Part shown: positions 1-64,000 of the stretch, in pieces
Numbering within the stretch: position 1 is the first letter of the stretch
How the letters are laid out: each line of letters begins with the position of its first letter
Origin: Granulosicoccus antarcticus IMCC3135
GTDB taxonomy: Bacteria > Pseudomonadota > Gammaproteobacteria > Granulosicoccales > Granulosicoccaceae
Reading direction: 5' to 3'
Length of the DNA: 64,000 nt
NCBI RefSeq assembly: GCF_002215215.1
Contig: NZ_CP018632.1
Location: forward strand, 310,501-374,500
Translations under genes and position numbers: made by a program
The notes under the pieces: model-generated
The model's database searches: none
What the model saw: the letters and a program-made list of their open reading frames with translations, nothing else
Told to the model about the DNA's origin: nothing

Positions 1-1074
1 GTGGGGCATGGCCGTGGCGCGGCGTTGGGGGCAACGATTGCCAACCTGATGGAGGCTGTTGGATTTGACGTGCAACGTGAGTATTACGTCAATGATGCTG
101 GCCGGCAAATGGATATTCTGAATTCCATACTCGACGATATCAAGCAGGATCTGGGTGAGTTCGGTGTGCACTACGACCGATGGTTCAGTGAGCGCAGCCT
201 GACTGACGATGTGACTCGCGTCGTCGACAAGCTGGAGGCATCCGGGCATCTGTACGAAAAAGACGGCGTGCGCTGGTTCCGTTCCACCGACTTTGGTGAT
301 GACAAGGATCGTGCTGTGGTTCGAGCCAATGGCCAGAGCACCTACTTTGCCTCGGACATTGCCTATATTGATAATAAGCTGGAGCGTGGTTTTGATCAGG
401 TACTGTATGTCTTCGGCGCCGATCACCATGGCTACACCGCACGAATGGTGGCAGCCTGTCAGGCACTGGGGCATTCACGCGAGAAACTCGAATTTCTACT
501 GATTCAATTTGCGATTCTGTTTCGCAGTGGCGAACGGGTGCAAATGTCTACCCGTTCTGGTTCATTCGTCACGATTCGCGAACTGCGAGATGAAGTTGGC
601 AAGGACGCTGCCCGCTTCTTCTATGTGATGCGCAAGTACTCACAACACCTGGACTTCGACCTGGATCTGGCGAAATCACAGTCAAATGATAACCCCGTGT
701 ATTACGTACAGTATGCCTACGCAAGAATTTGCAGCGTCATGCGTCAGCTGGACCAGCGTCAACTCGTCTTTGATCAGGCTGCAGGCCTTGCTGCCATTGG
801 CCGTCTGAGTGAAACATCCGAGACTGAGCTGATGACTCTGCTGGCGACTTACCCCGATTTGATCGCTCGTGCAGCCCTTGCACACGAGCCTCATCAACTC
901 ACGGGATACTTGCGGGATCTGGCAAATGGTCTACACAGTTATTACAACGCGCATAAAGTTCTTGTCGAGGATGATGAATTGCGGAATGCGCGACTTTGCC
1001 TGCTATTGGCGGTACAGCAGGTGCTAGGTAACGGGTTAACGCTCATCGGCGTATCCACCCCAGAGGTTATGTAG
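1..1074 (+). CDS. argS: Arginyl-tRNA synthetase, C-terminal part (5' end outside window)
   Basis: Class I aminoacyl-tRNA synthetase that charges tRNA-Arg in the cytosol. The window opens inside the gene: the first codons read VGHGRGAA, the continuation of the HIGH signature, so the N-terminal domain and part of the catalytic core lie upstream. MSTRSG at residues 182-187 of the visible part sits where KMSKS is found and is the usual ArgS variant. The C-terminal alpha-helical anticodon-binding domain (about 240-357) is complete and ends with TAG at 1072-1074. The SPOR-protein gene starts 3 bases later, so the two are probably co-transcribed, as argS and a SPOR protein often are in pseudomonads. 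Assignment is firm; the true start is not visible. Confidence 0.97.
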
Positions 1075-1077
1075 TAC

Positions 1078-1701
1078 ATGGTAAGTGGTCCACAATCAGA
1101 ACCGCACAGTAATCGCCTGTTCGTCCTGGCGCTGGGGCTGCTTGTGGGCTTCGTCATCGGCTTTGTCGTCCTGCTATCCAGAATTCCGGTAGGCATGTCA
1201 TCCAGTGACATTACTGCAAGTCAGGTTAGTCCGAATGCGGTCAGTAACCGCTTCCAGTTCTATTCCCTGTTGCCTGAACAGACCATTGCTCAAGAGGAAA
1301 AAGTTGAGCAAAAGGAAAAGGAAGCTGCCGTGCGCGAAGTAGTGCCTGCCGCCAAAGTCATTCCGCCGGCAACAAGAGTAGTACCCGGAAGTGTGCAAAG
1401 CCTGACAGCTCGTAGTCTGGCTGCAGAGAGTTATGCAGAGATACCACCCGCTAACATCGGTCGGGAATCCTACTTCCTGCAGGCCGGTAATTACCTTAAC
1501 GCAGAAGACGCCGAAAAATCGCGCGCTGCACTGCTTCTGCTGGGGATGGAAGCTTTCATCGTCGCTCGCGGAGAAAGCAATGGCACCATCGGCCACCGCG
1601 TGCGGATCGGACCCTTCTACGACCAGGCCCGCATCAACTCCGCCAAAGAACGACTCAAGCGCAACGGCATCAACTACAAACTCATCCGCGTAACCGGCTA
1701 A
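1078..1701 (+). CDS. SPOR-domain membrane protein (FtsN-like)
   Basis: A 207-residue inner-membrane protein with a short cytoplasmic N-terminus, one transmembrane helix at about 13-34, a periplasmic linker and a C-terminal SPOR domain at about 131-206. SPOR domains bind glycan strands stripped of stem peptides at the division septum. The FQFYSLLPE motif at 59-67 is the FxFYxLLPE signature seen in FtsN-like SPOR proteins encoded after argS. The linker (70-125) is rich in Glu, Lys, Val and Pro. The start is ATG at 1078, 3 bases after the argS stop. In pseudomonads this gene is followed by hslVU; here a transposase unit and hrpA follow instead. A role in cell division is inferred from the family, not shown. 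Confidence 0.85.
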   Translation: MVSGPQSEPHSNRLFVLALGLLVGFVIGFVVLLSRIPVGMSSSDITASQVSPNAVSNRFQFYSLLPEQTIAQEEKVEQKEKEAAVREVVPAAKVIPPATRVVPGSVQSLTARSLAAESYAEIPPANIGRESYFLQAGNYLNAEDAEKSRAALLLLGMEAFIVARGESNGTIGHRVRIGPFYDQARINSAKERLKRNGINYKLIRVTG

Positions 1702-1703
1702 CC

Positions 1704-1722
1704 TGGGTCGGACCATCGTAAC
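1704..1722 (+). repeat. Left terminal inverted repeat of transposase unit
   Basis: TGGGTCGGACCATCGTAAC. Matches the reverse complement of 2793-2811 at 17 of 19 positions. It starts 2 bases after the stop codon of the SPOR-protein gene. Confidence 0.75.
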
Positions 1723-1960
1723 CCACTGATATACAAAATATAATCTTGTTATTTCGAGCCAATTACGGTCCTAAATCAAGCTTTTTCCTATCAAAAACCT
1801 CCATTTAAGAAATATCGACTGAGTCTCATTTTGTCCTCGTGCTGATTGCCAGCACCTGCTCGAAGGTGTTTACTCCAGTAGCCGCAAGGCCTTCCCGCAT
1901 GAAGCAGGAAGACAAGTTATTTTCATCAACAGATGAATCAGTTTCCAAGGAGGGAACGAA

Positions 1961-2710
1961 ATGCCGAGAGCCAATCGCCACTTTATTGCAGGTCAGGTCT
2001 GGCACATCACCCAGCGCTGCCATCAGAAAGAATTTCTGCTTCGATTCCAGGTGGATCGACGCCGCTGGCTTTACTGGTTGTATCAGGCGCGGCGCCGGTA
2101 CGGGCTTAGCGTGCTGAATTACATCGTCACCTCCAACCATATTCACCTCCTGGTGCATGACGGCGGTAATAACGCCATTCCAGCCGCGATGCAGCTCGTT
2201 TCCGGCCGAACTGCACAGGAATTCAACAAACGACAAGGTCGCACTGGAGCCTTCTGGGAAGATCGTTATCACGCTACCGCTGTTCAGACCGACCAGCATC
2301 TTTCTCGATGCATGGCCTACATTGACCTGAACATGGTGCGGGCTGGAGAGGTCTCCCATCCTGAAGAGTGGTCATGTAGTGGCTATCATGAGACCAAGCA
2401 CCCTCGACGTCGTGGTTCGCGTATCGATATGGAGGGCATTTGCAGACTGCTCAATTTCGAGACGCCAGAACAGCTGATGGTGGCTCGTGAAAGCTGGATT
2501 GATGACCAGCTGTGCAACGGTAATTTGCAGCGTGAAGGGATGTGGACTGACAGCGTGGCCGTGGGCAACCTTGAATACGCCTTATGGATGAAACGAGCTC
2601 TGGCGTACAGCAATCCGGGTCGGCGTGCACGGCCGGAGAAATCGGGTAGTTTTGCAGTACGCGAACAGATGTCAAGTTATTGCACCATAGGCAGTACAAT
2701 TACGGCTTAA
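1961..2710 (+). CDS. REP-associated tyrosine transposase (Y1/IS200-like, RAYT)
   Basis: A 249-residue single-strand DNA endonuclease/transposase of the Y1 HUH family. The metal-binding HIH lies at residues 60-62, in SNHIHLLV. The nucleophilic tyrosine is most likely Y120 in AYIDLNMVRAG, the counterpart of the YxxxNPVRAG motif of RAYTs. GAFWEDRYHA (96-105) is typical of this subgroup. A strong Shine-Dalgarno (AAGGAGGG) just upstream fixes the ATG at 1961. The C-terminal 90 residues are basic and less conserved. No frameshift or internal stop is present, so it could be functional. RAYTs are linked to REP palindrome spread; the flanking 19-bp repeats are candidate substrates. Confidence 0.85.
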   Translation: MPRANRHFIAGQVWHITQRCHQKEFLLRFQVDRRRWLYWLYQARRRYGLSVLNYIVTSNHIHLLVHDGGNNAIPAAMQLVSGRTAQEFNKRQGRTGAFWEDRYHATAVQTDQHLSRCMAYIDLNMVRAGEVSHPEEWSCSGYHETKHPRRRGSRIDMEGICRLLNFETPEQLMVARESWIDDQLCNGNLQREGMWTDSVAVGNLEYALWMKRALAYSNPGRRARPEKSGSFAVREQMSSYCTIGSTITA

Positions 2711-2748
2711 ATGCCCTGATTCAGGGGCTTGAATCCGCAATTAAGGGC

Positions 2749-2776
2749 AAAATACGGGCTTTTTAGCTCGTATTTT
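2749..2776 (+). terminator. Terminator-like hairpin after transposase gene
   Basis: A 12-bp stem (2749-2760 with 2765-2776, one G-T wobble) around a TTTT loop. The outer 4 bp are A-T pairs and T-rich sequence follows, so it could end transcripts in both directions. It lies 38 bases after the transposase stop and 20 bases before the putative hrpA ATG. If active it would separate hrpA from upstream transcription. Confidence 0.6.
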
Positions 2777-2792
2777 GTTTGTTTATCAAATA

Positions 2793-2811
2793 GTTATGGT
2801 GGTCCGACCCA
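2793..2811 (-). repeat. Right terminal inverted repeat, overlapping the hrpA start
   Basis: Reverse complement reads TGGGTCGGACCACCATAAC, matching the left repeat at 17 of 19 bases. The first in-frame ATG of hrpA (2796-2798) lies inside this repeat, so the first five hrpA codons are repeat sequence. Confidence 0.75.
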
Positions 2812-5800
2812 AGAGATCCGAGAAGGAATGGCATCGGCTGGTGGATGGCTGTGTGCTGGTGGATCAGCACAAGCTGCGGCGGATGGTGAAGAAGGTTGCA
2901 ACAAAAGCGACGGATGATCCGGAGACGCAGCGTTTTGAGCAGCGTCTGGCAGCATCGACGGCGCGCCGGGCAACCCGTGCGCAGAATTTGCCAACGCCCG
3001 TTTATCCTCCTGAGCTGCCAGTGGTTGAGCAGCGTGAAGAAATACTGGAGGCCATCAAGCAGCATCAGGTGGTGATCCTGTGCGGCGAAACCGGATCGGG
3101 CAAAACCACACAGCTACCCAAGATCTGTCTGGAAGCGGGACGAGGTGTTGCAGGTCTTATCGGACACACGCAGCCCAGGCGTATCGCGGCGCGTACTGTT
3201 GCGGCCCGTATTGCCAGTGAGCTGGAAACCAGTGTCGGTGAGGCCGTTGGTTTCAAGATCCGCTTTAGCGACCAGGTCAGTGATCGCACCTATATCAAGC
3301 TGATGACCGACGGCATCCTGTTGGCAGAGATCCAGAACGATCCCTGGCTGAACCAATATGACACGCTGATTATCGATGAGGCTCATGAGCGCTCACTCAA
3401 CATCGACTTCTTGCTCGGCTATCTGAAGAACCTGCTGAAGCGACGCCCTGACCTGAAGCTGATTATTACCTCGGCTACCATCGACCCTGAGCGATTCGCC
3501 GAACACTTCGATGGAGCGCCCATCATCACCGCTGAGGGTCGCGCCTATCCGGTGGAGTTGCGCTATCAGCCGCCTGAGGCCGAATCCGATTCGCTGGATG
3601 ACATCGACATGCCTACGGCCATCACCAATGCCTGTGAAACGCTATTGAAGGAACGTCATCACGACATCCTCGTGTTTCTCAGTGGTGAACGGGATATTCG
3701 CGAAATGGCGGATCTGTTAGGCAAGCAGTCCTCACATAACCGCGCCTTTCGTGGTGTGGACATATTGCCTCTGTTTTCGCGCCTGTCCAATGCCGAGCAA
3801 AACAGGATTTTCCAGTCGCATACCAACCCTCGAATCGTGCTGGCCACCAATGTGGCTGAAACCTCGTTGACCGTACCGGGTATCAGAGCCGTGGTTGATC
3901 CCGGTTACGCACGTCTGTCGCGCTACAGTGTGCGCAGCAAGGTGCAGCGTCTGCCTATTGAAAAAGTCTCTCAAGCGTCTGCCAATCAGCGTATGGGACG
4001 CTGCGGTCGTGTGGCACCAGGTGTCTGCATCCGGTTGTATTCCGAAGAGGATTTTCTATCACGTGCGGAGTTTACGGAACCGGAAATTCTGCGTACCAAC
4101 CTGGCCTCCGTCATTTTGCAGATGGCCTCCATGAAGCTTGGACGTATTGACCAATTCCCGTTCGTCGAAGCGCCCGAATCCAAGTTCGTCAATGATGGCT
4201 ATCGCACGCTCCAGGAACTGGCCGCACTGGATGACAACCGCCAGCTGACAACACTGGGTAAGCGTCTTGCCAGGCTGCCCATAGATCCACGTCTGGGGCG
4301 AATGCTGCTGGCATCTGCCGATGAAGGTTGCGTTAGCGAAGTGCTGACATTGGTCAGTGGCTTGTCGGTTCAGGATCCGCGTGAGCGTCCTTTCGACAAG
4401 CGCCAGGCGGCGGATGAGCAGCATGCCGAGTTCAATCATGAATCATCAGATTACATGGCGTGGTTGAACCTGTGGAACTTCGTGACGGTGCAAAAGGAGG
4501 CCCTGTCCAATTCTCAGTTTCGCAAGATGTGTCGCCAACGATTCCTGTCGGCATTACGCATCATTGAATGGATGGATGTACGACGACAGCTGGAGCGTCT
4601 GTGCAAGGAGCTCGATCTGAAGCAGAGCAGTGGTGAGGCTGAGCAGGACAATATTCATCGAGCCTTGCTCACCGGTCTGCTGGCCAACGTCGCTATCAAG
4701 ACTGAAAAGCAGAATTATCTGGGCACACGTAACCGGCATCTGAATATCTTCCCGGGTTCGGGTTTGTTCAAGAAAGGTCCCAAGTGGATCATGGCAGGTG
4801 AGGTCGCTGAAACCAGCAAGCTCTACGCTCGTCAGATCGGCGCTATCCAGCCCGAATGGATCGAAGCACTGGCTGCACATCTGTTGCAGTACAGTTATCG
4901 TGACGCCCACTGGCATCGAAAGAAAGGCACCGTGAACGCCTGGGCACAGTCCACGCTCTATGGCTTGATCATCAACCCGAAAAAGGGCGTCAATTACGCC
5001 AATATCAATCCGGCAGAATCGCGCCAGATTTTTATCCGTGAAGCATTGGTTGCCGGAGAGCTGAATACCAAGGGCGATTTTCACCGCTACAATCAGGAGC
5101 TACTTGATGAGGTCACCAGTCTGGAAGAGAAATCCAGGCGTCGTGACATTGTCGTCGATCCGGAAGAGCTGGTGCGTTTTTACGATGGCATCATTCCTGA
5201 GGATATCTGCACCGCTGCCAGTTTTGAAAAATGGCGCCACAGCTTCGAGACGCAAAATCCAAGAGGACTGTTCTTTGCTCGAGAACAGTTATTGGTGGAT
5301 GACGCGGTCGATGTCAGTGCCAGAGATTATCCGGACCAGATGGAAATGGGCAATATGGTATTGCCCTTGCGCTATCACTTTGCACCTGGAGAAGAGGATG
5401 ACGGCGTCACGCTGATCTGTCCGGTCGAGGTATTGAATCGGGTGTCCGGAACGCGTTGCGAATGGCTGGTGCCCGGCATGCTGGAAGAGAAGATTACGCT
5501 GCTCATCAAGTCCTTGCCCAAGAGCCTGCGTCGTAATTTTGTACCTGCTCCGGATTTTGCGGCGGCTGCCAATGCTGCGATGAATCCGGAAGAGGGCTCT
5601 TTACCTGTTACGCTCTCACGGCATTTGCAACGTATGACCGGTGTGCAGATCTCGCACGAAGACTGGGATGTTCAGACATTGCCCAAGCACTTGAATATGC
5701 GCTTCGAAGTGGTTGGCAACAGTGGTCAAGTGCTTAGAAGTGGTCGCGATCTGACTGCACTGCAAGCAGCTTATGTGGGTGAGGTCGAAGAGACGCTGTT

Positions 5801-6704
5801 GCGTTTCAGTGACAATAGTATCGAGCGCGATGAGGTCTCTGACTGGAACTTCGGTGATTTGCCAGAAAGTGTCGACATCGAAAAAAGTGGTATGACGCTA
5901 CAGGGGTTTCCGGCGCTGCTGGCGAAGGGCGATACCGTTGGCATCAAATTGTTTGCCACACAGGCCGCGGCAATGAGTGCCATGCCTCTGGGTGTTCGTG
6001 CCTTGTACAAGCAGATACTGCGCGATGAGGTACGTTATCTACAGCGCAAATTGCCTAATATCAATGTGCTGAGTTTGCGATTTACACCCTTCGGCAACAA
6101 GCAGATGCTGATTGACGATATCGTCAATGCAGCGCTTGATCAGGCGTTTATCGATCTGGACAATTTGCCGCGCAGTCGTGACAGTTTCCTGCAACAGCTT
6201 GAAACCGGTCGGCCATTGCTGATTGGAATCGCAGCGCAGTTATGTGATGTACTGGGCCAGATATTCGAACAGCACCGCCAGGTTGCCAAGCGACTTGAAG
6301 GTTCAATATCGCTCAGTTGGATCGAGCCTGCTGTGGATATCAAAGATCAGATTGCACAGTTGATTTCTGTAGGATTCGTGACGCGAACCGGTCTGCAGCG
6401 ACTCAATCGTTTACCCGTTTATTTTCAGGCCATGGACAAGCGTCTTGATGCCATTGACATGGCACCGGACAAGGATCGGCGCCGTCGTGCCGAGCTGTTG
6501 CCGGTGTGGGAAGCTTTCAAGACTCTACGGCCAGAGCGTGATGATGATCCGGCATACCGCCAGGCTCACAGTGATTTAAGGTGGGCTTTCGAGGAGCTGC
6601 GAGTCTCCTTGTTTGCACAGGATCTGCGTACGCGCGAGAAGGTCTCAGTCTCGCGTCTGGAAAACCGGGTTCAGGATCTGGCCAAGTGGATGCCGAAACT
6701 CTGA
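2796..6704 (+). CDS. hrpA: ATP-dependent RNA helicase HrpA (DEAH box)
   Basis: A DEAH-box RNA helicase of about 1302 residues, close to the 1300 of E. coli HrpA. Walker A GETGSGKTT ends at about residue 105 and DEAH is at 194-197. The helicase core is followed by the helicase-associated, OB-fold and long DUF3418 C-terminal regions that distinguish HrpA from shorter DEAH proteins. HrpA acts on structured mRNA and stalled ribosomes. The start is uncertain: ATG 2796 lies in the right inverted repeat of the transposase unit and has no clear Shine-Dalgarno; TTG 2775 and GTG 2841 are in-frame alternatives. The conserved N-terminal helix begins near LVDGCVLVD (codons from about 2838), so little or no core sequence is lost. 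Confidence 0.93.
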   Translation: MVVRPKRSEKEWHRLVDGCVLVDQHKLRRMVKKVATKATDDPETQRFEQRLAASTARRATRAQNLPTPVYPPELPVVEQREEILEAIKQHQVVILCGETGSGKTTQLPKICLEAGRGVAGLIGHTQPRRIAARTVAARIASELETSVGEAVGFKIRFSDQVSDRTYIKLMTDGILLAEIQNDPWLNQYDTLIIDEAHERSLNIDFLLGYLKNLLKRRPDLKLIITSATIDPERFAEHFDGAPIITAEGRAYPVELRYQPPEAESDSLDDIDMPTAITNACETLLKERHHDILVFLSGERDIREMADLLGKQSSHNRAFRGVDILPLFSRLSNAEQNRIFQSHTNPRIVLATNVAETSLTVPGIRAVVDPGYARLSRYSVRSKVQRLPIEKVSQASANQRMGRCGRVAPGVCIRLYSEEDFLSRAEFTEPEILRTNLASVILQMASMKLGRIDQFPFVEAPESKFVNDGYRTLQELAALDDNRQLTTLGKRLARLPIDPRLGRMLLASADEGCVSEVLTLVSGLSVQDPRERPFDKRQAADEQHAEFNHESSDYMAWLNLWNFVTVQKEALSNSQFRKMCRQRFLSALRIIEWMDVRRQLERLCKELDLKQSSGEAEQDNIHRALLTGLLANVAIKTEKQNYLGTRNRHLNIFPGSGLFKKGPKWIMAGEVAETSKLYARQIGAIQPEWIEALAAHLLQYSYRDAHWHRKKGTVNAWAQSTLYGLIINPKKGVNYANINPAESRQIFIREALVAGELNTKGDFHRYNQELLDEVTSLEEKSRRRDIVVDPEELVRFYDGIIPEDICTAASFEKWRHSFETQNPRGLFFAREQLLVDDAVDVSARDYPDQMEMGNMVLPLRYHFAPGEEDDGVTLICPVEVLNRVSGTRCEWLVPGMLEEKITLLIKSLPKSLRRNFVPAPDFAAAANAAMNPEEGSLPVTLSRHLQRMTGVQISHEDWDVQTLPKHLNMRFEVVGNSGQVLRSGRDLTALQAAYVGEVEETLLRFSDNSIERDEVSDWNFGDLPESVDIEKSGMTLQGFPALLAKGDTVGIKLFATQAAAMSAMPLGVRALYKQILRDEVRYLQRKLPNINVLSLRFTPFGNKQMLIDDIVNAALDQAFIDLDNLPRSRDSFLQQLETGRPLLIGIAAQLCDVLGQIFEQHRQVAKRLEGSISLSWIEPAVDIKDQIAQLISVGFVTRTGLQRLNRLPVYFQAMDKRLDAIDMAPDKDRRRRAELLPVWEAFKTLRPERDDDPAYRQAHSDLRWAFEELRVSLFAQDLRTREKVSVSRLENRVQDLAKWMPKL

Positions 6705-6784
6705 CAGCGTTATGCAAATTGCTTGCGAGGCTGAAAATCGCGGCTAGACTTCCTTCAATTAACTATTACATCCCGGAGTGGGAC

Positions 6785-7402
6785 ATGAAAAAATATCTTG
6801 CGAGCGCAGTTCTGCTGATCGCAACTGGGCCAGTGTGGGCAGGCAGTCTGGACTTGTCGCTGAGCAATGAGACCGCCAACCTGATCGTCACGTTGAACAA
6901 TGATCCGTTCAATTCGCGACGGGATGTGTCGGACGATGGTGGTGCAGAGGTTGCTGTTGGTGCTTTCATCAGTGAGGTTGGTGACAAGTTGGTGCATGCC
7001 ACCTTGCTTGCTCGTGGCATCACGCAGACCGCTAATTCGCAATACCAGATCAGTGCTGGCATGAAGCTGGTTGGTGGTGAGGTTGAAGTCGGAGTTGACC
7101 GTGAGGTTAGTTCGGATTCTGAGACAGTAGGGGCTCTGGCGCTGGGCTTTCAGGTTGGATTCTTGTTGCAACCCTCCGTACAAAATCCGGTGGAACTCAG
7201 TGTCGAGGGTTTCTATGCGCCTAATATCACCAGTTTTTCTCATGCGGAACGCTACGGTGAAGTAGGTGCCAAGCTGCAGGTAGAGATCATGCCGCGTGCG
7301 CGTGCCTATATTGGTTATCGACGGATACGATTCGATACGGAAGACTACGAGAATATTCGTCTGGATCGCAGCGCCCACGTCGGACTCAATATCTCATTCT
7401 GA
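6785..7402 (+). CDS. YfaZ-like outer-membrane beta-barrel protein
   Basis: A 205-residue protein with a clear Sec signal peptide (MKKYLASAVLLIATGPVWA, cleavage after about residue 19). The mature part alternates polar and hydrophobic residues and ends in aromatic Phe, as in small outer-membrane barrels. The pattern (GSLDLSLSNETANL near the mature start, YRRIRF and LNISF near the end) resembles YfaZ-family porins of unknown substrate. ATG 6785 follows GGAGTGGGAC. A possible promoter is TTGCGA (6723-6728), 16 bp, TAGACT (6745-6750). It sits alone between hrpA and mazG. Family call is moderate; function is unknown. Confidence 0.72.
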   Translation: MKKYLASAVLLIATGPVWAGSLDLSLSNETANLIVTLNNDPFNSRRDVSDDGGAEVAVGAFISEVGDKLVHATLLARGITQTANSQYQISAGMKLVGGEVEVGVDREVSSDSETVGALALGFQVGFLLQPSVQNPVELSVEGFYAPNITSFSHAERYGEVGAKLQVEIMPRARAYIGYRRIRFDTEDYENIRLDRSAHVGLNISF

Positions 7403-7437
7403 TCGGCTTGTCGTGAGAGTAGTGGTAGTGTTGGCTC

Positions 7438-8346
7438 ATGAATACTGATGAATCTGCACTACCGCAACTACTTGCCATTATGCGTCGCTTGCGTGATCCG
7501 CAAAGCGGCTGCGCCTGGGATGTAAAACAGACTTTCCAGACCATTGCACCGTTCACGGTGGAAGAGGCCTACGAAGTCGCTGATGCCATCGAACGCAACG
7601 ATCTTGATGATTTGCGTGATGAGCTTGGAGATCTGCTTTTCCAGGTAGTCTTTCATGCGCAAATAGCCAGCGAAATGGGAGCGTTCAACTTTGATGACGT
7701 AGCCCAGTCTATCGTTGACAAGATGACCCGTCGTCACCCGCATGTTTTTGCGGGCGTGACCTATGAGTCTGAAGAGGCACTTAAAGCAGGTTGGGAAGCC
7801 ATCAAGGCTGAAGAACGACGCCTGAAGCTGGTGCGTCGGCAAGCGTTATCGGGCACGACTGATAAGCCGGTGGCTGAGCCTGTGAGGGAATCTACGCTCG
7901 AGGCACCCTTCGTTAATACTGCAGTCTCTGACAATCTGCCGCATTCAGCCGTGGATGGCATCGCCAGAAACCTTCCTGCGCTCAAGCGTGCCGACAAGCT
8001 GCAGAAGCGCTGTGCTCGCGTCGGTTTCGACTGGCCGGAAATAGAACCGGTGTGGCACAAGCTTGCCGAAGAAATTGCCGAGGTCAAGGAAGCACTGGCC
8101 AGCGGTGAGCAGGATGCTGTCGAGGATGAAATAGGCGACTTGCTGTTTACTGTTGTCAATCTGGCGCGTCACTGCTCCATTGATTCTGAACAAGCCTTGC
8201 AGCGTGCCAGCAACAAATTCGAGACACGCTACCGGCGAGTAGAGCAATTGGCAGCCGGGCAGAGTGCTCCTATGACAAGCCTCTCACTAGAGCAACTGGA
8301 TGCCCTATGGGATAAAGCCAAGAAGGGCGATGCGCCATCTGATTGA
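7438..8346 (+). CDS. mazG: Nucleoside triphosphate pyrophosphohydrolase MazG
   Basis: Hydrolyses NTPs and dNTPs to the monophosphate and pyrophosphate, and can lower ppGpp in some bacteria. Two tandem all-alpha MazG domains are visible. The first has EEAYE (42-46) and ELGD (62-65); the second repeats the pattern in EEIAEVKEAL and EDEIGDLLF. At 302 residues it is about 40 longer than E. coli MazG (263). The extra sequence is a low-complexity linker at about 132-178 between the domains. It stands alone, converging on the L,D-transpeptidase gene. Confident call. Confidence 0.95.
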   Translation: MNTDESALPQLLAIMRRLRDPQSGCAWDVKQTFQTIAPFTVEEAYEVADAIERNDLDDLRDELGDLLFQVVFHAQIASEMGAFNFDDVAQSIVDKMTRRHPHVFAGVTYESEEALKAGWEAIKAEERRLKLVRRQALSGTTDKPVAEPVRESTLEAPFVNTAVSDNLPHSAVDGIARNLPALKRADKLQKRCARVGFDWPEIEPVWHKLAEEIAEVKEALASGEQDAVEDEIGDLLFTVVNLARHCSIDSEQALQRASNKFETRYRRVEQLAAGQSAPMTSLSLEQLDALWDKAKKGDAPSD

Positions 8347-8365
8347 TGGCGAAATTCCCCCGTAT

Positions 8366-8393
8366 TGCCAGCCGATTATTCTTGAAGCTGGCA
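8366..8393. terminator. Inverted repeat between converging mazG and L,D-transpeptidase genes
   Basis: TGCCAGC (8366-8372) and GCTGGCA (8387-8393) form a perfect 7-bp stem with a 14-base loop, placed where both converging genes need to stop. There is no T tract on either side, so an intrinsic terminator is only possible. Confidence 0.35.
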
Positions 8394-8413
8394 TATCAAC
8401 CAAAATCCAACAT

Positions 8414-10168
8414 CTATAACGTAGCGATCGGCTGGTTCAGTATTGAAAGCAGGGTGTCGCTGGTTTGCAAGGCAATCAGCAGGGCTGCATCATGATGGTA
8501 GACATCGGCACGTTGCTGCAAGTCTCCGTCAGCATCGATCCAGGTCGTCATATAGGTCAGGTGGGTCGGTATATGTGTTCGTAGCCGAACTCTGTGAGTT
8601 TCCGGGTCACTCAGAGCCTTACGTATTTCTTTTGCACTGTAGCCATCTTCCTTCATTAGTAGCGTGGCCAATGCATCAGGATCACTGAGGCGGATGCAAC
8701 CATGGCTGTAGGCCCGCTGATTGAATGAGAAGTGTTGTTTCTCCGGTGTGTCATGCAGATAGATGGCATAGGGGTTGGGCATCATGAATTTCATTCTGCC
8801 CAGAGCATTGATAGGGCCTCCGCGCTGGCGCAGTGTGTAGGGAAACGGTTTGGTCTGGTAATCGGCAGCCGTGACAGACTCGGGTGCTATGACGACAACG
8901 TGGTTGTTTACGCGTTGCAGAAACTCAAACTGACGGGACACCAGGTAGCCAGGATTGCGCATTTCCAGAGGGATCAGTTCGCTGTTGGTGATTGATTCCG
9001 GTACGGTCCAGGTCGGATTGAATTCCATATAACTCATGTCACGTGAGAAAGCCGGAGTCTTGTGGTCCTCGGACCCCATGACCGAGACCATCGACATCTT
9101 GATTTCCTGGCCATCGCGAAATTCCACACGATAATCCGGGATGTTGATGAACAGATGCTTCTGTCCCAATTCACGTGGCATCCAGCGCCAGCGCTCCAGG
9201 CTCAGTGCGACAGCCTGGATCTCATCGTCAATACTCCGGTTCAGTGCTTCTCGTGTCATCCTGCCAACGTGACCGTCAGGCAGTAATCCATGTCTTTTCT
9301 GAAACTGTTGCAATGCTATCGTCAGCTGGCTGTCGAATAGCGGTGTAATAGGGGTGTTCAGTGGCAACTCGCGGGTTTCAACAAGGCGTTGTTTGATCGT
9401 CATGACATCCTTGTGGGACATGGATGCCGAGAGGGTGACTGGTTGACGGAGTGTGGGGCGTACTGTACCTGCGGCGCGTTCTGTCAGCAGATTGCGCATA
9501 TGAGTCGTCAAGCGTCGATATTCTGCGCTAGCCGGCATTGCAGTATTGAGTGCTGCCGAAACGCTAGCCTGGCGACTCCAGATTGAATCCAGCAATGCTG
9601 CGGTATCGATCTGCGGTGCATCCCTGAACAGCATCCGCTGTGTGGCACGTGGATCAACCACGCCCTGCCCCAGGTGTGTTGCCAATTGCACAAAGCTTTG
9701 GTCCATCTGTGCCGACAGATCACTGCGCAACTGTTCATTGCTTCGTCCTGCTGCCGGTTGCTGCAAGGAGCTTGCGCGGATCGAGGCGCGGTTTGAATTA
9801 TTCAGCGATTCCACGGTTCGCAGAATCTTGTCAAGGCCGTAACTTTCCGGATTCAGGCCATGGTGTGCAGCATTCTGGATGGCACGAATCAATTGTCGAG
9901 AGTTTCCGGACGTTCCTCGATTGTTTAACCAGGGACCACCATTGGCCAGAAGCTGGAGCTGCTTGCGACTCTGCCGAGGGGACAGGCTTGGTGCATCTTG
10001 ATTGATGCTTTCCAGGCGTCCGCTTTGTGTAGAGTCTGCCGCTTTCGATGCATCCAGAAAGGACTGCACCTCACTCCTCGGTTCTGGATCAGCCGCTAAA
10101 GCGTTGTTAAAGAAGCAAGCTGCCGCAATGGCGCCCGCCAACAGCCAGACATTAGTGTTTTTCTGCAC
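8414..10168 (-). CDS. L,D-transpeptidase (YcbB/LdtD-like)
   Basis: A periplasmic peptidoglycan cross-linking enzyme of 584 residues with a signal peptide (about 1-25, cleaved after ALA). An N-terminal scaffold region is followed by a peptidoglycan-binding domain at about 260-315 (FQKRHGLLPDGHVGRMTREALN) and a YkuD catalytic domain. The catalytic SHGCIRL motif places the nucleophile at Cys491. E. coli YcbB (615 residues) has the same order of domains and makes beta-lactam-resistant 3-3 cross-links. The N-terminal third is rich in Gln, Ser and Asn. It is a separate unit after the DUF1841 gene on the same strand, with 212 bp upstream. The class is firm; the exact paralogue is inferred. Confidence 0.9.
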   Translation of the reverse strand: MQKNTNVWLLAGAIAAACFFNNALAADPEPRSEVQSFLDASKAADSTQSGRLESINQDAPSLSPRQSRKQLQLLANGGPWLNNRGTSGNSRQLIRAIQNAAHHGLNPESYGLDKILRTVESLNNSNRASIRASSLQQPAAGRSNEQLRSDLSAQMDQSFVQLATHLGQGVVDPRATQRMLFRDAPQIDTAALLDSIWSRQASVSAALNTAMPASAEYRRLTTHMRNLLTERAAGTVRPTLRQPVTLSASMSHKDVMTIKQRLVETRELPLNTPITPLFDSQLTIALQQFQKRHGLLPDGHVGRMTREALNRSIDDEIQAVALSLERWRWMPRELGQKHLFINIPDYRVEFRDGQEIKMSMVSVMGSEDHKTPAFSRDMSYMEFNPTWTVPESITNSELIPLEMRNPGYLVSRQFEFLQRVNNHVVVIAPESVTAADYQTKPFPYTLRQRGGPINALGRMKFMMPNPYAIYLHDTPEKQHFSFNQRAYSHGCIRLSDPDALATLLMKEDGYSAKEIRKALSDPETHRVRLRTHIPTHLTYMTTWIDADGDLQQRADVYHHDAALLIALQTSDTLLSILNQPIATL

Positions 10169-10380
10169 GCAACAAGGGGCTCTGATCGCAGTCCCGGGGA
10201 GGCTGAACCCGAGCAGTTGATAGGATTTCTATTCCTTCCAGCCATGCTGCAGAATCGACCTGAACGGCGTCGGCTGAATCTATTACCGGCTTGTTGTTGT
10301 CTGGGTTTGCTTAACTGCGATGCATATAACATACGCGCCGTGAACAGCGTCGCTTTGTCAGTTGACTAATTCAAGGCCCT

Positions 10381-10809
10381 TTACAGCAATTCCTGCAGAC
10401 TGGCCAGATAGCCTTGTTCATCAGGTGCTCGGCTCTGGCGTTGAGCTTCCCAGAGGAACAATCCCAGGCGTTCTATCATCAGGTGCTCGACAGTGTGTCC
10501 ATCACCATGCTTGAGCAACAGTGAGCGGGTAATGGAGGCAATGCCTGCTGGTCGGTCGGTACCTACCTGTTCACGCAATGCCAGGTGCAGGCTTAGATGC
10601 AGGAAGGGATTTTCGTGGCCATCCTCCGCGGTGAAATCATGATCGACTATATCTTCCTTGCCGCTAAGCATGGCGTGATATTCAGGATGATCGCTCAGCA
10701 GACTGACGATCTGTTTCTCCAGCGGCTCCAATGCCAGTCCCTGGGTGTGTTTCTTCCAGGTACTGCGGAACATTTCGCGAGTTCGGGTTCGATCTTGTGT
10801 GAACAGCAT
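10381..10809 (-). CDS. DUF1841 family protein
   Basis: A 142-residue cytoplasmic protein of unknown function. The pattern MLFTQDRTRTREMF near the N-terminus, NPFLHLSLHLALREQ in the middle and EHLMIERLGLFLWEAQR near the end is that of DUF1841, a small conserved proteobacterial family. A good Shine-Dalgarno (AAGGAG) precedes the ATG at 10809. It follows rnfE on the same strand with a 34-base gap and may be the last gene of the rnf operon, where nth is often found. No catalytic motif is evident. Confidence 0.8.
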   Translation of the reverse strand: MLFTQDRTRTREMFRSTWKKHTQGLALEPLEKQIVSLLSDHPEYHAMLSGKEDIVDHDFTAEDGHENPFLHLSLHLALREQVGTDRPAGIASITRSLLLKHGDGHTVEHLMIERLGLFLWEAQRQSRAPDEQGYLASLQELL

Positions 10810-10843
10810 GTTGATGAGTCTCCTTGAATCTGGTGCGTAGCGT

Positions 10844-11545
10844 TCAGTGCGCTGTCGGGGGTGACACTGGCGAGGCTGCCGTCAGGTTTTGTGATTGAGT
10901 TTCTGCACGCCGACTGTCAATCCAGTTCTTGCCCGCGAGTAGCAATCCGAGTGCGAAAAAAGCTCCGGGCGGCAACAGTGCTATGAGCATGCCGTGATCG
11001 GCTGCGAACACGTGAAGTGTCAGAAACCGCGCACTTTCGCCAAATAACAGATACGCATTGTCAAAGAGCGTGCCTTGGCCAATCAGTTCCCGAATACCGC
11101 CCAAAATAACAAGCACCCACAGAAAGCCCAGGCCCATGGCACAGGCATCGTGTAGTGAGTCCCGCAGATCATGTCGCGAAGCAAAGGCCTCGGAGCGTCC
11201 GATGATCAGGCAGTTGGTGACTATCAAGGGTAGAAAGATTCCCAATGCTGCATGCAGTGCCGGCAACCAGGCCCGCATGAATAGCTCAATCAATGTCACC
11301 GTACTTGCAATAATGAGCACATAGAGCGGTATGCGAATCGCCGGTGTGACAATGCTGCGCAGGCTGGACACCGCACCGTTGGCAATCACCAAAGTCAATA
11401 GCGTTGCCAACCCCAGGCCCAGCCCATTCACCATATTGTTGCTGACAGCCAGCAAGGGGCAGAGGCCCAGTAGTTTCACCAGGCCGGGGTTTTCCGACCA
11501 GAGCCCTTGGGACCAGAGCTTGCGGGTAGTGATTGGATCGCTCAT
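10844..11545 (-). CDS. rnfE: Rnf electron transport complex subunit E
   Basis: Integral membrane subunit of the Rnf (Rsx) ferredoxin:NAD+ oxidoreductase, a redox-driven Na+/H+ pump that in gammaproteobacteria also keeps SoxR reduced. About 234 residues with six predicted membrane helices; it is homologous to RnfA, sharing the LGLCPLLAVS and IVTNCLIIGR segments whose cysteines hold the membrane Fe-S cluster. I start it at ATG 11545, which overlaps the rnfG stop in an ATGA, rather than at the longer 11581 frame. The C-terminal tail is hydrophilic. Last of six overlapping rnf genes. Confidence 0.94.
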   Translation of the reverse strand: MSDPITTRKLWSQGLWSENPGLVKLLGLCPLLAVSNNMVNGLGLGLATLLTLVIANGAVSSLRSIVTPAIRIPLYVLIIASTVTLIELFMRAWLPALHAALGIFLPLIVTNCLIIGRSEAFASRHDLRDSLHDACAMGLGFLWVLVILGGIRELIGQGTLFDNAYLLFGESARFLTLHVFAADHGMLIALLPPGAFFALGLLLAGKNWIDSRRAETQSQNLTAASPVSPPTAH

Positions 11546-12147
11546 GAGACAAATAGCTCCTGCCGGTGCAGGGAATACCACTTCAAGGCACGGTAGACGG
11601 CATTGATGACAGCACGCGGTGTGATCGTCGCACCGGTAAAGGCGTCAAAGCTGCCGCCGTTCTTTCTGACTGCCCAGTCTGTTGGGAGGCTGGAAGCCAG
11701 TGACTGACCGTTGAATCCCGTGATCCAGTCTGAATGTGAGTACTCGATGTCGTCGCCCAGTCCGGGTGTTTCCCGATGTTCTATCACTCTGACTCCGGTA
11801 ATCTGCCCTTCATAGCTCAGGCCAAGCAACAGATGAATGTCACCATTGTAGCCATCAGGTGCTATGACACTTAATACGGCAGCCGAAGGTGTCTGGTTCT
11901 GGTAAACGGTATACAGGGGCTGTGGGACATCACTACCCAGTTCAGGGGCTGTGATCATCTGTGCCGAATCGAGGGGTTCGGCGTCGAAGGGGCCTTCTGG
12001 CAGTACCGCTATCAGGCCCTGCTGCAACCACTGTTGCTGCGCTTTTTCGATACGCTCACGTGTCAGAGAATGAGCCGCGGAGAGGGCCGCAATGGCCACC
12101 AATACACACAGTCCGAGCGTCAGTCCGGTTTTTGTAATGCTGTTCAT
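11542..12147 (-). CDS. rnfG: Rnf electron transport complex subunit G (FMN-binding)
   Basis: Periplasmic-facing flavoprotein subunit of the Rnf complex, 201 residues, with one N-terminal membrane anchor (about 8-25). The FMN_bind domain ends in FDAFTGATITPRAV (168-180). The threonine of the [S/T]GAT motif, T174, is the expected covalent FMN site. TPGLGDDIEY (127-136) is also typical. ATG 12147 overlaps the rnfD stop and the stop overlaps rnfE, so translation is probably coupled. Confidence 0.95.
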   Translation of the reverse strand: MNSITKTGLTLGLCVLVAIAALSAAHSLTRERIEKAQQQWLQQGLIAVLPEGPFDAEPLDSAQMITAPELGSDVPQPLYTVYQNQTPSAAVLSVIAPDGYNGDIHLLLGLSYEGQITGVRVIEHRETPGLGDDIEYSHSDWITGFNGQSLASSLPTDWAVRKNGGSFDAFTGATITPRAVINAVYRALKWYSLHRQELFVS

Positions 12148-13211
12148 GACCCCTTGGGCCCTGTGAACAAATAGTCAATCAAGGGCACACAGGTATTCAT
12201 GAGTAATACAGCAAAGGCAAATCCTTCAGGATAACTGCTGAATTCTCGAATTATGAAGGTAAACAGGCCAATGCCAATGCCGTACACCAGTTTGCCGCTG
12301 TTGCTGGTAGCTGCACTAACCGGATCAGTTGCAATGAAAAAGACCCCCAGCATGATCGCGCCGGACATCAGTGCTGGCAGGACAGGTAATGCACTGGATG
12401 ATGTCAGCAAGCCATAGCCTGCATACAGACCGGCCAGTGAGGCTATTACAGAAATGGGAATATGCCAGGAGATCACACGAATCAGCAGCAGATAGAGACC
12501 ACCACACAACCAGGCGATGCTTACCCAGATCCAGGGCGAATGCAGAATCAGTTGCGTCGACACTTGCCGATAATCGTTAACACTGACCGAAGTGTCCGAT
12601 AAGTTCGCACTCGCACTCGCACCCGTACCCGACGAGACCGGTGCGTTCACTGTGAAAGTATCTGTCTCCACCCGCCGAATTTCACGCAGACGGTCCAGTG
12701 GCGTGGCCCCGCTCATCGCATCCCATTCATCAGCTTGTAGTTGCTGAGTGGAGCTCGTAGGCTCAGGGTCTTGTGACAGGGACCAATCCGTCATGGTGAC
12801 CGGAAAGGAGACGAGCAGGACAGCGTAGGCCACCATGGCAGGATTAAAAGGATTGTGCCCCAGACCTCCGTACAGGTGCTTGCCAAGGGTGGTCATGACA
12901 CCCACGCCTACGATCAACTGCCATAGCGGTAGCGAGGGCGGCACACACAGCGCCAGCAACCAGGCCGCAAGTGCAATACTGCCATCACTGAGAGCCGGGC
13001 GTATCGGGCGATCACGTAAGTGCAGTAGCGCCGCCTCCATGCACAAGGCGCTCAGGATAGCGACCAGTACATTGAAAAGCACCCCGGCATCTATCGTCAG
13101 TGCCATGACCAGGGTGCCTGGCAGCAGCGCCAGCATGACATGGCTCATGATCCGTCCGACGCTGCGACGCGGAAAGTTCAGTGCCTTCGTATCAGGGGTC
13201 AGTGTGCTCAT
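12144..13211 (-). CDS. rnfD: Rnf electron transport complex subunit D
   Basis: Polytopic membrane subunit, 355 residues, with a covalent FMN site at SGATPLDRLRE (167-177; T170). GLGHNPFNPAMVAYA (117-131) is a strongly conserved RnfD/NqrB segment. Between the FMN site and the next helix there is a Ser/Thr/Ala-rich insertion (about 190-210) encoded by a GCACTC/GCACCC-rich repeat near 12606-12632; it should face the periplasm. ATGA overlaps join it to rnfC upstream and rnfG downstream. Confidence 0.95.
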   Translation of the reverse strand: MSTLTPDTKALNFPRRSVGRIMSHVMLALLPGTLVMALTIDAGVLFNVLVAILSALCMEAALLHLRDRPIRPALSDGSIALAAWLLALCVPPSLPLWQLIVGVGVMTTLGKHLYGGLGHNPFNPAMVAYAVLLVSFPVTMTDWSLSQDPEPTSSTQQLQADEWDAMSGATPLDRLREIRRVETDTFTVNAPVSSGTGASASANLSDTSVSVNDYRQVSTQLILHSPWIWVSIAWLCGGLYLLLIRVISWHIPISVIASLAGLYAGYGLLTSSSALPVLPALMSGAIMLGVFFIATDPVSAATSNSGKLVYGIGIGLFTFIIREFSSYPEGFAFAVLLMNTCVPLIDYLFTGPKGS

Positions 13212-14785
13212 GATTGTCCATCGGGACCGGTATCTCCGCCGGTGTTCATGGCTTTGTCTACTCGCGGTTTACGGCGTTGTCTTGCGCGGTTCAGGGCATC
13301 GGCGATAGGATCAGCACTGACCGCCAGTTTTGACTTCGCTGCCAGGCGGCGCTCTTCGCGTACGGCCGCGCGTTGTGCCAAACGTTGTTCTCTGGCCAGA
13401 TACCGCTGCTCGGCGGCCATCGCTGCTGCATCCTGGCGTTGCTGCTCACGACGGGCGTCTTTGGCATGGCGAAAGGTGGCTGTCAGTGCAATGGCCGAGG
13501 GGCAGACAACATCGCAGCAGCCGCATTCGATACAGCTATCCAGTCCGAAGCGCTGTGCCCCTTCCTGGTGGTCGGCTCGGGCATACCAGTACAATTGCTG
13601 GGGCAGCAGTTGTTCCGGGCAGACCTCGCTGCAGGCTCCGCATCTGATACAGGGTTGTACTGTTGAATCAGCCTGTAATGTATGCACACTGATACAGTTG
13701 GTCGTTGCGCTCACCGGTGCGTCCAGTGACATCAGGTCGAATCCGCTCAGCGGCCCACCGACGCGGACGCGATACCTGTCTGGGCCGCGGCTCTGACAGG
13801 TGTCCAGAACGGCCTGATTACCACTCATACGCAAGACATCGGCCACCGTGGTTCCGAAAGTCACACGTACATTGACCGGCACCGGGCAGGCCTCGCCTGC
13901 AATGGTAACGATTCTCGATGTGAGTGGTACGCCTGCCTGGGCTTTATGAGCCGCTAATGCGGTGGCGACGTTAATGCTCAGGATGCCACGATGAGCCGCT
14001 CGTTCGCCAGCTGCCAGTTGTTGTCCGGTGATGCGTTGAATCAGGGAGCGCTCCGCACCGGAAGGGTAGATAGGGGGCAGCAATTGTAGTTCGATAGAGT
14101 TCGGTTGAGCGGCTAGTGCCTCTTGCAGAGCACTGATGGCCGCAAGCTTGTCATTCTCGATAGCCAGCACAGAGCGGCGGCAGCGTGTCATCGACATCAG
14201 TGCACTGATGGCTTCGATAATCGCAGGCGCCTCGCACATCATCAGCGCCTCGTCACAGCTGATCAAGGGTTCGCATTCAACCGCATTGATCAGCAGTATT
14301 TCCAATGGCCCGCTTGCCACTTGCGCGCTTGCAAACTTTTCACTGGTTGCAAATCCGGCACCGCCCAGCCCTCTGATGCCACACTGCGCCAGGCGCTCGA
14401 TGCTCAGCAGGTTCTGGATCGGGTGTGTCGCTGAATGATCAGCCGTGTCGGTATCTGGTTGAATCACGATACAGAGTTCATGCCGTGCAGAAGGATGCAG
14501 AATGGCCCGTGGTTCAATGGCAACAATACAACCACTGGCGCTGGCGATCAGGCCCTCTGCCAGCATTTGCCCTCGCTGAATCTGTTGTCCCACGCTAACC
14601 AATGGTGTCAAAGCTTCGCGTCGATAATTGAGCAGCGGTAGCACCAGTTGTGCTGGCAGCGGCAAAGTGGATATTTTTCCATCGAGCGGCAGGCCCGGCT
14701 TGTTGCGTGGCAGGGCCAGCCCACCGTGTAGTTCTGGTAGCTGCGAATCCGACAGTGCGGGCCACCAGCGGCGTAGTACATTCAT
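13208..14785 (-). CDS. rnfC: Rnf electron transport complex subunit C
   Basis: Peripheral NADH-side subunit binding FMN and two 4Fe-4S clusters. About 525 residues from ATG 14785, chosen because it overlaps the rnfB stop in an ATGA; a longer frame begins at 14806. A nucleotide-binding segment, [16 protein letters not shown], is at about 136-151. Two ferredoxin-like motifs follow: [11 protein letters not shown] (379-389) and [11 protein letters not shown] (418-428). After about 440 comes an Ala/Arg/Gln-rich, probably coiled-coil tail, much shorter than the repetitive tail that takes E. coli RsxC to 740 residues. Confidence 0.95.
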
Positions 14786-15459
14786 ACCGGTTTCGGCCAG
14801 CGCCATTGCGCGAGTGGAATGTTGGCGGCTACCAGTTCAATGCAGTCGACAGGACAAGGTGGCAGGCATAGTTCGCATCCCGTGCATTGATCACTGATGA
14901 CCGTGTGCATCAAGCGTGATGCACCGACAATCGCATCGACCGGGCAGGCAAGGATGCACAGTGTGCAACCGATGCAGGCAGGCTCATCAATGACGGCCAC
15001 CTGTGGGGGTTTGTTCTCGCCACGTTCGGCATCCAGTGCAATGATCTCTTTGCCCAGAAAGTCCGCCAGCTCACTGATCAGAGCGTCACCACCGGGTGGG
15101 CATTGATTGATGGGAGCATTCTCCAGCACGATGGCGGTGGCGTAGGGACGGCAGCCTGGATAAGCACATTGGGCACACTGGGTCTGTGGCAGCTTTGCAT
15201 TGACCGCTTCAATCAATAGCTCGATCGGTTGTTCGGTAGGCTGCTCACTCAGTGGCTGATTCACGGTCGCAGCTACCGGGATGTGTTCGTCATCCTGGCC
15301 GCTCTGCGATTCTGCAGGCAGGTTTGTATCAGTCCTCAACGGACGCAATCTGGGCAAATGAAATCGCAGGGCGACACTGGAGGAGGATAGCCAGGCCAGC
15401 AGGATGCCCAGCAGTGCGGTAATGGCCGCAAAGGCGAGTAAGGCCAGAAGTGTCGTCAT
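14782..15459 (-). CDS. rnfB: Rnf electron transport complex subunit B (iron-sulfur)
   Basis: Ferredoxin-type subunit that passes electrons within Rnf. An N-terminal membrane anchor (about 4-24) is followed by a 4Fe-4S domain with C95, C98, C103 and C120, then two classical clusters, C162/C165/C168/C172 and C192/C195/C198/C202. At 225 residues it is about 30 longer than E. coli RsxB (192). The extra part is a Gln/Glu/Pro-rich linker between the anchor and the first cluster (about 40-80). It starts 4 bases after the rnfA stop. Confidence 0.95.
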
Positions 15460-15463
15460 GGTC

Positions 15464-16039
15464 TCAGGCGAGTCCGCTGAAGCCCATGAACGCCAGCGAC
15501 ATGATGCCGGCCGTCATGAGCGCTGCGGCGCTTCCCTTGAAAGGGCCAGGCACATCGGCCAGTTCGATCCGTTCACGCAATACTGAAAACAGAATCAGGA
15601 CCAGAGTAAAGCCAACGGCGGCGCCAAAGCCATACAGCATGGCCTGTAGCAGGTCATGGTGTTTGTTGACGCTGAGCAAAGCGACTCCCAGCACCGCGCA
15701 ATTAGTGGTAATCAGTGGCAGATAGATGCCCAGAATGCGATGCAGTAGTGGGCTTTGGCGGCGAATGACGATCTCGGTGAACTGGACCACCACCGCGATC
15801 ACCAGAATGAAGCTCAAGGTTCGCAGATACTCCAGCTCGAAGGGGATGAGCAGCCACTGATTGACCAGGTAGCTGAGAGCGGCCGAGAGTGTCAGAACGA
15901 AGGTTGTTGCGATACCCATGCCCAGCGCCGAGTCGAGCCGCTTCGAGACACCCATGAAAGGACACAAGCCCAGAAACTGTACCAGCACGAAGTTGTTGAC
16001 CAGCACCGTGCCTAACAGAATAAGAGCAATTTCACGCAT
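15464..16039 (-). CDS. rnfA: Rnf electron transport complex subunit A
   Basis: First gene of the rnf operon: a 191-residue membrane protein with six predicted helices. [11 protein letters not shown] (24-34) and [10 protein letters not shown] carry the paired cysteines that RnfA shares with RnfE/NqrE to hold an Fe-S cluster in the membrane. It begins 77 bases after the metG stop on the same strand. A 10-bp inverted repeat lies in that gap, so rnf may be read from metG or from its own promoter. Confidence 0.96.
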
Positions 16040-16054
16040 CAGTGGTTCTGCCAG

Positions 16055-16101
16055 CTGTACAGGCTCGAGCGAGGCACAGCGTCATCACCGTGCCTGTACA
16101 G
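16055..16101 (-). repeat. Perfect 10-bp inverted repeat between metG and rnfA
   Basis: CTGTACAGGC (16055-16064) and GCCTGTACAG (16092-16101) are exact reverse complements separated by 27 bases. In metG-rnf read-through RNA this would form a stem-loop just upstream of rnfA. There is no T tract, so it looks more like a processing or attenuation structure, or an operator, than an intrinsic terminator. Confidence 0.5.
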
Positions 16102-16116
16102 TGCAGCTACCATCGA

Positions 16117-18162
16117 CTATTTCACTCGCATACCAGGGGTTGCGCCCTCGTCAGGTGTCAGAATGAACAGATCAGAACCGCCGGGACCAGCTGCCAGCAC
16201 CATGCCGCTGGACAGGCCGAAGCGCATCTGGCGAGGCTTCAGATTTGCCACCATGACGGTTCGGCGACCAATCAGATCCTCTGGCTTGTAAGCCGCCTTG
16301 ATGCCAGCAAATACCGTGCGTGTCTCCTCCAGTCCGATATCCAGCGTCAGCTCAACCAGCTTGTCTGCACCCTTCACCGGTTGAGCATCGGTAATTAGCG
16401 CAACCCGCAGATCCACCTTGTCGAAATCACCGATCTCGATTTCAGGCTTGAGGGGTTCCATCACCGCCTCGGCAGCCTTGGCTGGTGCCGCTTTGGTTTC
16501 CGTCTGGGCCTCGGCACTACCGGCTTTGGTGTCATCCAGAATCTTGTCGATCTGTACCGGATCGACACGCGTCATCATTGGCTGATAACGGTTGATGGTA
16601 TGGCCAATCAGCGGCTGATCCAGTGAGTCGAGCGTCAGCGTTGTATTGAGAAATTGCTCAGTCTTGCTGGTCAGGGCTGGCAGAACCGGGCTCAGGTAAG
16701 TGACGATGATGCGGAAGTAGTTGAGTCCTACCGTGCAGATCTGTTGCACAGCTTCGGCCTGCTCGGGATCCTTGATCTTGACCCAGGGCTCGGCATCATT
16801 GATGTATGTATTGGCGTGCTCTGCCAGCTGCATGATCTCGCGCATGGCTTTGCCGTATTCGCGCTGCTCGTAGTACTGCATGATGATGTGACGCGCACTG
16901 GTGAAATCGGCATAGGCGCCCAACTGGTCTTCCGGATAGCTGGCACTGAGCTGCCCATCGAAGCGTTTGCTGATGAAACCCGCACAACGACTGGCAATAT
17001 TGACAACCTTGCCCACCAGGTCCGCGTTGACTCGCGTAGTGAAGTCGTCGAAGTTCATGTTCAGATCAACGACATTGCCGGTCAGTTTTGAGGCGTAGTA
17101 GTAGCGCAGGTACTCAGGCTCCAGGTGCTTCAGCCAGGTCTCGATGGTTACAGATGTGCCGCGAGACTTGGACATCTTCAGATTGTCGACGGTCAGAAAG
17201 CCGTGGCAGAACACGCCCGTTGGTTTTCTGTAGCCAGCGCCTTCGAGCATGGCAGGCCAGAACAGGCCGTGAAAGTTGACAATATCCTTGCCAATGAAGT
17301 GATACAGCTCAACATCACTGCCTTCCTTCCAGCTGGCTTCCCAGTCTTCACCGGTACGGGCTGCCAGGTTCTTGTGGCTGGCGATATAAGCAATAGGTGC
17401 ATCCAGCCAGACATAGAAATATTTGCCCGGTGCGTCAGGGATCTCGAAACCGAAGTAGGGTGCGTTGCGCGAGATATCCCAGTCCTGCAAACCGCCATCC
17501 AGCCACTCCTTGAGCTTGTTGGCCATTTCTGGCTGCAAAGAGCCACTGGCAGTCCATTCGCGCAGCATGTCGGCAAAATTGCCCAAGGCAAAGAAATACT
17601 GTTCAGAGTCACGCAGTTCCGGAGTCGTTCCGGAAACCTGGGAGATGGGATCTTTCAGGTCAGTGGCATCGTAAGTTGCGCTGCAGTTCTCACAATTGTC
17701 GCCATACTGGTCCGCAGTGCCGCAGCTGGGGCAGATGCCTTTGACAAAGCGATCTGGCAGAAACATTTCACGCTCGCTGTCATAGAGCTGCTTGATGGTA
17801 CGTTTGACAATATTTCCGGCATCGCGATTACGCGTATAGATGAGATTGGCCAGTTCTCGATTTTCTTCCGAATGGGTGGTATGGAAGTTGTCAGGCGAGA
17901 GCAGGAAGCCGGCAATATCTCGTTCATGCTCGGATTTGATGCGGGCGATCAGGGCCTGCGGCTCGACGCCTTCTGCCTGCGCCTTGAGCATGATGGGGGT
18001 TCCGTGCGCATCATCCGCCCAGACCCACTGGACTTCGTTGCCCATCAGTCGTTGGAAGCGCACCCAGATGTCAGTCTGAATGTACTCCAGCATGTGGCCG
18101 ATGTGCAGGGCGCCATTGGCGTAGGGAAGGGCACTGGTTACCAGAATACGGCGGCTCATCAA
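16117..18162 (-). CDS. metG: Methionyl-tRNA synthetase
   Basis: Class I synthetase that charges initiator and elongator tRNA-Met. 681 residues, close to E. coli MetG (677). The HIGH-type motif is HIGHM in ALPYANGALHIGHML, near residue 20. A zinc knuckle with two CxxC pairs (CPSCG and CENCS) is at about 145-161. KMSKSRGT is near 333. The C-terminal EMAP/tRNA-binding dimerisation domain (about 578-681) is present and joined by an Ala/Glu/Lys-rich linker. ATG 18162 is followed by a second in-frame ATG. Divergent from apbC, a gammaproteobacterial arrangement. Confidence 0.98.
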   Translation of the reverse strand: MMSRRILVTSALPYANGALHIGHMLEYIQTDIWVRFQRLMGNEVQWVWADDAHGTPIMLKAQAEGVEPQALIARIKSEHERDIAGFLLSPDNFHTTHSEENRELANLIYTRNRDAGNIVKRTIKQLYDSEREMFLPDRFVKGICPSCGTADQYGDNCENCSATYDATDLKDPISQVSGTTPELRDSEQYFFALGNFADMLREWTASGSLQPEMANKLKEWLDGGLQDWDISRNAPYFGFEIPDAPGKYFYVWLDAPIAYIASHKNLAARTGEDWEASWKEGSDVELYHFIGKDIVNFHGLFWPAMLEGAGYRKPTGVFCHGFLTVDNLKMSKSRGTSVTIETWLKHLEPEYLRYYYASKLTGNVVDLNMNFDDFTTRVNADLVGKVVNIASRCAGFISKRFDGQLSASYPEDQLGAYADFTSARHIIMQYYEQREYGKAMREIMQLAEHANTYINDAEPWVKIKDPEQAEAVQQICTVGLNYFRIIVTYLSPVLPALTSKTEQFLNTTLTLDSLDQPLIGHTINRYQPMMTRVDPVQIDKILDDTKAGSAEAQTETKAAPAKAAEAVMEPLKPEIEIGDFDKVDLRVALITDAQPVKGADKLVELTLDIGLEETRTVFAGIKAAYKPEDLIGRRTVMVANLKPRQMRFGLSSGMVLAAGPGGSDLFILTPDEGATPGMRVK

Positions 18163-18298
18163 GTCTGTGTCACTGTAGTTGCGTTGCAGGAAATACTTAG
18201 GTTTCGCCCGCGGTGCTTACGTGTATAGTTGCGGGTTGCTTGATAGTTTAACAGTCCCGTTGAACCAGTTCATACAGTATAAGGAGCGTTGCAGTCGC

Positions 18299-19390
18299 AT
18301 GTCTGAAGTCTCACGCGAAAAAATCGAAGCCGTTCTCGCTCAGGTAGTCGATCCTCACCTTGCGGTGAGTCTCATGGAAGCGAAGGTCGTCCAGGAGATA
18401 CGTATCGACAATGGCGCCGTTGCCATTGACCTGCGCATGTCATATCCCTGTCAGCGTTGGGCACAAACCCTGCGTAGCATGGTTGTCGAGCCGGTGTCAG
18501 CGCTTGAAGGCGTCTCGGCGGTAACAGTCAATGTCACGCAAAAGATCATTGCTCATTCTGTGCAGCATGGTGTCAAGCGTCTGGAAAACGTCAAGAACAT
18601 CATTGCGGTGGCCTCTGGCAAGGGCGGTGTTGGTAAATCCACCACTTCCGCCAACCTGGCACTGGCGCTGGCCTCCGAAGGCGCAACCGTCGGATTGCTG
18701 GATGCCGATATCTACGGTCCTAGCCAGCCACGCATGATGGGACTCTCAGGGCAGCCTGAATCCAAGGATGGTAAAAGTCTGGAGCCCATGGAAAACTATG
18801 GTGTGCAGACGATGTCGATCGGTTTTCTGATCGATGAAGAGACGCCCATGATCTGGCGTGGCCCGATGGTTACGCAGGCATTGGAACAATTGCTGAACGA
18901 TACACGCTGGCGAGATCTGGATTATCTGATCATCGATCTGCCGCCCGGTACCGGCGATACGCAATTGACGCTGGCCCAGAAAGTCCCGGTCAGTGGTGCA
19001 ATCATTGTCACGACCCCTCAGGATATCGCCTTGCTGGATGCTCGCAAGGGACTGAAAATGTTCGAGAAAGTAGAAGTTCCTATTCTCGGCATCGTTGAAA
19101 ACATGTCGACTCATATTTGTAGTGAGTGTGGTCACGAAGAGCATATCTTTGGCCAGGGTGGCGGTCAGACGATGGCCAGTGAAGCCGGCATCGAGCTATT
19201 GGGCTCCCTGCCTTTGGAAATGAGCATTCGTATGCAGGCCGACAGTGGCAAGCCGACGGTTGTAGCAGAGCCAGACAGTCGCACGGCAGAGGCGTATCGT
19301 GAGATAGCCCGCAAGGCTGCGGCACGTCTGTCCCGGCAAGCCAAGGACTACTCGGCTGCATTCCCAACCATCGTGATACAAAACACGTGA
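18299..19390 (+). CDS. apbC: Iron-sulfur cluster carrier protein ApbC/Mrp
   Basis: P-loop ATPase of the Mrp/NBP35 family that carries and transfers 4Fe-4S clusters to apo-proteins. 363 residues. An N-terminal MIP18-like (DUF59) domain spans about 5-80. A deviant Walker [11 protein letters not shown], follows at about 110-119, with [14 protein letters not shown] as the Mrp signature. A CxxC pair near 280 ([11 protein letters not shown]) is the cluster-binding site. I start at ATG 18299, preceded by AAGGAG at 18281-18286; the open frame extends upstream to 18179 without conserved sequence. It overlaps dcd by 4 bases and is divergent from metG. Confidence 0.94.
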
Positions 19391-19956
19391 GCATCAAATC
19401 CGACAAGTGGATCCGGCGTATGGCCGCCAGCAGCGGCATGATAGAGCCGTTTGAGGAAGGCCAGGTTCGGTTAGACGAGAATAATGAGCGCATCGTCTCA
19501 TATGGCACTTCAAGCTACGGCTACGATGTGCGCTGTGCTGATGAGTTCAAGATATTCACGAATATCAATCACGCCATCGTGGATCCGAAAGCCTTTGATT
19601 CAGGCAGCTTTGTCGACATCAAATCTGATGTCTGCATTATTCCGCCTAATTCCTTTGCGCTGGCACGAACCGTCGAATATTTCCGTATTCCGCGTAACGT
19701 GCTGACGGTTTGTCTGGGCAAGAGCACCTATGCGCGTTGCGGCATTATCGTCAATGTAACGCCGCTGGAGCCCGAATGGGAAGGTCACGTCACCCTCGAA
19801 TTTTCCAACACGACACCGTTGCCGGCGAAGATCTACGCCAACGAAGGTATCGCGCAGATGCTGTTCTTTGAAAGTGACGAGGTCTGTGAAACGTCCTACG
19901 CCGACCGGGGTGGAAAATACCAGGGGCAGCGTGGGGTGACTCTACCAAGAACCTGA
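19387..19956 (+). CDS. dcd: dCTP deaminase
   Basis: Deaminates dCTP to dUTP, the main source of dUMP for thymidylate synthesis. 189 residues. SYGYDVRC near 39-46, [10 protein letters not shown] (about 112-121) and the following [14 protein letters not shown] carry the conserved substrate-binding and catalytic Arg and Glu residues of the family. The start is GTG, overlapping the apbC stop (GTGA), so translation is probably coupled. The apbC-dcd pair is conserved in pseudomonads and relatives. Confidence 0.96.
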
Positions 19957-20003
19957 GGGTTCCAGCAGCATGGGCCTGTTACGGGTATCGGCGGTGAACT
20001 GAC

Positions 20004-20840
20004 ATGCCAGTTGGTCTGGATGTATCCGCCCTCTTGTTGATCATGGCAGCCTTGCTGGTTGCCGGCTGTGCCATCGGATTCTGTGCCGGATTTTTCGGTA
20101 TCGGCGGTGGTGCCATATCGGTGCCGGTGTTCTTTGAGGTTTACCGTCTCACCGGCAATGTCGATGATATTGCCATGCCGTTGGCGGTCGGCACCTCGCT
20201 GGCCATGATCATCCCCACCTCATACCTGTCGGCGCGTGAACACGCTCGCCTGGGCACGCTTGATCTCGCAGTACTGCGCACCTGGCTGCTGCCCATACTG
20301 GTTGGTGTGATTTGTGGCAGCGTGCTGGCAGGTTTTGCCGACGCAGAGCTCTTCCAGTTAGTGTTTGTCGTTGTTGGTGGGGTGATGTCGACCCGCATGT
20401 TGTTCGGTGGTAACAGCCAGCAGATCAAAGACACTCTGCCCGGACGAGGGCTGTTGTCCGCGTACGGTCTGGGTATCGGCTTGTTGTCGGCGCTGATGGG
20501 GATCGGCGGCGGGGCACTGTCAACAATGATTCTGACGTTGTACGGGCGCACTATCCATCAGGCCATATCAACATCGGCTGGTGTGGGTTTGCTGATTGCT
20601 GTGCCGGGCGCCATCGGGTACGTTATCGCCGGCTGGGGAAATCCCGAGCTACCAGCCGATGCCATGGGGTATGTCTCCCTGCTGACTCTGATGGTGGTCA
20701 TGCCTGCGGCGATCATGACGACACGATTGGGCGCAAGGGCCGCCCACACTCGATCACGTGCACAGCTATCCCGCTATTTCGGTCTGTTCTTGCTGACGGT
20801 TGCGCTGCGTTTTCTCGTGGCTATTGTGTTCGGCGTCTGA
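20004..20840 (+). CDS. TSUP-family transporter (TauE/SafE sulfite exporter-like)
   Basis: Polytopic inner-membrane protein of 278 residues with about eight predicted helices. The internal repeat typical of TauE/SafE is visible: GFFGIGGGAISVPVF near residue 28 and ALMGIGGGALSTMIL near 160. Proteins of this family export sulfite, sulfoacetate or other organic anions; the substrate cannot be read from sequence. It follows dcd by 47 bases on the same strand. A sulfonate-type uptake system is encoded 26 kb away, but no direct link is shown. Confidence 0.88.
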   Translation: MPVGLDVSALLLIMAALLVAGCAIGFCAGFFGIGGGAISVPVFFEVYRLTGNVDDIAMPLAVGTSLAMIIPTSYLSAREHARLGTLDLAVLRTWLLPILVGVICGSVLAGFADAELFQLVFVVVGGVMSTRMLFGGNSQQIKDTLPGRGLLSAYGLGIGLLSALMGIGGGALSTMILTLYGRTIHQAISTSAGVGLLIAVPGAIGYVIAGWGNPELPADAMGYVSLLTLMVVMPAAIMTTRLGARAAHTRSRAQLSRYFGLFLLTVALRFLVAIVFGV

Positions 20841-21017
20841 ACGCCATGTATGTAACATTCGGGTGAAAAAAAACTTTATTCAGATTGCTGGGAAGTCCTC
20901 ATTCATTGATTTCAGCGCTTTGTGGAGTCAAAAACCGGTCTGCTTGCTGCTTGCCAATTTGCCAGTGGTGGTTTTTTTTGGTTGAATCGGGGATATATCA
21001 AAAATTTGAGCACCGAC

Positions 21018-21524
21018 ATGATTGACTGCGATGGGTATCGAGCGAATGTCGGCATCATTCTGAGTAACAACGAAGGGCAGGTCTTTTGGGCAAGGCGAGT
21101 TGGACAGAACGCATGGCAGTTCCCACAAGGTGGAATTGACCATGCAGAATCCCCCGAAGAGGCGATGTACCGCGAGTTGAAGGAAGAGACCGGGCTGTCG
21201 CCCGGCGATGTCGATGTGTTGGGTTGTACGCGTGAATGGCTGAAGTATCGACTGCCAAAGCGTTATGTGCGGCGGAATCAGAAGCCGCTTTGCATTGGTC
21301 AGAAACAGATCTGGTACATGCTGCGCATGTTGGGCAATGAAACAGCCGTGGATCTGGCCAATAGTCCGAAGCCGGAATTTGACCACTGGCGCTGGGTGGA
21401 TTACTGGGAGCCATCCCGACAGGTCATCTTCTTCAAACGCAAGGTCTACAAGCGAGCCTTGACCGAGCTGGAGCCGTTATTGGTTGATACGACTGTCAGC
21501 TGTTCACTCAAGCTGCTCAGTTAG
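21018..21524 (+). CDS. rppH: RNA pyrophosphohydrolase RppH
   Basis: Nudix hydrolase that removes pyrophosphate from triphosphorylated mRNA 5' ends and so opens them to RNase E decay. 168 residues from ATG 21018. [15 protein letters not shown] is the canonical RppH start, so I do not use the upstream in-frame codons from 20922. The Nudix box [20 protein letters not shown] begins at about residue 38. WQFPQGG and the [14 protein letters not shown] segments are family-typical. It has 177 bp of A/T-rich upstream sequence and no strong Shine-Dalgarno. Convergent with hemJ. Confidence 0.96.
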
Positions 21525-21555
21525 GTCGCAGGAGGCTCTGAGGGCGGATTGCAGA

Positions 21556-21593
21556 GCGTCCCATCGTGCCTGAATGGTTCAGGCTTGGGACGC
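21556..21593. terminator. Long two-part stem-loop between converging rppH and hemJ
   Basis: An outer 8-bp stem (21556-21563 with 21586-21593) encloses an inner 7-bp stem (21568-21574 with 21578-21584) with a TGG loop. It sits 32 bases after rppH and 42 bases beyond the hemJ stop, a natural place for a shared transcript end. It lacks a T tract, so it may act as an RNA-stabilising 3' structure rather than a classical terminator. Confidence 0.5.
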
Positions 21594-21634
21594 ACCTGCT
21601 TTGGCTGACAGCAGCTTCTCAGTGCGCCTGTCGT

Positions 21635-22063
21635 TCAGTTGAATGGTCGTGCAATAACCAGAATGACAATTCCTGCCAGAAACGCAACCGGCACCTCGTT
21701 GAACCAGCGATACCACACGTGTGAGTGGGTATTACCATCATCCCGAAAGAGTCTGACCAGTCTGGCGCAATAAAGGTGATAGCCGATCAGGCCCAGCACC
21801 AGCAGGAGTTTGAGTTTCATCCAGGCTAGCGTCATCAGACCAGGCAGCCAGATGATCAGCAACAGCGAACCAAAGACAATCGTGAGCAGGGCGCCAATAT
21901 TGGTGATGGCCAGCAATTTGCGCTCCATCACTTTGAACGTATCCATCTGTCCTTGATTCGCCTGATCGCTCATGGCGTGGTAGACGAATACGCGAGGCAG
22001 ATAGAAGAGCCCCGCAAACCAGGTCACCATGAAAATAACGTGCAGTGATTTGATCCACAACAT
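21635..22063 (-). CDS. hemJ: Protoporphyrinogen IX oxidase HemJ
   Basis: Small membrane protein that oxidises protoporphyrinogen IX in heme synthesis. 142 residues from ATG 22063, with four predicted helices. MLWIKSLHVIFMVTWFAGLF and YLPRVFVYHA are the HemJ (UPF0093) signature, including the conserved N-terminal His. The longer frame from 22129 adds a polar leader that does not fit, so it is rejected. The start lies 1 base after the stop of the TlpA-like gene, suggesting one operon. Confidence 0.9.
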   Translation of the reverse strand: MLWIKSLHVIFMVTWFAGLFYLPRVFVYHAMSDQANQGQMDTFKVMERKLLAITNIGALLTIVFGSLLLIIWLPGLMTLAWMKLKLLLVLGLIGYHLYCARLVRLFRDDGNTHSHVWYRWFNEVPVAFLAGIVILVIARPFN

Positions 22064-22064
22064 C

Positions 22065-22568
22065 TCAGCCCAGCTCCAGTAATTTGTCGAGCTCGTCGCG
22101 CAGCGCATCAAACTCGATGGCACCGACATACCGTTTCACCAGCCGACCGTCTGAATCCATCAGAAAGCTGATCGGTGTGCCCTGTACCGGACCAAAAGCT
22201 GCGACAGCATCCCCTTTGAGATCCAGGGCTACCGGGAAAGGAAACTGTTGAGCCTGGGCCAGTTCCAGCACGTCATTGGGTGGGTCATAGGGCATGGCGA
22301 CAGCGATTACCTTTACGCCATGCGGTGTGTAGTCATCGTAGAGCGAAGCCAGCTCAGGCATCTCGGCCAGACAGATAGCGCACGTGGTTGACCAGAAATT
22401 CACGAACAACGGGCTGTCGATGTCGGCCACGGCAATCTGCTGGCCATCGAGCGTGCTGAAGGAGAGCTGGGCCACGGAATCATCCAGCTCGGTACGGTTG
22501 CTGCATGAGGCAAGCAAAGCGGTAGCTAGCAGGCATATGCCAGTCAGCCAGCGAAAACGATATTTCAT
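22065..22568 (-). CDS. TlpA-like thioredoxin-fold lipoprotein
   Basis: A 167-residue thiol-disulfide protein probably anchored in the inner or outer membrane. The signal peptide ends in a lipobox, LLAS-C22. The thioredoxin/AhpC-TSA fold has its CxxC at C63-A-I-C66 in FWSTTCAICLAEMP, and the cis-Pro loop reads GTPISFL. Proteins of this type reduce periplasmic cysteines, for instance during cytochrome c assembly. The start is ATG 22568; the frame runs to 22625 but the lipoprotein signal begins at MKYRFRW. Cotranscribed with hemJ, which hints at a heme-related role (inference). Confidence 0.87.
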   Translation of the reverse strand: MKYRFRWLTGICLLATALLASCSNRTELDDSVAQLSFSTLDGQQIAVADIDSPLFVNFWSTTCAICLAEMPELASLYDDYTPHGVKVIAVAMPYDPPNDVLELAQAQQFPFPVALDLKGDAVAAFGPVQGTPISFLMDSDGRLVKRYVGAIEFDALRDELDKLLELG

Positions 22569-22879
22569 GGGTTTGCTACGAGTCCCTGCACAGAGTGCCG
22601 GGAGATGCAAAGAGAGAATCGGCACGGGTCTGCCTGCTGGATGTGAGTGGAGCTAATCATACCGAGTCGGAGTCATTTGGGTGAGTTGGATAACGCAATG
22701 TGTTCAAGACAACAAAACGTTAAGGAAATTCGCCAAGTGGCCGACATTTTCGATGGGTGTTTTTGGTCTGGTTCAAGTTTGTTGCCAAGAAAACCTCGAT
22801 CAGTACAACGCCTTGTTCAATTTAAAACGCTTCTACGCAGCCTTGCAAAGAAGCAAGTAGTTAACTGGAGATCTGGTTC
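22569..22879. other. Intergenic region between divergent genes, no gene seen
   Basis: A 311-base stretch between the TlpA-like lipoprotein and the small barrel protein, where promoters for both directions are expected. It becomes A/T-richer toward the right. A 78-codon frame crosses it (22647-22883) but has no ribosome-binding site or recognisable pattern. GGAG at 22867-22870 serves the barrel gene at 22880. I see no repeat or RNA gene. Confidence 0.6.
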
Positions 22880-23383
22880 ATGAGAAGACTACTCAGCGGT
22901 TTGGTGCTGAGCCTTGGCCTACTGTCAGGAGCTGCACATGCAGATCCTGCCAAGTTTTATTTTGGTGCAGGGTTAGCCGACGGAAGTGTCGACGTGACAA
23001 ACGGTAGTGACAAAACCCTCGGTGCGATATCTGTCACCGTTGGTCTTCAATTTCTCGATTTCATCGGGGTTGAGTTTGGTGTGGGTTCGGGGTCGGATCA
23101 GTCCGGCAGCATTCTCAGTGAACCACTGGTGACCTATCAGAGCGCCATGCTTCGCCTTGGGTACCGATGGGACCGTGTGGGCGTCTATCTTCTGGGCGGC
23201 CACGCTCGAATGGATATCGACTCGGATTACAACAACAGCGATGCCGGCAATGTGTATGGCTTCGGTATCAACCTGTTTGGCAACGAAACCACCGCGCTGA
23301 ACCTGCATGTGCTTGATTTCGATGATGGAGCCTTTACGAGCACCACCGTCGGATTCCAGCACTACTTCGGCGGCTTCAGGTAG
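22880..23383 (+). CDS. Small outer-membrane beta-barrel protein
   Basis: A 167-residue protein with a signal peptide (about 1-21, cleaved after AHA) and a mature part of alternating hydrophobic strands rich in Gly and aromatic residues (FYFGAGLADGS, SAMLRLGYRW, VGVYLLGGHA, TTVGFQHYFGG). This is the layout of an eight-stranded OmpA/OmpX-like barrel. It ends in GFR, not the usual terminal Phe. The stop overlaps the Shine-Dalgarno of the next gene, an Ig-domain lipoprotein, so the two are likely made together. Function unknown. Confidence 0.7.
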   Translation: MRRLLSGLVLSLGLLSGAAHADPAKFYFGAGLADGSVDVTNGSDKTLGAISVTVGLQFLDFIGVEFGVGSGSDQSGSILSEPLVTYQSAMLRLGYRWDRVGVYLLGGHARMDIDSDYNNSDAGNVYGFGINLFGNETTALNLHVLDFDDGAFTSTTVGFQHYFGGFR

Positions 23384-23392
23384 GAGATAGGC

Positions 23393-25384
23393 ATGCGAAC
23401 GAGAAAAAGTGTGGGAATGGATAAATATGCACTGGCCGCTTTGCTAGTGGCGGGAACTTTGATTCTTGGCGGTTGCGGACAGCGTAGCGATCTTGCCACC
23501 AGCACAGATCAGACTGATTCCGGGACTGACACCGATACCGACACTGATGTCGATAGCGGCACCGATGAGCCGGATGTGGGGGCTGCCAATTCGGCTGAGC
23601 TGAACATGCGAGTGTTGAGTAACGTCAACAGCATCAATACGGGTGGTACTGATGTGGCCAACATCACCGCGCTGGTGACCGATGTCAACAATAATGCTCT
23701 GGCCGAGACCCAGGTGACGTTCAGTTCAACGGGCGGGGTGTTGCAGAACATCTCCAGTATTACTGACGAAAATGGCGAAGCGAGTGCGACGCTGAATCTG
23801 GCTCAGGATTTTCAGAACCAGGACATTGTGGTGACCGTATCTGCCAACAACTTCGATGCGGCAGTCACAGTGACAGCGCTGGGAAGTACATTGGAAGTCA
23901 CTGGACCAGAGACGCTGGTGCTGGGTGACAAGGCCGAGCTGGTTTTGAGCCTGGTTGCCGGTAATGGTGAGCCAATCGCCAACCAGCCAATGAGCGTGAC
24001 ATCAGCGGTTAACAATACAATTGAGCCTGCGATAGCGGTGACAGATCCTGATGGTCGCGTCTCTATCCTGGTGGGTTCTGAAAACTCTGATGACACGATT
24101 CGCATCAGTGGCTTGAACGGTACGGTCAATGCCACCCATCAGTTTGAAGTGGCTGCTGACATTCTTAAATTTTCCGACGCAGCAATCGATTCAGAACTAC
24201 CGGTGTCAACAATCAACTCCATTGCCGTCTCCTGGAGCAGTGAGGGTCTGCCAGTGGTTGGGAGAGAGCTGCGATTCTCGACAACTGCGGGTGAAATTGT
24301 GGGTGATAGCACTGTGTTGACGAATGCCGAGGGGCAGGCGACCGTCATGTTGCAATCCAGTAGCGCCGGACCAGCCAAGGTTACCGTTGAAGCGGCAGAT
24401 GAAGGGCAGCCAAAAACCAGTGTTGATATCGAGTTCGTTGCGACTGTGCCAGGCATGGTTGCCATTGACGCGACTTCCACTCGTGTTCATACCCAAGAGG
24501 CCAGTACCATTGTGGCACTGGTTACCGACGTGAATGGTAATCCAGTCAAGAATCAGGTTGTAGACTTCACTAGCGCTGATCTGAAGGGAGGTCAGTTGAA
24601 CCCCGCTTCTGCCAAGAGCAATAGTAGCGGTATTGCAAGTGTGGCTTTTACTGCAGGCAATAATGCAACTGAGGTTGATGATATACAGATTCAAGCTAAG
24701 GTGAAAGGTACTGAGCTGGTTGATATTCTTGATCTGACTGTTGTCAAGCGGGTGCTTAACGTCACGATCGGTACCTCCAATGAAATAAATATCAAGCCAC
24801 TGGGTACTCAGTACGCGATGCCGTTTATCGTGCAAGTAGCTGACGGTAGTGGTACGCCGCTGGAAGACGCGACGGTGAAGCTCTCCATCCGGCCGATGAC
24901 TTTCACCAAGGGCTATATGGTACTGGTCAATGAGGGTGGGTTCGAGTATGCAGCTGATATTGAAAACTGGTCTGCACACCACTGGGCAGTGGCAGATGCC
25001 CATATCATTTGTAGCACAGAGGATGGTAATGGCAATCGTATACTCGATACAGGTGAAGACCTGAACGGTAATGGCTCGCTTGATCCGCAGGATCCCGCAG
25101 CACTGGCCGCCATTGACAGTGATGAATACGCCACTATCAGCGGTGGAACACTCACGACTGACAAGAACGGTTCTGGCTATTTCGAAATGTTGTATCCAGC
25201 CAGTAACTCCCTTTGGAGCTATGTGCAAATCACGGCACGTGCCGAAGCACTGGGTGCTGAGGCCGATGACTTTTTCCGCACAATTCTGCCCTTGCCAGCC
25301 ACTGAAATATCAGAGGAAAGTGAGAATCCGGCTAACCATTTCAGCCCATACGGGGTGGATCTGGATTGCAGCAACACCAATTGA
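23393..25384 (+). CDS. Ig-like (Big) domain lipoprotein
   Basis: A 663-residue surface or periplasmic lipoprotein. The lipobox LGGC puts the lipidated Cys at residue 28, followed by an acidic Thr/Asp/Ser-rich linker (about 35-62). Three or more bacterial Ig-like (Big_1/invasin-type) domains follow, marked by repeats of xITALVTDVNNNALAETQVTF, AVSWSSEGLPVVGRELRF and IVALVTDVNGNPVKNQVVDF. Near 540-565 the segment EDGNGNRILDTGEDLNGNGS has paired DxNxNxxxD loops that look calcium-binding. GGAG at 23383-23386 supports the 23393 start; ATG 23417 is possible. Similar proteins act in adhesion or surface structure; the role here is unknown. Confidence 0.78.
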   Translation: MRTRKSVGMDKYALAALLVAGTLILGGCGQRSDLATSTDQTDSGTDTDTDTDVDSGTDEPDVGAANSAELNMRVLSNVNSINTGGTDVANITALVTDVNNNALAETQVTFSSTGGVLQNISSITDENGEASATLNLAQDFQNQDIVVTVSANNFDAAVTVTALGSTLEVTGPETLVLGDKAELVLSLVAGNGEPIANQPMSVTSAVNNTIEPAIAVTDPDGRVSILVGSENSDDTIRISGLNGTVNATHQFEVAADILKFSDAAIDSELPVSTINSIAVSWSSEGLPVVGRELRFSTTAGEIVGDSTVLTNAEGQATVMLQSSSAGPAKVTVEAADEGQPKTSVDIEFVATVPGMVAIDATSTRVHTQEASTIVALVTDVNGNPVKNQVVDFTSADLKGGQLNPASAKSNSSGIASVAFTAGNNATEVDDIQIQAKVKGTELVDILDLTVVKRVLNVTIGTSNEINIKPLGTQYAMPFIVQVADGSGTPLEDATVKLSIRPMTFTKGYMVLVNEGGFEYAADIENWSAHHWAVADAHIICSTEDGNGNRILDTGEDLNGNGSLDPQDPAALAAIDSDEYATISGGTLTTDKNGSGYFEMLYPASNSLWSYVQITARAEALGAEADDFFRTILPLPATEISEESENPANHFSPYGVDLDCSNTN

Positions 25385-25397
25385 TACGGTGCTGGAA

Positions 25398-25420
25398 GAG
25401 CCGCAGGCTTGCTGCGGCTC
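25398..25420 (+). terminator. Terminator-like hairpin after the Ig-domain lipoprotein
   Basis: GAGCCGCAG (25398-25406) and CTGCGGCTC (25412-25420) form a perfect G/C-rich 9-bp stem with a 5-base loop, 14 bases after the stop codon. The following sequence is only moderately T-rich. Confidence 0.6.
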
Positions 25421-25517
25421 GTAAACTTATTCACGAAACAGCCGACATAGTAGACAGCTGGCAACACTGCTGAATCTGCCAACGGGACAGAGCGGCGAAC
25501 CGGAAGATACAGGTACT

Positions 25518-26798
25518 ATGGTTTTCAAGAGCGATTCGAATCCAGCGGTGTCAAACGCTGACGAGAACAGTGTGATGATACTGGCCGCAGCTGCGAAGGT
25601 ATCTCCGGTTGGTGAGCTCAACGACGCCAACCGGGAGGCCTTGTGCAAGACTGCAACTGTTGTGCATGTTCAACGCAACGATCAGATCAAGCCTGAGAAT
25701 TCACACCGGTGGTTGATGTATCTGGTTGAAGGTTCTGTGCACCTGTATTCCGGCAAGGAGGAGATCGGCGTAATCAACGCAGGAACGCCTGAAGCCTTGA
25801 AGCCTTTGTTTCTGGATAAGGGGGCTCATCAGAGCGCACGAACCAACACAGTTGCCAGGATCGTGAAGTTTGGTCGAGAGCAGTTGAGTATATTGCTCAA
25901 GGAGCAACAGAAAAACGCTATTAACGTCATGGATGTGCAAGTCGGCGAGCTGGATAATCTGGTGTTCGACGATATTGTAGCGGCCATGGAAACGAACAAA
26001 ATCACTCTGGCAAGTTCTGCCGAAGGGGCTGAAAAAATACTGGCATCCTATCGTACGGTTGCCGGCATTCCAGAGTTGGCCGAAGTCATTCAGAGTGATC
26101 CCGGTCTGGCTGTGCATATTGTGCGCGCCGCCAACAAGGTTGATTCAAGCAACAATGATTCAACCTCCAGCATACGAGGCGCAATCACTCGCCTGGGTGT
26201 GACAGAAACTCAACGAACCCTGATTGACCTTCTACAGAACAACACCATGGTGCCTGCCAGCGCGGTGATTGAAAAACGCCTGCGTCGATTTTTACAGCGC
26301 ACACGGTTATCGGCAGCCATAGTGCAAGTGCTGTCGACCAAAGTCCCAGACCTGAAGCCGGAAGTGGCCACGATGGTTGCATTGGCATCAGATGTCGGTG
26401 AGCTATTGATTCTGACACATGCCAACCGTCATGCAGATCGTTTTACTGACGAGCAACAGCTTGTTGATGTCATCAAGAATTTGCGGGTTATTGTCAGTGC
26501 CTGGTTGATGTCACACTGGGATTTTCCAGAAGAATTCATTGATGCCTGTAATGTTGCACGTGACTGGTATCGTAATCACAATGGCGAGATAACTTACACG
26601 GATCTGGTGACGGCAGCTCTGCTGATCATTCAATCCGAGATGCCAGAGCCCATGCATAGTTCGATTCCCTCGGCCAATAATCTGCTGCTGGCCAGACGCC
26701 TGCAACAGGCAGGCATCGATCTGACTGCACCTGATGAAATCGTCAAGGCTGCGACCGGGCGCCTGCTCACCTTGCAGGAGCTACTCAAGGCGGCCTAG
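25518..26798 (+). CDS. HDOD-domain regulator with N-terminal cyclic-nucleotide-binding-like domain
   Basis: A 426-residue cytoplasmic protein. Residues about 30-135 form a beta-rich domain like cyclic-nucleotide-binding modules (VHVQRNDQIKPENS, LVEGSVHLYSG). Residues about 170-395 form an HDOD domain (ILASYRTVAGIPELAEVIQSDPGLAVHIVRAAN, then SIRGAITRLGV). HDOD proteins are HD-like but lack the catalytic His-Asp metal site and act as regulatory scaffolds in signalling. Ligand and partners are unknown. It lies 134 bases after the lipoprotein, beyond a hairpin, so it probably has its own promoter. Confidence 0.82.
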   Translation: MVFKSDSNPAVSNADENSVMILAAAAKVSPVGELNDANREALCKTATVVHVQRNDQIKPENSHRWLMYLVEGSVHLYSGKEEIGVINAGTPEALKPLFLDKGAHQSARTNTVARIVKFGREQLSILLKEQQKNAINVMDVQVGELDNLVFDDIVAAMETNKITLASSAEGAEKILASYRTVAGIPELAEVIQSDPGLAVHIVRAANKVDSSNNDSTSSIRGAITRLGVTETQRTLIDLLQNNTMVPASAVIEKRLRRFLQRTRLSAAIVQVLSTKVPDLKPEVATMVALASDVGELLILTHANRHADRFTDEQQLVDVIKNLRVIVSAWLMSHWDFPEEFIDACNVARDWYRNHNGEITYTDLVTAALLIIQSEMPEPMHSSIPSANNLLLARRLQQAGIDLTAPDEIVKAATGRLLTLQELLKAA

Positions 26799-26858
26799 TC
26801 AGGCTGCTTGGATCGCAAGTAGTCCTGGGTCTTGTCGATGAGGTGTTTGCTCCCCTGT

Positions 26859-26886
26859 TTGCTGGTTGAGCAAGGGGCGCTATACT
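26859..26886 (+). promoter_or_regulatory. Possible sigma70 promoter for the class V aminotransferase-fold gene
   Basis: A good -10 element, TATACT (26881-26886), has a weak -35, TTGCTG (26859-26864), 16 bp upstream. It lies 27 bases before the ATG at 26913. Only the -10 is convincing. Confidence 0.4.
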
Positions 26887-26912
26887 CGAAGAGAATATAG
26901 TCTTCGACAGGC

Positions 26913-28100
26913 ATGATCATGGACATTACTCAGATTCGGCGTGATACCCCCGGTGTTGCCAATGTTATTCACCTGCTCGCCTCCGGCTCAGCCTTGATGC
27001 CGCGTTGTGTCAGCGAGGCGGTGGTGAGTCACATTGAGCTCGAATCGCTGCACGGCGGTTATGAGGCAGCAGAGATGCAAGCCGACTCCTTGAACTCTGT
27101 CTATGACAGTATTGCGCGCCTCATCGGTGCCACCGCCAAAGAGATTGCGCTGCTTGAGAATGCCACTGTTGCCTGGTGCCAGGCCTTCTATGCTTTGCCA
27201 CTGCAGCGCGGACAGCGCATTCTGACCTGTGAAGCGGAATATGCGGCCAACTATGTGGCTTTCCTGCAACGGGCTCGTCGCGATGGCCTGATCATTGACG
27301 TGATTCCCAGTACCGCCTCCGGCGAGTTGGACCTGGATGCCTTGGCTTCAATGATGGATGAGAGCGTCGGGTTGATTGCCATCACTTGGGTGCCGACCAA
27401 TGGAGGGCTGGTCAATCCAGCCGCTGAGGTTGGAAAAATTGCCAGACGTTACGATGTGCCGTATTTGCTGGATGCCTGTCAAGCCGTAGGACAGATGCCG
27501 GTGAATGTCGTGGAGATCGGTTGTGATTTTCTGTCGGCAACCGGGCGCAAGTTTTTGCGTGGTCCACGCGGTACCGGCTTTCTTTATGTCTGTGAATCCT
27601 GGATAGAGAAACTGGAGCCTGTTGTCATTGATCATTTTGCAGCGCCCTGGATTGCTACGGATCAATACGAACTTCGATCTGATGCGCGCCGCTTCGAGAA
27701 CTGGGAAAATGCCTATGCGCTCAGAGCCGGCCTGGGAAAGGCAGCAGATTACGCCTTGTCGATAGGGCTCGAGGCTATACAGGCCCGAGTGGTTGGCTTG
27801 ACAGCACAGTTGCGTGAGCAGCTACAAGGTTTGCCGGGTGCCAGGCTTCGTGATCTGGGTGCCAATCCCTGCGCTATTGCCAGCTTCAGTCTTGAGGCTC
27901 TGGAGCCTGGAGCCGTTGTTCGTACTTTGCGGTCGCGAGGTATCAATATCGGGGCGTCTGATCCATCCAGCACCCGTTTGGATGCCGAGCGTCGAGCACT
28001 ACCCACACTGCTGCGGGTCGGCCCGCATTATTACAATACCGAAGATGAGATTGAGCAGCTCGTGGATGCTTTGAAGACCTTGATTCCTACGACAAATTGA
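26913..28100 (+). CDS. PLP-dependent class V aminotransferase-fold enzyme
   Basis: A 395-residue fold-type I PLP enzyme related to cysteine desulfurases and isopenicillin-N epimerase. The PLP lysine is in SATGRKFLRGPRGTGFLYV near 215. The cofactor-contacting Asp and Gln lie in YLLDACQAVGQ near 185. The C-terminal small domain includes TLLRVGPHYYNTEDEIEQLV, the class V pattern RxSxHYYNTxxEI. No active-site Cys loop like that of IscS/SufS is obvious, so a lyase or epimerase role (EgtE-like or similar) is as likely as desulfuration. No ergothioneine genes are nearby. ATG 26919 is an alternative start. Confidence 0.85.
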   Translation: MIMDITQIRRDTPGVANVIHLLASGSALMPRCVSEAVVSHIELESLHGGYEAAEMQADSLNSVYDSIARLIGATAKEIALLENATVAWCQAFYALPLQRGQRILTCEAEYAANYVAFLQRARRDGLIIDVIPSTASGELDLDALASMMDESVGLIAITWVPTNGGLVNPAAEVGKIARRYDVPYLLDACQAVGQMPVNVVEIGCDFLSATGRKFLRGPRGTGFLYVCESWIEKLEPVVIDHFAAPWIATDQYELRSDARRFENWENAYALRAGLGKAADYALSIGLEAIQARVVGLTAQLREQLQGLPGARLRDLGANPCAIASFSLEALEPGAVVRTLRSRGINIGASDPSSTRLDAERRALPTLLRVGPHYYNTEDEIEQLVDALKTLIPTTN

Positions 28101-28291
28101 ATTCGATCCACTAGTAGTCCTCAGATGGGTACGGCTGTCGGAATTTGTCCTGCAAGTGTGCTGCCCGTCACCCTATCCTTTTTTTCAAAGCCATTTTCTA
28201 TCTGTAATGCTGCGTTAGATTTGCTCCAGATGTTCAACACCTCACCGGGTGTTCAAGCAATTTTTGGTAATAACTGAACAGGAGAAAAATC

Positions 28292-28570
28292 ATGATGAAG
28301 CGCATATTGGGTGCATCCATTCTTGGCCTGGCTCTGCTTGGTGGATCTGCAATGGCAGATGATGGCAAGTGGAACCAGATAGAAGGTAACTGGGACCAGA
28401 TGAAGGGTAGCGTGCAGGAGAAGTGGGGCGATCTGACCAACGATGAAGTCGATCAACTCTCTGGTAATCGCGAACAGTTCGTCGGTATGATCAAAGAGAA
28501 ATACGGTATCGCCCAGGAAGAGGCAGAAGAGCAGGTTAACGAGTGGGCTGATGCTCTTGGTATGGACTAA
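28292..28570 (+). CDS. CsbD-like stress protein with signal peptide
   Basis: A 92-residue protein. Residues 1-22 form a Sec signal peptide (MMKRILGASILGLALLGGS, cleaved after AMA). The rest matches the CsbD pattern: KWNQIEGNWDQMKGSVQEKWG followed by a short helical, acidic C-terminal part. CsbD/YjbJ proteins are abundant general-stress proteins of unknown function and are usually cytoplasmic, so export would be unusual. A good Shine-Dalgarno (GGAG at 28281-28284) fixes the start. A strong hairpin follows, so it is a single-gene unit. Family call is firm; location is inferred from the leader. Confidence 0.85.
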   Translation: MMKRILGASILGLALLGGSAMADDGKWNQIEGNWDQMKGSVQEKWGDLTNDEVDQLSGNREQFVGMIKEKYGIAQEEAEEQVNEWADALGMD

Positions 28571-28590
28571 AGCTCGGTAAAAGCTTTGTC

Positions 28591-28635
28591 TGATGAGCAA
28601 GTTTTTTGACCGATAAGTTTTCTGATCGATAAGTT
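28591..28635 (+). repeat. Three-copy 16-bp-period tandem repeat after the csbD-like gene
   Basis: TGATGAGCAAGTT (28591-28603), TGACCGATAAGTT (28607-28619) and TGATCGATAAGTT (28623-28635) recur every 16 bases between the stop codon and the terminator hairpin. The first copy is the most degenerate. Confidence 0.6.
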
Positions 28636-28637
28636 AC

Positions 28638-28671
28638 TGAGGCCGGATATCTTCCGGCCTCATTCTGTTCT
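28638..28671 (+). terminator. Rho-independent terminator of the csbD-like gene
   Basis: TGAGGCCGG (28638-28646) pairs with CCGGCCTCA (28654-28662) in a 9-bp stem with a 7-base loop, followed by TTCTGTTCT. It lies 68 bases after the stop codon. The convergent uxaC gene ends at 28730, so it may also serve that side. Confidence 0.7.
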
Positions 28672-28729
28672 TGCCCAGTTTCATGACCAACCGCTGTCTT
28701 CTGTTGGCATACTGCGGAGAACCCTGTCC

Positions 28730-30163
28730 TTACAGTCGGTAAGCTTTTTTCACCAAGCCATAAGTCAGTTCGAAGGCCAGCTCAATGGCATCCTTCTCAC
28801 GCAATCTGCCGGTTGTCACAAGCGTTGCCAAATAAGCGCAATCCACACGACGCGCGACATCATGTCGTGCCGGAATCGAGCAAAATGCTCGGGTGTCATC
28901 ATTGAAGCCTGCCGTGTTGTAGAAACCACAAGTCTCAGTGGTGGTTTCGCGGAAACGGCGCATACCTTCATAGCTGTCGAAAAACCACCACGGCGGTCCC
29001 AGCTTCAAAGCGGGATAAACCCCTGCCAATGGTGCAAGCTCTCTGGAAAAGGCAGTTTCATCCAGAGTGAAGACAATAATCGTCAGGCTCTTCTCCATAC
29101 CCACTGCATTCAGCAATGGTTGCAATGCATGCACGTACTCGGTGCGGGTAGGAATGTCAAAGCCCTTGTCACGACCGTGCGTTGCGGCAACGCCATGATT
29201 GTGACTGCGTGCAGAGCCTGGGTGGATCTGCATAATCAGTCCGTCGTCCAGACTCATGCGAGCCATTTCTGTGAGCATATGTCCGCGAAACGCGTCAGCC
29301 TCCTCGGCGCTGCATTGACCTGCCAGGGCTTTTTCAAACAACTTTGACGCTTGTTCTGGAGGAAAGTCTTCGGTACGAGCGCTGGCATGGCCATGATCGG
29401 TAGCCGTGGCACCCATGGTCTTGAAGAATTGACGGCGTAGGCGATGCGCTTGTAAGTAGCCGCTGAAGGTTTGTGTATCACAGCCGGTGAGACTGCCAAG
29501 CTGTGCCACGTTGTTGGCAAAATCGGCGAACTCCGGATCGACCACGGCATCGGGTCGGTAAGTTGTGATGATTCGCCCCTGCCAATCCGAGTCACCTAAT
29601 TGCTTGTGCCACTTCAATTCATCGAGCGCACTTTCGGTGGTTGCCAGTGCTTCGATATTGAAGCGATCGAATAGCGCGCGCGGCAAAAAGTCGGGAGTGG
29701 CCAGGCTGTTTGTAATATGCGTGTAGTAATCATCGGCGGTCTCTGCGGACAGCTCTTCACGAATGCCAAAGACATGCTCGAAGGAATGATCAAGCCACAG
29801 CTGGGAGGGCGTGCCACGAAACAGATGATAGTTTTTTGCAAACAACGCCCAGATAGCTCGCGGGTCTTGCTCCACGGTCGTGCCGTCGGCACGCGGAACG
29901 CCGAGTGAGTCCAGCTCGATACCCTGGGAGACCAGCATGCGAAAGACATAGTGGTCAGGGACGACAAACAACTCGGCAGCGTTTGCAAACGGGGTGTTGT
30001 TGGCAAACCAGGCCGGCTCGGTATGGCCGTGAGGGCTGATGATAGGTAGATTGCTGATCGATGTATACAGGTCACGAGCAATCCCTCTGCTACGGTCATC
30101 CAGGGGCAGTAGTCGGTCAGTATCTAGCTGGGGCATGGCTGATAGATGGCACTGGGAGTGCAA
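28730..30163 (-). CDS. uxaC: Glucuronate isomerase
   Basis: Isomerises D-glucuronate to D-fructuronate (and galacturonate to tagaturonate), the first step of hexuronate catabolism. An amidohydrolase-fold protein of up to 477 residues. SPHGHTEPAWFANNTPF near 43-59 and FVVPDHYVFRMLVSQG near 66-81 mark the proteobacterial UxaC subgroup. VYPALKLGPPWWFFDS, near residue 380, is also characteristic. ATG 30136 (MPQLDTDRLLPL) is a shorter alternative start. The other hexuronate genes (uxaA/B, uxuA, kdgK) are not in the window, so it is an isolated pathway gene here. Convergent with the csbD-like gene. Confidence 0.95.
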   Translation of the reverse strand: MHSQCHLSAMPQLDTDRLLPLDDRSRGIARDLYTSISNLPIISPHGHTEPAWFANNTPFANAAELFVVPDHYVFRMLVSQGIELDSLGVPRADGTTVEQDPRAIWALFAKNYHLFRGTPSQLWLDHSFEHVFGIREELSAETADDYYTHITNSLATPDFLPRALFDRFNIEALATTESALDELKWHKQLGDSDWQGRIITTYRPDAVVDPEFADFANNVAQLGSLTGCDTQTFSGYLQAHRLRRQFFKTMGATATDHGHASARTEDFPPEQASKLFEKALAGQCSAEEADAFRGHMLTEMARMSLDDGLIMQIHPGSARSHNHGVAATHGRDKGFDIPTRTEYVHALQPLLNAVGMEKSLTIIVFTLDETAFSRELAPLAGVYPALKLGPPWWFFDSYEGMRRFRETTTETCGFYNTAGFNDDTRAFCSIPARHDVARRVDCAYLATLVTTGRLREKDAIELAFELTYGLVKKAYRL

Positions 30164-30245
30164 GTGGCTGAAAGAACCATGACAATATCACGATGCCTGC
30201 TTACTGCTGTAGGCCAGGACTCGTCCCTGAGTCCAGAGCCGCCTA

Positions 30246-31352
30246 TCAGGCCGAGGCTTTCAGCACGCCGCGTTGAATCTGATCTTCTTCGATGGATTCA
30301 AACAAGGCCTTGAAGTTACCCTCGCCAAACCCGTCATCGCCTTTGCGCTGAATGAATTCGAAAAAGATGGGCCCTATGACGGTTTTGGAAAAAATCTGTA
30401 ACAGAATACGGGTTGTGCCGCCGTCGACAACACCTTCACCGTCGATCAGAATGCCGTGCTTTTTCATCAGCTCGATCGGCTCTTCGTGATCCGAGACTCG
30501 ATCATGTGATTTGTCGTAATAGATCGAAGGGGGTCCCGGCATGAACTGCATGCCCTGGGCGGCAATACGATCAGTCGCCGCGTAGATGTCATCGGTGCCA
30601 ACGGCGATATGTTGAATGCCTTCGCCTTTGTATTCCTTGATGTACTCTTCGATCTGACTGTTCTCATCAGCACTTTCATTGATGGGGATTCTGATCTTGC
30701 CGCAAGGCGAGGTCAGCGCACGGCTGGTCAGACCCGTCATTTTTCCCTTGATATCAAAGAATCGGATTTCACGAAAATTGAATACCGTTGCGTAGAACTG
30801 ATACCAGGTATCCATATTGCCGCGCATGACGTTGTGCGTCAGATGATCAAGGTAGTAGAAACCAGCACCAGTAGGCTGTGGATCACGGGCGCCTAACCAT
30901 TCGAATTCATTGTCATAAGGAGAGCGTCCCTGATCGTAGTCTTCGACCAGATACAGCAGGGAGCCACCGATGCCGATCACGGCAGGCACGTCCAGGGATT
31001 TGTCGTTGCCAGTATATTCAGTGGCACCGTAGTTCAGCGCACATTGCAGTGCATGCTGGGCATCGACGACACGCCATGCCATGGCAGGAGCACAGGGGCC
31101 GTGTTCTTCTACAAACCGTGAGGCATGACTGTCAGGTTCGCGGTTGAGAATGTAGTTCACTCGTCCCTGTCGGTACAGAGAAACGTTTTTGCTCTTGTGC
31201 CGAGCCACTTCGGTGTAACCCATCTGTATGAACAAGGCTTCAAGCTGTGCCGGATCATGATGAGCGAATTCGACAAATTCGAAACCATCGGTTCCTGCAA
31301 TGTTGAGCTTGTCGATGGTGGCTTTGGGTGCATCGTGGGGATAAGGGCCCAT
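30246..31352 (-). CDS. hpd: 4-hydroxyphenylpyruvate dioxygenase
   Basis: Converts 4-hydroxyphenylpyruvate to homogentisate in tyrosine degradation, using Fe(II) and O2. 368 residues with two vicinal-oxygen-chelate domains. The likely iron ligands are H170 (in LDHLTHNV), H248 (in IQHIAVGTDD) and E332 (in FFEFIQRKGDDGFGEGNF), spaced as in Pseudomonas HPPD. Downstream pathway genes (hmgA, fahA) are not nearby. A 14-bp perfect palindrome lies about 80 bases upstream and could be an operator. Confidence 0.96.
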   Translation of the reverse strand: MGPYPHDAPKATIDKLNIAGTDGFEFVEFAHHDPAQLEALFIQMGYTEVARHKSKNVSLYRQGRVNYILNREPDSHASRFVEEHGPCAPAMAWRVVDAQHALQCALNYGATEYTGNDKSLDVPAVIGIGGSLLYLVEDYDQGRSPYDNEFEWLGARDPQPTGAGFYYLDHLTHNVMRGNMDTWYQFYATVFNFREIRFFDIKGKMTGLTSRALTSPCGKIRIPINESADENSQIEEYIKEYKGEGIQHIAVGTDDIYAATDRIAAQGMQFMPGPPSIYYDKSHDRVSDHEEPIELMKKHGILIDGEGVVDGGTTRILLQIFSKTVIGPIFFEFIQRKGDDGFGEGNFKALFESIEEDQIQRGVLKASA

Positions 31353-31433
31353 GAGTGTCTCCTGTGTCCGCGGTAAGTTGATTGTTCAGGCATCAGTATG
31401 GGAATGCTGCGGACACGATGCAATAATCTTTAG

Positions 31434-31447
31434 AAATACGCGTATTT
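31434..31447. promoter_or_regulatory. Perfect 14-bp palindrome upstream of hpd
   Basis: AAATACGCGTATTT, centred 88 bases before the hpd start codon, in an A/T-rich 180-base intergenic region. The symmetry and position suit a dimeric regulator's operator, but no regulator gene is nearby and no consensus was matched. Confidence 0.4.
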
Positions 31448-31532
31448 GATGCGTTAAAAGCTTTATTTTGAAAAAAATAGTTGAAATGCAGGTGGTTGAT
31501 GCGATTTATGTGCGAGCAAAGCTACGGGAAAT

Positions 31533-31883
31533 TCAAGCGGAATTCTCAAGCTTCTCGTAGGCTGCCAGCAAATCACTCACCAGTATCCCGTTGATGCTCA
31601 TATCGGTCAGGTTGGCGTTGCTGATCTTCACGTTGGAAAAGTTGATGTTATCGAAAGTGGCATCTTGCAGGTTGATGTTATGAAACGTTGCTGCACCCAG
31701 ATTCACATCATCAAATTTGGCGCGGGCCAGGTTGGTATCGTTGAAGGTAGCATCACTAAGCACTGCAAAAAAATGCGATTCAGCCATATTCACGCCATCA
31801 AAATTCGACATGGCCATATTGGCGCGCTGGTAGTGTTGTCTTTGTAACTGTGGGCCATTGAATGGGTCTGATTCGTTGCTCAT
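31533..31883 (-). CDS. Pentapeptide-repeat protein
   Basis: A 116-residue protein whose residues about 21-100 are consecutive A(D/N)(L/F)xx-type pentapeptides (NMAMSNFDGVNMAESHF, ATFNDTNLARAKFDDVNL and so on). This predicts a short right-handed quadrilateral beta-helix of about four turns. Some family members mimic DNA and protect gyrase (Qnr, MfpA), but this one is much shorter and a role cannot be assigned. It stands alone between hpd and the sugar transporter. Its 5' region runs into a cluster of inverted repeats. Confidence 0.82.
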   Translation of the reverse strand: MSNESDPFNGPQLQRQHYQRANMAMSNFDGVNMAESHFFAVLSDATFNDTNLARAKFDDVNLGAATFHNINLQDATFDNINFSNVKISNANLTDMSINGILVSDLLAAYEKLENSA

Positions 31884-31936
31884 GGCGTTCTGTTTCCTGC
31901 GAGTACAAGAGAGGTATGAGCAAACAGTCTAATGGA

Positions 31937-31984
31937 TCGTGAAATACACACTATCCATTTCACGACCTCTAAGGGGTCGTGAAA
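31937..31984. repeat. Cluster of inverted TCGTGAAA half-sites left of the palindromic element
   Basis: TCGTGAAAT (31937-31945) is inverted at 31957-31965, and TTTCACGACC (31958-31967) is inverted again at 31975-31984, the left end of the 158-bp element. A fourth copy ends that element at 32117-32126. This looks like the remains of a second, degenerate copy of the same repeat end. Confidence 0.55.
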
Positions 31985-32129
31985 CAATAAACTATACTTT
32001 TCAGTCGCCCCTGCATCCTGCCCTTCTGCGTTGTTTGTCGGTTGAATAGCCCGCTATTCGCCCTCCTCACGCCTTGCCGGGCAGGCGCAGGACCAACCGA
32101 AAAGTATAGTTAATTATTTCACGACCCCT
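31972..32129. repeat. 158-bp palindromic repeat element (MITE-like)
   Basis: The ends are 31-bp inverted repeats (31972-32002 and 32099-32129) differing at only two positions. The centre is a 16-base palindrome (GAATAGC, CC, GCTATTC at 32044-32059), and intermediate segments (CCTGCATCCTGCCC on the left, CCTGCGCCTGCCC on the right read in reverse) also pair. The whole unit can fold into one long hairpin. It has no coding capacity. It fits a non-autonomous miniature element or a large REP/ERIC-like repeat. It lies just past the 3' end of the sugar transporter genes. No second full copy is in this window. Confidence 0.7.
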
Positions 32130-32208
32130 AAGTGAAACTGTCAAGATCACAAACCGCTCGCATCCATACCCGCTAGGCACCCCTGTCGTGGATCGCCAGA
32201 GTTCATCA

Positions 32209-33090
32209 TCAACCCTTGACAGCCCCTGACGTCAAACCACTCACAAGCTGACGCTGGAAAAACACGATCAGTATGAACAAGGGCAAGACAGCTGAGACCG
32301 CTGCTGCCACGGCGTACATGATCTTGTCTTCGGACTGGGTGGTGCCCAGAAAGCTGGCAACCTTCGGAATGATTGTCTGGTTCTCCTGACTGAGCAGAAT
32401 GGAGGTAACTGTGAAATCGTTGTAGGCCAGTAGAAAGCTGAAGAGGCCTGTTGTTATGATGCCGGGCCACATCAATGGCAGGACGGTATATCGGAATGCC
32501 TGAAACTGGGTGCAACCATCAATCATGGCACTGTCATCAATTTCTCTGGGAATAGTGAGAAAAAAAGAATGTAGCATCCAGAGTGTAAATGGTTGGTTGA
32601 TGGCCACCAGTACGATAATGGTGGTGGGTAGATAACCCCAGATATTCAATTCGAAAAATGGCAGCAAATAGCCTGATACCAATGTCACGTGCGGCATGGC
32701 TCGGAACACCAGAGCCGCTATCAGTAGCCAGAAGGCATAACGAAATCCGGAGCGTGCCAGCGCATAGGCGCCCAGTGTGCCAATCAATAGTGATAATACA
32801 ACTACTGATACAGTAACAATCAGCGTGTTGATAGCCGCTTTCCAGAAACCTTGCTCAATCCAGGCGCCCTGGTAAGCCTCAGAGGTAAAGGCATCACCGG
32901 TGCGCTCAATTGTATTCGGGCCCAGCAGTGCACTCATCCAGTCGGTACGTGACAGAAAGTCGGCTTCAACCTTGAATGAGCCCCAGAGTGTCCAGAGAAA
33001 GGGGAGTGCGGCGAGCATGATCCATAGCAGTACGACGCCTGCCGCCAGGATCTTGAAAAATAGTGAATACGCGCGACTGCCAATTATCAT
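32209..33090 (-). CDS. Sugar ABC transporter permease (MalG-like)
   Basis: Inner-membrane subunit of a carbohydrate ABC importer (CUT1 type), 293 residues with six predicted helices. The cytoplasmic EAA loop that docks the ATPase is visible as DDSAMIDGCTQFQAFRYTVLPLMWPG, near 187-212. Downstream member of a three-gene set with a second permease (16-base gap) and a binding protein. The expected MalK/UgpC-type ATPase gene is not adjacent; a repeat element lies at the position where it might be. Confidence 0.9.
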   Translation of the reverse strand: MIIGSRAYSLFFKILAAGVVLLWIMLAALPFLWTLWGSFKVEADFLSRTDWMSALLGPNTIERTGDAFTSEAYQGAWIEQGFWKAAINTLIVTVSVVVLSLLIGTLGAYALARSGFRYAFWLLIAALVFRAMPHVTLVSGYLLPFFELNIWGYLPTTIIVLVAINQPFTLWMLHSFFLTIPREIDDSAMIDGCTQFQAFRYTVLPLMWPGIITTGLFSFLLAYNDFTVTSILLSQENQTIIPKVASFLGTTQSEDKIMYAVAAAVSAVLPLFILIVFFQRQLVSGLTSGAVKG

Positions 33091-33106
33091 GATGCGATTC
33101 GCTGCT

Positions 33107-34147
33107 TCAGCTCTTGTGGTGAAAGCCGCGCCAGGTGCGTAGCACCATTGGCATCAGCAGTACGATCACGCCCAGTATTGTCAGCATTGAGGTGGCTGCG
33201 GCCGAACCAAACAGCGGTGTGTCATTGCTACGCAAGTCGTTGTAGATCAAGTAGCTCAGAGAGGAGGCATTTGCCTGGGCACTCAAACCGACAATGGGTT
33301 CAAACACACGAAAGTTATCCATCAGCTGCATCAAGGCGACGAAGATGGCGACAGGGGCCAGATGGGGCAAGACAACATAGCGAATGCGCTGCCAGCGATT
33401 CGTGCCATCGACATGAGCTGACTCGATAATGTTCCTGGGTACGGTTTGCAGGCCGGCGTAGAAGATGATGAAACTCAGAGGCGTTGAATGCCACACCCCA
33501 TAGATCATCAAGGTCAGCCAGGTCAATGCGGGCGAGGCTTTCAACGACAGGGTCGGATCATTGAACAGCAGTTGCAGATTGGCGCCGATGAGGCCACGGG
33601 AATCGATCATCCAGAACAGGATCATGGCACCGATTAACGGTGTCACGATCATGGGCAGCAGTGAAAAGAAGATCACCGGTCCCTTGAGCAAAGCGGGCAG
33701 GGTATTGACCGCCAGGGCGATGATGAAGCCTGCCAGAATTACCAATGGCGTGACGATGAGGGTATAGCTCAGAGTAAAGCTCAAGGCCTTGTAGAAAGGC
33801 AAATTGAGTATCTGGCTGAATGCCGCACCCAGACTCGTGCGCTCTTGCCAGATGGACTGTACCTCGTCAACAGCCAGGTGCGTGGCATTGGTGTAGGTGC
33901 CCAGGCCATTGTATTGGCCCATGGGTTTGGCCTGCTCCAGAATGGCCATGGACTGCGTGTCCACATGCATTTCCTGTTTGCAGCCAAAGGGGCCGCAGCT
34001 CTCCACCGGAATCATGACTTGTTCATGTTCAACGAACAAGGACTGATAGGCTACCGAGAGAACCGGCACGGCGATGAACAGCAGCATGATCAGAGCCGAG
34101 GGCAGTATGAAAAGCAGAAATTGCCGGTGTCTCATGATCAGAGGCAA
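33107..34147 (-). CDS. Sugar ABC transporter permease (MalF-like)
   Basis: Second permease of the CUT1-type importer, 346 residues. After the first helix comes a periplasmic insertion (about 33-100) with two Cys (SCGPFGC), recalling the P2 loop of MalF. The EAA loop reads IESAHVDGTNRWQRIRYVVLPHLAP. It is cotranscribed with the binding-protein gene upstream (6-base gap). ATG 34135 (MRHRQFLL) is an alternative start. Confidence 0.9.
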   Translation of the reverse strand: MPLIMRHRQFLLFILPSALIMLLFIAVPVLSVAYQSLFVEHEQVMIPVESCGPFGCKQEMHVDTQSMAILEQAKPMGQYNGLGTYTNATHLAVDEVQSIWQERTSLGAAFSQILNLPFYKALSFTLSYTLIVTPLVILAGFIIALAVNTLPALLKGPVIFFSLLPMIVTPLIGAMILFWMIDSRGLIGANLQLLFNDPTLSLKASPALTWLTLMIYGVWHSTPLSFIIFYAGLQTVPRNIIESAHVDGTNRWQRIRYVVLPHLAPVAIFVALMQLMDNFRVFEPIVGLSAQANASSLSYLIYNDLRSNDTPLFGSAAATSMLTILGVIVLLMPMVLRTWRGFHHKS

Positions 34148-34153
34148 AAGCTC

Positions 34154-35395
34154 TTATTTGAGAAAACCACCTTCTTTGGCAGTCGTTGTATAGGCTTGTG
34201 TCGCATCTGCGAGTGCCTGTTCAGCGCTTTCCTTGCCTTGCAGAAATTCGCTCAGATTGTCTGATAGCGCTGTATGCAGAAGACCTAAATAGGGCAGCAT
34301 CGGAAAAGACTCTGCACCGGCTTTGACAGTCTCGAACGCGCCCGCTGCCGCTGGTGTGGGTTGGTAGCCATCTATCAGCCAGACCGCCTCTTCAGCGTGT
34401 TCTTCAAGCAGTTCGGGTGATATGGCGTGCATCATGGCGATGAAGGATGCCTCAGCATCCTCTTCAGATGTGTTTTTGGCGATCGTAAAGCCGACCCACC
34501 ACAGATAGCTGGCAGGCATCTCGCCCCCATTAACGGTCGGTGCAGCCGCAAACACAGAGTTGGCTGCAACGATGGGTAGCGATGTGCCTTCCGGGTCCAG
34601 GACGGCGCTGGTGCGCGAGTTCCAGCCGTTGTAAATGGCTACTTCCCCAGCCGCCCACAGGCGAGCCACTTCATTGGTGTTGAAGGTAGCAAAGTCCGGG
34701 TTCATGTATTCACTGAGTGCCTTGAGCATGTTCAGTGTCTCGATCGCAGCGTTGCCTTCGATGCTGGACTCTGCCGAATCAGGTTTGAACAGTTCACCGC
34801 CAAAGCCTGCGTACATGTTGAGAAATTCGGTACCCAGATCCCAGCCGGGTTTCAGATTCAACGCCAGCGGATACTCCATGATGCCTTGCTCGCGCAGTGC
34901 TTTGGCGGCTGTCAGAATTTCTTCGTAGGTGGTGGGTGGCTGCAGGCCTGCCTTGTCCAGCAGATCCTTGCGAAACCACAGATGTTGAGTATTGACCAGG
35001 AAGGCTATTGCCTTCACCTGGCCATCGATACGTACCAGCTGGTTGTCCTGCAGTTTCTGCCCGAATCGGACAATCAGGTCGTCCAGAGGACGTACCAGAT
35101 CATCGTTGAGTAATGGCGGCAGAGAGTTGTTCGGTACCAGAGCCACTGTGTAGGTGGAGGGGTTGGCGCTGAGAGCGGGCACCTGAATGTTCTTGTGCTC
35201 AGCTGTCTGGTTCTTGCTGACGTCCACGGTGTCGCTGGCGCATTCCTGAGCGCGATTGGCAACCGTATGCATGGCTGTAAAATCGTCCGACAGCAGGCTG
35301 ACTGAGCCTGAGCTGATGTCGCAGTCAGCTTGCGCGAAACCGATCGACGTCATCAGAGCCACCGTTACGGCGAGTAAGTTCAACTTTGCTTTCAT
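34154..35395 (-). CDS. Sugar ABC transporter substrate-binding protein
   Basis: Periplasmic binding protein of 413 residues with a Sec signal peptide (about 1-23, cleaved after AQA). The family 1 solute-binding fold shows in WFRKDLLDKAGLQPPTTYEEILTAAKAL and in WAAGEVAIYNGWNSRT. The ligand is not predictable; CUT1 systems take up oligosaccharides, polyols and glycosides. First gene of the transporter set, beginning 34 bases after the ispH stop on the same strand, so it may have its own promoter or be read from the ileS-lspA-ispH operon. Confidence 0.9.
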   Translation of the reverse strand: MKAKLNLLAVTVALMTSIGFAQADCDISSGSVSLLSDDFTAMHTVANRAQECASDTVDVSKNQTAEHKNIQVPALSANPSTYTVALVPNNSLPPLLNDDLVRPLDDLIVRFGQKLQDNQLVRIDGQVKAIAFLVNTQHLWFRKDLLDKAGLQPPTTYEEILTAAKALREQGIMEYPLALNLKPGWDLGTEFLNMYAGFGGELFKPDSAESSIEGNAAIETLNMLKALSEYMNPDFATFNTNEVARLWAAGEVAIYNGWNSRTSAVLDPEGTSLPIVAANSVFAAAPTVNGGEMPASYLWWVGFTIAKNTSEEDAEASFIAMMHAISPELLEEHAEEAVWLIDGYQPTPAAAGAFETVKAGAESFPMLPYLGLLHTALSDNLSEFLQGKESAEQALADATQAYTTTAKEGGFLK

Positions 35396-35429
35396 GGTGG
35401 TTCAGAGGGTTATGAGGTGGGGTCAGAAG

Positions 35430-36383
35430 TCAGGAGGCTGGGCGGTCAATACGTCGCAAGGGCTTGGGAATGGAGAAAGTGATGGTTTCCTTGATTCCTT
35501 CGTATTCAATGGCTGTCTGGCCACCTTCTTGACGCAGTCGTTCGAGCACTTCATTGACCAGTATTTCGGGAGCAGAGGCACCGGCGGTAACACCGACAGC
35601 TTGCTTGCCGACCAGCCAGGCGCTGTCAATATCGATGGCGCGCGTAATCAGGCGTGATTCCACACCAGCACGCTCGCCCAGCTCTGCGAGTCTGTTGGAG
35701 TTGGAGCTGTTGCTGGCGCCCACAACCAATAACAGGTCGACCTCTTCACACAACTTTTTCACCGCATCCTGGCGGTTTTGTGTGGCGTAGCAGATGTCAT
35801 CCCGATTTGGTGCAGCAATACTGGGAAAACGCTGACGCAGCACATCGATGATCTCTTGAGTGTCGTCCACCGACAGGGTTGTCTGGGATACAAAGGCAAG
35901 ATCTTCCGGATTCTTGATTTCCAGCGTTGCTACATCAGCTGGTTTTTCCACCAGAATGATGCGGCCACCGTTTTTGGTGTCATAGCGACCCATGGTGCCT
36001 TCAACCTCGGGGTGTCCGGCATGGCCGATCAGGATCACCTCTTTGCCTTGTCTGGCGTACTTGACAACTTCCAGATGGACCTTGGTCACCAATGGGCAGG
36101 TTGCATCGAACACCTGCAGGCCACGCCCTTGGGCGGTGCTTTCGACCTCGTGTGAGACGCCATGCGCACTGAAAATGACAGTGGCATCGTCTGGCACTTC
36201 GTCCAGTTCTTCGACGAAGACAGCGCCTTTGTCGCGCAGTCCGTCGACGACGTACTTGTTATGGACTACTTCATGACGGACGTAGATGGGGGCGCCATGT
36301 ATTTCGATGGCGCGTTCAACGATTTCAATCGCTCTGTCAACACCTGCGCAGAAGCCGCGAGGATTGGCGAGTAGAATTTTCAT
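35430..36383 (-). CDS. ispH: 4-hydroxy-3-methylbut-2-enyl diphosphate reductase
   Basis: Last enzyme of the MEP pathway; reduces HMBPP to IPP and DMAPP. 317 residues. Cysteines that bind the 4Fe-4S cluster are visible: C12 in [13 protein letters not shown], and others in [14 protein letters not shown] and [10 protein letters not shown]. The start is ATG 36383, 3 bases after the lspA stop. In most gammaproteobacteria an fkpB gene lies between lspA and ispH; here it is absent. Confidence 0.97.
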
Positions 36384-36386
36384 ATT

Positions 36387-36893
36387 TCAGGATGCCGGTT
36401 TATCGGTGTCTGCAGACTCAGTCGCTGGTCCATCTTTCTGGAATAGCGTCAGACCCAATAGCAAAACCGTGCCGCAGCTGATAGCGGCATCGGCGATATT
36501 GAAGGAGGGGAAATAGCTGGTCTGCCAGTACACCTGGATGAAATCCACGACATACCCATGCCAGGCACGATCGATCAGGTTGCCGATAGCGCCTCCCAGG
36601 ATTAGTGAAATAGCAAGACTCAGCCAGCGCTCGGCACGTTGCATGCGATACAGCCACACACACAATACAATGCTGACAACCAGGCTGACAATTGTGAAAA
36701 ACCAGCGCTGCCAGCCGCCTTCATTGTCAAGAAAGCTGAAGGCAGCTCCGTAGTTGTAAGCCTTGGTAATGTTGAAAAACCCGGTAACAGGAATCTGTTC
36801 GTACATCGCCAACGTCGAATCGGCCCAGATCTTGGTGATCTGGTCCAGTACGGCTATGATGGCAACCAGGCCAAAGCGTAAAAAATGGGACAT
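36387..36893 (-). CDS. lspA: Lipoprotein signal peptidase II
   Basis: Membrane aspartyl protease that cleaves prolipoprotein signal peptides before the lipidated Cys. 168 residues with four predicted helices. The catalytic Asp pair lies in GNLIDRAWHGYVVDF and FNIADAAI; the N-terminal DQITK segment is also conserved. The hydrophilic C-terminal tail (about 150-168) is acidic. It sits between ileS and ispH as usual, 2 bases after the ileS stop. At least two lipoproteins in this window are predicted substrates. Confidence 0.96.
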   Translation of the reverse strand: MSHFLRFGLVAIIAVLDQITKIWADSTLAMYEQIPVTGFFNITKAYNYGAAFSFLDNEGGWQRWFFTIVSLVVSIVLCVWLYRMQRAERWLSLAISLILGGAIGNLIDRAWHGYVVDFIQVYWQTSYFPSFNIADAAISCGTVLLLGLTLFQKDGPATESADTDKPAS

Positions 36894-36895
36894 GG

Positions 36896-39730
36896 TCAGG
36901 CAATGGCTCGCTTTTCGCCGGCACCATGCACATTGCTGATGCAGCGTGAACAGACTTCCGGATGTTCCGCGTCAGAACCGACATCATCTCGCACATGCCA
37001 GCAACGCACGCATTTCTCGCCAGTGGCCTTGGCAGTGCTGATGGCATATTCAGAGCCGTTCGCGACTTGTATTTCCAGATTCTCTGGCTTCTGCTCCAGT
37101 GGGGCAACCTGGGCTGTGGATGTAATGAAGACAAAGCGCAGCTCATCACCCAGCTTGTCCAGTGTCTGGACCAGCTCTGCAGAGGCATAGAGCGTCACGC
37201 TGGCTTCCAATGCGCCGCCAATCTCACCGGCACTACGCAGGGTTTCGAGTGATTTGGAAACAGTATCTCGAATCTGCGACAGAGCCTGCCAGTCTTCGGC
37301 GCTGACTGCTGTGCTATCACCCAGTGGGTAGAGCGTGTCCAGATAGGTCTCAGTGAAGATGGTTGGCGCCCGTGATGCCTTGTCAGTCTCTGAATGCTGG
37401 CGCAGATGCTGCCAGATTTCATCGGCCGTGAAGCTCAGAACAGGCGCTATCCAGCGCACCAGGGCATCCGTGATCATATACATCGCAGTCTGGGCTGAAC
37501 GACGGCCGCGGCTATCGGTTGCCATGGTGTACTGGCGATCCTTGATGATGTCCAGGTAGAAGCTGGACATATCGATCGAGCAGAAATGATGAATGGTCTG
37601 ATAAACCGTATGGAACTGGTATGACTCGTAGGCTTCCTGGATCGTGCTCTGGGTACGAAGTGCACAGTCAACTGCCCAGCGATCCAGCTCCAGCATGTCC
37701 TCAGGTGCAACGGTATGCAGCTTTGGATCAAAGTCGTTGATGGCGCTGAGCAGGTAGCGGGCCGTGTTGCGAATACGTCGATAGGCGTCGGAGGTGCGAT
37801 CGAGTATCTCGTTGGAGACGGTCATCTCGCCCCGATAATCAGTCGAGCAGACCCACAGACGGACGATATCCGCACCCAGGGTTTTCAGCAGTTTCTGTGG
37901 CGCGATGATATTGCCGAGCGACTTGGACATCTTGCGTCCCTGTTGATCGACAGTGAATCCATGTGTCAGTACCTGGCGATAAGGCGCCTGGCGATTGATC
38001 GCAACACTGGTCAGGATGGATGAATGAAACCAGCCACGATGTTGATCTGAGCCTTCCAGGTAGAGATCTGCGGGGTAGCTCAGTTGCTCGTTTTGCTGGA
38101 GTACATGCATCCAGGAGGTGCCTGAGTCGAACCAGACATCCAGAACATCCGTAACCTTGTCATACAGTGCGGCATCATCGCCCAGCAGATCCACAGGTTC
38201 CAGATCGAACCAGGCCTGAATGCCTTGCTCGGCAATACGCAGGGCGACCTTTTCCAGCAATGATGATGTATCCGGATGCAGCTCGCCCGTTTCCTTGTTC
38301 AGGAACAAGGTGATGGGAACACCCCAGTAGCGCTGTCGCGAGATACACCAATCAGGACGGCCGGCGATCATGCCGCGAATGCGTGACTGGCCCCAGTCGG
38401 GAATCCACTCAACCTTGTCGATCTCGCTCAGCGTGTCCTGTCGCAGTCCTTCAGTCTCCATGCCGATGAACCACTGAGGTGTGGCGCGGTAGATGATGGG
38501 AGTCTTGGTGCGCCAGCAATAGGGATAGCTGTGCTGATATTTCTCGTGCTTGATCAGGCGGTCGCGGCTTTCCAGCTCTTCTATCATGTGCGCGTCTACC
38601 TTCATGACGTGCTCACCGGCGAAGAGTTCGACGTGCTCACGAAAGAGGCCGTGATCGTTGACGTAGTCCAGCAGACCAATGCCATGGCTCTTGGCGGCAT
38701 AGAAATCGTCGACACCGTGATCAGGTGCTGTATGCACTGCGCCGGTGCCCGCATCGGTGGTGACATAGTCGCCCATGATCAACAGACTGTCCCGCTCATA
38801 GAGAGGGTGTTTGAATAGTTGACCGTCAAGCTCGGCGCCCAGGGCGGTGCCCACAATGGTCGCATCGCTGAAGCCGTAACGTGTCATGACTTCATCGACC
38901 AGAGCTTCTGCCATGATCAGTCGCTCGCCATTGACGGCAACCAGTGCGTATTGCAGCTCGGGATGCAGCGTGATGGCCAGATTGCCTGGAATGGTCCAGG
39001 GGGTGGTTGTCCAGATAACGATATTGACGGCACTGCCATCATCCTCAGTCTTGAACAGCGATAGGACAGCGGCCTTGTCGCGTGGTGCAAAACGGACATC
39101 TATAGCGGTGGAAGTCTTGTTTTCGTACTCGATCTCAGCCTCGGCTACGGCGGAATGAGCACCCCAGCTCCAATAAACCGGTTTGGTGCCCTTGTAGACA
39201 TGACCCGCTTCGATGATCTTGCCCAGTGCGCGCACGATATTGGCTTCGTTGTCGAAGTTCATGGTCAGGTAAGGTGCCTGCCAATCGCCAATGATGCCAA
39301 GGCGCTGAAATTCAGTGCTCTGGTTGGCGATCTGCTCGTGGGCATATTCGCGGCACTTGGCGCGGAACTCGCCTTCGGTGACCTTGACTCCCGGTTTGCC
39401 GATCAGTCCTTCTACCTTGTTCTCGATGGGCAGTCCGTGGCAATCCCAGCCAGGCACGTAAGGGGCGTCAAAGCCTGCCAGCTGCCGAGATTTGACAATC
39501 ATGTCCTTGAGGACCTTGTTCACCACATGGCCGATGTGAATATCGCCATTGGCGTAAGGAGGGCCGTCATGCAGAATGAACTTGGGCCGGCCCGCGGATT
39601 GCTCGCGAATGTGCTGATACAGCTCCATCTGGTTCCAGCCAGCCAGCATCTGCGGCTCGCGGTTGGCCAGATTTCCGCGCATTGGGAAATCTGTCTTGGG
39701 CAGGTTCAGTGTCTGTTTGTAATCGGTCAC
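36896..39730 (-). CDS. ileS: Isoleucyl-tRNA synthetase
   Basis: Class I synthetase with editing domain, 944 residues. [12 protein letters not shown] holds HIGH near 68; KMSKSLGN is near 610. A C-terminal zinc site has two CxxC pairs, CVRC and CSRC, near 910-931, so it is the bacterial type 1 enzyme that mupirocin normally inhibits. The start codon is GTG at 39730 and overlaps the ribF stop by 4 bases. Confidence 0.98.
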
Positions 39731-40704
39731 GTTTGTCTTGCTTCGTCAGTCGAACAAAGTGGGTCAGTGTATGTCATCTGGTCTTTCATCAGTTCGCGCG
39801 CAGCGTCTGCATCGCGGGCGATCTGCATCTTTAATTCATCCAAAGAGGCAAATCGCTGTTCATGACGTAACTGGGCAATGAAATCTACTGCCAGATGATG
39901 ACCGTACAGATCGGCCTCTGCATCCAGCAGGTGTACTTCCAGAAGTAGCTTGCGTCCCCCAACCGTGGGGCGTTCGCCCAGATTGGCAACCGCTGCGTGG
40001 CGCGTTCCGCGTTCCAGGTCACAGGCCCAGACGGCAAATACGCCACGTAACGCCGGTCGCAGTACTCCCAGGGCAACATTAGCGGTTGGAAACCCCAGCT
40101 GTCGCCCGACTTTTTCTCCGTGTATCACGCGCCCACTGATGCGATAGGGGCGGCCCAGCAGGCTTGTTGCCGCGGCCAGCTCTCCCTTGCTCAGATGCTC
40201 GCGCACACGCGTACTGGAAATGCGGTGCTCGTCCTGCAGGCAGGTATGGCTCCGCTGGAGCGTGAATCCATGGGTTTTGGCTGCCGACGTCAGCATCTGG
40301 AAGTTACCACGACGTTTATGGCCGAAACAGAAGTCGTCGCCAATGATCAGATGTCGCGTCTGTAGTTGTTCAATGAGCACATCGCTGATGAAATCTTCGG
40401 CGGACTGTTCTGCAAAGTGGGAGTCAAAATCCAGCAATACCAACCGATCAACACCACTGGCTTCAATACTGCGAACCCTGTCACGCAAGCCTTGCAGGCG
40501 AGAGGGTGCCGATTGAGGCATGAAATATTCCTGCGGTAACGGTTCAAAGCTGATGACCGTGGCAGGCAATTGATGAGTATCTGCTGCGCTCCTCAGCGAG
40601 GCGAGCATGGATTGATGGCCAAGGTGCACGCCATCGAAATTGCCGATGGTCACGACAGACTCGGTGTTATCCGGCCAACGATTGAGGCCACGAATCAGTT
40701 GCAT
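39727..40704 (-). CDS. ribF: Bifunctional riboflavin kinase/FAD synthetase
   Basis: Makes FMN and FAD from riboflavin. About 325 residues from ATG 40704. The N-terminal FAD synthetase domain has [11 protein letters not shown] near 20-30; the C-terminal flavokinase domain has [20 protein letters not shown]. An upstream extension to 40812 lacks conserved sequence and is not used. It lies 31 bases after murJ and overlaps ileS, a conserved order. Its flavins would supply the Rnf subunits encoded elsewhere in the window, though this is not a specific link. Confidence 0.96.
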
Positions 40705-40735
40705 GGGGCGAACGTCTTGACAGGGAGAGAAGATC

Positions 40736-42301
40736 TCATGGGCTGGCCAGTTGTTGAGGACGTATTCCGGCGAGCAACAATCCCAGTGCATAGGTGAGGG
40801 CCCCGCCGGCAATTACCCCTGCCAACAGACTTAGCCTACCAAGGGCTCCAAAACTTTGCCACTGGATGCTCGCAAACAGCAACAGTACAACAGTCAGCGC
40901 CACAACGGCACCCAGACTGCGGCGGGCGAATGCCCATACCTCAGGTGATATCTGGTAGATATCGTCTGTGCCCAGCTTGCGATACAGCATGATCGCCTGT
41001 TGCCAGGCGGAGAGTGAGCTTGCCAGTGCCAGGCCCGTATGTGGGGCAATGAAGTCCATCCAGATCATGGGTAATACAAACAAAAGGTTATAGACCATAT
41101 TGGTAATCAGAGCGATGATGCCAATACGGACGGGGGTGCGGGTGTTCTGACGGGCGTAGAAGGCCGGAGCGAAGATCTTGATCAACAGGAATGCCGGTAG
41201 TCCGGCGCCGTAGGCAATCAGACTATAACTGGCCATGGTGGCGTCGCTGGCTTTGAACTCTCCATAGCCGAACAGCGTCAACAGCATCGGTTCTGCCAGG
41301 ATCATCAGGCTGATGCCTGCAGGCAGGCCCAGTATCAGTACCAGGCGAATGGCCCAGTCCAGGGTGCGCCGAAAATCGTCAGGTGAGTTCAATGAGTGTT
41401 CCCGAGCGAGCCGGGGCAAGATGATGGTGCCCAGAGTGACTCCCAGCATGCCGAGCGGAAATTCCAGCATACGATCGCTGTAATAGAGCCAGCTCAGGCT
41501 GCCTGCCGTCAGAAAGGAGGCGATCACGGTGTCCAGTAGCAGGTTTATCTGCGCCACCGATGAGCCCAGAATAGCGGGCACCATGAGTTTGAGAATGCGG
41601 CGTACTCCAGGATGCTTCCAGCCCCAGCGCGGACGTGGCATCAAGCCAATCTGGCGTAGGAATGGCAATTGCAGAAACAGTTGGACAGCGCCTGCCGCAA
41701 ATACGCCCCAGGCCAGAGCCACGATAGGGTCGCTGAAGAAGGGGCTGAAAATCAGAGCCGCAGCGATCATGCAGATGTTGAGTAGAACCGGCGTGAAGGA
41801 GGGTACGGCGAACTTGCCAAAAGTATTGAGCATGCTGCCGGCATAAGCCACCAGGCTGATGAAGAACAGATACGGGAAGGTAATGCGCAGCATGCGAGTG
41901 GCCAGATCGAAGCGCTCTGGTTCATCGATGAAGCCTGGTGCAAACAACATGATGAGTAACGGGCTGAGCATGACGCCCAGTGTGCTCACCAGCAGCAGAA
42001 TGATGGTGAGCGTGCCCGAGACGTGTGCTGCCAGATCGACCAGCGCCGCTTTGCTGCGTGTCTCCTTGTACTCCGTGAATACGGGTACGAAGGCAGTTGC
42101 AAAAGCGCCTTCGGCAAACAGTCGACGCAGGAAGTTGGGTATCTTGAAGGCAACCAGGAAAACGTCGGTTGTCGCGCCAGCACCAAAAACGATTGCCAGT
42201 ATCTGGTCTCGTACAAAGCCCAATACCCGCGAGAGCAAGGTCATAAATCCGACAATGGTCCCAGAACGGACAAGATTTGCCGGTTTCATCGTGCTTGCCA
42301 T
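40736..42301 (-). CDS. murJ: Lipid II flippase MurJ
   Basis: MOP-superfamily membrane protein that flips the peptidoglycan precursor lipid II across the inner membrane. About 521 residues and 14 predicted helices. SRVLGFVRDQILAIVFGAG near the N-terminus and RRLFAEGAFATAFVPVF are diagnostic. ATG 42289 (MKPANLVRSG) is an alternative start and matches the usual MurJ N-terminus better. The gene begins inside the promoter of the divergent rpsT. Confidence 0.96.
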   Translation of the reverse strand: MASTMKPANLVRSGTIVGFMTLLSRVLGFVRDQILAIVFGAGATTDVFLVAFKIPNFLRRLFAEGAFATAFVPVFTEYKETRSKAALVDLAAHVSGTLTIILLLVSTLGVMLSPLLIMLFAPGFIDEPERFDLATRMLRITFPYLFFISLVAYAGSMLNTFGKFAVPSFTPVLLNICMIAAALIFSPFFSDPIVALAWGVFAAGAVQLFLQLPFLRQIGLMPRPRWGWKHPGVRRILKLMVPAILGSSVAQINLLLDTVIASFLTAGSLSWLYYSDRMLEFPLGMLGVTLGTIILPRLAREHSLNSPDDFRRTLDWAIRLVLILGLPAGISLMILAEPMLLTLFGYGEFKASDATMASYSLIAYGAGLPAFLLIKIFAPAFYARQNTRTPVRIGIIALITNMVYNLLFVLPMIWMDFIAPHTGLALASSLSAWQQAIMLYRKLGTDDIYQISPEVWAFARRSLGAVVALTVVLLLFASIQWQSFGALGRLSLLAGVIAGGALTYALGLLLAGIRPQQLASP

Positions 42302-42329
42302 TGACTTTTAGTGACATTGAGGGTATAAA
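42301..42329 (+). promoter_or_regulatory. Sigma70 promoter of rpsT
   Basis: -35 TTGACT (42301-42306), 17-bp spacer, -10 TATAAA (42324-42329), 41 bases before the rpsT GTG. Near-consensus, as expected for a ribosomal protein gene. Confidence 0.8.
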
Positions 42330-42369
42330 GGACGGCTGAATTCAGTAATCTCAAGCTAGAGGGTATTCT

Positions 42370-42633
42370 GTGGCAAACACAGCACAGGCACGTAAACGCG
42401 TTCGCCAAGCCGAAAAATCTCGTCAACGTAACGCGAGCCAACGCTCGATGATGCGTACGATGGTCAAGCGCGTATTCTCGGCACTTGCTGCCGGTGACAA
42501 AAGCGCAGCCGAAACTGCTTATAAAGAAGCTGTTCCGGTTCTGGATCACATGGCTCGAAAAGGCCTGATTCACAAGAACAAGGCAGCGCGATACAAGAGC
42601 CGTTTCAACGCTCAGGTTCGTGCTCTGGCGTAA
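42370..42633 (+). CDS. rpsT: 30S ribosomal protein S20
   Basis: Binds 16S rRNA in the small subunit. 87 residues, very basic, three-helix bundle; [20 protein letters not shown] is the S20 N-terminus. The start codon is GTG; in E. coli rpsT a UUG start takes part in autoregulation, and a weak start here may do the same (inference). Single-gene unit, divergent from murJ and convergent with proB. Confidence 0.97.
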
Positions 42634-42640
42634 TGCCGGC

Positions 42641-42658
42641 CGGGGCCGTAAGGCCCCG
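42641..42658 (+). terminator. Terminator-like hairpin after rpsT
   Basis: CGGGGCC (42641-42647) pairs with GGCCCCG (42652-42658) around GTAA, 7 bases after the rpsT stop. A second small stem (42672-42684) with a T-rich loop follows. Neither has a long T tract. Confidence 0.5.
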
Positions 42659-42701
42659 AGTCTGATGTAATCGGGATTTTCCCGGTTCATCGAAAAACTG
42701 C

Positions 42702-45340
<2,639 letters not shown>

Positions 45341-45382
45341 GACTGATTACCTGACTGATTTCTATACGATTGGGCCGAAAAA

Positions 45383-45697
45383 CTAGCCAGCGTTGATGCC
45401 GGTAATTTGTAGCTCAGTGTAATTCTGACGATGTCCGGCCTGCTTGCGATGATGCTTGCGGCGCTTGAACTTGATGATTGTGACTTTTGTGCCACGGCCA
45501 TGCGAAAGCACCTTGGCGCTGACGGATGCGTTTGCGATCAAAGGCGCACCAACGTTGACAGTTTCGCCATCGTTGACCATCAACACTTCGTCAAGAGTGA
45601 CGTCGCTGCCGGCTTCCGCCTTGATGGTTTCGACCCTTAAACGGTCACCTTCGCTTACTTGGTACTGCTTGCCACCGGTTTTGACTACCGCGTACAT
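45383..45697 (-). CDS. rplU: 50S ribosomal protein L21
   Basis: 104-residue 23S rRNA-binding protein. [18 protein letters not shown] is the typical N-terminus and fixes ATG 45697; a longer frame to 45733 is leader. First gene of rplU-rpmA, with a clear promoter 86-115 bases upstream. The transcribed leader contains a GCGGT/ACCGC stem-loop. Confidence 0.97.
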
Positions 45698-45782
45698 GAT
45701 AACTGGTCCTGAAACTGAGGCCCAAACTTGCATCGGGCACTTTGCGCATTGATGTGCGGTAAGTAACCGCGAACAGCCAGAT

Positions 45783-45812
45783 ACTATACCAGTGATAAAT
45801 ACTCATCGTCAA
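45783..45812 (-). promoter_or_regulatory. Sigma70 promoter of rplU-rpmA
   Basis: Read on the minus strand: -35 TTGACG (45812-45807), 18-bp spacer, -10 TATAGT (45788-45783). It lies 86 bases before the rplU ATG, leaving a leader of roughly 80 bases. Confidence 0.8.
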
Positions 45813-45911
45813 TCGTTAGCGGTGCACATTGTGTGCAACTTGATGCTCGTAACGGTATTCACCGCCAATCTGATGGATTTGCAGCCCGTTTGTGCAGACG
45901 ATTCGTCTGTT

Positions 45912-46778
45912 TCAACCGCGCCAGTGCAGTACTTTGCCTTCAATCCAGCCAATCAGTGTGCTGATCAACACACCGAGTACCGACAAGATGACAACTCCGG
46001 CAAACAATCGTTCCAGATCGTACAGAGAGCCGGCTTCCAGAATATAAGCACCGATGCCGTACTCCGCACCGAGCATTTCGGCCGCGACCAACAGAATGAT
46101 GGCAATGGCGAGGCTGACTCGCAAGCCGGAAAGAATGCCTGGCATGGCTCCGGGAATGACAATCTTGCGGACAATTGAAAACCAGCTTAGCCCGAAACTC
46201 TGACCCATGCGGATCAGTGTCCGGTCCACGTTATCGACGGCGCCATAAGTGGCAACAACCGTCGGTGTGAAAGTACCAAAGGCTATCAACGCGTATTTGG
46301 AAGTCTCATCAATACCGAACCAGATGACAAACAGCGGAAGCAGGGCAATCTTGGGAATGGGGAAGAGAGCGGCCACCAGCGGCACCAGGCCAGCACGGAT
46401 CAATGAGAACAGGCCAATGAGGATGCCGGTGGCCGTACCGACACTCACGCCAAGAGCGGCGCCGACAGCAAGACGCGACAGGGAGGGGGCCAGATGTTGC
46501 CACAGTAGTCCGCTACTCCACAATTGCTGGAAAGTGGCAAAGACATCAGAGGGCCGTGGAAGCGTCAGATTGGAGATATAGCCGGTTCTGGTGCCCCATT
46601 CAGCGACCAGGATGAGCACGATGAAGAGGGCGATGGCGACGCCACGTATCGGTCGCGGTGCAAAGCCTGCGCCTCTGAAAGGTACTTCTATGCCATTGAT
46701 GGTTTTCACGTCGGTTGCCTGTCCGGTAATCGGTGCCGTTGTCAGGCTGGTGGTTGTCGAGGCTGGTTGCTTGCTCAT
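45912..46778 (-). CDS. ABC transporter permease (SsuC/TauC-like)
   Basis: Inner-membrane permease, 288 residues with six predicted helices. IRMGQSFGLSWFSIVRKIVIPGAMPGILSG is the EAA-type docking loop of nitrate/sulfonate/taurine importers. It starts 2 bases after the ATPase stop and ends the three-gene operon. The stop lies about 125 bases from the rplU promoter, in the same orientation. Confidence 0.9.
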   Translation of the reverse strand: MSKQPASTTTSLTTAPITGQATDVKTINGIEVPFRGAGFAPRPIRGVAIALFIVLILVAEWGTRTGYISNLTLPRPSDVFATFQQLWSSGLLWQHLAPSLSRLAVGAALGVSVGTATGILIGLFSLIRAGLVPLVAALFPIPKIALLPLFVIWFGIDETSKYALIAFGTFTPTVVATYGAVDNVDRTLIRMGQSFGLSWFSIVRKIVIPGAMPGILSGLRVSLAIAIILLVAAEMLGAEYGIGAYILEAGSLYDLERLFAGVVILSVLGVLISTLIGWIEGKVLHWRG

Positions 46779-46780
46779 TC

Positions 46781-47542
46781 TCAGACCAGTTCCCGATCGG
46801 CCTGGGCGGCTTCATCGCGCATCATTTGCCATAGATGCTGGCGGGTCTGTTCCATTTCAGCGTTGTTGAAATCGCGTTCGCTTAGCGGTGTGCTCATCGA
46901 AACTGTCTCGAAAATTCGTCCTGGATGGCGCGATAGCACAACAATTTCATGGCCCAGCCTGACAGCCTCTGACAGGTTGTGGGTTACATAGACCCCGGTG
47001 AAAGGCTCGGCTGTCCAAAGCTGCAATAAATCTTCGAGTAACAGCTCACGGGTCTGACTGTCCAGAGCCGATAACGGCTCGTCCATCAAAAGAACGGCCG
47101 GTTTGACAGCCAGGGCACGGGCGATGGCGACCCGCTGTTTCATACCTCCGGACAGCTGGCGCGGCAAGGCATGGCGAAAATCACTCATGCGAGTCCGGCT
47201 CAGCACGTCGTTGATGATCTGCTCGTGTTCTGCCCGACTCAGGTGGTGATCTTCCAGTACCAGGCTGATGTTGTCGGCCACATTGCGCCAGGGCAGCAAT
47301 GCAAAGTCCTGGAAGATATAGGTCAGTGGATTCAGGCAGCCTTGAGGCGGCGTTCCCTGCAGTGTGACAATGCCGGTAGACGGTTTTTCAAGGCCACCCA
47401 TCAATCGCAGTAGTGTCGATTTACCACATCCTGACGGACCGACGATACACAGAATCTTGCCGGCACTGACCTGCAGGTTGATGTCCTGCAGAACGGTGGT
47501 TTCGCCGTAGGCATGGCTGAGGCCTTGTAATTGCAGTTGCAT
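46781..47542 (-). CDS. ABC transporter ATP-binding protein (SsuB/TauB-like)
   Basis: ATPase subunit of about 253 residues from ATG 47542. Walker A GPSGCGKST, signature LSGGMKQR and Walker B VLLMDEPLSALD are all intact. TAEPFTGVYVTHNLSEAVRLG is the H-loop region. The start at MQLQLQGLSHAYGE is 28 bases after the binding-protein stop; a longer frame to 47617 overlaps that gene and is rejected. Confidence 0.92.
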   Translation of the reverse strand: MQLQLQGLSHAYGETTVLQDINLQVSAGKILCIVGPSGCGKSTLLRLMGGLEKPSTGIVTLQGTPPQGCLNPLTYIFQDFALLPWRNVADNISLVLEDHHLSRAEHEQIINDVLSRTRMSDFRHALPRQLSGGMKQRVAIARALAVKPAVLLMDEPLSALDSQTRELLLEDLLQLWTAEPFTGVYVTHNLSEAVRLGHEIVVLSRHPGRIFETVSMSTPLSERDFNNAEMEQTRQHLWQMMRDEAAQADRELV

Positions 47543-47570
47543 GCTGCCTGAACGGTTTCCTGAGAGCTGA

Positions 47571-48596
47571 CTATTGGCCGATGATGCGAACGTAGGAAGA
47601 ATCGACCACGGTATCAATGTCGATACTGTCCTTCACCAGACCCTCGGACTTGAACCAGTCAAGCTGGTCTTTGATTGAGGCCAGGTTCATCGCAGCACCT
47701 TCATTGATGCGCATGGCGCCATTGATGATGCCGGGAGCCGCCTGCTCGTAATCCTTGTCGGTGTAAACGTACTTGTGAATCAATCTGACCATGTCGTCAT
47801 GTGCTGCTGTTCCAGCCGTTTTGTCGACCAGTGCCGCGTTGAAGTCAGCGGCTCCTCGGGCGAATGCTGCCAGAAACGCTTTGTTCTGCTCCGCTTTATC
47901 ACGAGCATTGCTGGCTGAAGTGAATAGGGTTGTCACCTGGTAGTCGGGTAGGTAGTCAGCAACCGAGCCTATGATCTTCCACGCGCCTGCGTCCGCCAGC
48001 GGTTTGGCGATATGGGGCACGATGGTCCAGGCATCAATCTGGCCGGACTTGATAGCACCAATAATGGCGCCGGTCTTTTGCAGTGGCTTGAACTTCAGCT
48101 TGGCGCTTTCTGCAGACGCAATCTTTGAGCCCATGTAATGAAAGGAGGAGCCCGCCTGAGTGATGCCGAAACTGTGGCCGTCAAGCTGTGCAGGGGAGGT
48201 CAGGCCTGCATCGTAGGCTGCATTGGAGGCCAGGATCTGCTGGCCGTAGATGCCGCTTTCCTCGGACAGTGCGCCTCCGATAACCTTGATTGCACCTTTT
48301 TCGGCGAGGGAAATCAGCCCACCCGAAATGGCTGTGACCGCGTAGTCTGCATCACCTGAGGCAATCGCCACGGCCATTGGCTGGGCCGCCTGGAAAAATT
48401 TGAACTCCACATCGAACCCGGCTTCTTCGAAATAACCGCGCTCGAATGCGACAAAACTGGCAGCGTGACTGGTGAATCGCAGAGCACCTACATTGATTTT
48501 TGTTCGTGCCTGGCCGATGGCTGGCATTCCGAACAGGCTGGCTGCGGCAGTGGTGCCAATGATTCCAAGTGCTCTTCGACGGCTGATTGCGCTCAT
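47571..48596 (-). CDS. ABC transporter substrate-binding protein (SsuA/NMT1-like)
   Basis: Periplasmic binding protein of 341 residues. The leader MSAISRRRALGIIGTTAAAS carries a twin-arginine-like SRRRALG, so Tat export is possible, with cleavage near GQA. The NMT1/SsuA fold shows in FVAFERGYFEEAGFDVEFKFF and IASGDADYAVTAISG. Substrates of the family include alkanesulfonates, taurine, nitrate and thiamine precursors; no ssuD/tauD gene is present to decide. First gene of the operon, divergent from ispB. TACAAT at 48631-48636 (minus strand) could be its -10. Confidence 0.88.
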   Translation of the reverse strand: MSAISRRRALGIIGTTAAASLFGMPAIGQARTKINVGALRFTSHAASFVAFERGYFEEAGFDVEFKFFQAAQPMAVAIASGDADYAVTAISGGLISLAEKGAIKVIGGALSEESGIYGQQILASNAAYDAGLTSPAQLDGHSFGITQAGSSFHYMGSKIASAESAKLKFKPLQKTGAIIGAIKSGQIDAWTIVPHIAKPLADAGAWKIIGSVADYLPDYQVTTLFTSASNARDKAEQNKAFLAAFARGAADFNAALVDKTAGTAAHDDMVRLIHKYVYTDKDYEQAAPGIINGAMRINEGAAMNLASIKDQLDWFKSEGLVKDSIDIDTVVDSSYVRIIGQ

Positions 48597-48700
48597 TCAC
48601 TGTATCCTTAGGGGGAAGTCACACCCTATTGTAGCGCTCAATAGTTGATTGCCCGCTGGGAACTTGCCAGTATCAAGAGCGTGAACCACATTTTCAGAAC

Positions 48701-49708
48701 ATGAACTCTCCTGCTACACAACTGATGACTTTGTCCATAGAAGATTGTCGAGCCTTGATCGCGCCGGGCATGGACCGTGTCGATGATCTTATCCGTCGAC
48801 GCCTGGCCTCAGAGGTGGTGCTGATCAATCAGCTGTCAACCTACATAATCGGAAGTGGCGGTAAGCGCCTGCGCCCGCAGCTGGTCTTACTCGCTGCCGG
48901 CGCCTGTGGGCTTGATACAGCCACCGAGCCGCATCCGGTCACGGTGGCTGCCATCATCGAATTCATACATACAGCCACGTTGTTGCATGACGATGTGGTG
49001 GATGCTTCCGATTTGCGTCGGGGTCAGGACACTGCCAATGCCGTATGGGGGAACGAAGCCGCCGTCCTGGTTGGGGACTTTCTGTATTCGCGCTCATTTG
49101 AAATGATGGTGGAAGTCGGCAATATCGAAGTCATGAGCATTCTGGCTTCCACAACCAACCGAATCGCCGAAGGCGAGGTCATGCAGCTTCTGAACGTGCG
49201 GGAGCCGGGTATCACCGAGGCGCAGTACATCGAAGTCATTGAAGCAAAAACGGCACGTCTGTTTCAGGCAGCTACCGAGCTGGGTGCCGTGCTGGCCGGG
49301 GAAAGCACCGATCGACAAGCCGCTTTGGCAAGTTTTGGTATGCATCTGGGGACCGCCTTCCAGATCGCCGATGACGTGCTGGACTATCAGAGCGATAGCG
49401 AGACGATGGGCAAGAACATCGGAGATGACCTGGCGGAAGGCAAGACGACGTTGCCACTGATATACGCCATGCGTGATGGTACAGCCGAACAGGCAGCGAC
49501 GGTGGCGACAGCCATTCGTGAAGGCGGATTGGGACATCTGGCCGAAGTGCTGGATATCATCAAGAAGACTGATGCTCTGAATAATTCCATGAAACGTGCG
49601 GCCGAGTCAGCCGAGAGTGCCGTTGCCGCTTTAGCACTGCTGCCCGAATCACCCTATCGTCAGGCGCTGGAGCGGATTGCTCTCTACTCGATAGAGCGCA
49701 CCTCCTGA
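48701..49708 (+). CDS. ispB: Octaprenyl (polyprenyl) diphosphate synthase
   Basis: trans-Prenyltransferase that makes the ubiquinone side chain. 335 residues. Both aspartate-rich motifs are intact: LLHDDVVDASDLRRG near 90-104 and IADDVLDYQSD near 223-233. GSGGKRLRPQLVLL near 51-64 binds IPP. In gammaproteobacteria it is normally divergent from rplU; here the SsuABC-like operon lies between. Chain length (C40 or other) is not certain from sequence. Confidence 0.95.
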   Translation: MNSPATQLMTLSIEDCRALIAPGMDRVDDLIRRRLASEVVLINQLSTYIIGSGGKRLRPQLVLLAAGACGLDTATEPHPVTVAAIIEFIHTATLLHDDVVDASDLRRGQDTANAVWGNEAAVLVGDFLYSRSFEMMVEVGNIEVMSILASTTNRIAEGEVMQLLNVREPGITEAQYIEVIEAKTARLFQAATELGAVLAGESTDRQAALASFGMHLGTAFQIADDVLDYQSDSETMGKNIGDDLAEGKTTLPLIYAMRDGTAEQAATVATAIREGGLGHLAEVLDIIKKTDALNNSMKRAAESAESAVAALALLPESPYRQALERIALYSIERTS

Positions 49709-49799
49709 GACTGAAGCGCTGGACCGGTAGTACTCTGCCTGAGGCTGAGCCCGCTGGGCCGTTAGGTACTGCTCGTTATCCCGCGCTCAGGCTCTGGAG

Positions 49800-51551
49800 C
49801 TACGTGCGGGACTGAGTCCGAGTCCGAGTCCGGGACCGAACAAGTGGATGTTCGGAGTTCTGCGCGAAGGCGACTTTCCTGCGGCTTCTGATCAGTGTGA
49901 ACAGGGCGAACAGAGCGCCACCTGACAGAGTGATCGGCCCCGCACTACCGACAGAGACACTGCTATCGCCCGCGCCGCCTCCAGACTGGGCAGTCGACAG
50001 TAATTGGCCTTGGTCATCTGCTGCGGCCATGGTGGTCGGTGTTGAGCTGGATAGTTCCAGATCAAATCGTACAGTGGCCTGATTGTTCTGTAGCTCGGTA
50101 TCGCTGAAGTCATCCGGAAACAACTCGGTGCTGATCAGTGCCTGTGGATCGCCATCGATCGGAAAATCTGCAGAGACAGAGACGCTTTGAAAGCCTTTGG
50201 CGGCCAGGGCCTGGTGCTGGCAGTGCAGTTGCGATCCCTGAATCGTGCAGCCTGCTGAAGGTGCGGATAGCTGTGCAGCTGCGGGGAAGTCGGTAATGCT
50301 GCTGACTTGAGAGACAAATCGTGTTGCGTCCTGATTGAGCGCAGTAATGGAGACATTCAAACGATAAGGTGTATCGGTGGCTTCAGCATCCAGGCTGATG
50401 CCCACATCGATATTGTCAGTCACGCATGCTGCCGACAGGGTCTGCTGCATCTTGTCGATGCTGCAGGATGAAAATACCGGCCGGGTGCTGCCCGATAGCT
50501 CAGACGACATGATTTCGCTACCGGTAATGGCGCTGTCAGTGAGGCATACAGCGTCATCGTCATGCTCTGCCCCGAGATTATGGGCAATCTCGTGAGCAGA
50601 CAGCAGCATGCCATAGGGAAAAGGGGTGGACATGCTTACGTCATACCCGTCCAGTCGACAAGCGGTATTGATCCATCCAAGACCAATGACTTTTTCTCGA
50701 TCATCATGCCCACTGAACAGGTGGACCAGAGCCAGGTCTGCAGGCAATTGTTCGTCGGCGATGCGAATCTCGCGAAACTCTTCCAGAACCTGATCCACGT
50801 TGCCTTGAAAATCCCGCAAGGGATCCTGATCAGGGTCGTCATAAACCCGGAAGCTGTCGACAACCACTGCAAGGCCTAGTTGGTCCTGATACAGCCCATC
50901 AACGCCATTGATGACGCCCAGAGCTTGTGCAAGTCCGCGCTGGTTGTGATATTCGTTATATTTACTGTCAATCACGATGCCAATTTTGACCGCTCGGGCA
51001 GCTACGGGTTCGAGCTTGTTCGTCGGCGTGCCTGCTGAGTCTGCATCGTTCGCATTCGCAGAGATATCAAGATCGTTCAGCTGGGTTGAGCTGCTTGGAA
51101 TCTCTTCCATAATGGTGTTGCCGGACAATTGCGACAGGGTCTGGCCGCCCATGCTGTCATCGTATTTCAGCTCATACAGATTGCCGCCACTGAAGAGGTG
51201 TCCTTCGAAATGACCCTCGCCAATATCTTCGTACGAGATTCGTGCCCAGGACTGTTCGTCATTGATGATGACGCCGTCAAAGAACTGCGGCAAGTCGTAC
51301 AGGGCTTCCTGCAAAATGGATGAATTGCTCAGCAGCTGCTTGGGGGTTAGCTGGAGTTGCCATTGTTGGTCGATACTGGCAATGTCGAGTTGCTGAAGTT
51401 CTTCATCAAAAACGGTTGTGACCGGCGAATTGAACGGCAGTGACCGATCAGCAAGAGCTGATGTGATTGGCAGCACGCAAAACAGGAATGTCAGTAATAC
51501 CCACTGGCACGCTTGTCTGGTTCCGCGTGCATTTGATAGCGGGATTTGCAT
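49800..51551 (-). CDS. Secreted metzincin-type zinc metalloprotease with GlyGly-CTERM-like tail
   Basis: A 583-residue protein with a Sec signal peptide (about 14-35, cleaved after ALA). HEIAHNLGAEHD at 320-331 is a full metzincin zinc site (HExxHxxGxxHD); EIMSS at 346-350 is the expected Met-turn. The domain begins near VKIGIVIDSKYNEYHN (188-203), as in reprolysin-like M12 proteases. Residues 40-180 look like a propeptide. A region of Ig/DUF11-like strands (375-505) follows. The end has SGGGAG (523-528), a hydrophobic stretch and RSRRK (555-559), resembling GlyGly-CTERM sorting signals processed by rhombosortase, but with about 24 extra Arg/Thr-rich residues. Confidence 0.8.
   Translation of the reverse strand: MQIPLSNARGTRQACQWVLLTFLFCVLPITSALADRSLPFNSPVTTVFDEELQQLDIASIDQQWQLQLTPKQLLSNSSILQEALYDLPQFFDGVIINDEQSWARISYEDIGEGHFEGHLFSGGNLYELKYDDSMGGQTLSQLSGNTIMEEIPSSSTQLNDLDISANANDADSAGTPTNKLEPVAARAVKIGIVIDSKYNEYHNQRGLAQALGVINGVDGLYQDQLGLAVVVDSFRVYDDPDQDPLRDFQGNVDQVLEEFREIRIADEQLPADLALVHLFSGHDDREKVIGLGWINTACRLDGYDVSMSTPFPYGMLLSAHEIAHNLGAEHDDDAVCLTDSAITGSEIMSSELSGSTRPVFSSCSIDKMQQTLSAACVTDNIDVGISLDAEATDTPYRLNVSITALNQDATRFVSQVSSITDFPAAAQLSAPSAGCTIQGSQLHCQHQALAAKGFQSVSVSADFPIDGDPQALISTELFPDDFSDTELQNNQATVRFDLELSSSTPTTMAAADDQGQLLSTAQSGGGAGDSSVSVGSAGPITLSGGALFALFTLIRSRRKVAFAQNSEHPLVRSRTRTRTQSRT
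49814..49831 (-). repeat. Hexanucleotide tandem repeat at the 3' end of the metalloprotease gene
   Basis: Three perfect copies of GAGTCC on the plus strand (49814-49831), encoding part of the terminal Arg/Thr-rich tail. Slippage here would change the length or frame of the tail. Confidence 0.6.
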
Positions 51552-51629
51552 AGACTGAAGTCTATCAGTCAGTTCGGGTTTGAATGCGCAGAAAATATGA
51601 ACGTTTGTTCAGATGGGCGCAATTGCTGA

Positions 51630-52214
51630 CTACTTCACGAAGCCCAGTGCTGGGAGCGTTTCACAAAACTGCCATTCGCCATTCTTGAGTGGCCATACTT
51701 CGTAGGGCCCGATGTGTGTGCGGATCAGGCGCAAGGTGGGGAAGTTCACAGCGGCTGTCATGCGTCGCACTTGCCGATTACGGCCTTCCTGCAGGCTGAT
51801 CTGTAGCCAGCTAGTCGGTATGTTCTGACGAATCCGGATGGGCGGATCGCGCGGCCACAACACCTCGGGTGGATCCACCTGGCTGACTTGCACCGCACGC
51901 GCGGGTCCATCCTTGAGTTGCACACCTTTGCGCAACTGCTCGATGGCTCTGGCGTCAATCTGGCCATCCACTTGCACCAGGTATTGTTTGGTCAGCTTGA
52001 ATCGTGGGTGGCTGATGCGCTGCTGCAAGGCCCCATCGTTAGTCAGAAGCAACAAGCCTTCGCTGTCTCTGTCCAGTCGTCCGGCAGCATAGAAGCCTGG
52101 AGCTTCAATGTAATCGGCTAATGTCTTGCGTTTGTCAGCATCGGTGAACTGGCACAGAACGCCAAACGGCTTGTTGAACAGCACAATGCGGTGCTGCGCG
52201 CTTGCCTCGCTCAC
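51630..52214 (-). CDS. rluE: 23S rRNA pseudouridine synthase RluE-like
   Basis: RsuA-family pseudouridine synthase of 194 residues, without an S4 domain. [17 protein letters not shown] carries the catalytic Asp48. [12 protein letters not shown] near the N-terminus and [14 protein letters not shown] near 140-155 match RluE, which modifies U2457 of 23S rRNA in E. coli. The start overlaps the exonuclease stop by 4 bases. Confidence 0.9.
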
Positions 52215-53107
52215 TTGTCAGCCAGGCGACGGGCAGTGCGTTCAGCCAGATCGTCCATCAGTCCTGCATCCACCAGAGCGTTGAACAGTAGCCTTTCGTC
52301 TCGGGGTGGACGTTCGCAGGTGGTGAGATCCTGCGGCAGACGATCATCGTTGATCAGACCCGTTAATGAACGTGCCAGGGCGATTGTGGATTTGTGCTCA
52401 TACAAAAGCCTGCTGACTCGTGGAGCGCCTCGAAAGCGCATCATCGAAACCTCTCCCAGGTTTGCCAGCAAGTTCTCCAGATCATTCCATTTGTTGAGCA
52501 GGCGAGCTGCCGTTGTCGGGCCAACGCCCGGTACGCCGGGAATGTTGTCGCTCTTGTCGCCACTGAGTGCCAGCCAGTCCGGGATCTGTTCCGGTCTGAT
52601 CTTGAATCGTTTGTGTACTTCGTCATAAGTGGCGATGCCGCGACGCCCGTAATCCCAGTACAGGTCATTTTCTGTGATGAACTGGGCAAGATCCTTATCC
52701 CCCGTCACGATGGTCACAGGCAGATCCTGGCGGCTGGCCATGCCGGCAAAGTGACCAATGATATCGTCGGCTTCAACCTGGTCGCTGCCCTGCGTCATGA
52801 TGCCCAGTGCCTGTGCTACCTGCTTGCATCGGGCAAACTGGGGGACCAGATCCTGAGGTGCTGGTGGGCGATCGGCCTTGTAGGCGGGGTACAGCTGGTT
52901 GCGAATGCCTTTTCTGAAACATTCGTCGAAGGCGCACAGCATCATCGTCGGGCGATGGTTTTCGATAATCTGGCAGAGCGTCTCGGTAAAGCCCTGCACA
53001 GCATTGTCGGGCTCGCCGAAGCGATTACGCGTATCTGCCGGCAACCCTTGCCAGCCGCGAAAAACATAGATACTGGAGTCCACCAGAAAGAGAGCTTGAT
53101 GGATCAC
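52211..53107 (-). CDS. 5'-3' exonuclease (XNI/ExoIX-like)
   Basis: Free-standing 5'-nuclease related to the N-terminal domain of DNA polymerase I. 298 residues. Metal-binding acidic residues are visible in [45 protein letters not shown] and [12 protein letters not shown] helix-hairpin-helix follows ([20 protein letters not shown]). E. coli XNI (251 residues) is shorter, so this could be a distinct paralogue. Overlaps by 4 bases the genes on both sides, giving nuclease-exonuclease-rluE in one operon. Confidence 0.88.
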
Positions 53108-53904
53108 GAGTTATTGGTCAGTTCGAGGTTGCTGGGATGATTAAGAGTGAGGCTCTGCTTGCCTGCTGATGTTCCAAGCCAGCCGCGAACCTGAATTTCC
53201 TGGCCAATCAGCTTGCTCAGCTCTGATGCTGCAAGCTCGCCGCTTTTCGGCCAGAGGGAACCAAGTTTGACTTGCAAGCCATTGTCTAGAATCAGTTTTG
53301 TCTTGCCTTTGTGGCCCTGAATTTCCTGCACGTGGCCGGTGGCTACATGAAAGCCGCGTTCCCGGCCTGTCAGCGGGCTGCTGTTCAGCTGCCAGCTACC
53401 AGGGGATTGCCAGATTCCCAGACCTGCATCGCGAGCTTGTAGCTCTAGCGTGTGCAAGGTATCGGCGCAGCGGGTGTTGCGGCCTACGGCTACCGCCAGT
53501 CCCATACCTGTGGCGATCAGTGTCTGTGCAGCATCCTGCCCATCCGCACGTCTCAGGTGAGCTAACAGGCGGCCATAACGGTCGTGTGCATCCTTGCCTG
53601 AGATGATCAGCGCCTGAGTGTTCTCGAGAAAATTCTCCAGAGCCTCTTTGGCATGCTGAGCCATGAGCCGGTCTTGTTTGTCCGGTGAGTTCAATTCGAG
53701 TGTGTTGAGTCCGATCAGTCGTACACGACGTTGGTCGTCAAGAACAACAGTGTCGCCGTCAGTGACTCGGGCGATGGTGACCTTTTCTGTCTGTGCCTGT
53801 TCAAGGCAAGAGGTCAGTTGTGGCAGGTTGTCTGCCGCTGCCAAAGAACAGATGAATAACAAGCTTACGCAAAAAAGGCATCTCAATGGATGCCTTTTTC
53901 GCAC
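53104..53904 (-). CDS. Staphylococcal-nuclease-like (thermonuclease family) secreted nuclease
   Basis: An SNase-fold protein of about 266 residues with an N-terminal signal peptide. The core reads RVTDGDTVVLDDQRRVRLIGLNT, then KDAHDRYGRLLAHL, with the expected Arg/Glu/Arg catalytic set. A C-terminal OB-like region with NNGLQVKLGS-type strands follows. The start is uncertain. The frame is open to 53991 but that would overlap rpmE; GTG 53904 gives a normal signal peptide (about residues 1-24). A strong terminator-like hairpin (53872-53899) overlaps codons 2-11 of this version; TTG 53886 in its loop is another option. Function as an exported nuclease is inferred. Confidence 0.82.
   Translation of the reverse strand: MRKRHPLRCLFCVSLLFICSLAAADNLPQLTSCLEQAQTEKVTIARVTDGDTVVLDDQRRVRLIGLNTLELNSPDKQDRLMAQHAKEALENFLENTQALIISGKDAHDRYGRLLAHLRRADGQDAAQTLIATGMGLAVAVGRNTRCADTLHTLELQARDAGLGIWQSPGSWQLNSSPLTGRERGFHVATGHVQEIQGHKGKTKLILDNGLQVKLGSLWPKSGELAASELSKLIGQEIQVRGWLGTSAGKQSLTLNHPSNLELTNNS
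53872..53899 (-). terminator. Rho-independent terminator of rpmE, inside the nuclease 5' region
   Basis: AAAAAGGCATC (53872-53882) and GATGCCTTTTT (53889-53899) form a perfect 11-bp stem with a 6-base loop; on the minus strand it ends in a run of six T. It lies 57 bases after the rpmE stop on the minus strand and overlaps the first codons of the downstream nuclease gene. Confidence 0.85.
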
Positions 53905-53956
53905 TCTGTCGGCGAGCACCACCGTCTGTGGGCCGCCGATATTAGCCGACGTCCGA

Positions 53957-54160
53957 TTACTTGGCGCCGTAGCGTCGACGGAACTTGTCAACCTGACCTG
54001 CAGTATCCATTACTTTTTGCTTACCCGTGTAGAACGGATGGCAAGACGAACACACTTCGATACCCAGATCGCGTCCAGATGTGGAACCCGTTTCAAACGT
54101 GTTTCCGCAACTGCAAGTGACTGTGATTTGCTTGTATTCGGGATGGATTTCCGGTTTCAT
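53957..54160 (-). CDS. rpmE: 50S ribosomal protein L31 (zinc-binding type)
   Basis: 67-residue large-subunit protein. It keeps the zinc-binding cysteines, CSCGNTF near 16-22 and [10 protein letters not shown] near 37-46, so it is the C+ form used when zinc is plentiful. A strong Shine-Dalgarno (GGGAGG) precedes ATG 54160. A promoter is visible upstream and a strong terminator follows. Confidence 0.97.
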
Positions 54161-54192
54161 AGCAACCTCCCGGTTATAAAAAATGGAACCGG

Positions 54193-54221
54193 ATACTAGG
54201 GCCGTTGGTTTTGAATTGCAA
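54193..54221 (-). promoter_or_regulatory. Sigma70 promoter of rpmE
   Basis: Read on the minus strand: -35 TTGCAA (54221-54216), 17-bp spacer, -10 TAGTAT (54198-54193), 32 bases before the rpmE ATG. Confidence 0.65.
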
Positions 54222-54283
54222 GGCTCGGGGTCAAGCTGATGCTCAGATCGCCGCTAAAGTGCAATATTTGATGGATTTTGCCC

Positions 54284-54859
54284 ATGCTTTGGCGAATATT
54301 GGCTAAATTATTGTTCAAGGTGAGCGTGCCGCTGGTTTTGCTGGCAGGTATGTTGAGTTATGGCCATTACCTGCGTGGCGGTGATCCGGGAGCTCTATGG
54401 CAGGGTATTGCCGGACGTGCTTCGGACCAGGTGGCGAGTCTGTTTTCAGGTGTTCGCAACGATGCCTCGAAAGTGACAGGGGTGCTGACTCGAGGTGTCT
54501 CCCAAGTGAGCGGCATTGAAGGCCAGGAGGGGTTGACCCAGGTCTATATGTGGAAGGATGCCGCCGGTGTGACCCATTACAGTACTGCCGAGCCGGCTGG
54601 CGTCATTGCCAAGATCATCAGCGTTGATCCAAACGTCAATGTGCTGGCCCCTGTGCGAGCGCCAGTAGCTTCAACTCGGCAGGTCGGTGGGGTTGAACCA
54701 GGTGATACAGGAGAGCCGAGTGGGCAAATGCCGGGAGTGGCAGGTCAGGTTCTGTCGACACGCGGTCATGACCAAGGCGGTGACACTGAAGGCTCAACAA
54801 CGGGTGCTGACATTGATCCTGCGCAGTTGCTGAGAATGATTCAGGCTGCACAGAAGTAA
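54284..54859 (+). CDS. DUF4124-domain membrane protein
   Basis: A 191-residue protein with an N-terminal membrane anchor (about 8-27) and a DUF4124 motif at about 87-115 (QVYMWKDAAGVTHYSTAEP). The motif is found in many proteobacterial envelope proteins of unknown function. The C-terminal part is Gly/Gln/Asp-rich and probably disordered. I prefer ATG 54284; a TTG lies 6 bases upstream. Divergent from rpmE, convergent with hemW. Confidence 0.75.
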   Translation: MLWRILAKLLFKVSVPLVLLAGMLSYGHYLRGGDPGALWQGIAGRASDQVASLFSGVRNDASKVTGVLTRGVSQVSGIEGQEGLTQVYMWKDAAGVTHYSTAEPAGVIAKIISVDPNVNVLAPVRAPVASTRQVGGVEPGDTGEPSGQMPGVAGQVLSTRGHDQGGDTEGSTTGADIDPAQLLRMIQAAQK

Positions 54860-54944
54860 ACCCCCGCGCTGTTTGATGCAAGGGTTTGTGCCCGCAGGAG
54901 ATCAGACTATTCTCGGGCAGGCTTCTGGCTCATGCTGTTGGCGC

Positions 54945-56147
54945 TCAGCTAATGGGGTTGAGCGGTATGACCGGATAACGACGAACCCCGGGCAGGAACA
55001 TCTCAAGGGTGTCGTTCAGCCAGTTGAATCCGGTGGGGGTCGCCTTTAGTTGTAGGCCGCTGCGCTCCAGCAAGCCTCGCTCTATGGCTTTGTCAATCGT
55101 GCTCTGCCACGGCAGCAGTGAGGTGCCGGTATGCTGCTCGAAAAGTGGTACAGGAAAGCCGTCGACCAGACGCAGCGCATTCATCATGAATTCAAGACCG
55201 GTCTCTTCCAGAGAAATAATATCCTCACTGCCGAGTCGTTCGGCGGCGCAAGTTGCCTCCAGATAGCGGGCTGGGTGCTTGTGCTTCCAGCGTCGCACAA
55301 TGGTTCCATCGGCCGCTGAGCTGATTTTTCCGTGAGCGCCAGCACCAATGCCCAGATAGTCACCAAACTGCCAGTAGTTAACATTGTGCTGTGAGCGGTG
55401 CGAGGTGCGCGCATAGGCTGATATCTCATAGCGCTCGAAACCGGCGCCCGTCAGTGTGTCGATAATTTCATTCTGCATGTCGGCACGCGCTTCATCATCA
55501 GGCAACTTGGGTGGGAAGCGGGCAAACAGAGTATTGGGTTCCAGCGTGAGCTCGTAGCAGGAAAGGTGCGTTGTTTCCAGATCGATGGCAGTGCGAAGAT
55601 CCGCCAGAGCGGCGCTTGTGGATTGTTCTGGCAAGCCGAACATCAGATCCAGATTGATTTCTTCGAAGCCTGCCTGCTTGGCGATGTCCACAGCCCGCAA
55701 TGCTTCATCCGCCGAATGCACCCGGCCCAGAGTCTTGAGTGCCTGCGGGTTGAAACTTTGAATGCCGATGGACAGACGGTTGATTCCTGATTCCCGATAA
55801 TCTCTGAAGCGTTGCTGTTCAAAGGTTCCGGGATTGGCTTCCATGGTGATTTCGACCGTGGGTGCAAGTGCTGTCAGTGCACGAATGCCACTCATGAGCC
55901 GCTCTACGGCGGCTGCGCTGAGCAGGCTGGGCGTACCGCCACCAATGAAGACCGTACTGATTGAGCGCCCCCAGACGAGCGGCAGTTCGTCAGCCAAATC
56001 GTTCAGCAGGGCATCGATATAGTGCTGTTCGGGGATGTCGCCACGCTGCTCGTGTGAGTTGAAATCACAATACGGGCATTTTTTTACACACCAGGGAATA
56101 TGCACATACAGCGATAACGGTGGCAATTCCCGAAAGTTACGACTCAC
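54945..56147 (-). CDS. hemW: Heme chaperone HemW (radical SAM)
   Basis: CPO-III-like radical SAM protein that binds heme and delivers it to membrane proteins; not a true coproporphyrinogen oxidase. 400 residues. The 4Fe-4S motif CVKKCPYC (C20, C24, C27) lies in HIPWCVKKCPYCDFNSHE; true HemN has a longer N-terminus and an extra Cys just after this motif. GGGTPSLL is the SAM-binding segment. The start is GTG 56147, overlapping the rdgB stop in a GTGA. Fits the rdgB-hemW pairing common in gammaproteobacteria. Confidence 0.95.
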   Translation of the reverse strand: MSRNFRELPPLSLYVHIPWCVKKCPYCDFNSHEQRGDIPEQHYIDALLNDLADELPLVWGRSISTVFIGGGTPSLLSAAAVERLMSGIRALTALAPTVEITMEANPGTFEQQRFRDYRESGINRLSIGIQSFNPQALKTLGRVHSADEALRAVDIAKQAGFEEINLDLMFGLPEQSTSAALADLRTAIDLETTHLSCYELTLEPNTLFARFPPKLPDDEARADMQNEIIDTLTGAGFERYEISAYARTSHRSQHNVNYWQFGDYLGIGAGAHGKISSAADGTIVRRWKHKHPARYLEATCAAERLGSEDIISLEETGLEFMMNALRLVDGFPVPLFEQHTGTSLLPWQSTIDKAIERGLLERSGLQLKATPTGFNWLNDTLEMFLPGVRRYPVIPLNPIS

Positions 56148-56773
56148 AGAGGCGCAGCTCCTTGCTCGTGAATGGCCTTGAGTCGATCGACCAGCAGTGC
56201 GACTGCCTTGCCGCGGTGACTGAGTCGGTTCTTGCTTGCTTTGTCCAGCAGCGCCGCTGCCGTATGGGTGTCATGGTTGCAGAACACCGGATCATAGCCA
56301 AAGCCGCTATCGCCTTGCGGGGCGTGCAGGATGTGCCCTTCCCAGCTGCCCTCGGCAATCAGGGGCGAGGGGTCGAATTCATGTTTCAGGTACACGACCA
56401 CTGTGCGAAATCTGGCACTGCGTTGCGCATCGTCGGGCAAGTCGCTCAGCTGAGCCAGCAACAGTTCGTAATTGGCAACATCGCCAGTGCCGGCATCGTG
56501 CCGTTCGGCATGGCGGGCAGAATACAGCCCGGGAGCGCCGTTCAGCGCGTCTACTTCCAGGCCCGAGTCATCTGCTATTGCTGGCAGCCCGGATGCGGCT
56601 GAAGCATGTCGTGCCTTCAGCAACGCATTTTCGACGAAAGTGTGCGCCGTTTCCTCGGCAGCCTTGATGCCCAGGCTGTCCTGCGCAATGATTTCCATCC
56701 CGACTGGCGAGAGAAGATCATTCAATTCCCGGATCTTGCCGGGGTTGGAGCTTGCGAAGACAACCTTTTGCAT
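56144..56773 (-). CDS. rdgB: XTP/dITP diphosphatase (non-canonical purine NTP pyrophosphatase)
   Basis: Hydrolyses dITP, XTP and ITP to the monophosphate and so keeps deaminated purines out of DNA and RNA. 209 residues from ATG 56773. ASSNPGKIRELNDLL near 7-21, ADDSGLEVDALNGAPGLYSARHA near 68-90 and GFGYDPVF near 157-164 are the Ham1 motifs. The open frame to 56911 overlaps rph and is rejected. Lies 40 bases after rph. Confidence 0.97.
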   Translation of the reverse strand: MQKVVFASSNPGKIRELNDLLSPVGMEIIAQDSLGIKAAEETAHTFVENALLKARHASAASGLPAIADDSGLEVDALNGAPGLYSARHAERHDAGTGDVANYELLLAQLSDLPDDAQRSARFRTVVVYLKHEFDPSPLIAEGSWEGHILHAPQGDSGFGYDPVFCNHDTHTAAALLDKASKNRLSHRGKAVALLVDRLKAIHEQGAAPL

Positions 56774-56813
56774 TTGACGTTCTCTCAGGGAACCAGGCGC
56801 ACTATTTCGATCA

Positions 56814-57530
56814 TCAGTCCTGCAGACAGGCGTTTTGCGCCTCAACCAGCTGACTGATGCCATGACGAGCCAGTGCCAGCATTTCCTGCAGTTCATTATC
56901 ACGAAATGCATGGCCTTCCGCCGTGCCTTGAATCTCGATGAAACCGCCGGCTTCGTTCATGACAACATTCATATCGGTTTCAGCGCTGGAGTCTTCAGCG
57001 TAATCAAGGTCCAGTACTGATTGACCTGCCACGATACCCACTGAAATAGCTGCAACCTGACCGTGTATCGGGTTACGTTTGATCTTCCGCTGCTTTTGCA
57101 GAACCTGCATGGCATCTACAAGCGCCACGTAGGCACCTGTAATGGCCGCTGTTCGGGTGCCGCCGTCTGCTTGCAACACATCGCAATCAACCGTGATGGT
57201 GCGCTCACCGAGTGCGTCCAGATCAATGGCAGCTCGTAACGAACGGCCGATGAGTCGCTGGATTTCCTGGGTACGTCCCGATTGCTTGCCAATGGCAGAT
57301 TCACGTTTCGCTCTGCTGTGTGTCGCGCCGGGCAGCATGCCGTATTCAGCGGTTACCCAACCACTGCCTGTGCCTTTGAGCCAGGGCGGGGTGCGATTGT
57401 CGATACTGGCAGTACACAATACTTTTGTGTCGCCCATCGCAATCAGCACTGAGCCAGCTGCATGTTTGGTGAACTTGCGAGTAAGCGTTATTTGGCGAAG
57501 TTCGTCGGTGGCTCGTCCGCTGGGGCGCAT
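56814..57530 (-). CDS. rph: Ribonuclease PH
   Basis: Phosphorolytic 3'-5' exoribonuclease that trims tRNA 3' ends. 238 residues from ATG 57530; [18 protein letters not shown] is the standard N-terminus. [16 protein letters not shown] and [19 protein letters not shown] are the conserved catalytic and phosphate-binding segments. Full-length, unlike the frameshifted rph of E. coli K-12. Divergent from yicC, as is usual. Confidence 0.97.
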
Positions 57531-57653
57531 AGGCTGACTTGTATTGATTCTGGGCGGCAGAGTATACCTGCTCACTCGGCGGGCAGCGGCAAGCAGAACC
57601 CTTGGATTCGTGTAAATTGCCGTATTCAGTGAAAACAGGGACTAAAACCGACC

Positions 57654-58520
57654 ATGTTGCGTAGCATGACGGCCTTCGGGCGCAGCACCTTGAGCATCGA
57701 CGGTGGTGAGTTGCTGTGCGAGATTCGCTCGCTCAATCACCGATATCTGGATATCAGCATTCGATTGCCTGAAACGTTACGCGCTGTCGAATCCGAGGTT
57801 CGTGAACGGCTGACAAAATCTGTACATCGAGGCAAGATCGAGCTCAGTCTGAGAGTCAATGAAGTCTCGGACAGCACGGGTGGTATCACTATCAATACCG
57901 CTTTGCTGGCAGAGCTCGCCCAGGCCGCCGGTCAGGTGGAGGGCTTGACCAGTGCCAGCTGCATAGTGGACTCGGTCAGGTTGTTGCAGTGGCCAGGGGT
58001 CCTGGTGATCGGCTCCGGCCTGTCAGATATTCCAACGGATGCTGCGCAGACGGCTTTTGCCCAGGCTTTGCAGGATTTCATGGCAACCCGTGAGCGGGAG
58101 GGGCAGCAGATGGCAGCTTTGCTGATGACAAGAAATGCTCAAATACATGAACTACTTGCGAAGCTACGTCAGCGGCGCCCCCAGGTTCTGGCAAAGCAGC
58201 GGGAGAAGTTGCTGGTCAGACTTGGACAGCTGGCAGTGGATCACGATGAGGACAGGCTCGAACAGGAACTTGTTCATGTTGCGCAACGCCTGGACATCGA
58301 CGAGGAGCTGGATCGTCTGGATGCTCACGTCAGCGAACTGAGTCTGGCTTTGCAGCGAGATGAGCCTGTGGGCAGGCGACTGGATTTTCTCATGCAGGAA
58401 TTCAATCGCGAGACAAATACAATCAGTTCGAAATCATCGGACAAGGACACAACAGCCATCGCTGTCGATATGAAAGTCCTGATTGAACAAATGCGAGAAC
58501 AGGTACAAAACGTTGAATAA
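57654..58520 (+). CDS. yicC: YicC/YloC family endoribonuclease
   Basis: 288-residue protein. MLRSMTAFGRS at the start and DKDTTAIAVDMKVLIEQMREQVQNVE at the end are the YicC_N and DUF1732 signatures. E. coli YicC is reported to be an endoribonuclease that can destabilise small RNA such as RyhB. Placed divergent from rph, the conserved arrangement, which supports a role in RNA metabolism. Followed 18 bases later by a small membrane-protein gene. Confidence 0.93.
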   Translation: MLRSMTAFGRSTLSIDGGELLCEIRSLNHRYLDISIRLPETLRAVESEVRERLTKSVHRGKIELSLRVNEVSDSTGGITINTALLAELAQAAGQVEGLTSASCIVDSVRLLQWPGVLVIGSGLSDIPTDAAQTAFAQALQDFMATREREGQQMAALLMTRNAQIHELLAKLRQRRPQVLAKQREKLLVRLGQLAVDHDEDRLEQELVHVAQRLDIDEELDRLDAHVSELSLALQRDEPVGRRLDFLMQEFNRETNTISSKSSDKDTTAIAVDMKVLIEQMREQVQNVE

Positions 58521-58538
58521 TCTGACAGTCCCAAAAGC

Positions 58539-59000
58539 ATGAGCAAAAAGGTCAAGAAAAAACCGTATGACTGGCCGCCGCCGCTTGAGCCGGATGTTAC
58601 CTATGTGCCTAAGCAGCGCAACCCGATCCATTCGATTCTGACGGCACTGCCCGTTATCATGCTGATAGTGGGTCTGTACATTCACTTTCAGAGTGAGTCA
58701 GAGCAGAGTCACAGCGCGCCCATTCGAGCAGAAAGTATGGATGCAGAAGGTGTGTTCACCGGTCTGTCGGTGGTTAAATCCGGCTCGACCGGTCGCCATT
58801 ATCTGTGGTTCGAAGAGGCTGGCAAGGCGCGTGGTGCGCGAGTGCAGCCAAGCCAGGCGCAGGCGCTGGAATCACTGGTTCGAGGCGAGATGATTCAGCT
58901 CAGCATGGCGCCCAGTGTGTCCGGTTCAAACACCCATTGGGTCTGGCATGTGGAGCAGGATGGTGTGGTTTTTCTGGATTTGTCCGAGCAGTTGCAATAG
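58539..59000 (+). CDS. Hypothetical single-pass membrane protein
   Basis: 153 residues, not recognised. A very basic, proline-rich N-terminus (MSKKVKKKPYDWPPPLEP) precedes one transmembrane helix at about 34-50; the rest should be periplasmic. The C-terminal domain has a beta-rich pattern (TGLSVVKSGSTGRHYLWFEE, IQLSMAPSVSGSNTHWVWHVE) reminiscent of small OB-like or SH3-like folds. It is downstream of yicC and convergent with the histidine kinase gene, whose stop is 2 bases away. No function is proposed. Confidence 0.7.
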   Translation: MSKKVKKKPYDWPPPLEPDVTYVPKQRNPIHSILTALPVIMLIVGLYIHFQSESEQSHSAPIRAESMDAEGVFTGLSVVKSGSTGRHYLWFEEAGKARGARVQPSQAQALESLVRGEMIQLSMAPSVSGSNTHWVWHVEQDGVVFLDLSEQLQ

Positions 59001-59002
59001 CA

Positions 59003-60559
59003 TCACGCACGCGTTTCACTGAGCGCAAGATCTTTGGCATGCTTCTCGGCTGCCGCCTTGCGGGTAAAGTGAATGCTGATCTTCAGTCCCGGGTTGGTTG
59101 GATTGCCAGGATCACTGTCACCGATGGTCATCTTGGCTGAGTGCAGGCGTATCACGGCTTTCACCAGGCTCAGGCCCAGCCCGTTGCCTGGCGAATTGCG
59201 TTCGTTTTCGAGACGTACAAATCGTTCGAAAACCCGCTCACGCTCGGCTTCGGCAATACCTGGCCCGTTGTCCGACACAGTGATGCTGAAGGCTTCGCTA
59301 TTACCCTCAAGACGCAGACGTACCTGCCCACCCTTGGGGGTGTATTTGATGGCGTTGTCCAGAAGATTCGTCAGCGCCTGGCCAATCAGGTGTCGATTGC
59401 ACTGGAATGTCGGGTTACTGTTGATATCGCTGCGGAAAGTCAATTGACCTTCTTCTTCGGCAACTGCCTCATAAAGCTCGGCAAGCTCCCCTGCCAGATC
59501 ACCCATGCGGGTCGGCTTCCATTGCGCAGAGTCGATTCCGGCTTCTAGCCTGGCTATGCTCAACATGGCATTGAAGGTGTGAATCAGGCTGTCGGCATCA
59601 CCGATGGCTTCATCCATGACGACACGGTAGACATCCGGATCACGTTCCTCAAGCAGGGTGACTTCCAGCCGGTTTCTCAGGCGAGTCAGCGGGCTGCGAA
59701 GATCATGCGCCACATTATTGGTGACCTGCTGCATGCTTTTCATCAAATCCTCGATTCGATTGAGCATCTGGTTCAGCTTGGTCGAGATTTCATCAAACTC
59801 GTCATCGCGAGCCGTCACACGCAGACGTTGTGACAGATCTCCGCTCATGATCTCGGATGCGGTACGACTGACAGAGTCGATACGCCGCAATACGCTGGTG
59901 CCTATCCAGAGCCCACCAATCAGTGAGAACAGTAGCGTCAGGCCGGTTGCACCAACGACCAGTGTGAAGGTGTGGTCCAGCAAGGCCTGTTCATCACTGA
60001 TTTCATGGCCGATGGTCAGTTTCAAACCGTCTGACAGCTGTGTTTCAGCGACCCGAACCGGATTGAACGCGCGCGGGCTGCCAGGTGGCAAATCAGCGAC
60101 ATCGCCCATGTTGCGAGTCGTGTGTGAGCGCACTGATTTCAATTTCAGTGGCAGAACGGCGTCGGTTGATTTTTCCTTGCTCTTTTCGGCCATGTCGCTA
60201 TTGGCCAGATAGTAGAAACGTCCGTAGGTGTCGATCTGGTTGCGTCGCTGGATGGCTTCGAGCAGCTCGGGCATCGCCCCTGATTTGTAGAGATTGATCA
60301 GATAGTCGGTTTCCAGACGAAGTCTGGCATCCACCTGTAGTTCTATCTGGTCACGGGTCGACCAGTAGATGAAGCCCAGGGTGGCTGCCGACAACGTGCT
60401 GAAGACCATGGCGTAGATCAACGCCAGTCGAAACGCCGAGGTGCGAAACAGGCGGCGTTGGTCGAGTCGTTTGAAAAGACCACGTCGCAGTCTGCCCGCT
60501 AACCCCTCCTTAGCGGGGGCGTCAGGCTCAGGGCTCTGGACAGAATTGTGCTGCAACAT
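59003..60559 (-). CDS. Sensor histidine kinase
   Basis: Membrane sensor of 518 residues. Two helices (about 43-66 and 197-221) flank a periplasmic sensor of about 130 residues with no recognised fold. A HAMP domain follows (222-275). H285 in NNVAHDLRSPLTRL is the phosphorylated His; the ATPase domain has the N box (DNAIKY, 401-406), DNGPGIA (430-436) and GNGLGLSL (458-465). Partner of the response regulator encoded 92 bases upstream on the same strand. The signal is unknown. The divergent DegP/Q-type protease suggests envelope stress (inference). Confidence 0.92.
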   Translation of the reverse strand: MLQHNSVQSPEPDAPAKEGLAGRLRRGLFKRLDQRRLFRTSAFRLALIYAMVFSTLSAATLGFIYWSTRDQIELQVDARLRLETDYLINLYKSGAMPELLEAIQRRNQIDTYGRFYYLANSDMAEKSKEKSTDAVLPLKLKSVRSHTTRNMGDVADLPPGSPRAFNPVRVAETQLSDGLKLTIGHEISDEQALLDHTFTLVVGATGLTLLFSLIGGLWIGTSVLRRIDSVSRTASEIMSGDLSQRLRVTARDDEFDEISTKLNQMLNRIEDLMKSMQQVTNNVAHDLRSPLTRLRNRLEVTLLEERDPDVYRVVMDEAIGDADSLIHTFNAMLSIARLEAGIDSAQWKPTRMGDLAGELAELYEAVAEEEGQLTFRSDINSNPTFQCNRHLIGQALTNLLDNAIKYTPKGGQVRLRLEGNSEAFSITVSDNGPGIAEAERERVFERFVRLENERNSPGNGLGLSLVKAVIRLHSAKMTIGDSDPGNPTNPGLKISIHFTRKAAAEKHAKDLALSETRA

Positions 60560-60651
60560 GATGTTTGTATGGCGCTATGGGGTATTCACACAACGCCTGA
60601 AAGTGATTCCGGACGCATCCTTGCAGATCCGTCCGGGCTCAATGGCGAGCG

Positions 60652-61347
60652 CTAACTGGTTTCAGCGGGAGAGGAGACTTCCTGCAGCTTGTATCCGGCG
60701 CCGCGCACAGTGTGCAACAGCGGGGAGTCGAAATCCTTGTCGATCTTGCTGCGCAGACGACTGATCTGCACATCGATGACATTGGTTTGCGGGTCAAAGT
60801 GATAATCCCACACGTTTTCCAGCAACATGCTGCGAGTGACGACCTGACCGGTATGTTGCATGAGATATTCAAGCAAACGGAATTCCCGCGGTTGCAGGTT
60901 GATGTTGCGCCCCGAGCGCGTGACCTTGTGCTTGATAAGATCAAGTGTCAGGTCTCCAACGTGCAAAATAGTGCCTTGAACGCCTGTGTGTGCACGCCTG
61001 GTCAATGCCTGCAGCCGCGCCGTCAGCTCACTAAGCTGGTAGGGCTTGGTCAGGTAATCGTCGCCGCCTGCCTTGAGTCCGGTAACGCGTTCGTCGACAT
61101 CATCCAGAGCGCTGAGGATCAGCACAGGGGCCATGTTGCCCATGCGACGCAGCTCCTCGATGACTGACAAGCCGTCTCTCTTGGGAAGCATTCTGTCGAT
61201 GATCATGGAGTCGTAAGCGTTGGCTATAGCCATCTCCAGGCCCAACTCGCCGTCGGCAGCATGTTCGACGCTATGCCCACTTTCGGTCAGTCCTTTGACA
61301 AGGTATGCCGCTGCCTCGGTGTCGTCCTCGACTAGTAAAATTCGCAT
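60652..61347 (-). CDS. OmpR-family response regulator
   Basis: 231 residues from ATG 61347. The receiver domain has the acidic pocket D8-D9, phosphoacceptor D51, S79 and K101. The winged-helix DNA-binding domain (about 128-225) shows REFRLLEYLMQHTGQVVTRSMLLENVW and LHTVRGAGYKL. A longer frame to 61419 adds a leader without conserved sequence. Divergent from the DegP/Q-type protease across 155 bases, which makes that gene a candidate target. Confidence 0.94.
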   Translation of the reverse strand: MRILLVEDDTEAAAYLVKGLTESGHSVEHAADGELGLEMAIANAYDSMIIDRMLPKRDGLSVIEELRRMGNMAPVLILSALDDVDERVTGLKAGGDDYLTKPYQLSELTARLQALTRRAHTGVQGTILHVGDLTLDLIKHKVTRSGRNINLQPREFRLLEYLMQHTGQVVTRSMLLENVWDYHFDPQTNVIDVQISRLRSKIDKDFDSPLLHTVRGAGYKLQEVSSPAETS

Positions 61348-61502
61348 GTAGCCCCCATATTTTGGTAAAGCGAAAACAACTTTTAAAGGTATGTAGTGAC
61401 TAACAGGCATGTAATGCAACGCCTGGAGTCAGAAATTGGTCAATTAGTGCACCGACTTCCCTTGATTCAACTAGTTACGTGAAAAACCACGGAGTTCAAA
61501 CC

Positions 61503-63008
61503 ATGATCAATACGCTCAAGCCTCTCTGCCATGTAAGCCCTGACAAGGAAGGCACCGTGCGTTTGCGAGCCATTTCAATCAAGTCACGTCTACTCAGTAC
61601 TACCAGAATATATCGAAATCCAATTGTTTGGTTGGCATTGATGCCCATTCTTGCTGTAACGCCATCCTTTGCCGATACGCTGCCTGATTTCAGCCAGCTT
61701 GTCGAGGAACAGGCAGACACGGTTGTAAAAATTTCCGTTCTGACTGTGGAAGAACAAAGCGTTAGCAGTGGTTTCCCGGGAATCAATCCAGACCAGATCC
61801 CCGAGCAGTTTCGTCGTTTTTTCGAGCAAATGCCACAAAATCCTGACCCCGAACCCCGTCAAGGTGCCGGATTTGGGAGCGGATTCATAATTTCCGACGA
61901 TGGTTACATCATCACCAATGCGCACGTCGTGGACAAAGCCACTGAGATAAAGGTCGGGCTCAATGATCGACGAGAATATACAGCAAAGCTGATTGGTAGC
62001 GATACAGCAAGCGATATAGCGTTGCTCAAGCTGGATGCTGGCACGCTGCCCTCCGTGACCATTGGTGATTCCGATACATTAAAGGTCGGCGAGTGGGTTC
62101 TGGCGATTGGTTCTCCATTCGGATTCGAGCATACAGCGACTCAGGGCATCGTTTCCGCACTGGCCAGAAGTTTGCCCGATGACACATATGTGCCGTTCAT
62201 CCAGACGGATGTCGCTGTTAATCCGGGCAATTCTGGTGGTCCGCTGTTCAATACCGATGGCGAGGTGGTGGGTGTGAATTCCCAGATATATTCGCGCTCC
62301 GGTGGGTATCAGGGCCTGTCGTTCTCCATTCCCATCAATGTTGCGATGTCGATTGCCAATCAGTTGAAGGAAAGTGGATTTGCGACGCGTGGCTGGTTGG
62401 GTGTTGGCATTCAGAATGTGGATCAGTCGCTGGCTGAATCCTTTGGCCTGGACAAGCCCGAAGGCGCACTGGTGTCTCAGGTTACCGCTGAAAGCCCCGC
62501 TGACAAGGCCGGTCTTGTCAGTGGCGATATCATTCTGCAGTTCAATGGTCGTGCAGTCGCTTATTCGAGCGCTCTGCCGCCATTGGTAGGTGCGGTGGTT
62601 CCCGGAGAGACGGTCAGCATGGAAGTCTTGCGCAATGGCAAGATGAAGACGCTGGATGTGACCATAGAGCCACTGGATGAGGGTCGGCAAGTGAGTGCAG
62701 TAGCCACACCGGATGCGATTGATGAATCTCGTCTGGGCGTTGAAGTTGCCAAAGTGCCTGCGAAGCAGGCCGAAGAGATGGGAATCAGTTCGGGGGTGGT
62801 TGTCGCGAAGATAGATCCGGATGGTGTTGCTGCGAAGGCCGGTATTCGTGAAGGCGACGTGATTCTTTCACTGAACAGAGAATCCGTTGACAGCGTCAGC
62901 AAGCTGGAGGAGCTGACCAAAGAGGCACCCGCGGGCGAGGCCATACCGATACTGGTTCAGCGTGAACGCTCACCAATGTTCCTTGCGCTGACCTTACCCT
63001 CCAGCTGA
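61503..63008 (+). CDS. DegP/DegQ-type periplasmic serine protease (HtrA family)
   Basis: Periplasmic protease/chaperone that degrades misfolded envelope proteins. Numbered from ATG 61503 (501 residues), the catalytic triad is H141 (TNAHVVD), D171 (SDIALLKLD) and S244 (NPGNSGGP). Two PDZ domains follow, about 290-385 and 400-495. The hydrophobic part of the signal peptide is at about 38-58, so the first 37 residues are an unusual N-terminal extension. GTG 61557, with AAGGA upstream, would give a more normal leader; GTG 61479 would lengthen it. Divergent from a two-component system. MucD, DegP and DegQ are not separable on sequence alone. Confidence 0.93.
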   Translation: MINTLKPLCHVSPDKEGTVRLRAISIKSRLLSTTRIYRNPIVWLALMPILAVTPSFADTLPDFSQLVEEQADTVVKISVLTVEEQSVSSGFPGINPDQIPEQFRRFFEQMPQNPDPEPRQGAGFGSGFIISDDGYIITNAHVVDKATEIKVGLNDRREYTAKLIGSDTASDIALLKLDAGTLPSVTIGDSDTLKVGEWVLAIGSPFGFEHTATQGIVSALARSLPDDTYVPFIQTDVAVNPGNSGGPLFNTDGEVVGVNSQIYSRSGGYQGLSFSIPINVAMSIANQLKESGFATRGWLGVGIQNVDQSLAESFGLDKPEGALVSQVTAESPADKAGLVSGDIILQFNGRAVAYSSALPPLVGAVVPGETVSMEVLRNGKMKTLDVTIEPLDEGRQVSAVATPDAIDESRLGVEVAKVPAKQAEEMGISSGVVVAKIDPDGVAAKAGIREGDVILSLNRESVDSVSKLEELTKEAPAGEAIPILVQRERSPMFLALTLPSS

Positions 63009-63036
63009 GGTTGGCTTCAGACAAGTCAAGCTGACG

Positions 63037-63071
63037 GTGGCCCGGCGGGTTGAAAAACCACGCCGGGTCAC
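63037..63071 (+). terminator. Strong stem-loop after the DegP/Q-type gene
   Basis: A long stem (63037-63047 with 63061-63071, one G-T wobble) continues as GGTT/AACC closing a GAAA loop, with one bulged A. It lies 28 bases after the stop codon. No T tract follows, so it may be a stabilising 3' structure or an imperfect terminator. Confidence 0.5.
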
Positions 63072-63140
63072 ATATGACACCGATCTTTTCCGAACCAGGC
63101 TCAGGCAGCTGTGCTTTTTGTGAAGCCGGACAGTTACCGT

Positions 63141-63884
63141 TTATTTTTCTGGTTTGTCTGTATCGGTTGCGGCGCCGTCAGTCACCATGATTTCTTCAAG
63201 TGTCAAACCAGTCAGACGATTGACAGTTCGCCAGATGAACCAGAAAATGGCCAGCATCATGATCATTGATGGGATGGCAATGACCGGGTAGCTCAGCAGA
63301 GTCATGCGGCCCAGCTCTTCGTTGAATGCACTAGATCCGCTTTCACTGGTAACGATGAATTTGGCCAGAAAGTAATTCATCACGGCACTGAACAGGAAAG
63401 TCCCTGCCAGCAGGGTGTTGGCATGATCGAGTCGGGTTTCAAATTGCGCTCGAGTATTCATCTTGTCCAGTTCACCATCGATTTTTTCGACGTTCATGAT
63501 GGTTGGATTGAACAGCAATTTTCTGATGAGTGGGTAGCCAAGTTTGTTGGCCACCAGTACACCAATACCGATGCACAATGGTATGGCAGCCTCTTTTATG
63601 GCGAGCCATTGGGCATCCAGCTTGAGCAGGCCAATGCCTCCGGTCAGCATGACACTGACAACACCCAGCACCGCCATCATATTGCGTTTGCCATTGATGA
63701 ACCAGTCGTACAGGCCATAACCGATGGGGAAGGCCAGTGCCAGAATCAGGGCGTTGGTAGCCCCCAGTTTGTCATCACCACTGAATTTCATGAGGATGAT
63801 CGAGGGCAGGACAATGCTGACGATCAAGTCTACAAAGGGACTTTGCTTGGCAGGCGTTTTCTTGTTGGTATCTGTTTGAGTCAC
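63141..63884 (-). CDS. VC0807-like integral membrane protein
   Basis: 247 residues with about five or six predicted helices. LIVSIVLPSIILMKFSGDDKLG, LALAFPIGYGLYDW and VLGVVSVMLTGGIGLLKLDAQWLAIKEAAIPL match the VC0807 family of uncharacterised membrane proteins. The C-terminus is cytoplasmic and acidic. It converges on the DegP/Q-type gene and stands alone. No function is known to me. Confidence 0.72.
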   Translation of the reverse strand: MTQTDTNKKTPAKQSPFVDLIVSIVLPSIILMKFSGDDKLGATNALILALAFPIGYGLYDWFINGKRNMMAVLGVVSVMLTGGIGLLKLDAQWLAIKEAAIPLCIGIGVLVANKLGYPLIRKLLFNPTIMNVEKIDGELDKMNTRAQFETRLDHANTLLAGTFLFSAVMNYFLAKFIVTSESGSSAFNEELGRMTLLSYPVIAIPSMIMMLAIFWFIWRTVNRLTGLTLEEIMVTDGAATDTDKPEK

Positions 63885-63984
63885 TGTATTGTCTGGTGTT
63901 GGCGCATGGCGAGTATAGCGGTATGACGGGGCATTGAAGTTAGCTCTGACGTATGATTGCCGGGTAGACTAAATCAACACATTG

Positions 63985-64000
63985 ATGGCTAACAAACAAG
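63985..64000 (+). CDS. Possible gene start cut by the window end
   Basis: ATG at 63985 opens MANKQ and stays open to the window edge, but only five codons are visible and no clear Shine-Dalgarno precedes it. In pseudomonads a DegP-type gene (mucD) is followed by lepA, whose product can begin in a similar way, so lepA is a positional guess only. Confidence 0.3.

Follow-up and report, generated by a model that had tools for sequence, protein, structure and literature searches.

The putative rpmE terminator overlaps the predicted signal-peptide codons of a following SNase-family nuclease gene in Granulosicoccus antarcticus and across its class

The window analyzed here is a stretch of 64,000 nucleotides from Granulosicoccus antarcticus IMCC3135 (NZ_CP018632.1, positions 310,501 to 374,500), and all coordinates below count from its first nucleotide. 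Its minus strand carries four genes in the order rpmE, nuc, xni-like and rluE-like.

53957..54160, minus strand: rpmE, ribosomal protein bL31, 67 aa (PF01197, E=7.9e-34; TIGR00105 and PRK00019 above cut-off)
53104..53922, minus strand: nuc, SNase/thermonuclease-family protein (PF00565, E=3.6e-12; the profile of alignment A1 matches staphylococcal nuclease chains)
52211..53107, minus strand: xni-like 5'-3' exonuclease (PF02739/PF01367 above cut-off; NCBIfam Xni PRK09482 below its cut-off)
51630..52214, minus strand: rluE-like 23S rRNA pseudouridine synthase (PF00849; best NCBIfam match RluE PRK11394, at 230 bits under its cut-off of 284)

The 4-nt overlaps between nuc and xni (53104-53107) and between xni and rluE (52211-52214) suggest translational coupling along the operon, and rpmE, nuc, xni and rluE were found together in all 21 of the 21 loci of the genus in which rpmE stands beside nuc. 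An inverted repeat, CCGGTT..AACCGG, lies at 54170-54192, immediately 5' of the rpmE ribosome-binding site, and might be a leader element of L31 autoregulation.

The nuc product scored 47.1 bits against PF00565, for which the curated cut-off is 21, and thus shares its domain family with staphylococcal nuclease (thermonuclease). D49-G-D51, R62, E70 and R112 were invariant in the 21 nuc sequences of alignment A1. The position that we take to be that of the Ca-binding Asp40 of staphylococcal nuclease is Asn67 in the window protein and is nearly invariant as Asn across the 21 sequences, so that the nuclease activity may differ from that of the staphylococcal enzyme. Unlike staphylococcal nuclease, the nuc product has about 100 extra C-terminal residues, among them positions that are invariant in its group, and its gene sits behind rpmE with a putative terminator within the signal peptide.

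The junction between rpmE and nuc contains the following features.

53909..53939, minus strand: first hairpin, between rpmE and the terminator, with the likely nuc start codon in its 3' arm (RNA fold; similar hairpins seen by eye in relatives)
53920..53922, minus strand: most likely nuc start codon, GTG, 34 nt past the rpmE stop, opposite the ATG of loci L004, L007 and L009
53869..53902, minus strand: hairpin of 14 pairs resembling an rpmE intrinsic terminator, also nuc codons RKRHPLRCLFC (inverted repeat, RNA folding, translation, comparison)
53871..53876, minus strand: U6 tract of the putative terminator, also the start of the predicted hydrophobic core of the signal peptide (inverted repeat and translation)
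53833..53922, minus strand: predicted nuc signal-peptide codons, to ..SLAAA (crude signal-peptide test; cleavage site by eye)

The Watson-Crick core of the second of these hairpins consists of 11 pairs (53899-53889 with 53882-53872) around a six-base loop (53888-53883), and RNA folding lengthened it to 14 pairs (53902-53869, one of them G-U). It thus has the G+C-rich stem-loop and U tract that characterize an intrinsic terminator. A segment of 101 nt, which takes in the first hairpin as well, folded at -42.5 kcal/mol, compared with a mean of -29.2 for shuffles (z -3.8). The hairpin at 53902-53869 was not listed by a simple terminator scan of the window, presumably because the scan counts T only past the stem and the T here pair with the A tract. 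The nuc frame is open across the whole hairpin, which corresponds to about codons 7-18, ahead of the nuclease domain. An earlier note on this DNA had described an 11-bp stem and T tract after rpmE that overlap the first nuc codons, and the inverted repeat, the fold and the open frame confirm that description.

The same note had placed the best nuc start at GTG 53904 and another at TTG 53886. Both codons exist, but the first of them is probably not the start, as GTG 53922 appears likelier: in an alignment with four near relatives, V-V-L-A-D from GTG 53922 aligned with M-V-L-A-D of L007 and M-V-L-T-D of L009. Like GTG 53904, GTG 53922 lies upstream of the hairpin. The loop TTG was missing from the starts listed for L003, L006 and L008, and in L006 and L008 the sole standard start listed was one GTG upstream of the hairpin.

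The peptide encoded by the hairpin is followed by VSLLFICSLAAA; its charged n-region is encoded by the A tract and left arm, and its hydrophobic core begins with the U tract. A positive n-region, a hydrophobic core and small residues at the cleavage site, as expected of a Sec signal peptide, are all present in the window. Our crude signal-peptide test, which like the hairpin score and the Shine-Dalgarno (SD) test is a home-made heuristic, was passed from 53922, 53904 and 53886 and failed from TTG 53862, the only in-frame start after the hairpin. Since TTG 53886 lies inside the loop and passes, there is room for an RNA that begins within the hairpin.

In relatives (the L004, L007 and L009 junctions) the loop of the first hairpin reads CACACGGA and contains the nuc ATG; we take this loop to resemble a CsrA site. 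In the window, however, the copy of this hairpin lacks GGA. Two sub-threshold matches to Rfam were judged to be due to chance.

The recurrence of this arrangement was examined in the genus, in named relatives and in the class. Relatives were found with the profile of alignment A1, a first protein query having given no match. In the genus, nuc was matched in 23 of 27 genomes; 21 of these loci carry the four genes, and the other two matches were weak, with no rpmE in the stretch. Eight of the 21 loci do not fit the overlap pattern: by eye, the hairpin lies outside the nuc frame in L010 and L017, and an ATG with a plausible signal peptide stands behind the hairpin in L011, L012, L015, L018, L019 and L022. 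Among the best 80 of 378 named relatives, which include Pseudomonas, Stutzerimonas, Halopseudomonas, Marinobacterium, Microbulbifer, Thiodiazotropha and Thiogranum, rpmE was directly upstream of nuc on the same strand in 80 of 80, and a hairpin with a T tract lay inside the nuc frame in 75, outside it in 4 and was not detected in 1. The layout of A tract, G+C-rich stem and T tract is repeated across loci with differing sequences; the element of Pseudomonas L084, for example, reads ATGAAAAAGGCGCCCCTGGTGGGCGCCTTTTTTATG, i.e. MKKAPLVGAFFM. One locus titled Halobacteria archaeon (L083, JABDRC010000354.1) carries the rpmE-nuc pair and is probably a misbinned or mislabelled contig. The plasmid collection yielded 7 records, all Gram-positive and at less than 60% identity.

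For the class, 369 genomes were drawn evenly, and nuc was present at E <= 1e-15 in 156. We examined 146 of the 156 nuc loci (G362, G173, G209 and G306 were omitted as partial or weak, and six more were not among the matches listed); 132 had rpmE and nuc in the stretch, 13 had no rpmE and 1 had no nuc. A hairpin with a T tract was found in the nuc frame at 111 of the 132 junctions, outside it at 8 and not at all at 13. By these sequence counts the putative terminator/signal-peptide overlap recurs across a large bacterial class and is not local.

We then compared the hairpins with what the encoded peptide would bring about by itself, using recodings in which the peptide was fixed and codons were drawn randomly by usage. 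Among the 111 real segments, 107 had a hairpin score of at least 32, compared with 585 of the 11,000 synonymous recodings (of 110 segments, window excluded). With 200 recodings per segment, none reached the observed score in 90 of 111 segments, and 1% or fewer did so in 106 of 111; in L257 the figure was 49%. For the window segment, the observed score was attained by 0 of 5000 recodings. Mononucleotide shuffles of whole junctions reached a score of 32 in 10 of 2640 cases. The hairpin is not explained by the encoded peptide alone.

Residues encoded opposite one another in the stem covary. In the pattern [K/R..]-A-x..y-A-[F/L/P], x = Leu is accompanied by y = Ser in 23 cases and by y = Gly in 14, and x = Pro/Ser is accompanied by y = Gly in 59 cases and by y = Ser in 3. 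This count covers all of the 209 distinct junctions, with or without a hairpin, and gives a Fisher p of 4.6e-10 before any correction for ancestry. A tree of 90 rows requires no fewer than 22 changes for one trait and 17 for the other, but its supported branches hold just one independent pair, so that shared ancestry may account for the covariation.

Translation initiation at nuc was compared with that at rpmE on 169 junctions, the same set as used for the signal-peptide test, after omission of the 14 of 183 distinct in-frame junctions that lacked any start within 45 nt of the hairpin. An SD-like 4-mer preceded 14 of 169 nuc starts, compared with 136 of 165 rpmE starts, and 5-mers were found in 3 versus 45. 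From -20 to +40, folding energy had a median of -18.6 kcal/mol at nuc starts and of -7.6 at rpmE starts. In 120 of 169 junctions the nuc start comes at most 25 nt past the rpmE stop, and in 18 it overlaps that stop. These results suggest that nuc initiation is weak, and ribosomes leaving rpmE probably feed it. At the 111 in-frame class junctions, the chosen starts were ATG in 62, GTG in 30 and TTG in 13, with none within 60 nt in 6, and the median distance from start to hairpin was 20 nt. The nuc frames of L065, L106 and L016/L039 have no ATG, GTG or TTG close upstream of the hairpin and may use a rarer start codon such as ATT.

Several other explanations of the overlap have to be weighed. Because the A and T tracts of a terminator code for Lys and Phe, any gene behind a terminator might appear to begin with such a signal peptide, and the occurrence of all three U-tract phases in the 111 in-frame junctions (61, 34 and 13; 3 not assigned) is what would be expected if a terminator were signal-peptide-like in every frame. 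However, among other same-strand gene pairs in the named loci, a hairpin was found in 7 of 139 and inside the downstream frame in 3 of 139, compared with 78 and 74 of 80 for named rpmE-nuc pairs and 114 and 107 of 132 for those of the class (score >=32; the search in neighbor pairs reached 50 codons into the gene, a rule slightly unlike that for nuc). Furthermore, where rpmE is followed by other genes, 8 of 24 hairpins lie inside a frame, versus 107 of 114 for nuc, and in most cases the frame is needed for the start codon and signal peptide. We therefore regard chance as a scarcely credible account, and the coding property of the tracts may account for the origin of the overlap but not for its persistence. 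It is also conceivable that the nuclease starts downstream of the hairpin, from its own promoter or an internal start, and that the open frame is incidental. A start past the hairpin that leaves room for a signal peptide, i.e., at least 33 codons ahead of the catalytic motif, is present at 26 of the 132 junctions, all 26 among the 111 in-frame ones (the window is counted here through TTG 53862, although that codon fails the signal-peptide test), and six loci of the genus have, by eye, the plausible ATG behind the hairpin noted above. Against this, 37 of the 111 in-frame junctions have no ATG, GTG or TTG at or after the hairpin, scanned to 15 codons before the catalytic motif, and 48 have starts only within the hairpin or fewer than 33 codons ahead of the motif, so that 85 have no start past the hairpin with room for a signal peptide. 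Of the starts before the hairpin, 153 of 169 passed the signal-peptide test, whereas 9 of 99 first starts beyond the T tract did so, as did 28 of 210 control ORFs; L006 and L008 offer only their upstream GTG. A downstream start is thus very unlikely to be the rule. In the window, we did not find the case that the earlier note had set against itself, a separate promoter together with a start downstream of 53870. The sole later start is the TTG that fails the test; the promoter scan listed no promoter before rpmE either and is hence uninformative on a separate nuc promoter.

A further explanation, which we consider improbable but less so than the previous two, is that the hairpin does not terminate but forms part of a constitutive rpmE-nuc mRNA, in which it lowers nuc translation or marks a processing or 3'-protection site. 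The strong folding over the nuc start would agree with this, and so would its distribution behind rpmE: such a hairpin was found in 24 of 56 loci with rpmE and no nuc (6 of 19 in the family of the window organism and 18 of 37 elsewhere; from 58 loci, two being too short, with some genomes giving a second copy, as G117 does with two near-identical contigs), compared with 114 of 132 with nuc, so that it is not simply a constant need of rpmE. On the other hand, the layout of A tract, G+C-rich stem and T tract is repeated in different sequences, a purely translational role needs no U tract, and no such hairpin was seen where nuc had no rpmE detected next to it (0 of 31). These cases comprise 0 of 11 within the class (13 loci, two short contigs dropped) and, in other classes of the phylum, 0 of 20 (20 of 53 matched genomes taken, including L348, in which about 170 nt upstream are available and rpmE may still lie beside nuc). 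By eye, these 20 nuc genes encode ordinary-looking signal peptides. The overlap is restricted to nuc genes beside rpmE. Altogether, the 0 of 31 and the 24 of 56 indicate that the hairpin goes with the end of rpmE and is kept more strictly when nuc follows; it may be of as much use to nuc as to rpmE. In the family of the window organism, loci without nuc have an xni-like gene in the same stretch in 17 of 19 cases (not L307 and L310), and the xni-like gene beside rpmE in L281-L299 points to an rpmE-xni pair that either lost nuc or received it by insertion.

We favor, with a probability of about 0.7, the interpretation that the intrinsic terminator of rpmE doubles as signal-peptide codons of nuc, so that read-through RNA would be the sole source of the exported SNase-family nuclease. 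From the arrangement and its comparison we infer termination, read-through and export. One DNA segment would have two roles, as the intrinsic terminator of rpmE and as the 5' codons of the nuc signal peptide (n-region and start of the hydrophobic core), with the A tract and left arm giving Lys/Arg and the right arm and U tract giving Leu/Phe. Most polymerases from the rpmE promoter would halt at the U tract, giving a short rpmE mRNA, and a minority would read through to make nuc mRNA (nuc-xni-rluE in the window). If the hairpin terminates, read-through would be obligatory, because the nuc start lies upstream of it and a downstream promoter could not yield the exported form. The translation of nuc would be low and tied to rpmE, with no SD, a start near the rpmE stop and a strong hairpin on the first codons, and nuclease would be produced in small amounts that scale with L31 expression. 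An rpmE mRNA that had been terminated would contain the nuc start but no stop codon for it, and selection against strong initiation could follow. The earlier proposals that nuc expression must pass the rpmE terminator and that the hairpin hampers initiation are thus supported by the anatomy and the comparison. Its further proposal, that the exonuclease and rluE are tied to L31 transcription as well, may hold, but xni may have an internal promoter.

A more speculative extension, which we consider possible but doubtful, is a self-licensing switch. A ribosome finishing rpmE would re-initiate at the SD-less nuc start and block the stem, and the polymerase would proceed, so that nuclease RNA would be made only when translation closely trails transcription through rpmE. 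Conversely, stray translation of nuc on a terminated rpmE mRNA, which would lack the nuc stop codon, would need rescue, and this would explain the missing SD. The rpmE-nuc pair would then act as a conserved sensor that links an exported nuclease to ribosome traffic.

The position of the hairpin, between the presumed rpmE promoter and the nuc gene body, fits that of a transcription attenuator of the downstream gene with presumed read-through. In the ampC attenuator/frd terminator of E. coli, the terminator of an upstream gene attenuates the next gene from an untranslated leader behind the promoter; the rpmE-nuc hairpin, unlike this one, lies within coding sequence, past the start codon. To our knowledge, there is no evidence that L31 binds the rpmE-nuc hairpin. 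According to the portion of the article available, the rplJL operon of B. subtilis is a ribosomal-protein operon with an attenuator that acts by transcription attenuation (PMC4538822); putative attenuation in a ribosomal-protein transcript would be shared with rpmE, whereas the rplJL attenuator, as described in that portion, acts in the leader and is controlled by a ribosomal protein. A terminator or stem-loop within coding sequence is shared with brfA and arfA. Excerpts describe a terminator in the coding sequence of Bacillus brfA, synonymous disruption of which let a downstream reporter be expressed (PMC8012679), and a stem-loop in that of E. coli arfA, for which synonymous stem-loop changes were used (PMC10070815). 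By the same excerpts, the element is situated toward the end of the gene to which it belongs, and the truncated product of brfA is the active one. In contrast, the rpmE-nuc hairpin lies in the first codons of the following gene, would belong to the preceding gene and codes for a predicted signal peptide; it is not a hairpin ahead of the stop codon of its own gene that leaves a functional truncated product. A terminator inside coding sequence is already known from brfA. Among the matches listed in open-licence PMC text, we found no description of an rpmE terminator in signal-peptide codons. In Pseudomonas taiwanensis, a putative nuclease and maeB were placed behind rpmE, and RT-qPCR of the nuclease is named in the excerpt of that article (PMC12337976). 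Two further articles, as far as their excerpts go, do not bear on the overlap, one on the E. coli L31 leader (PMC9825181) and the other a Term-seq method (PMC12207403).

Terminators and signal peptides are usually treated apart. At the rpmE-nuc junction, across much of a class, a single segment seems to answer to both constraints, and it is read in three different phases. It offers an apparent case of protein residues following RNA pairing and an anatomy that would make read-through obligatory for a gene. As an annotation warning, terminators can fall inside real genes, and start codons behind rpmE are easily misplaced. The rpmE-nuc junction may also be a natural system for testing whether translation overrides an intrinsic terminator.
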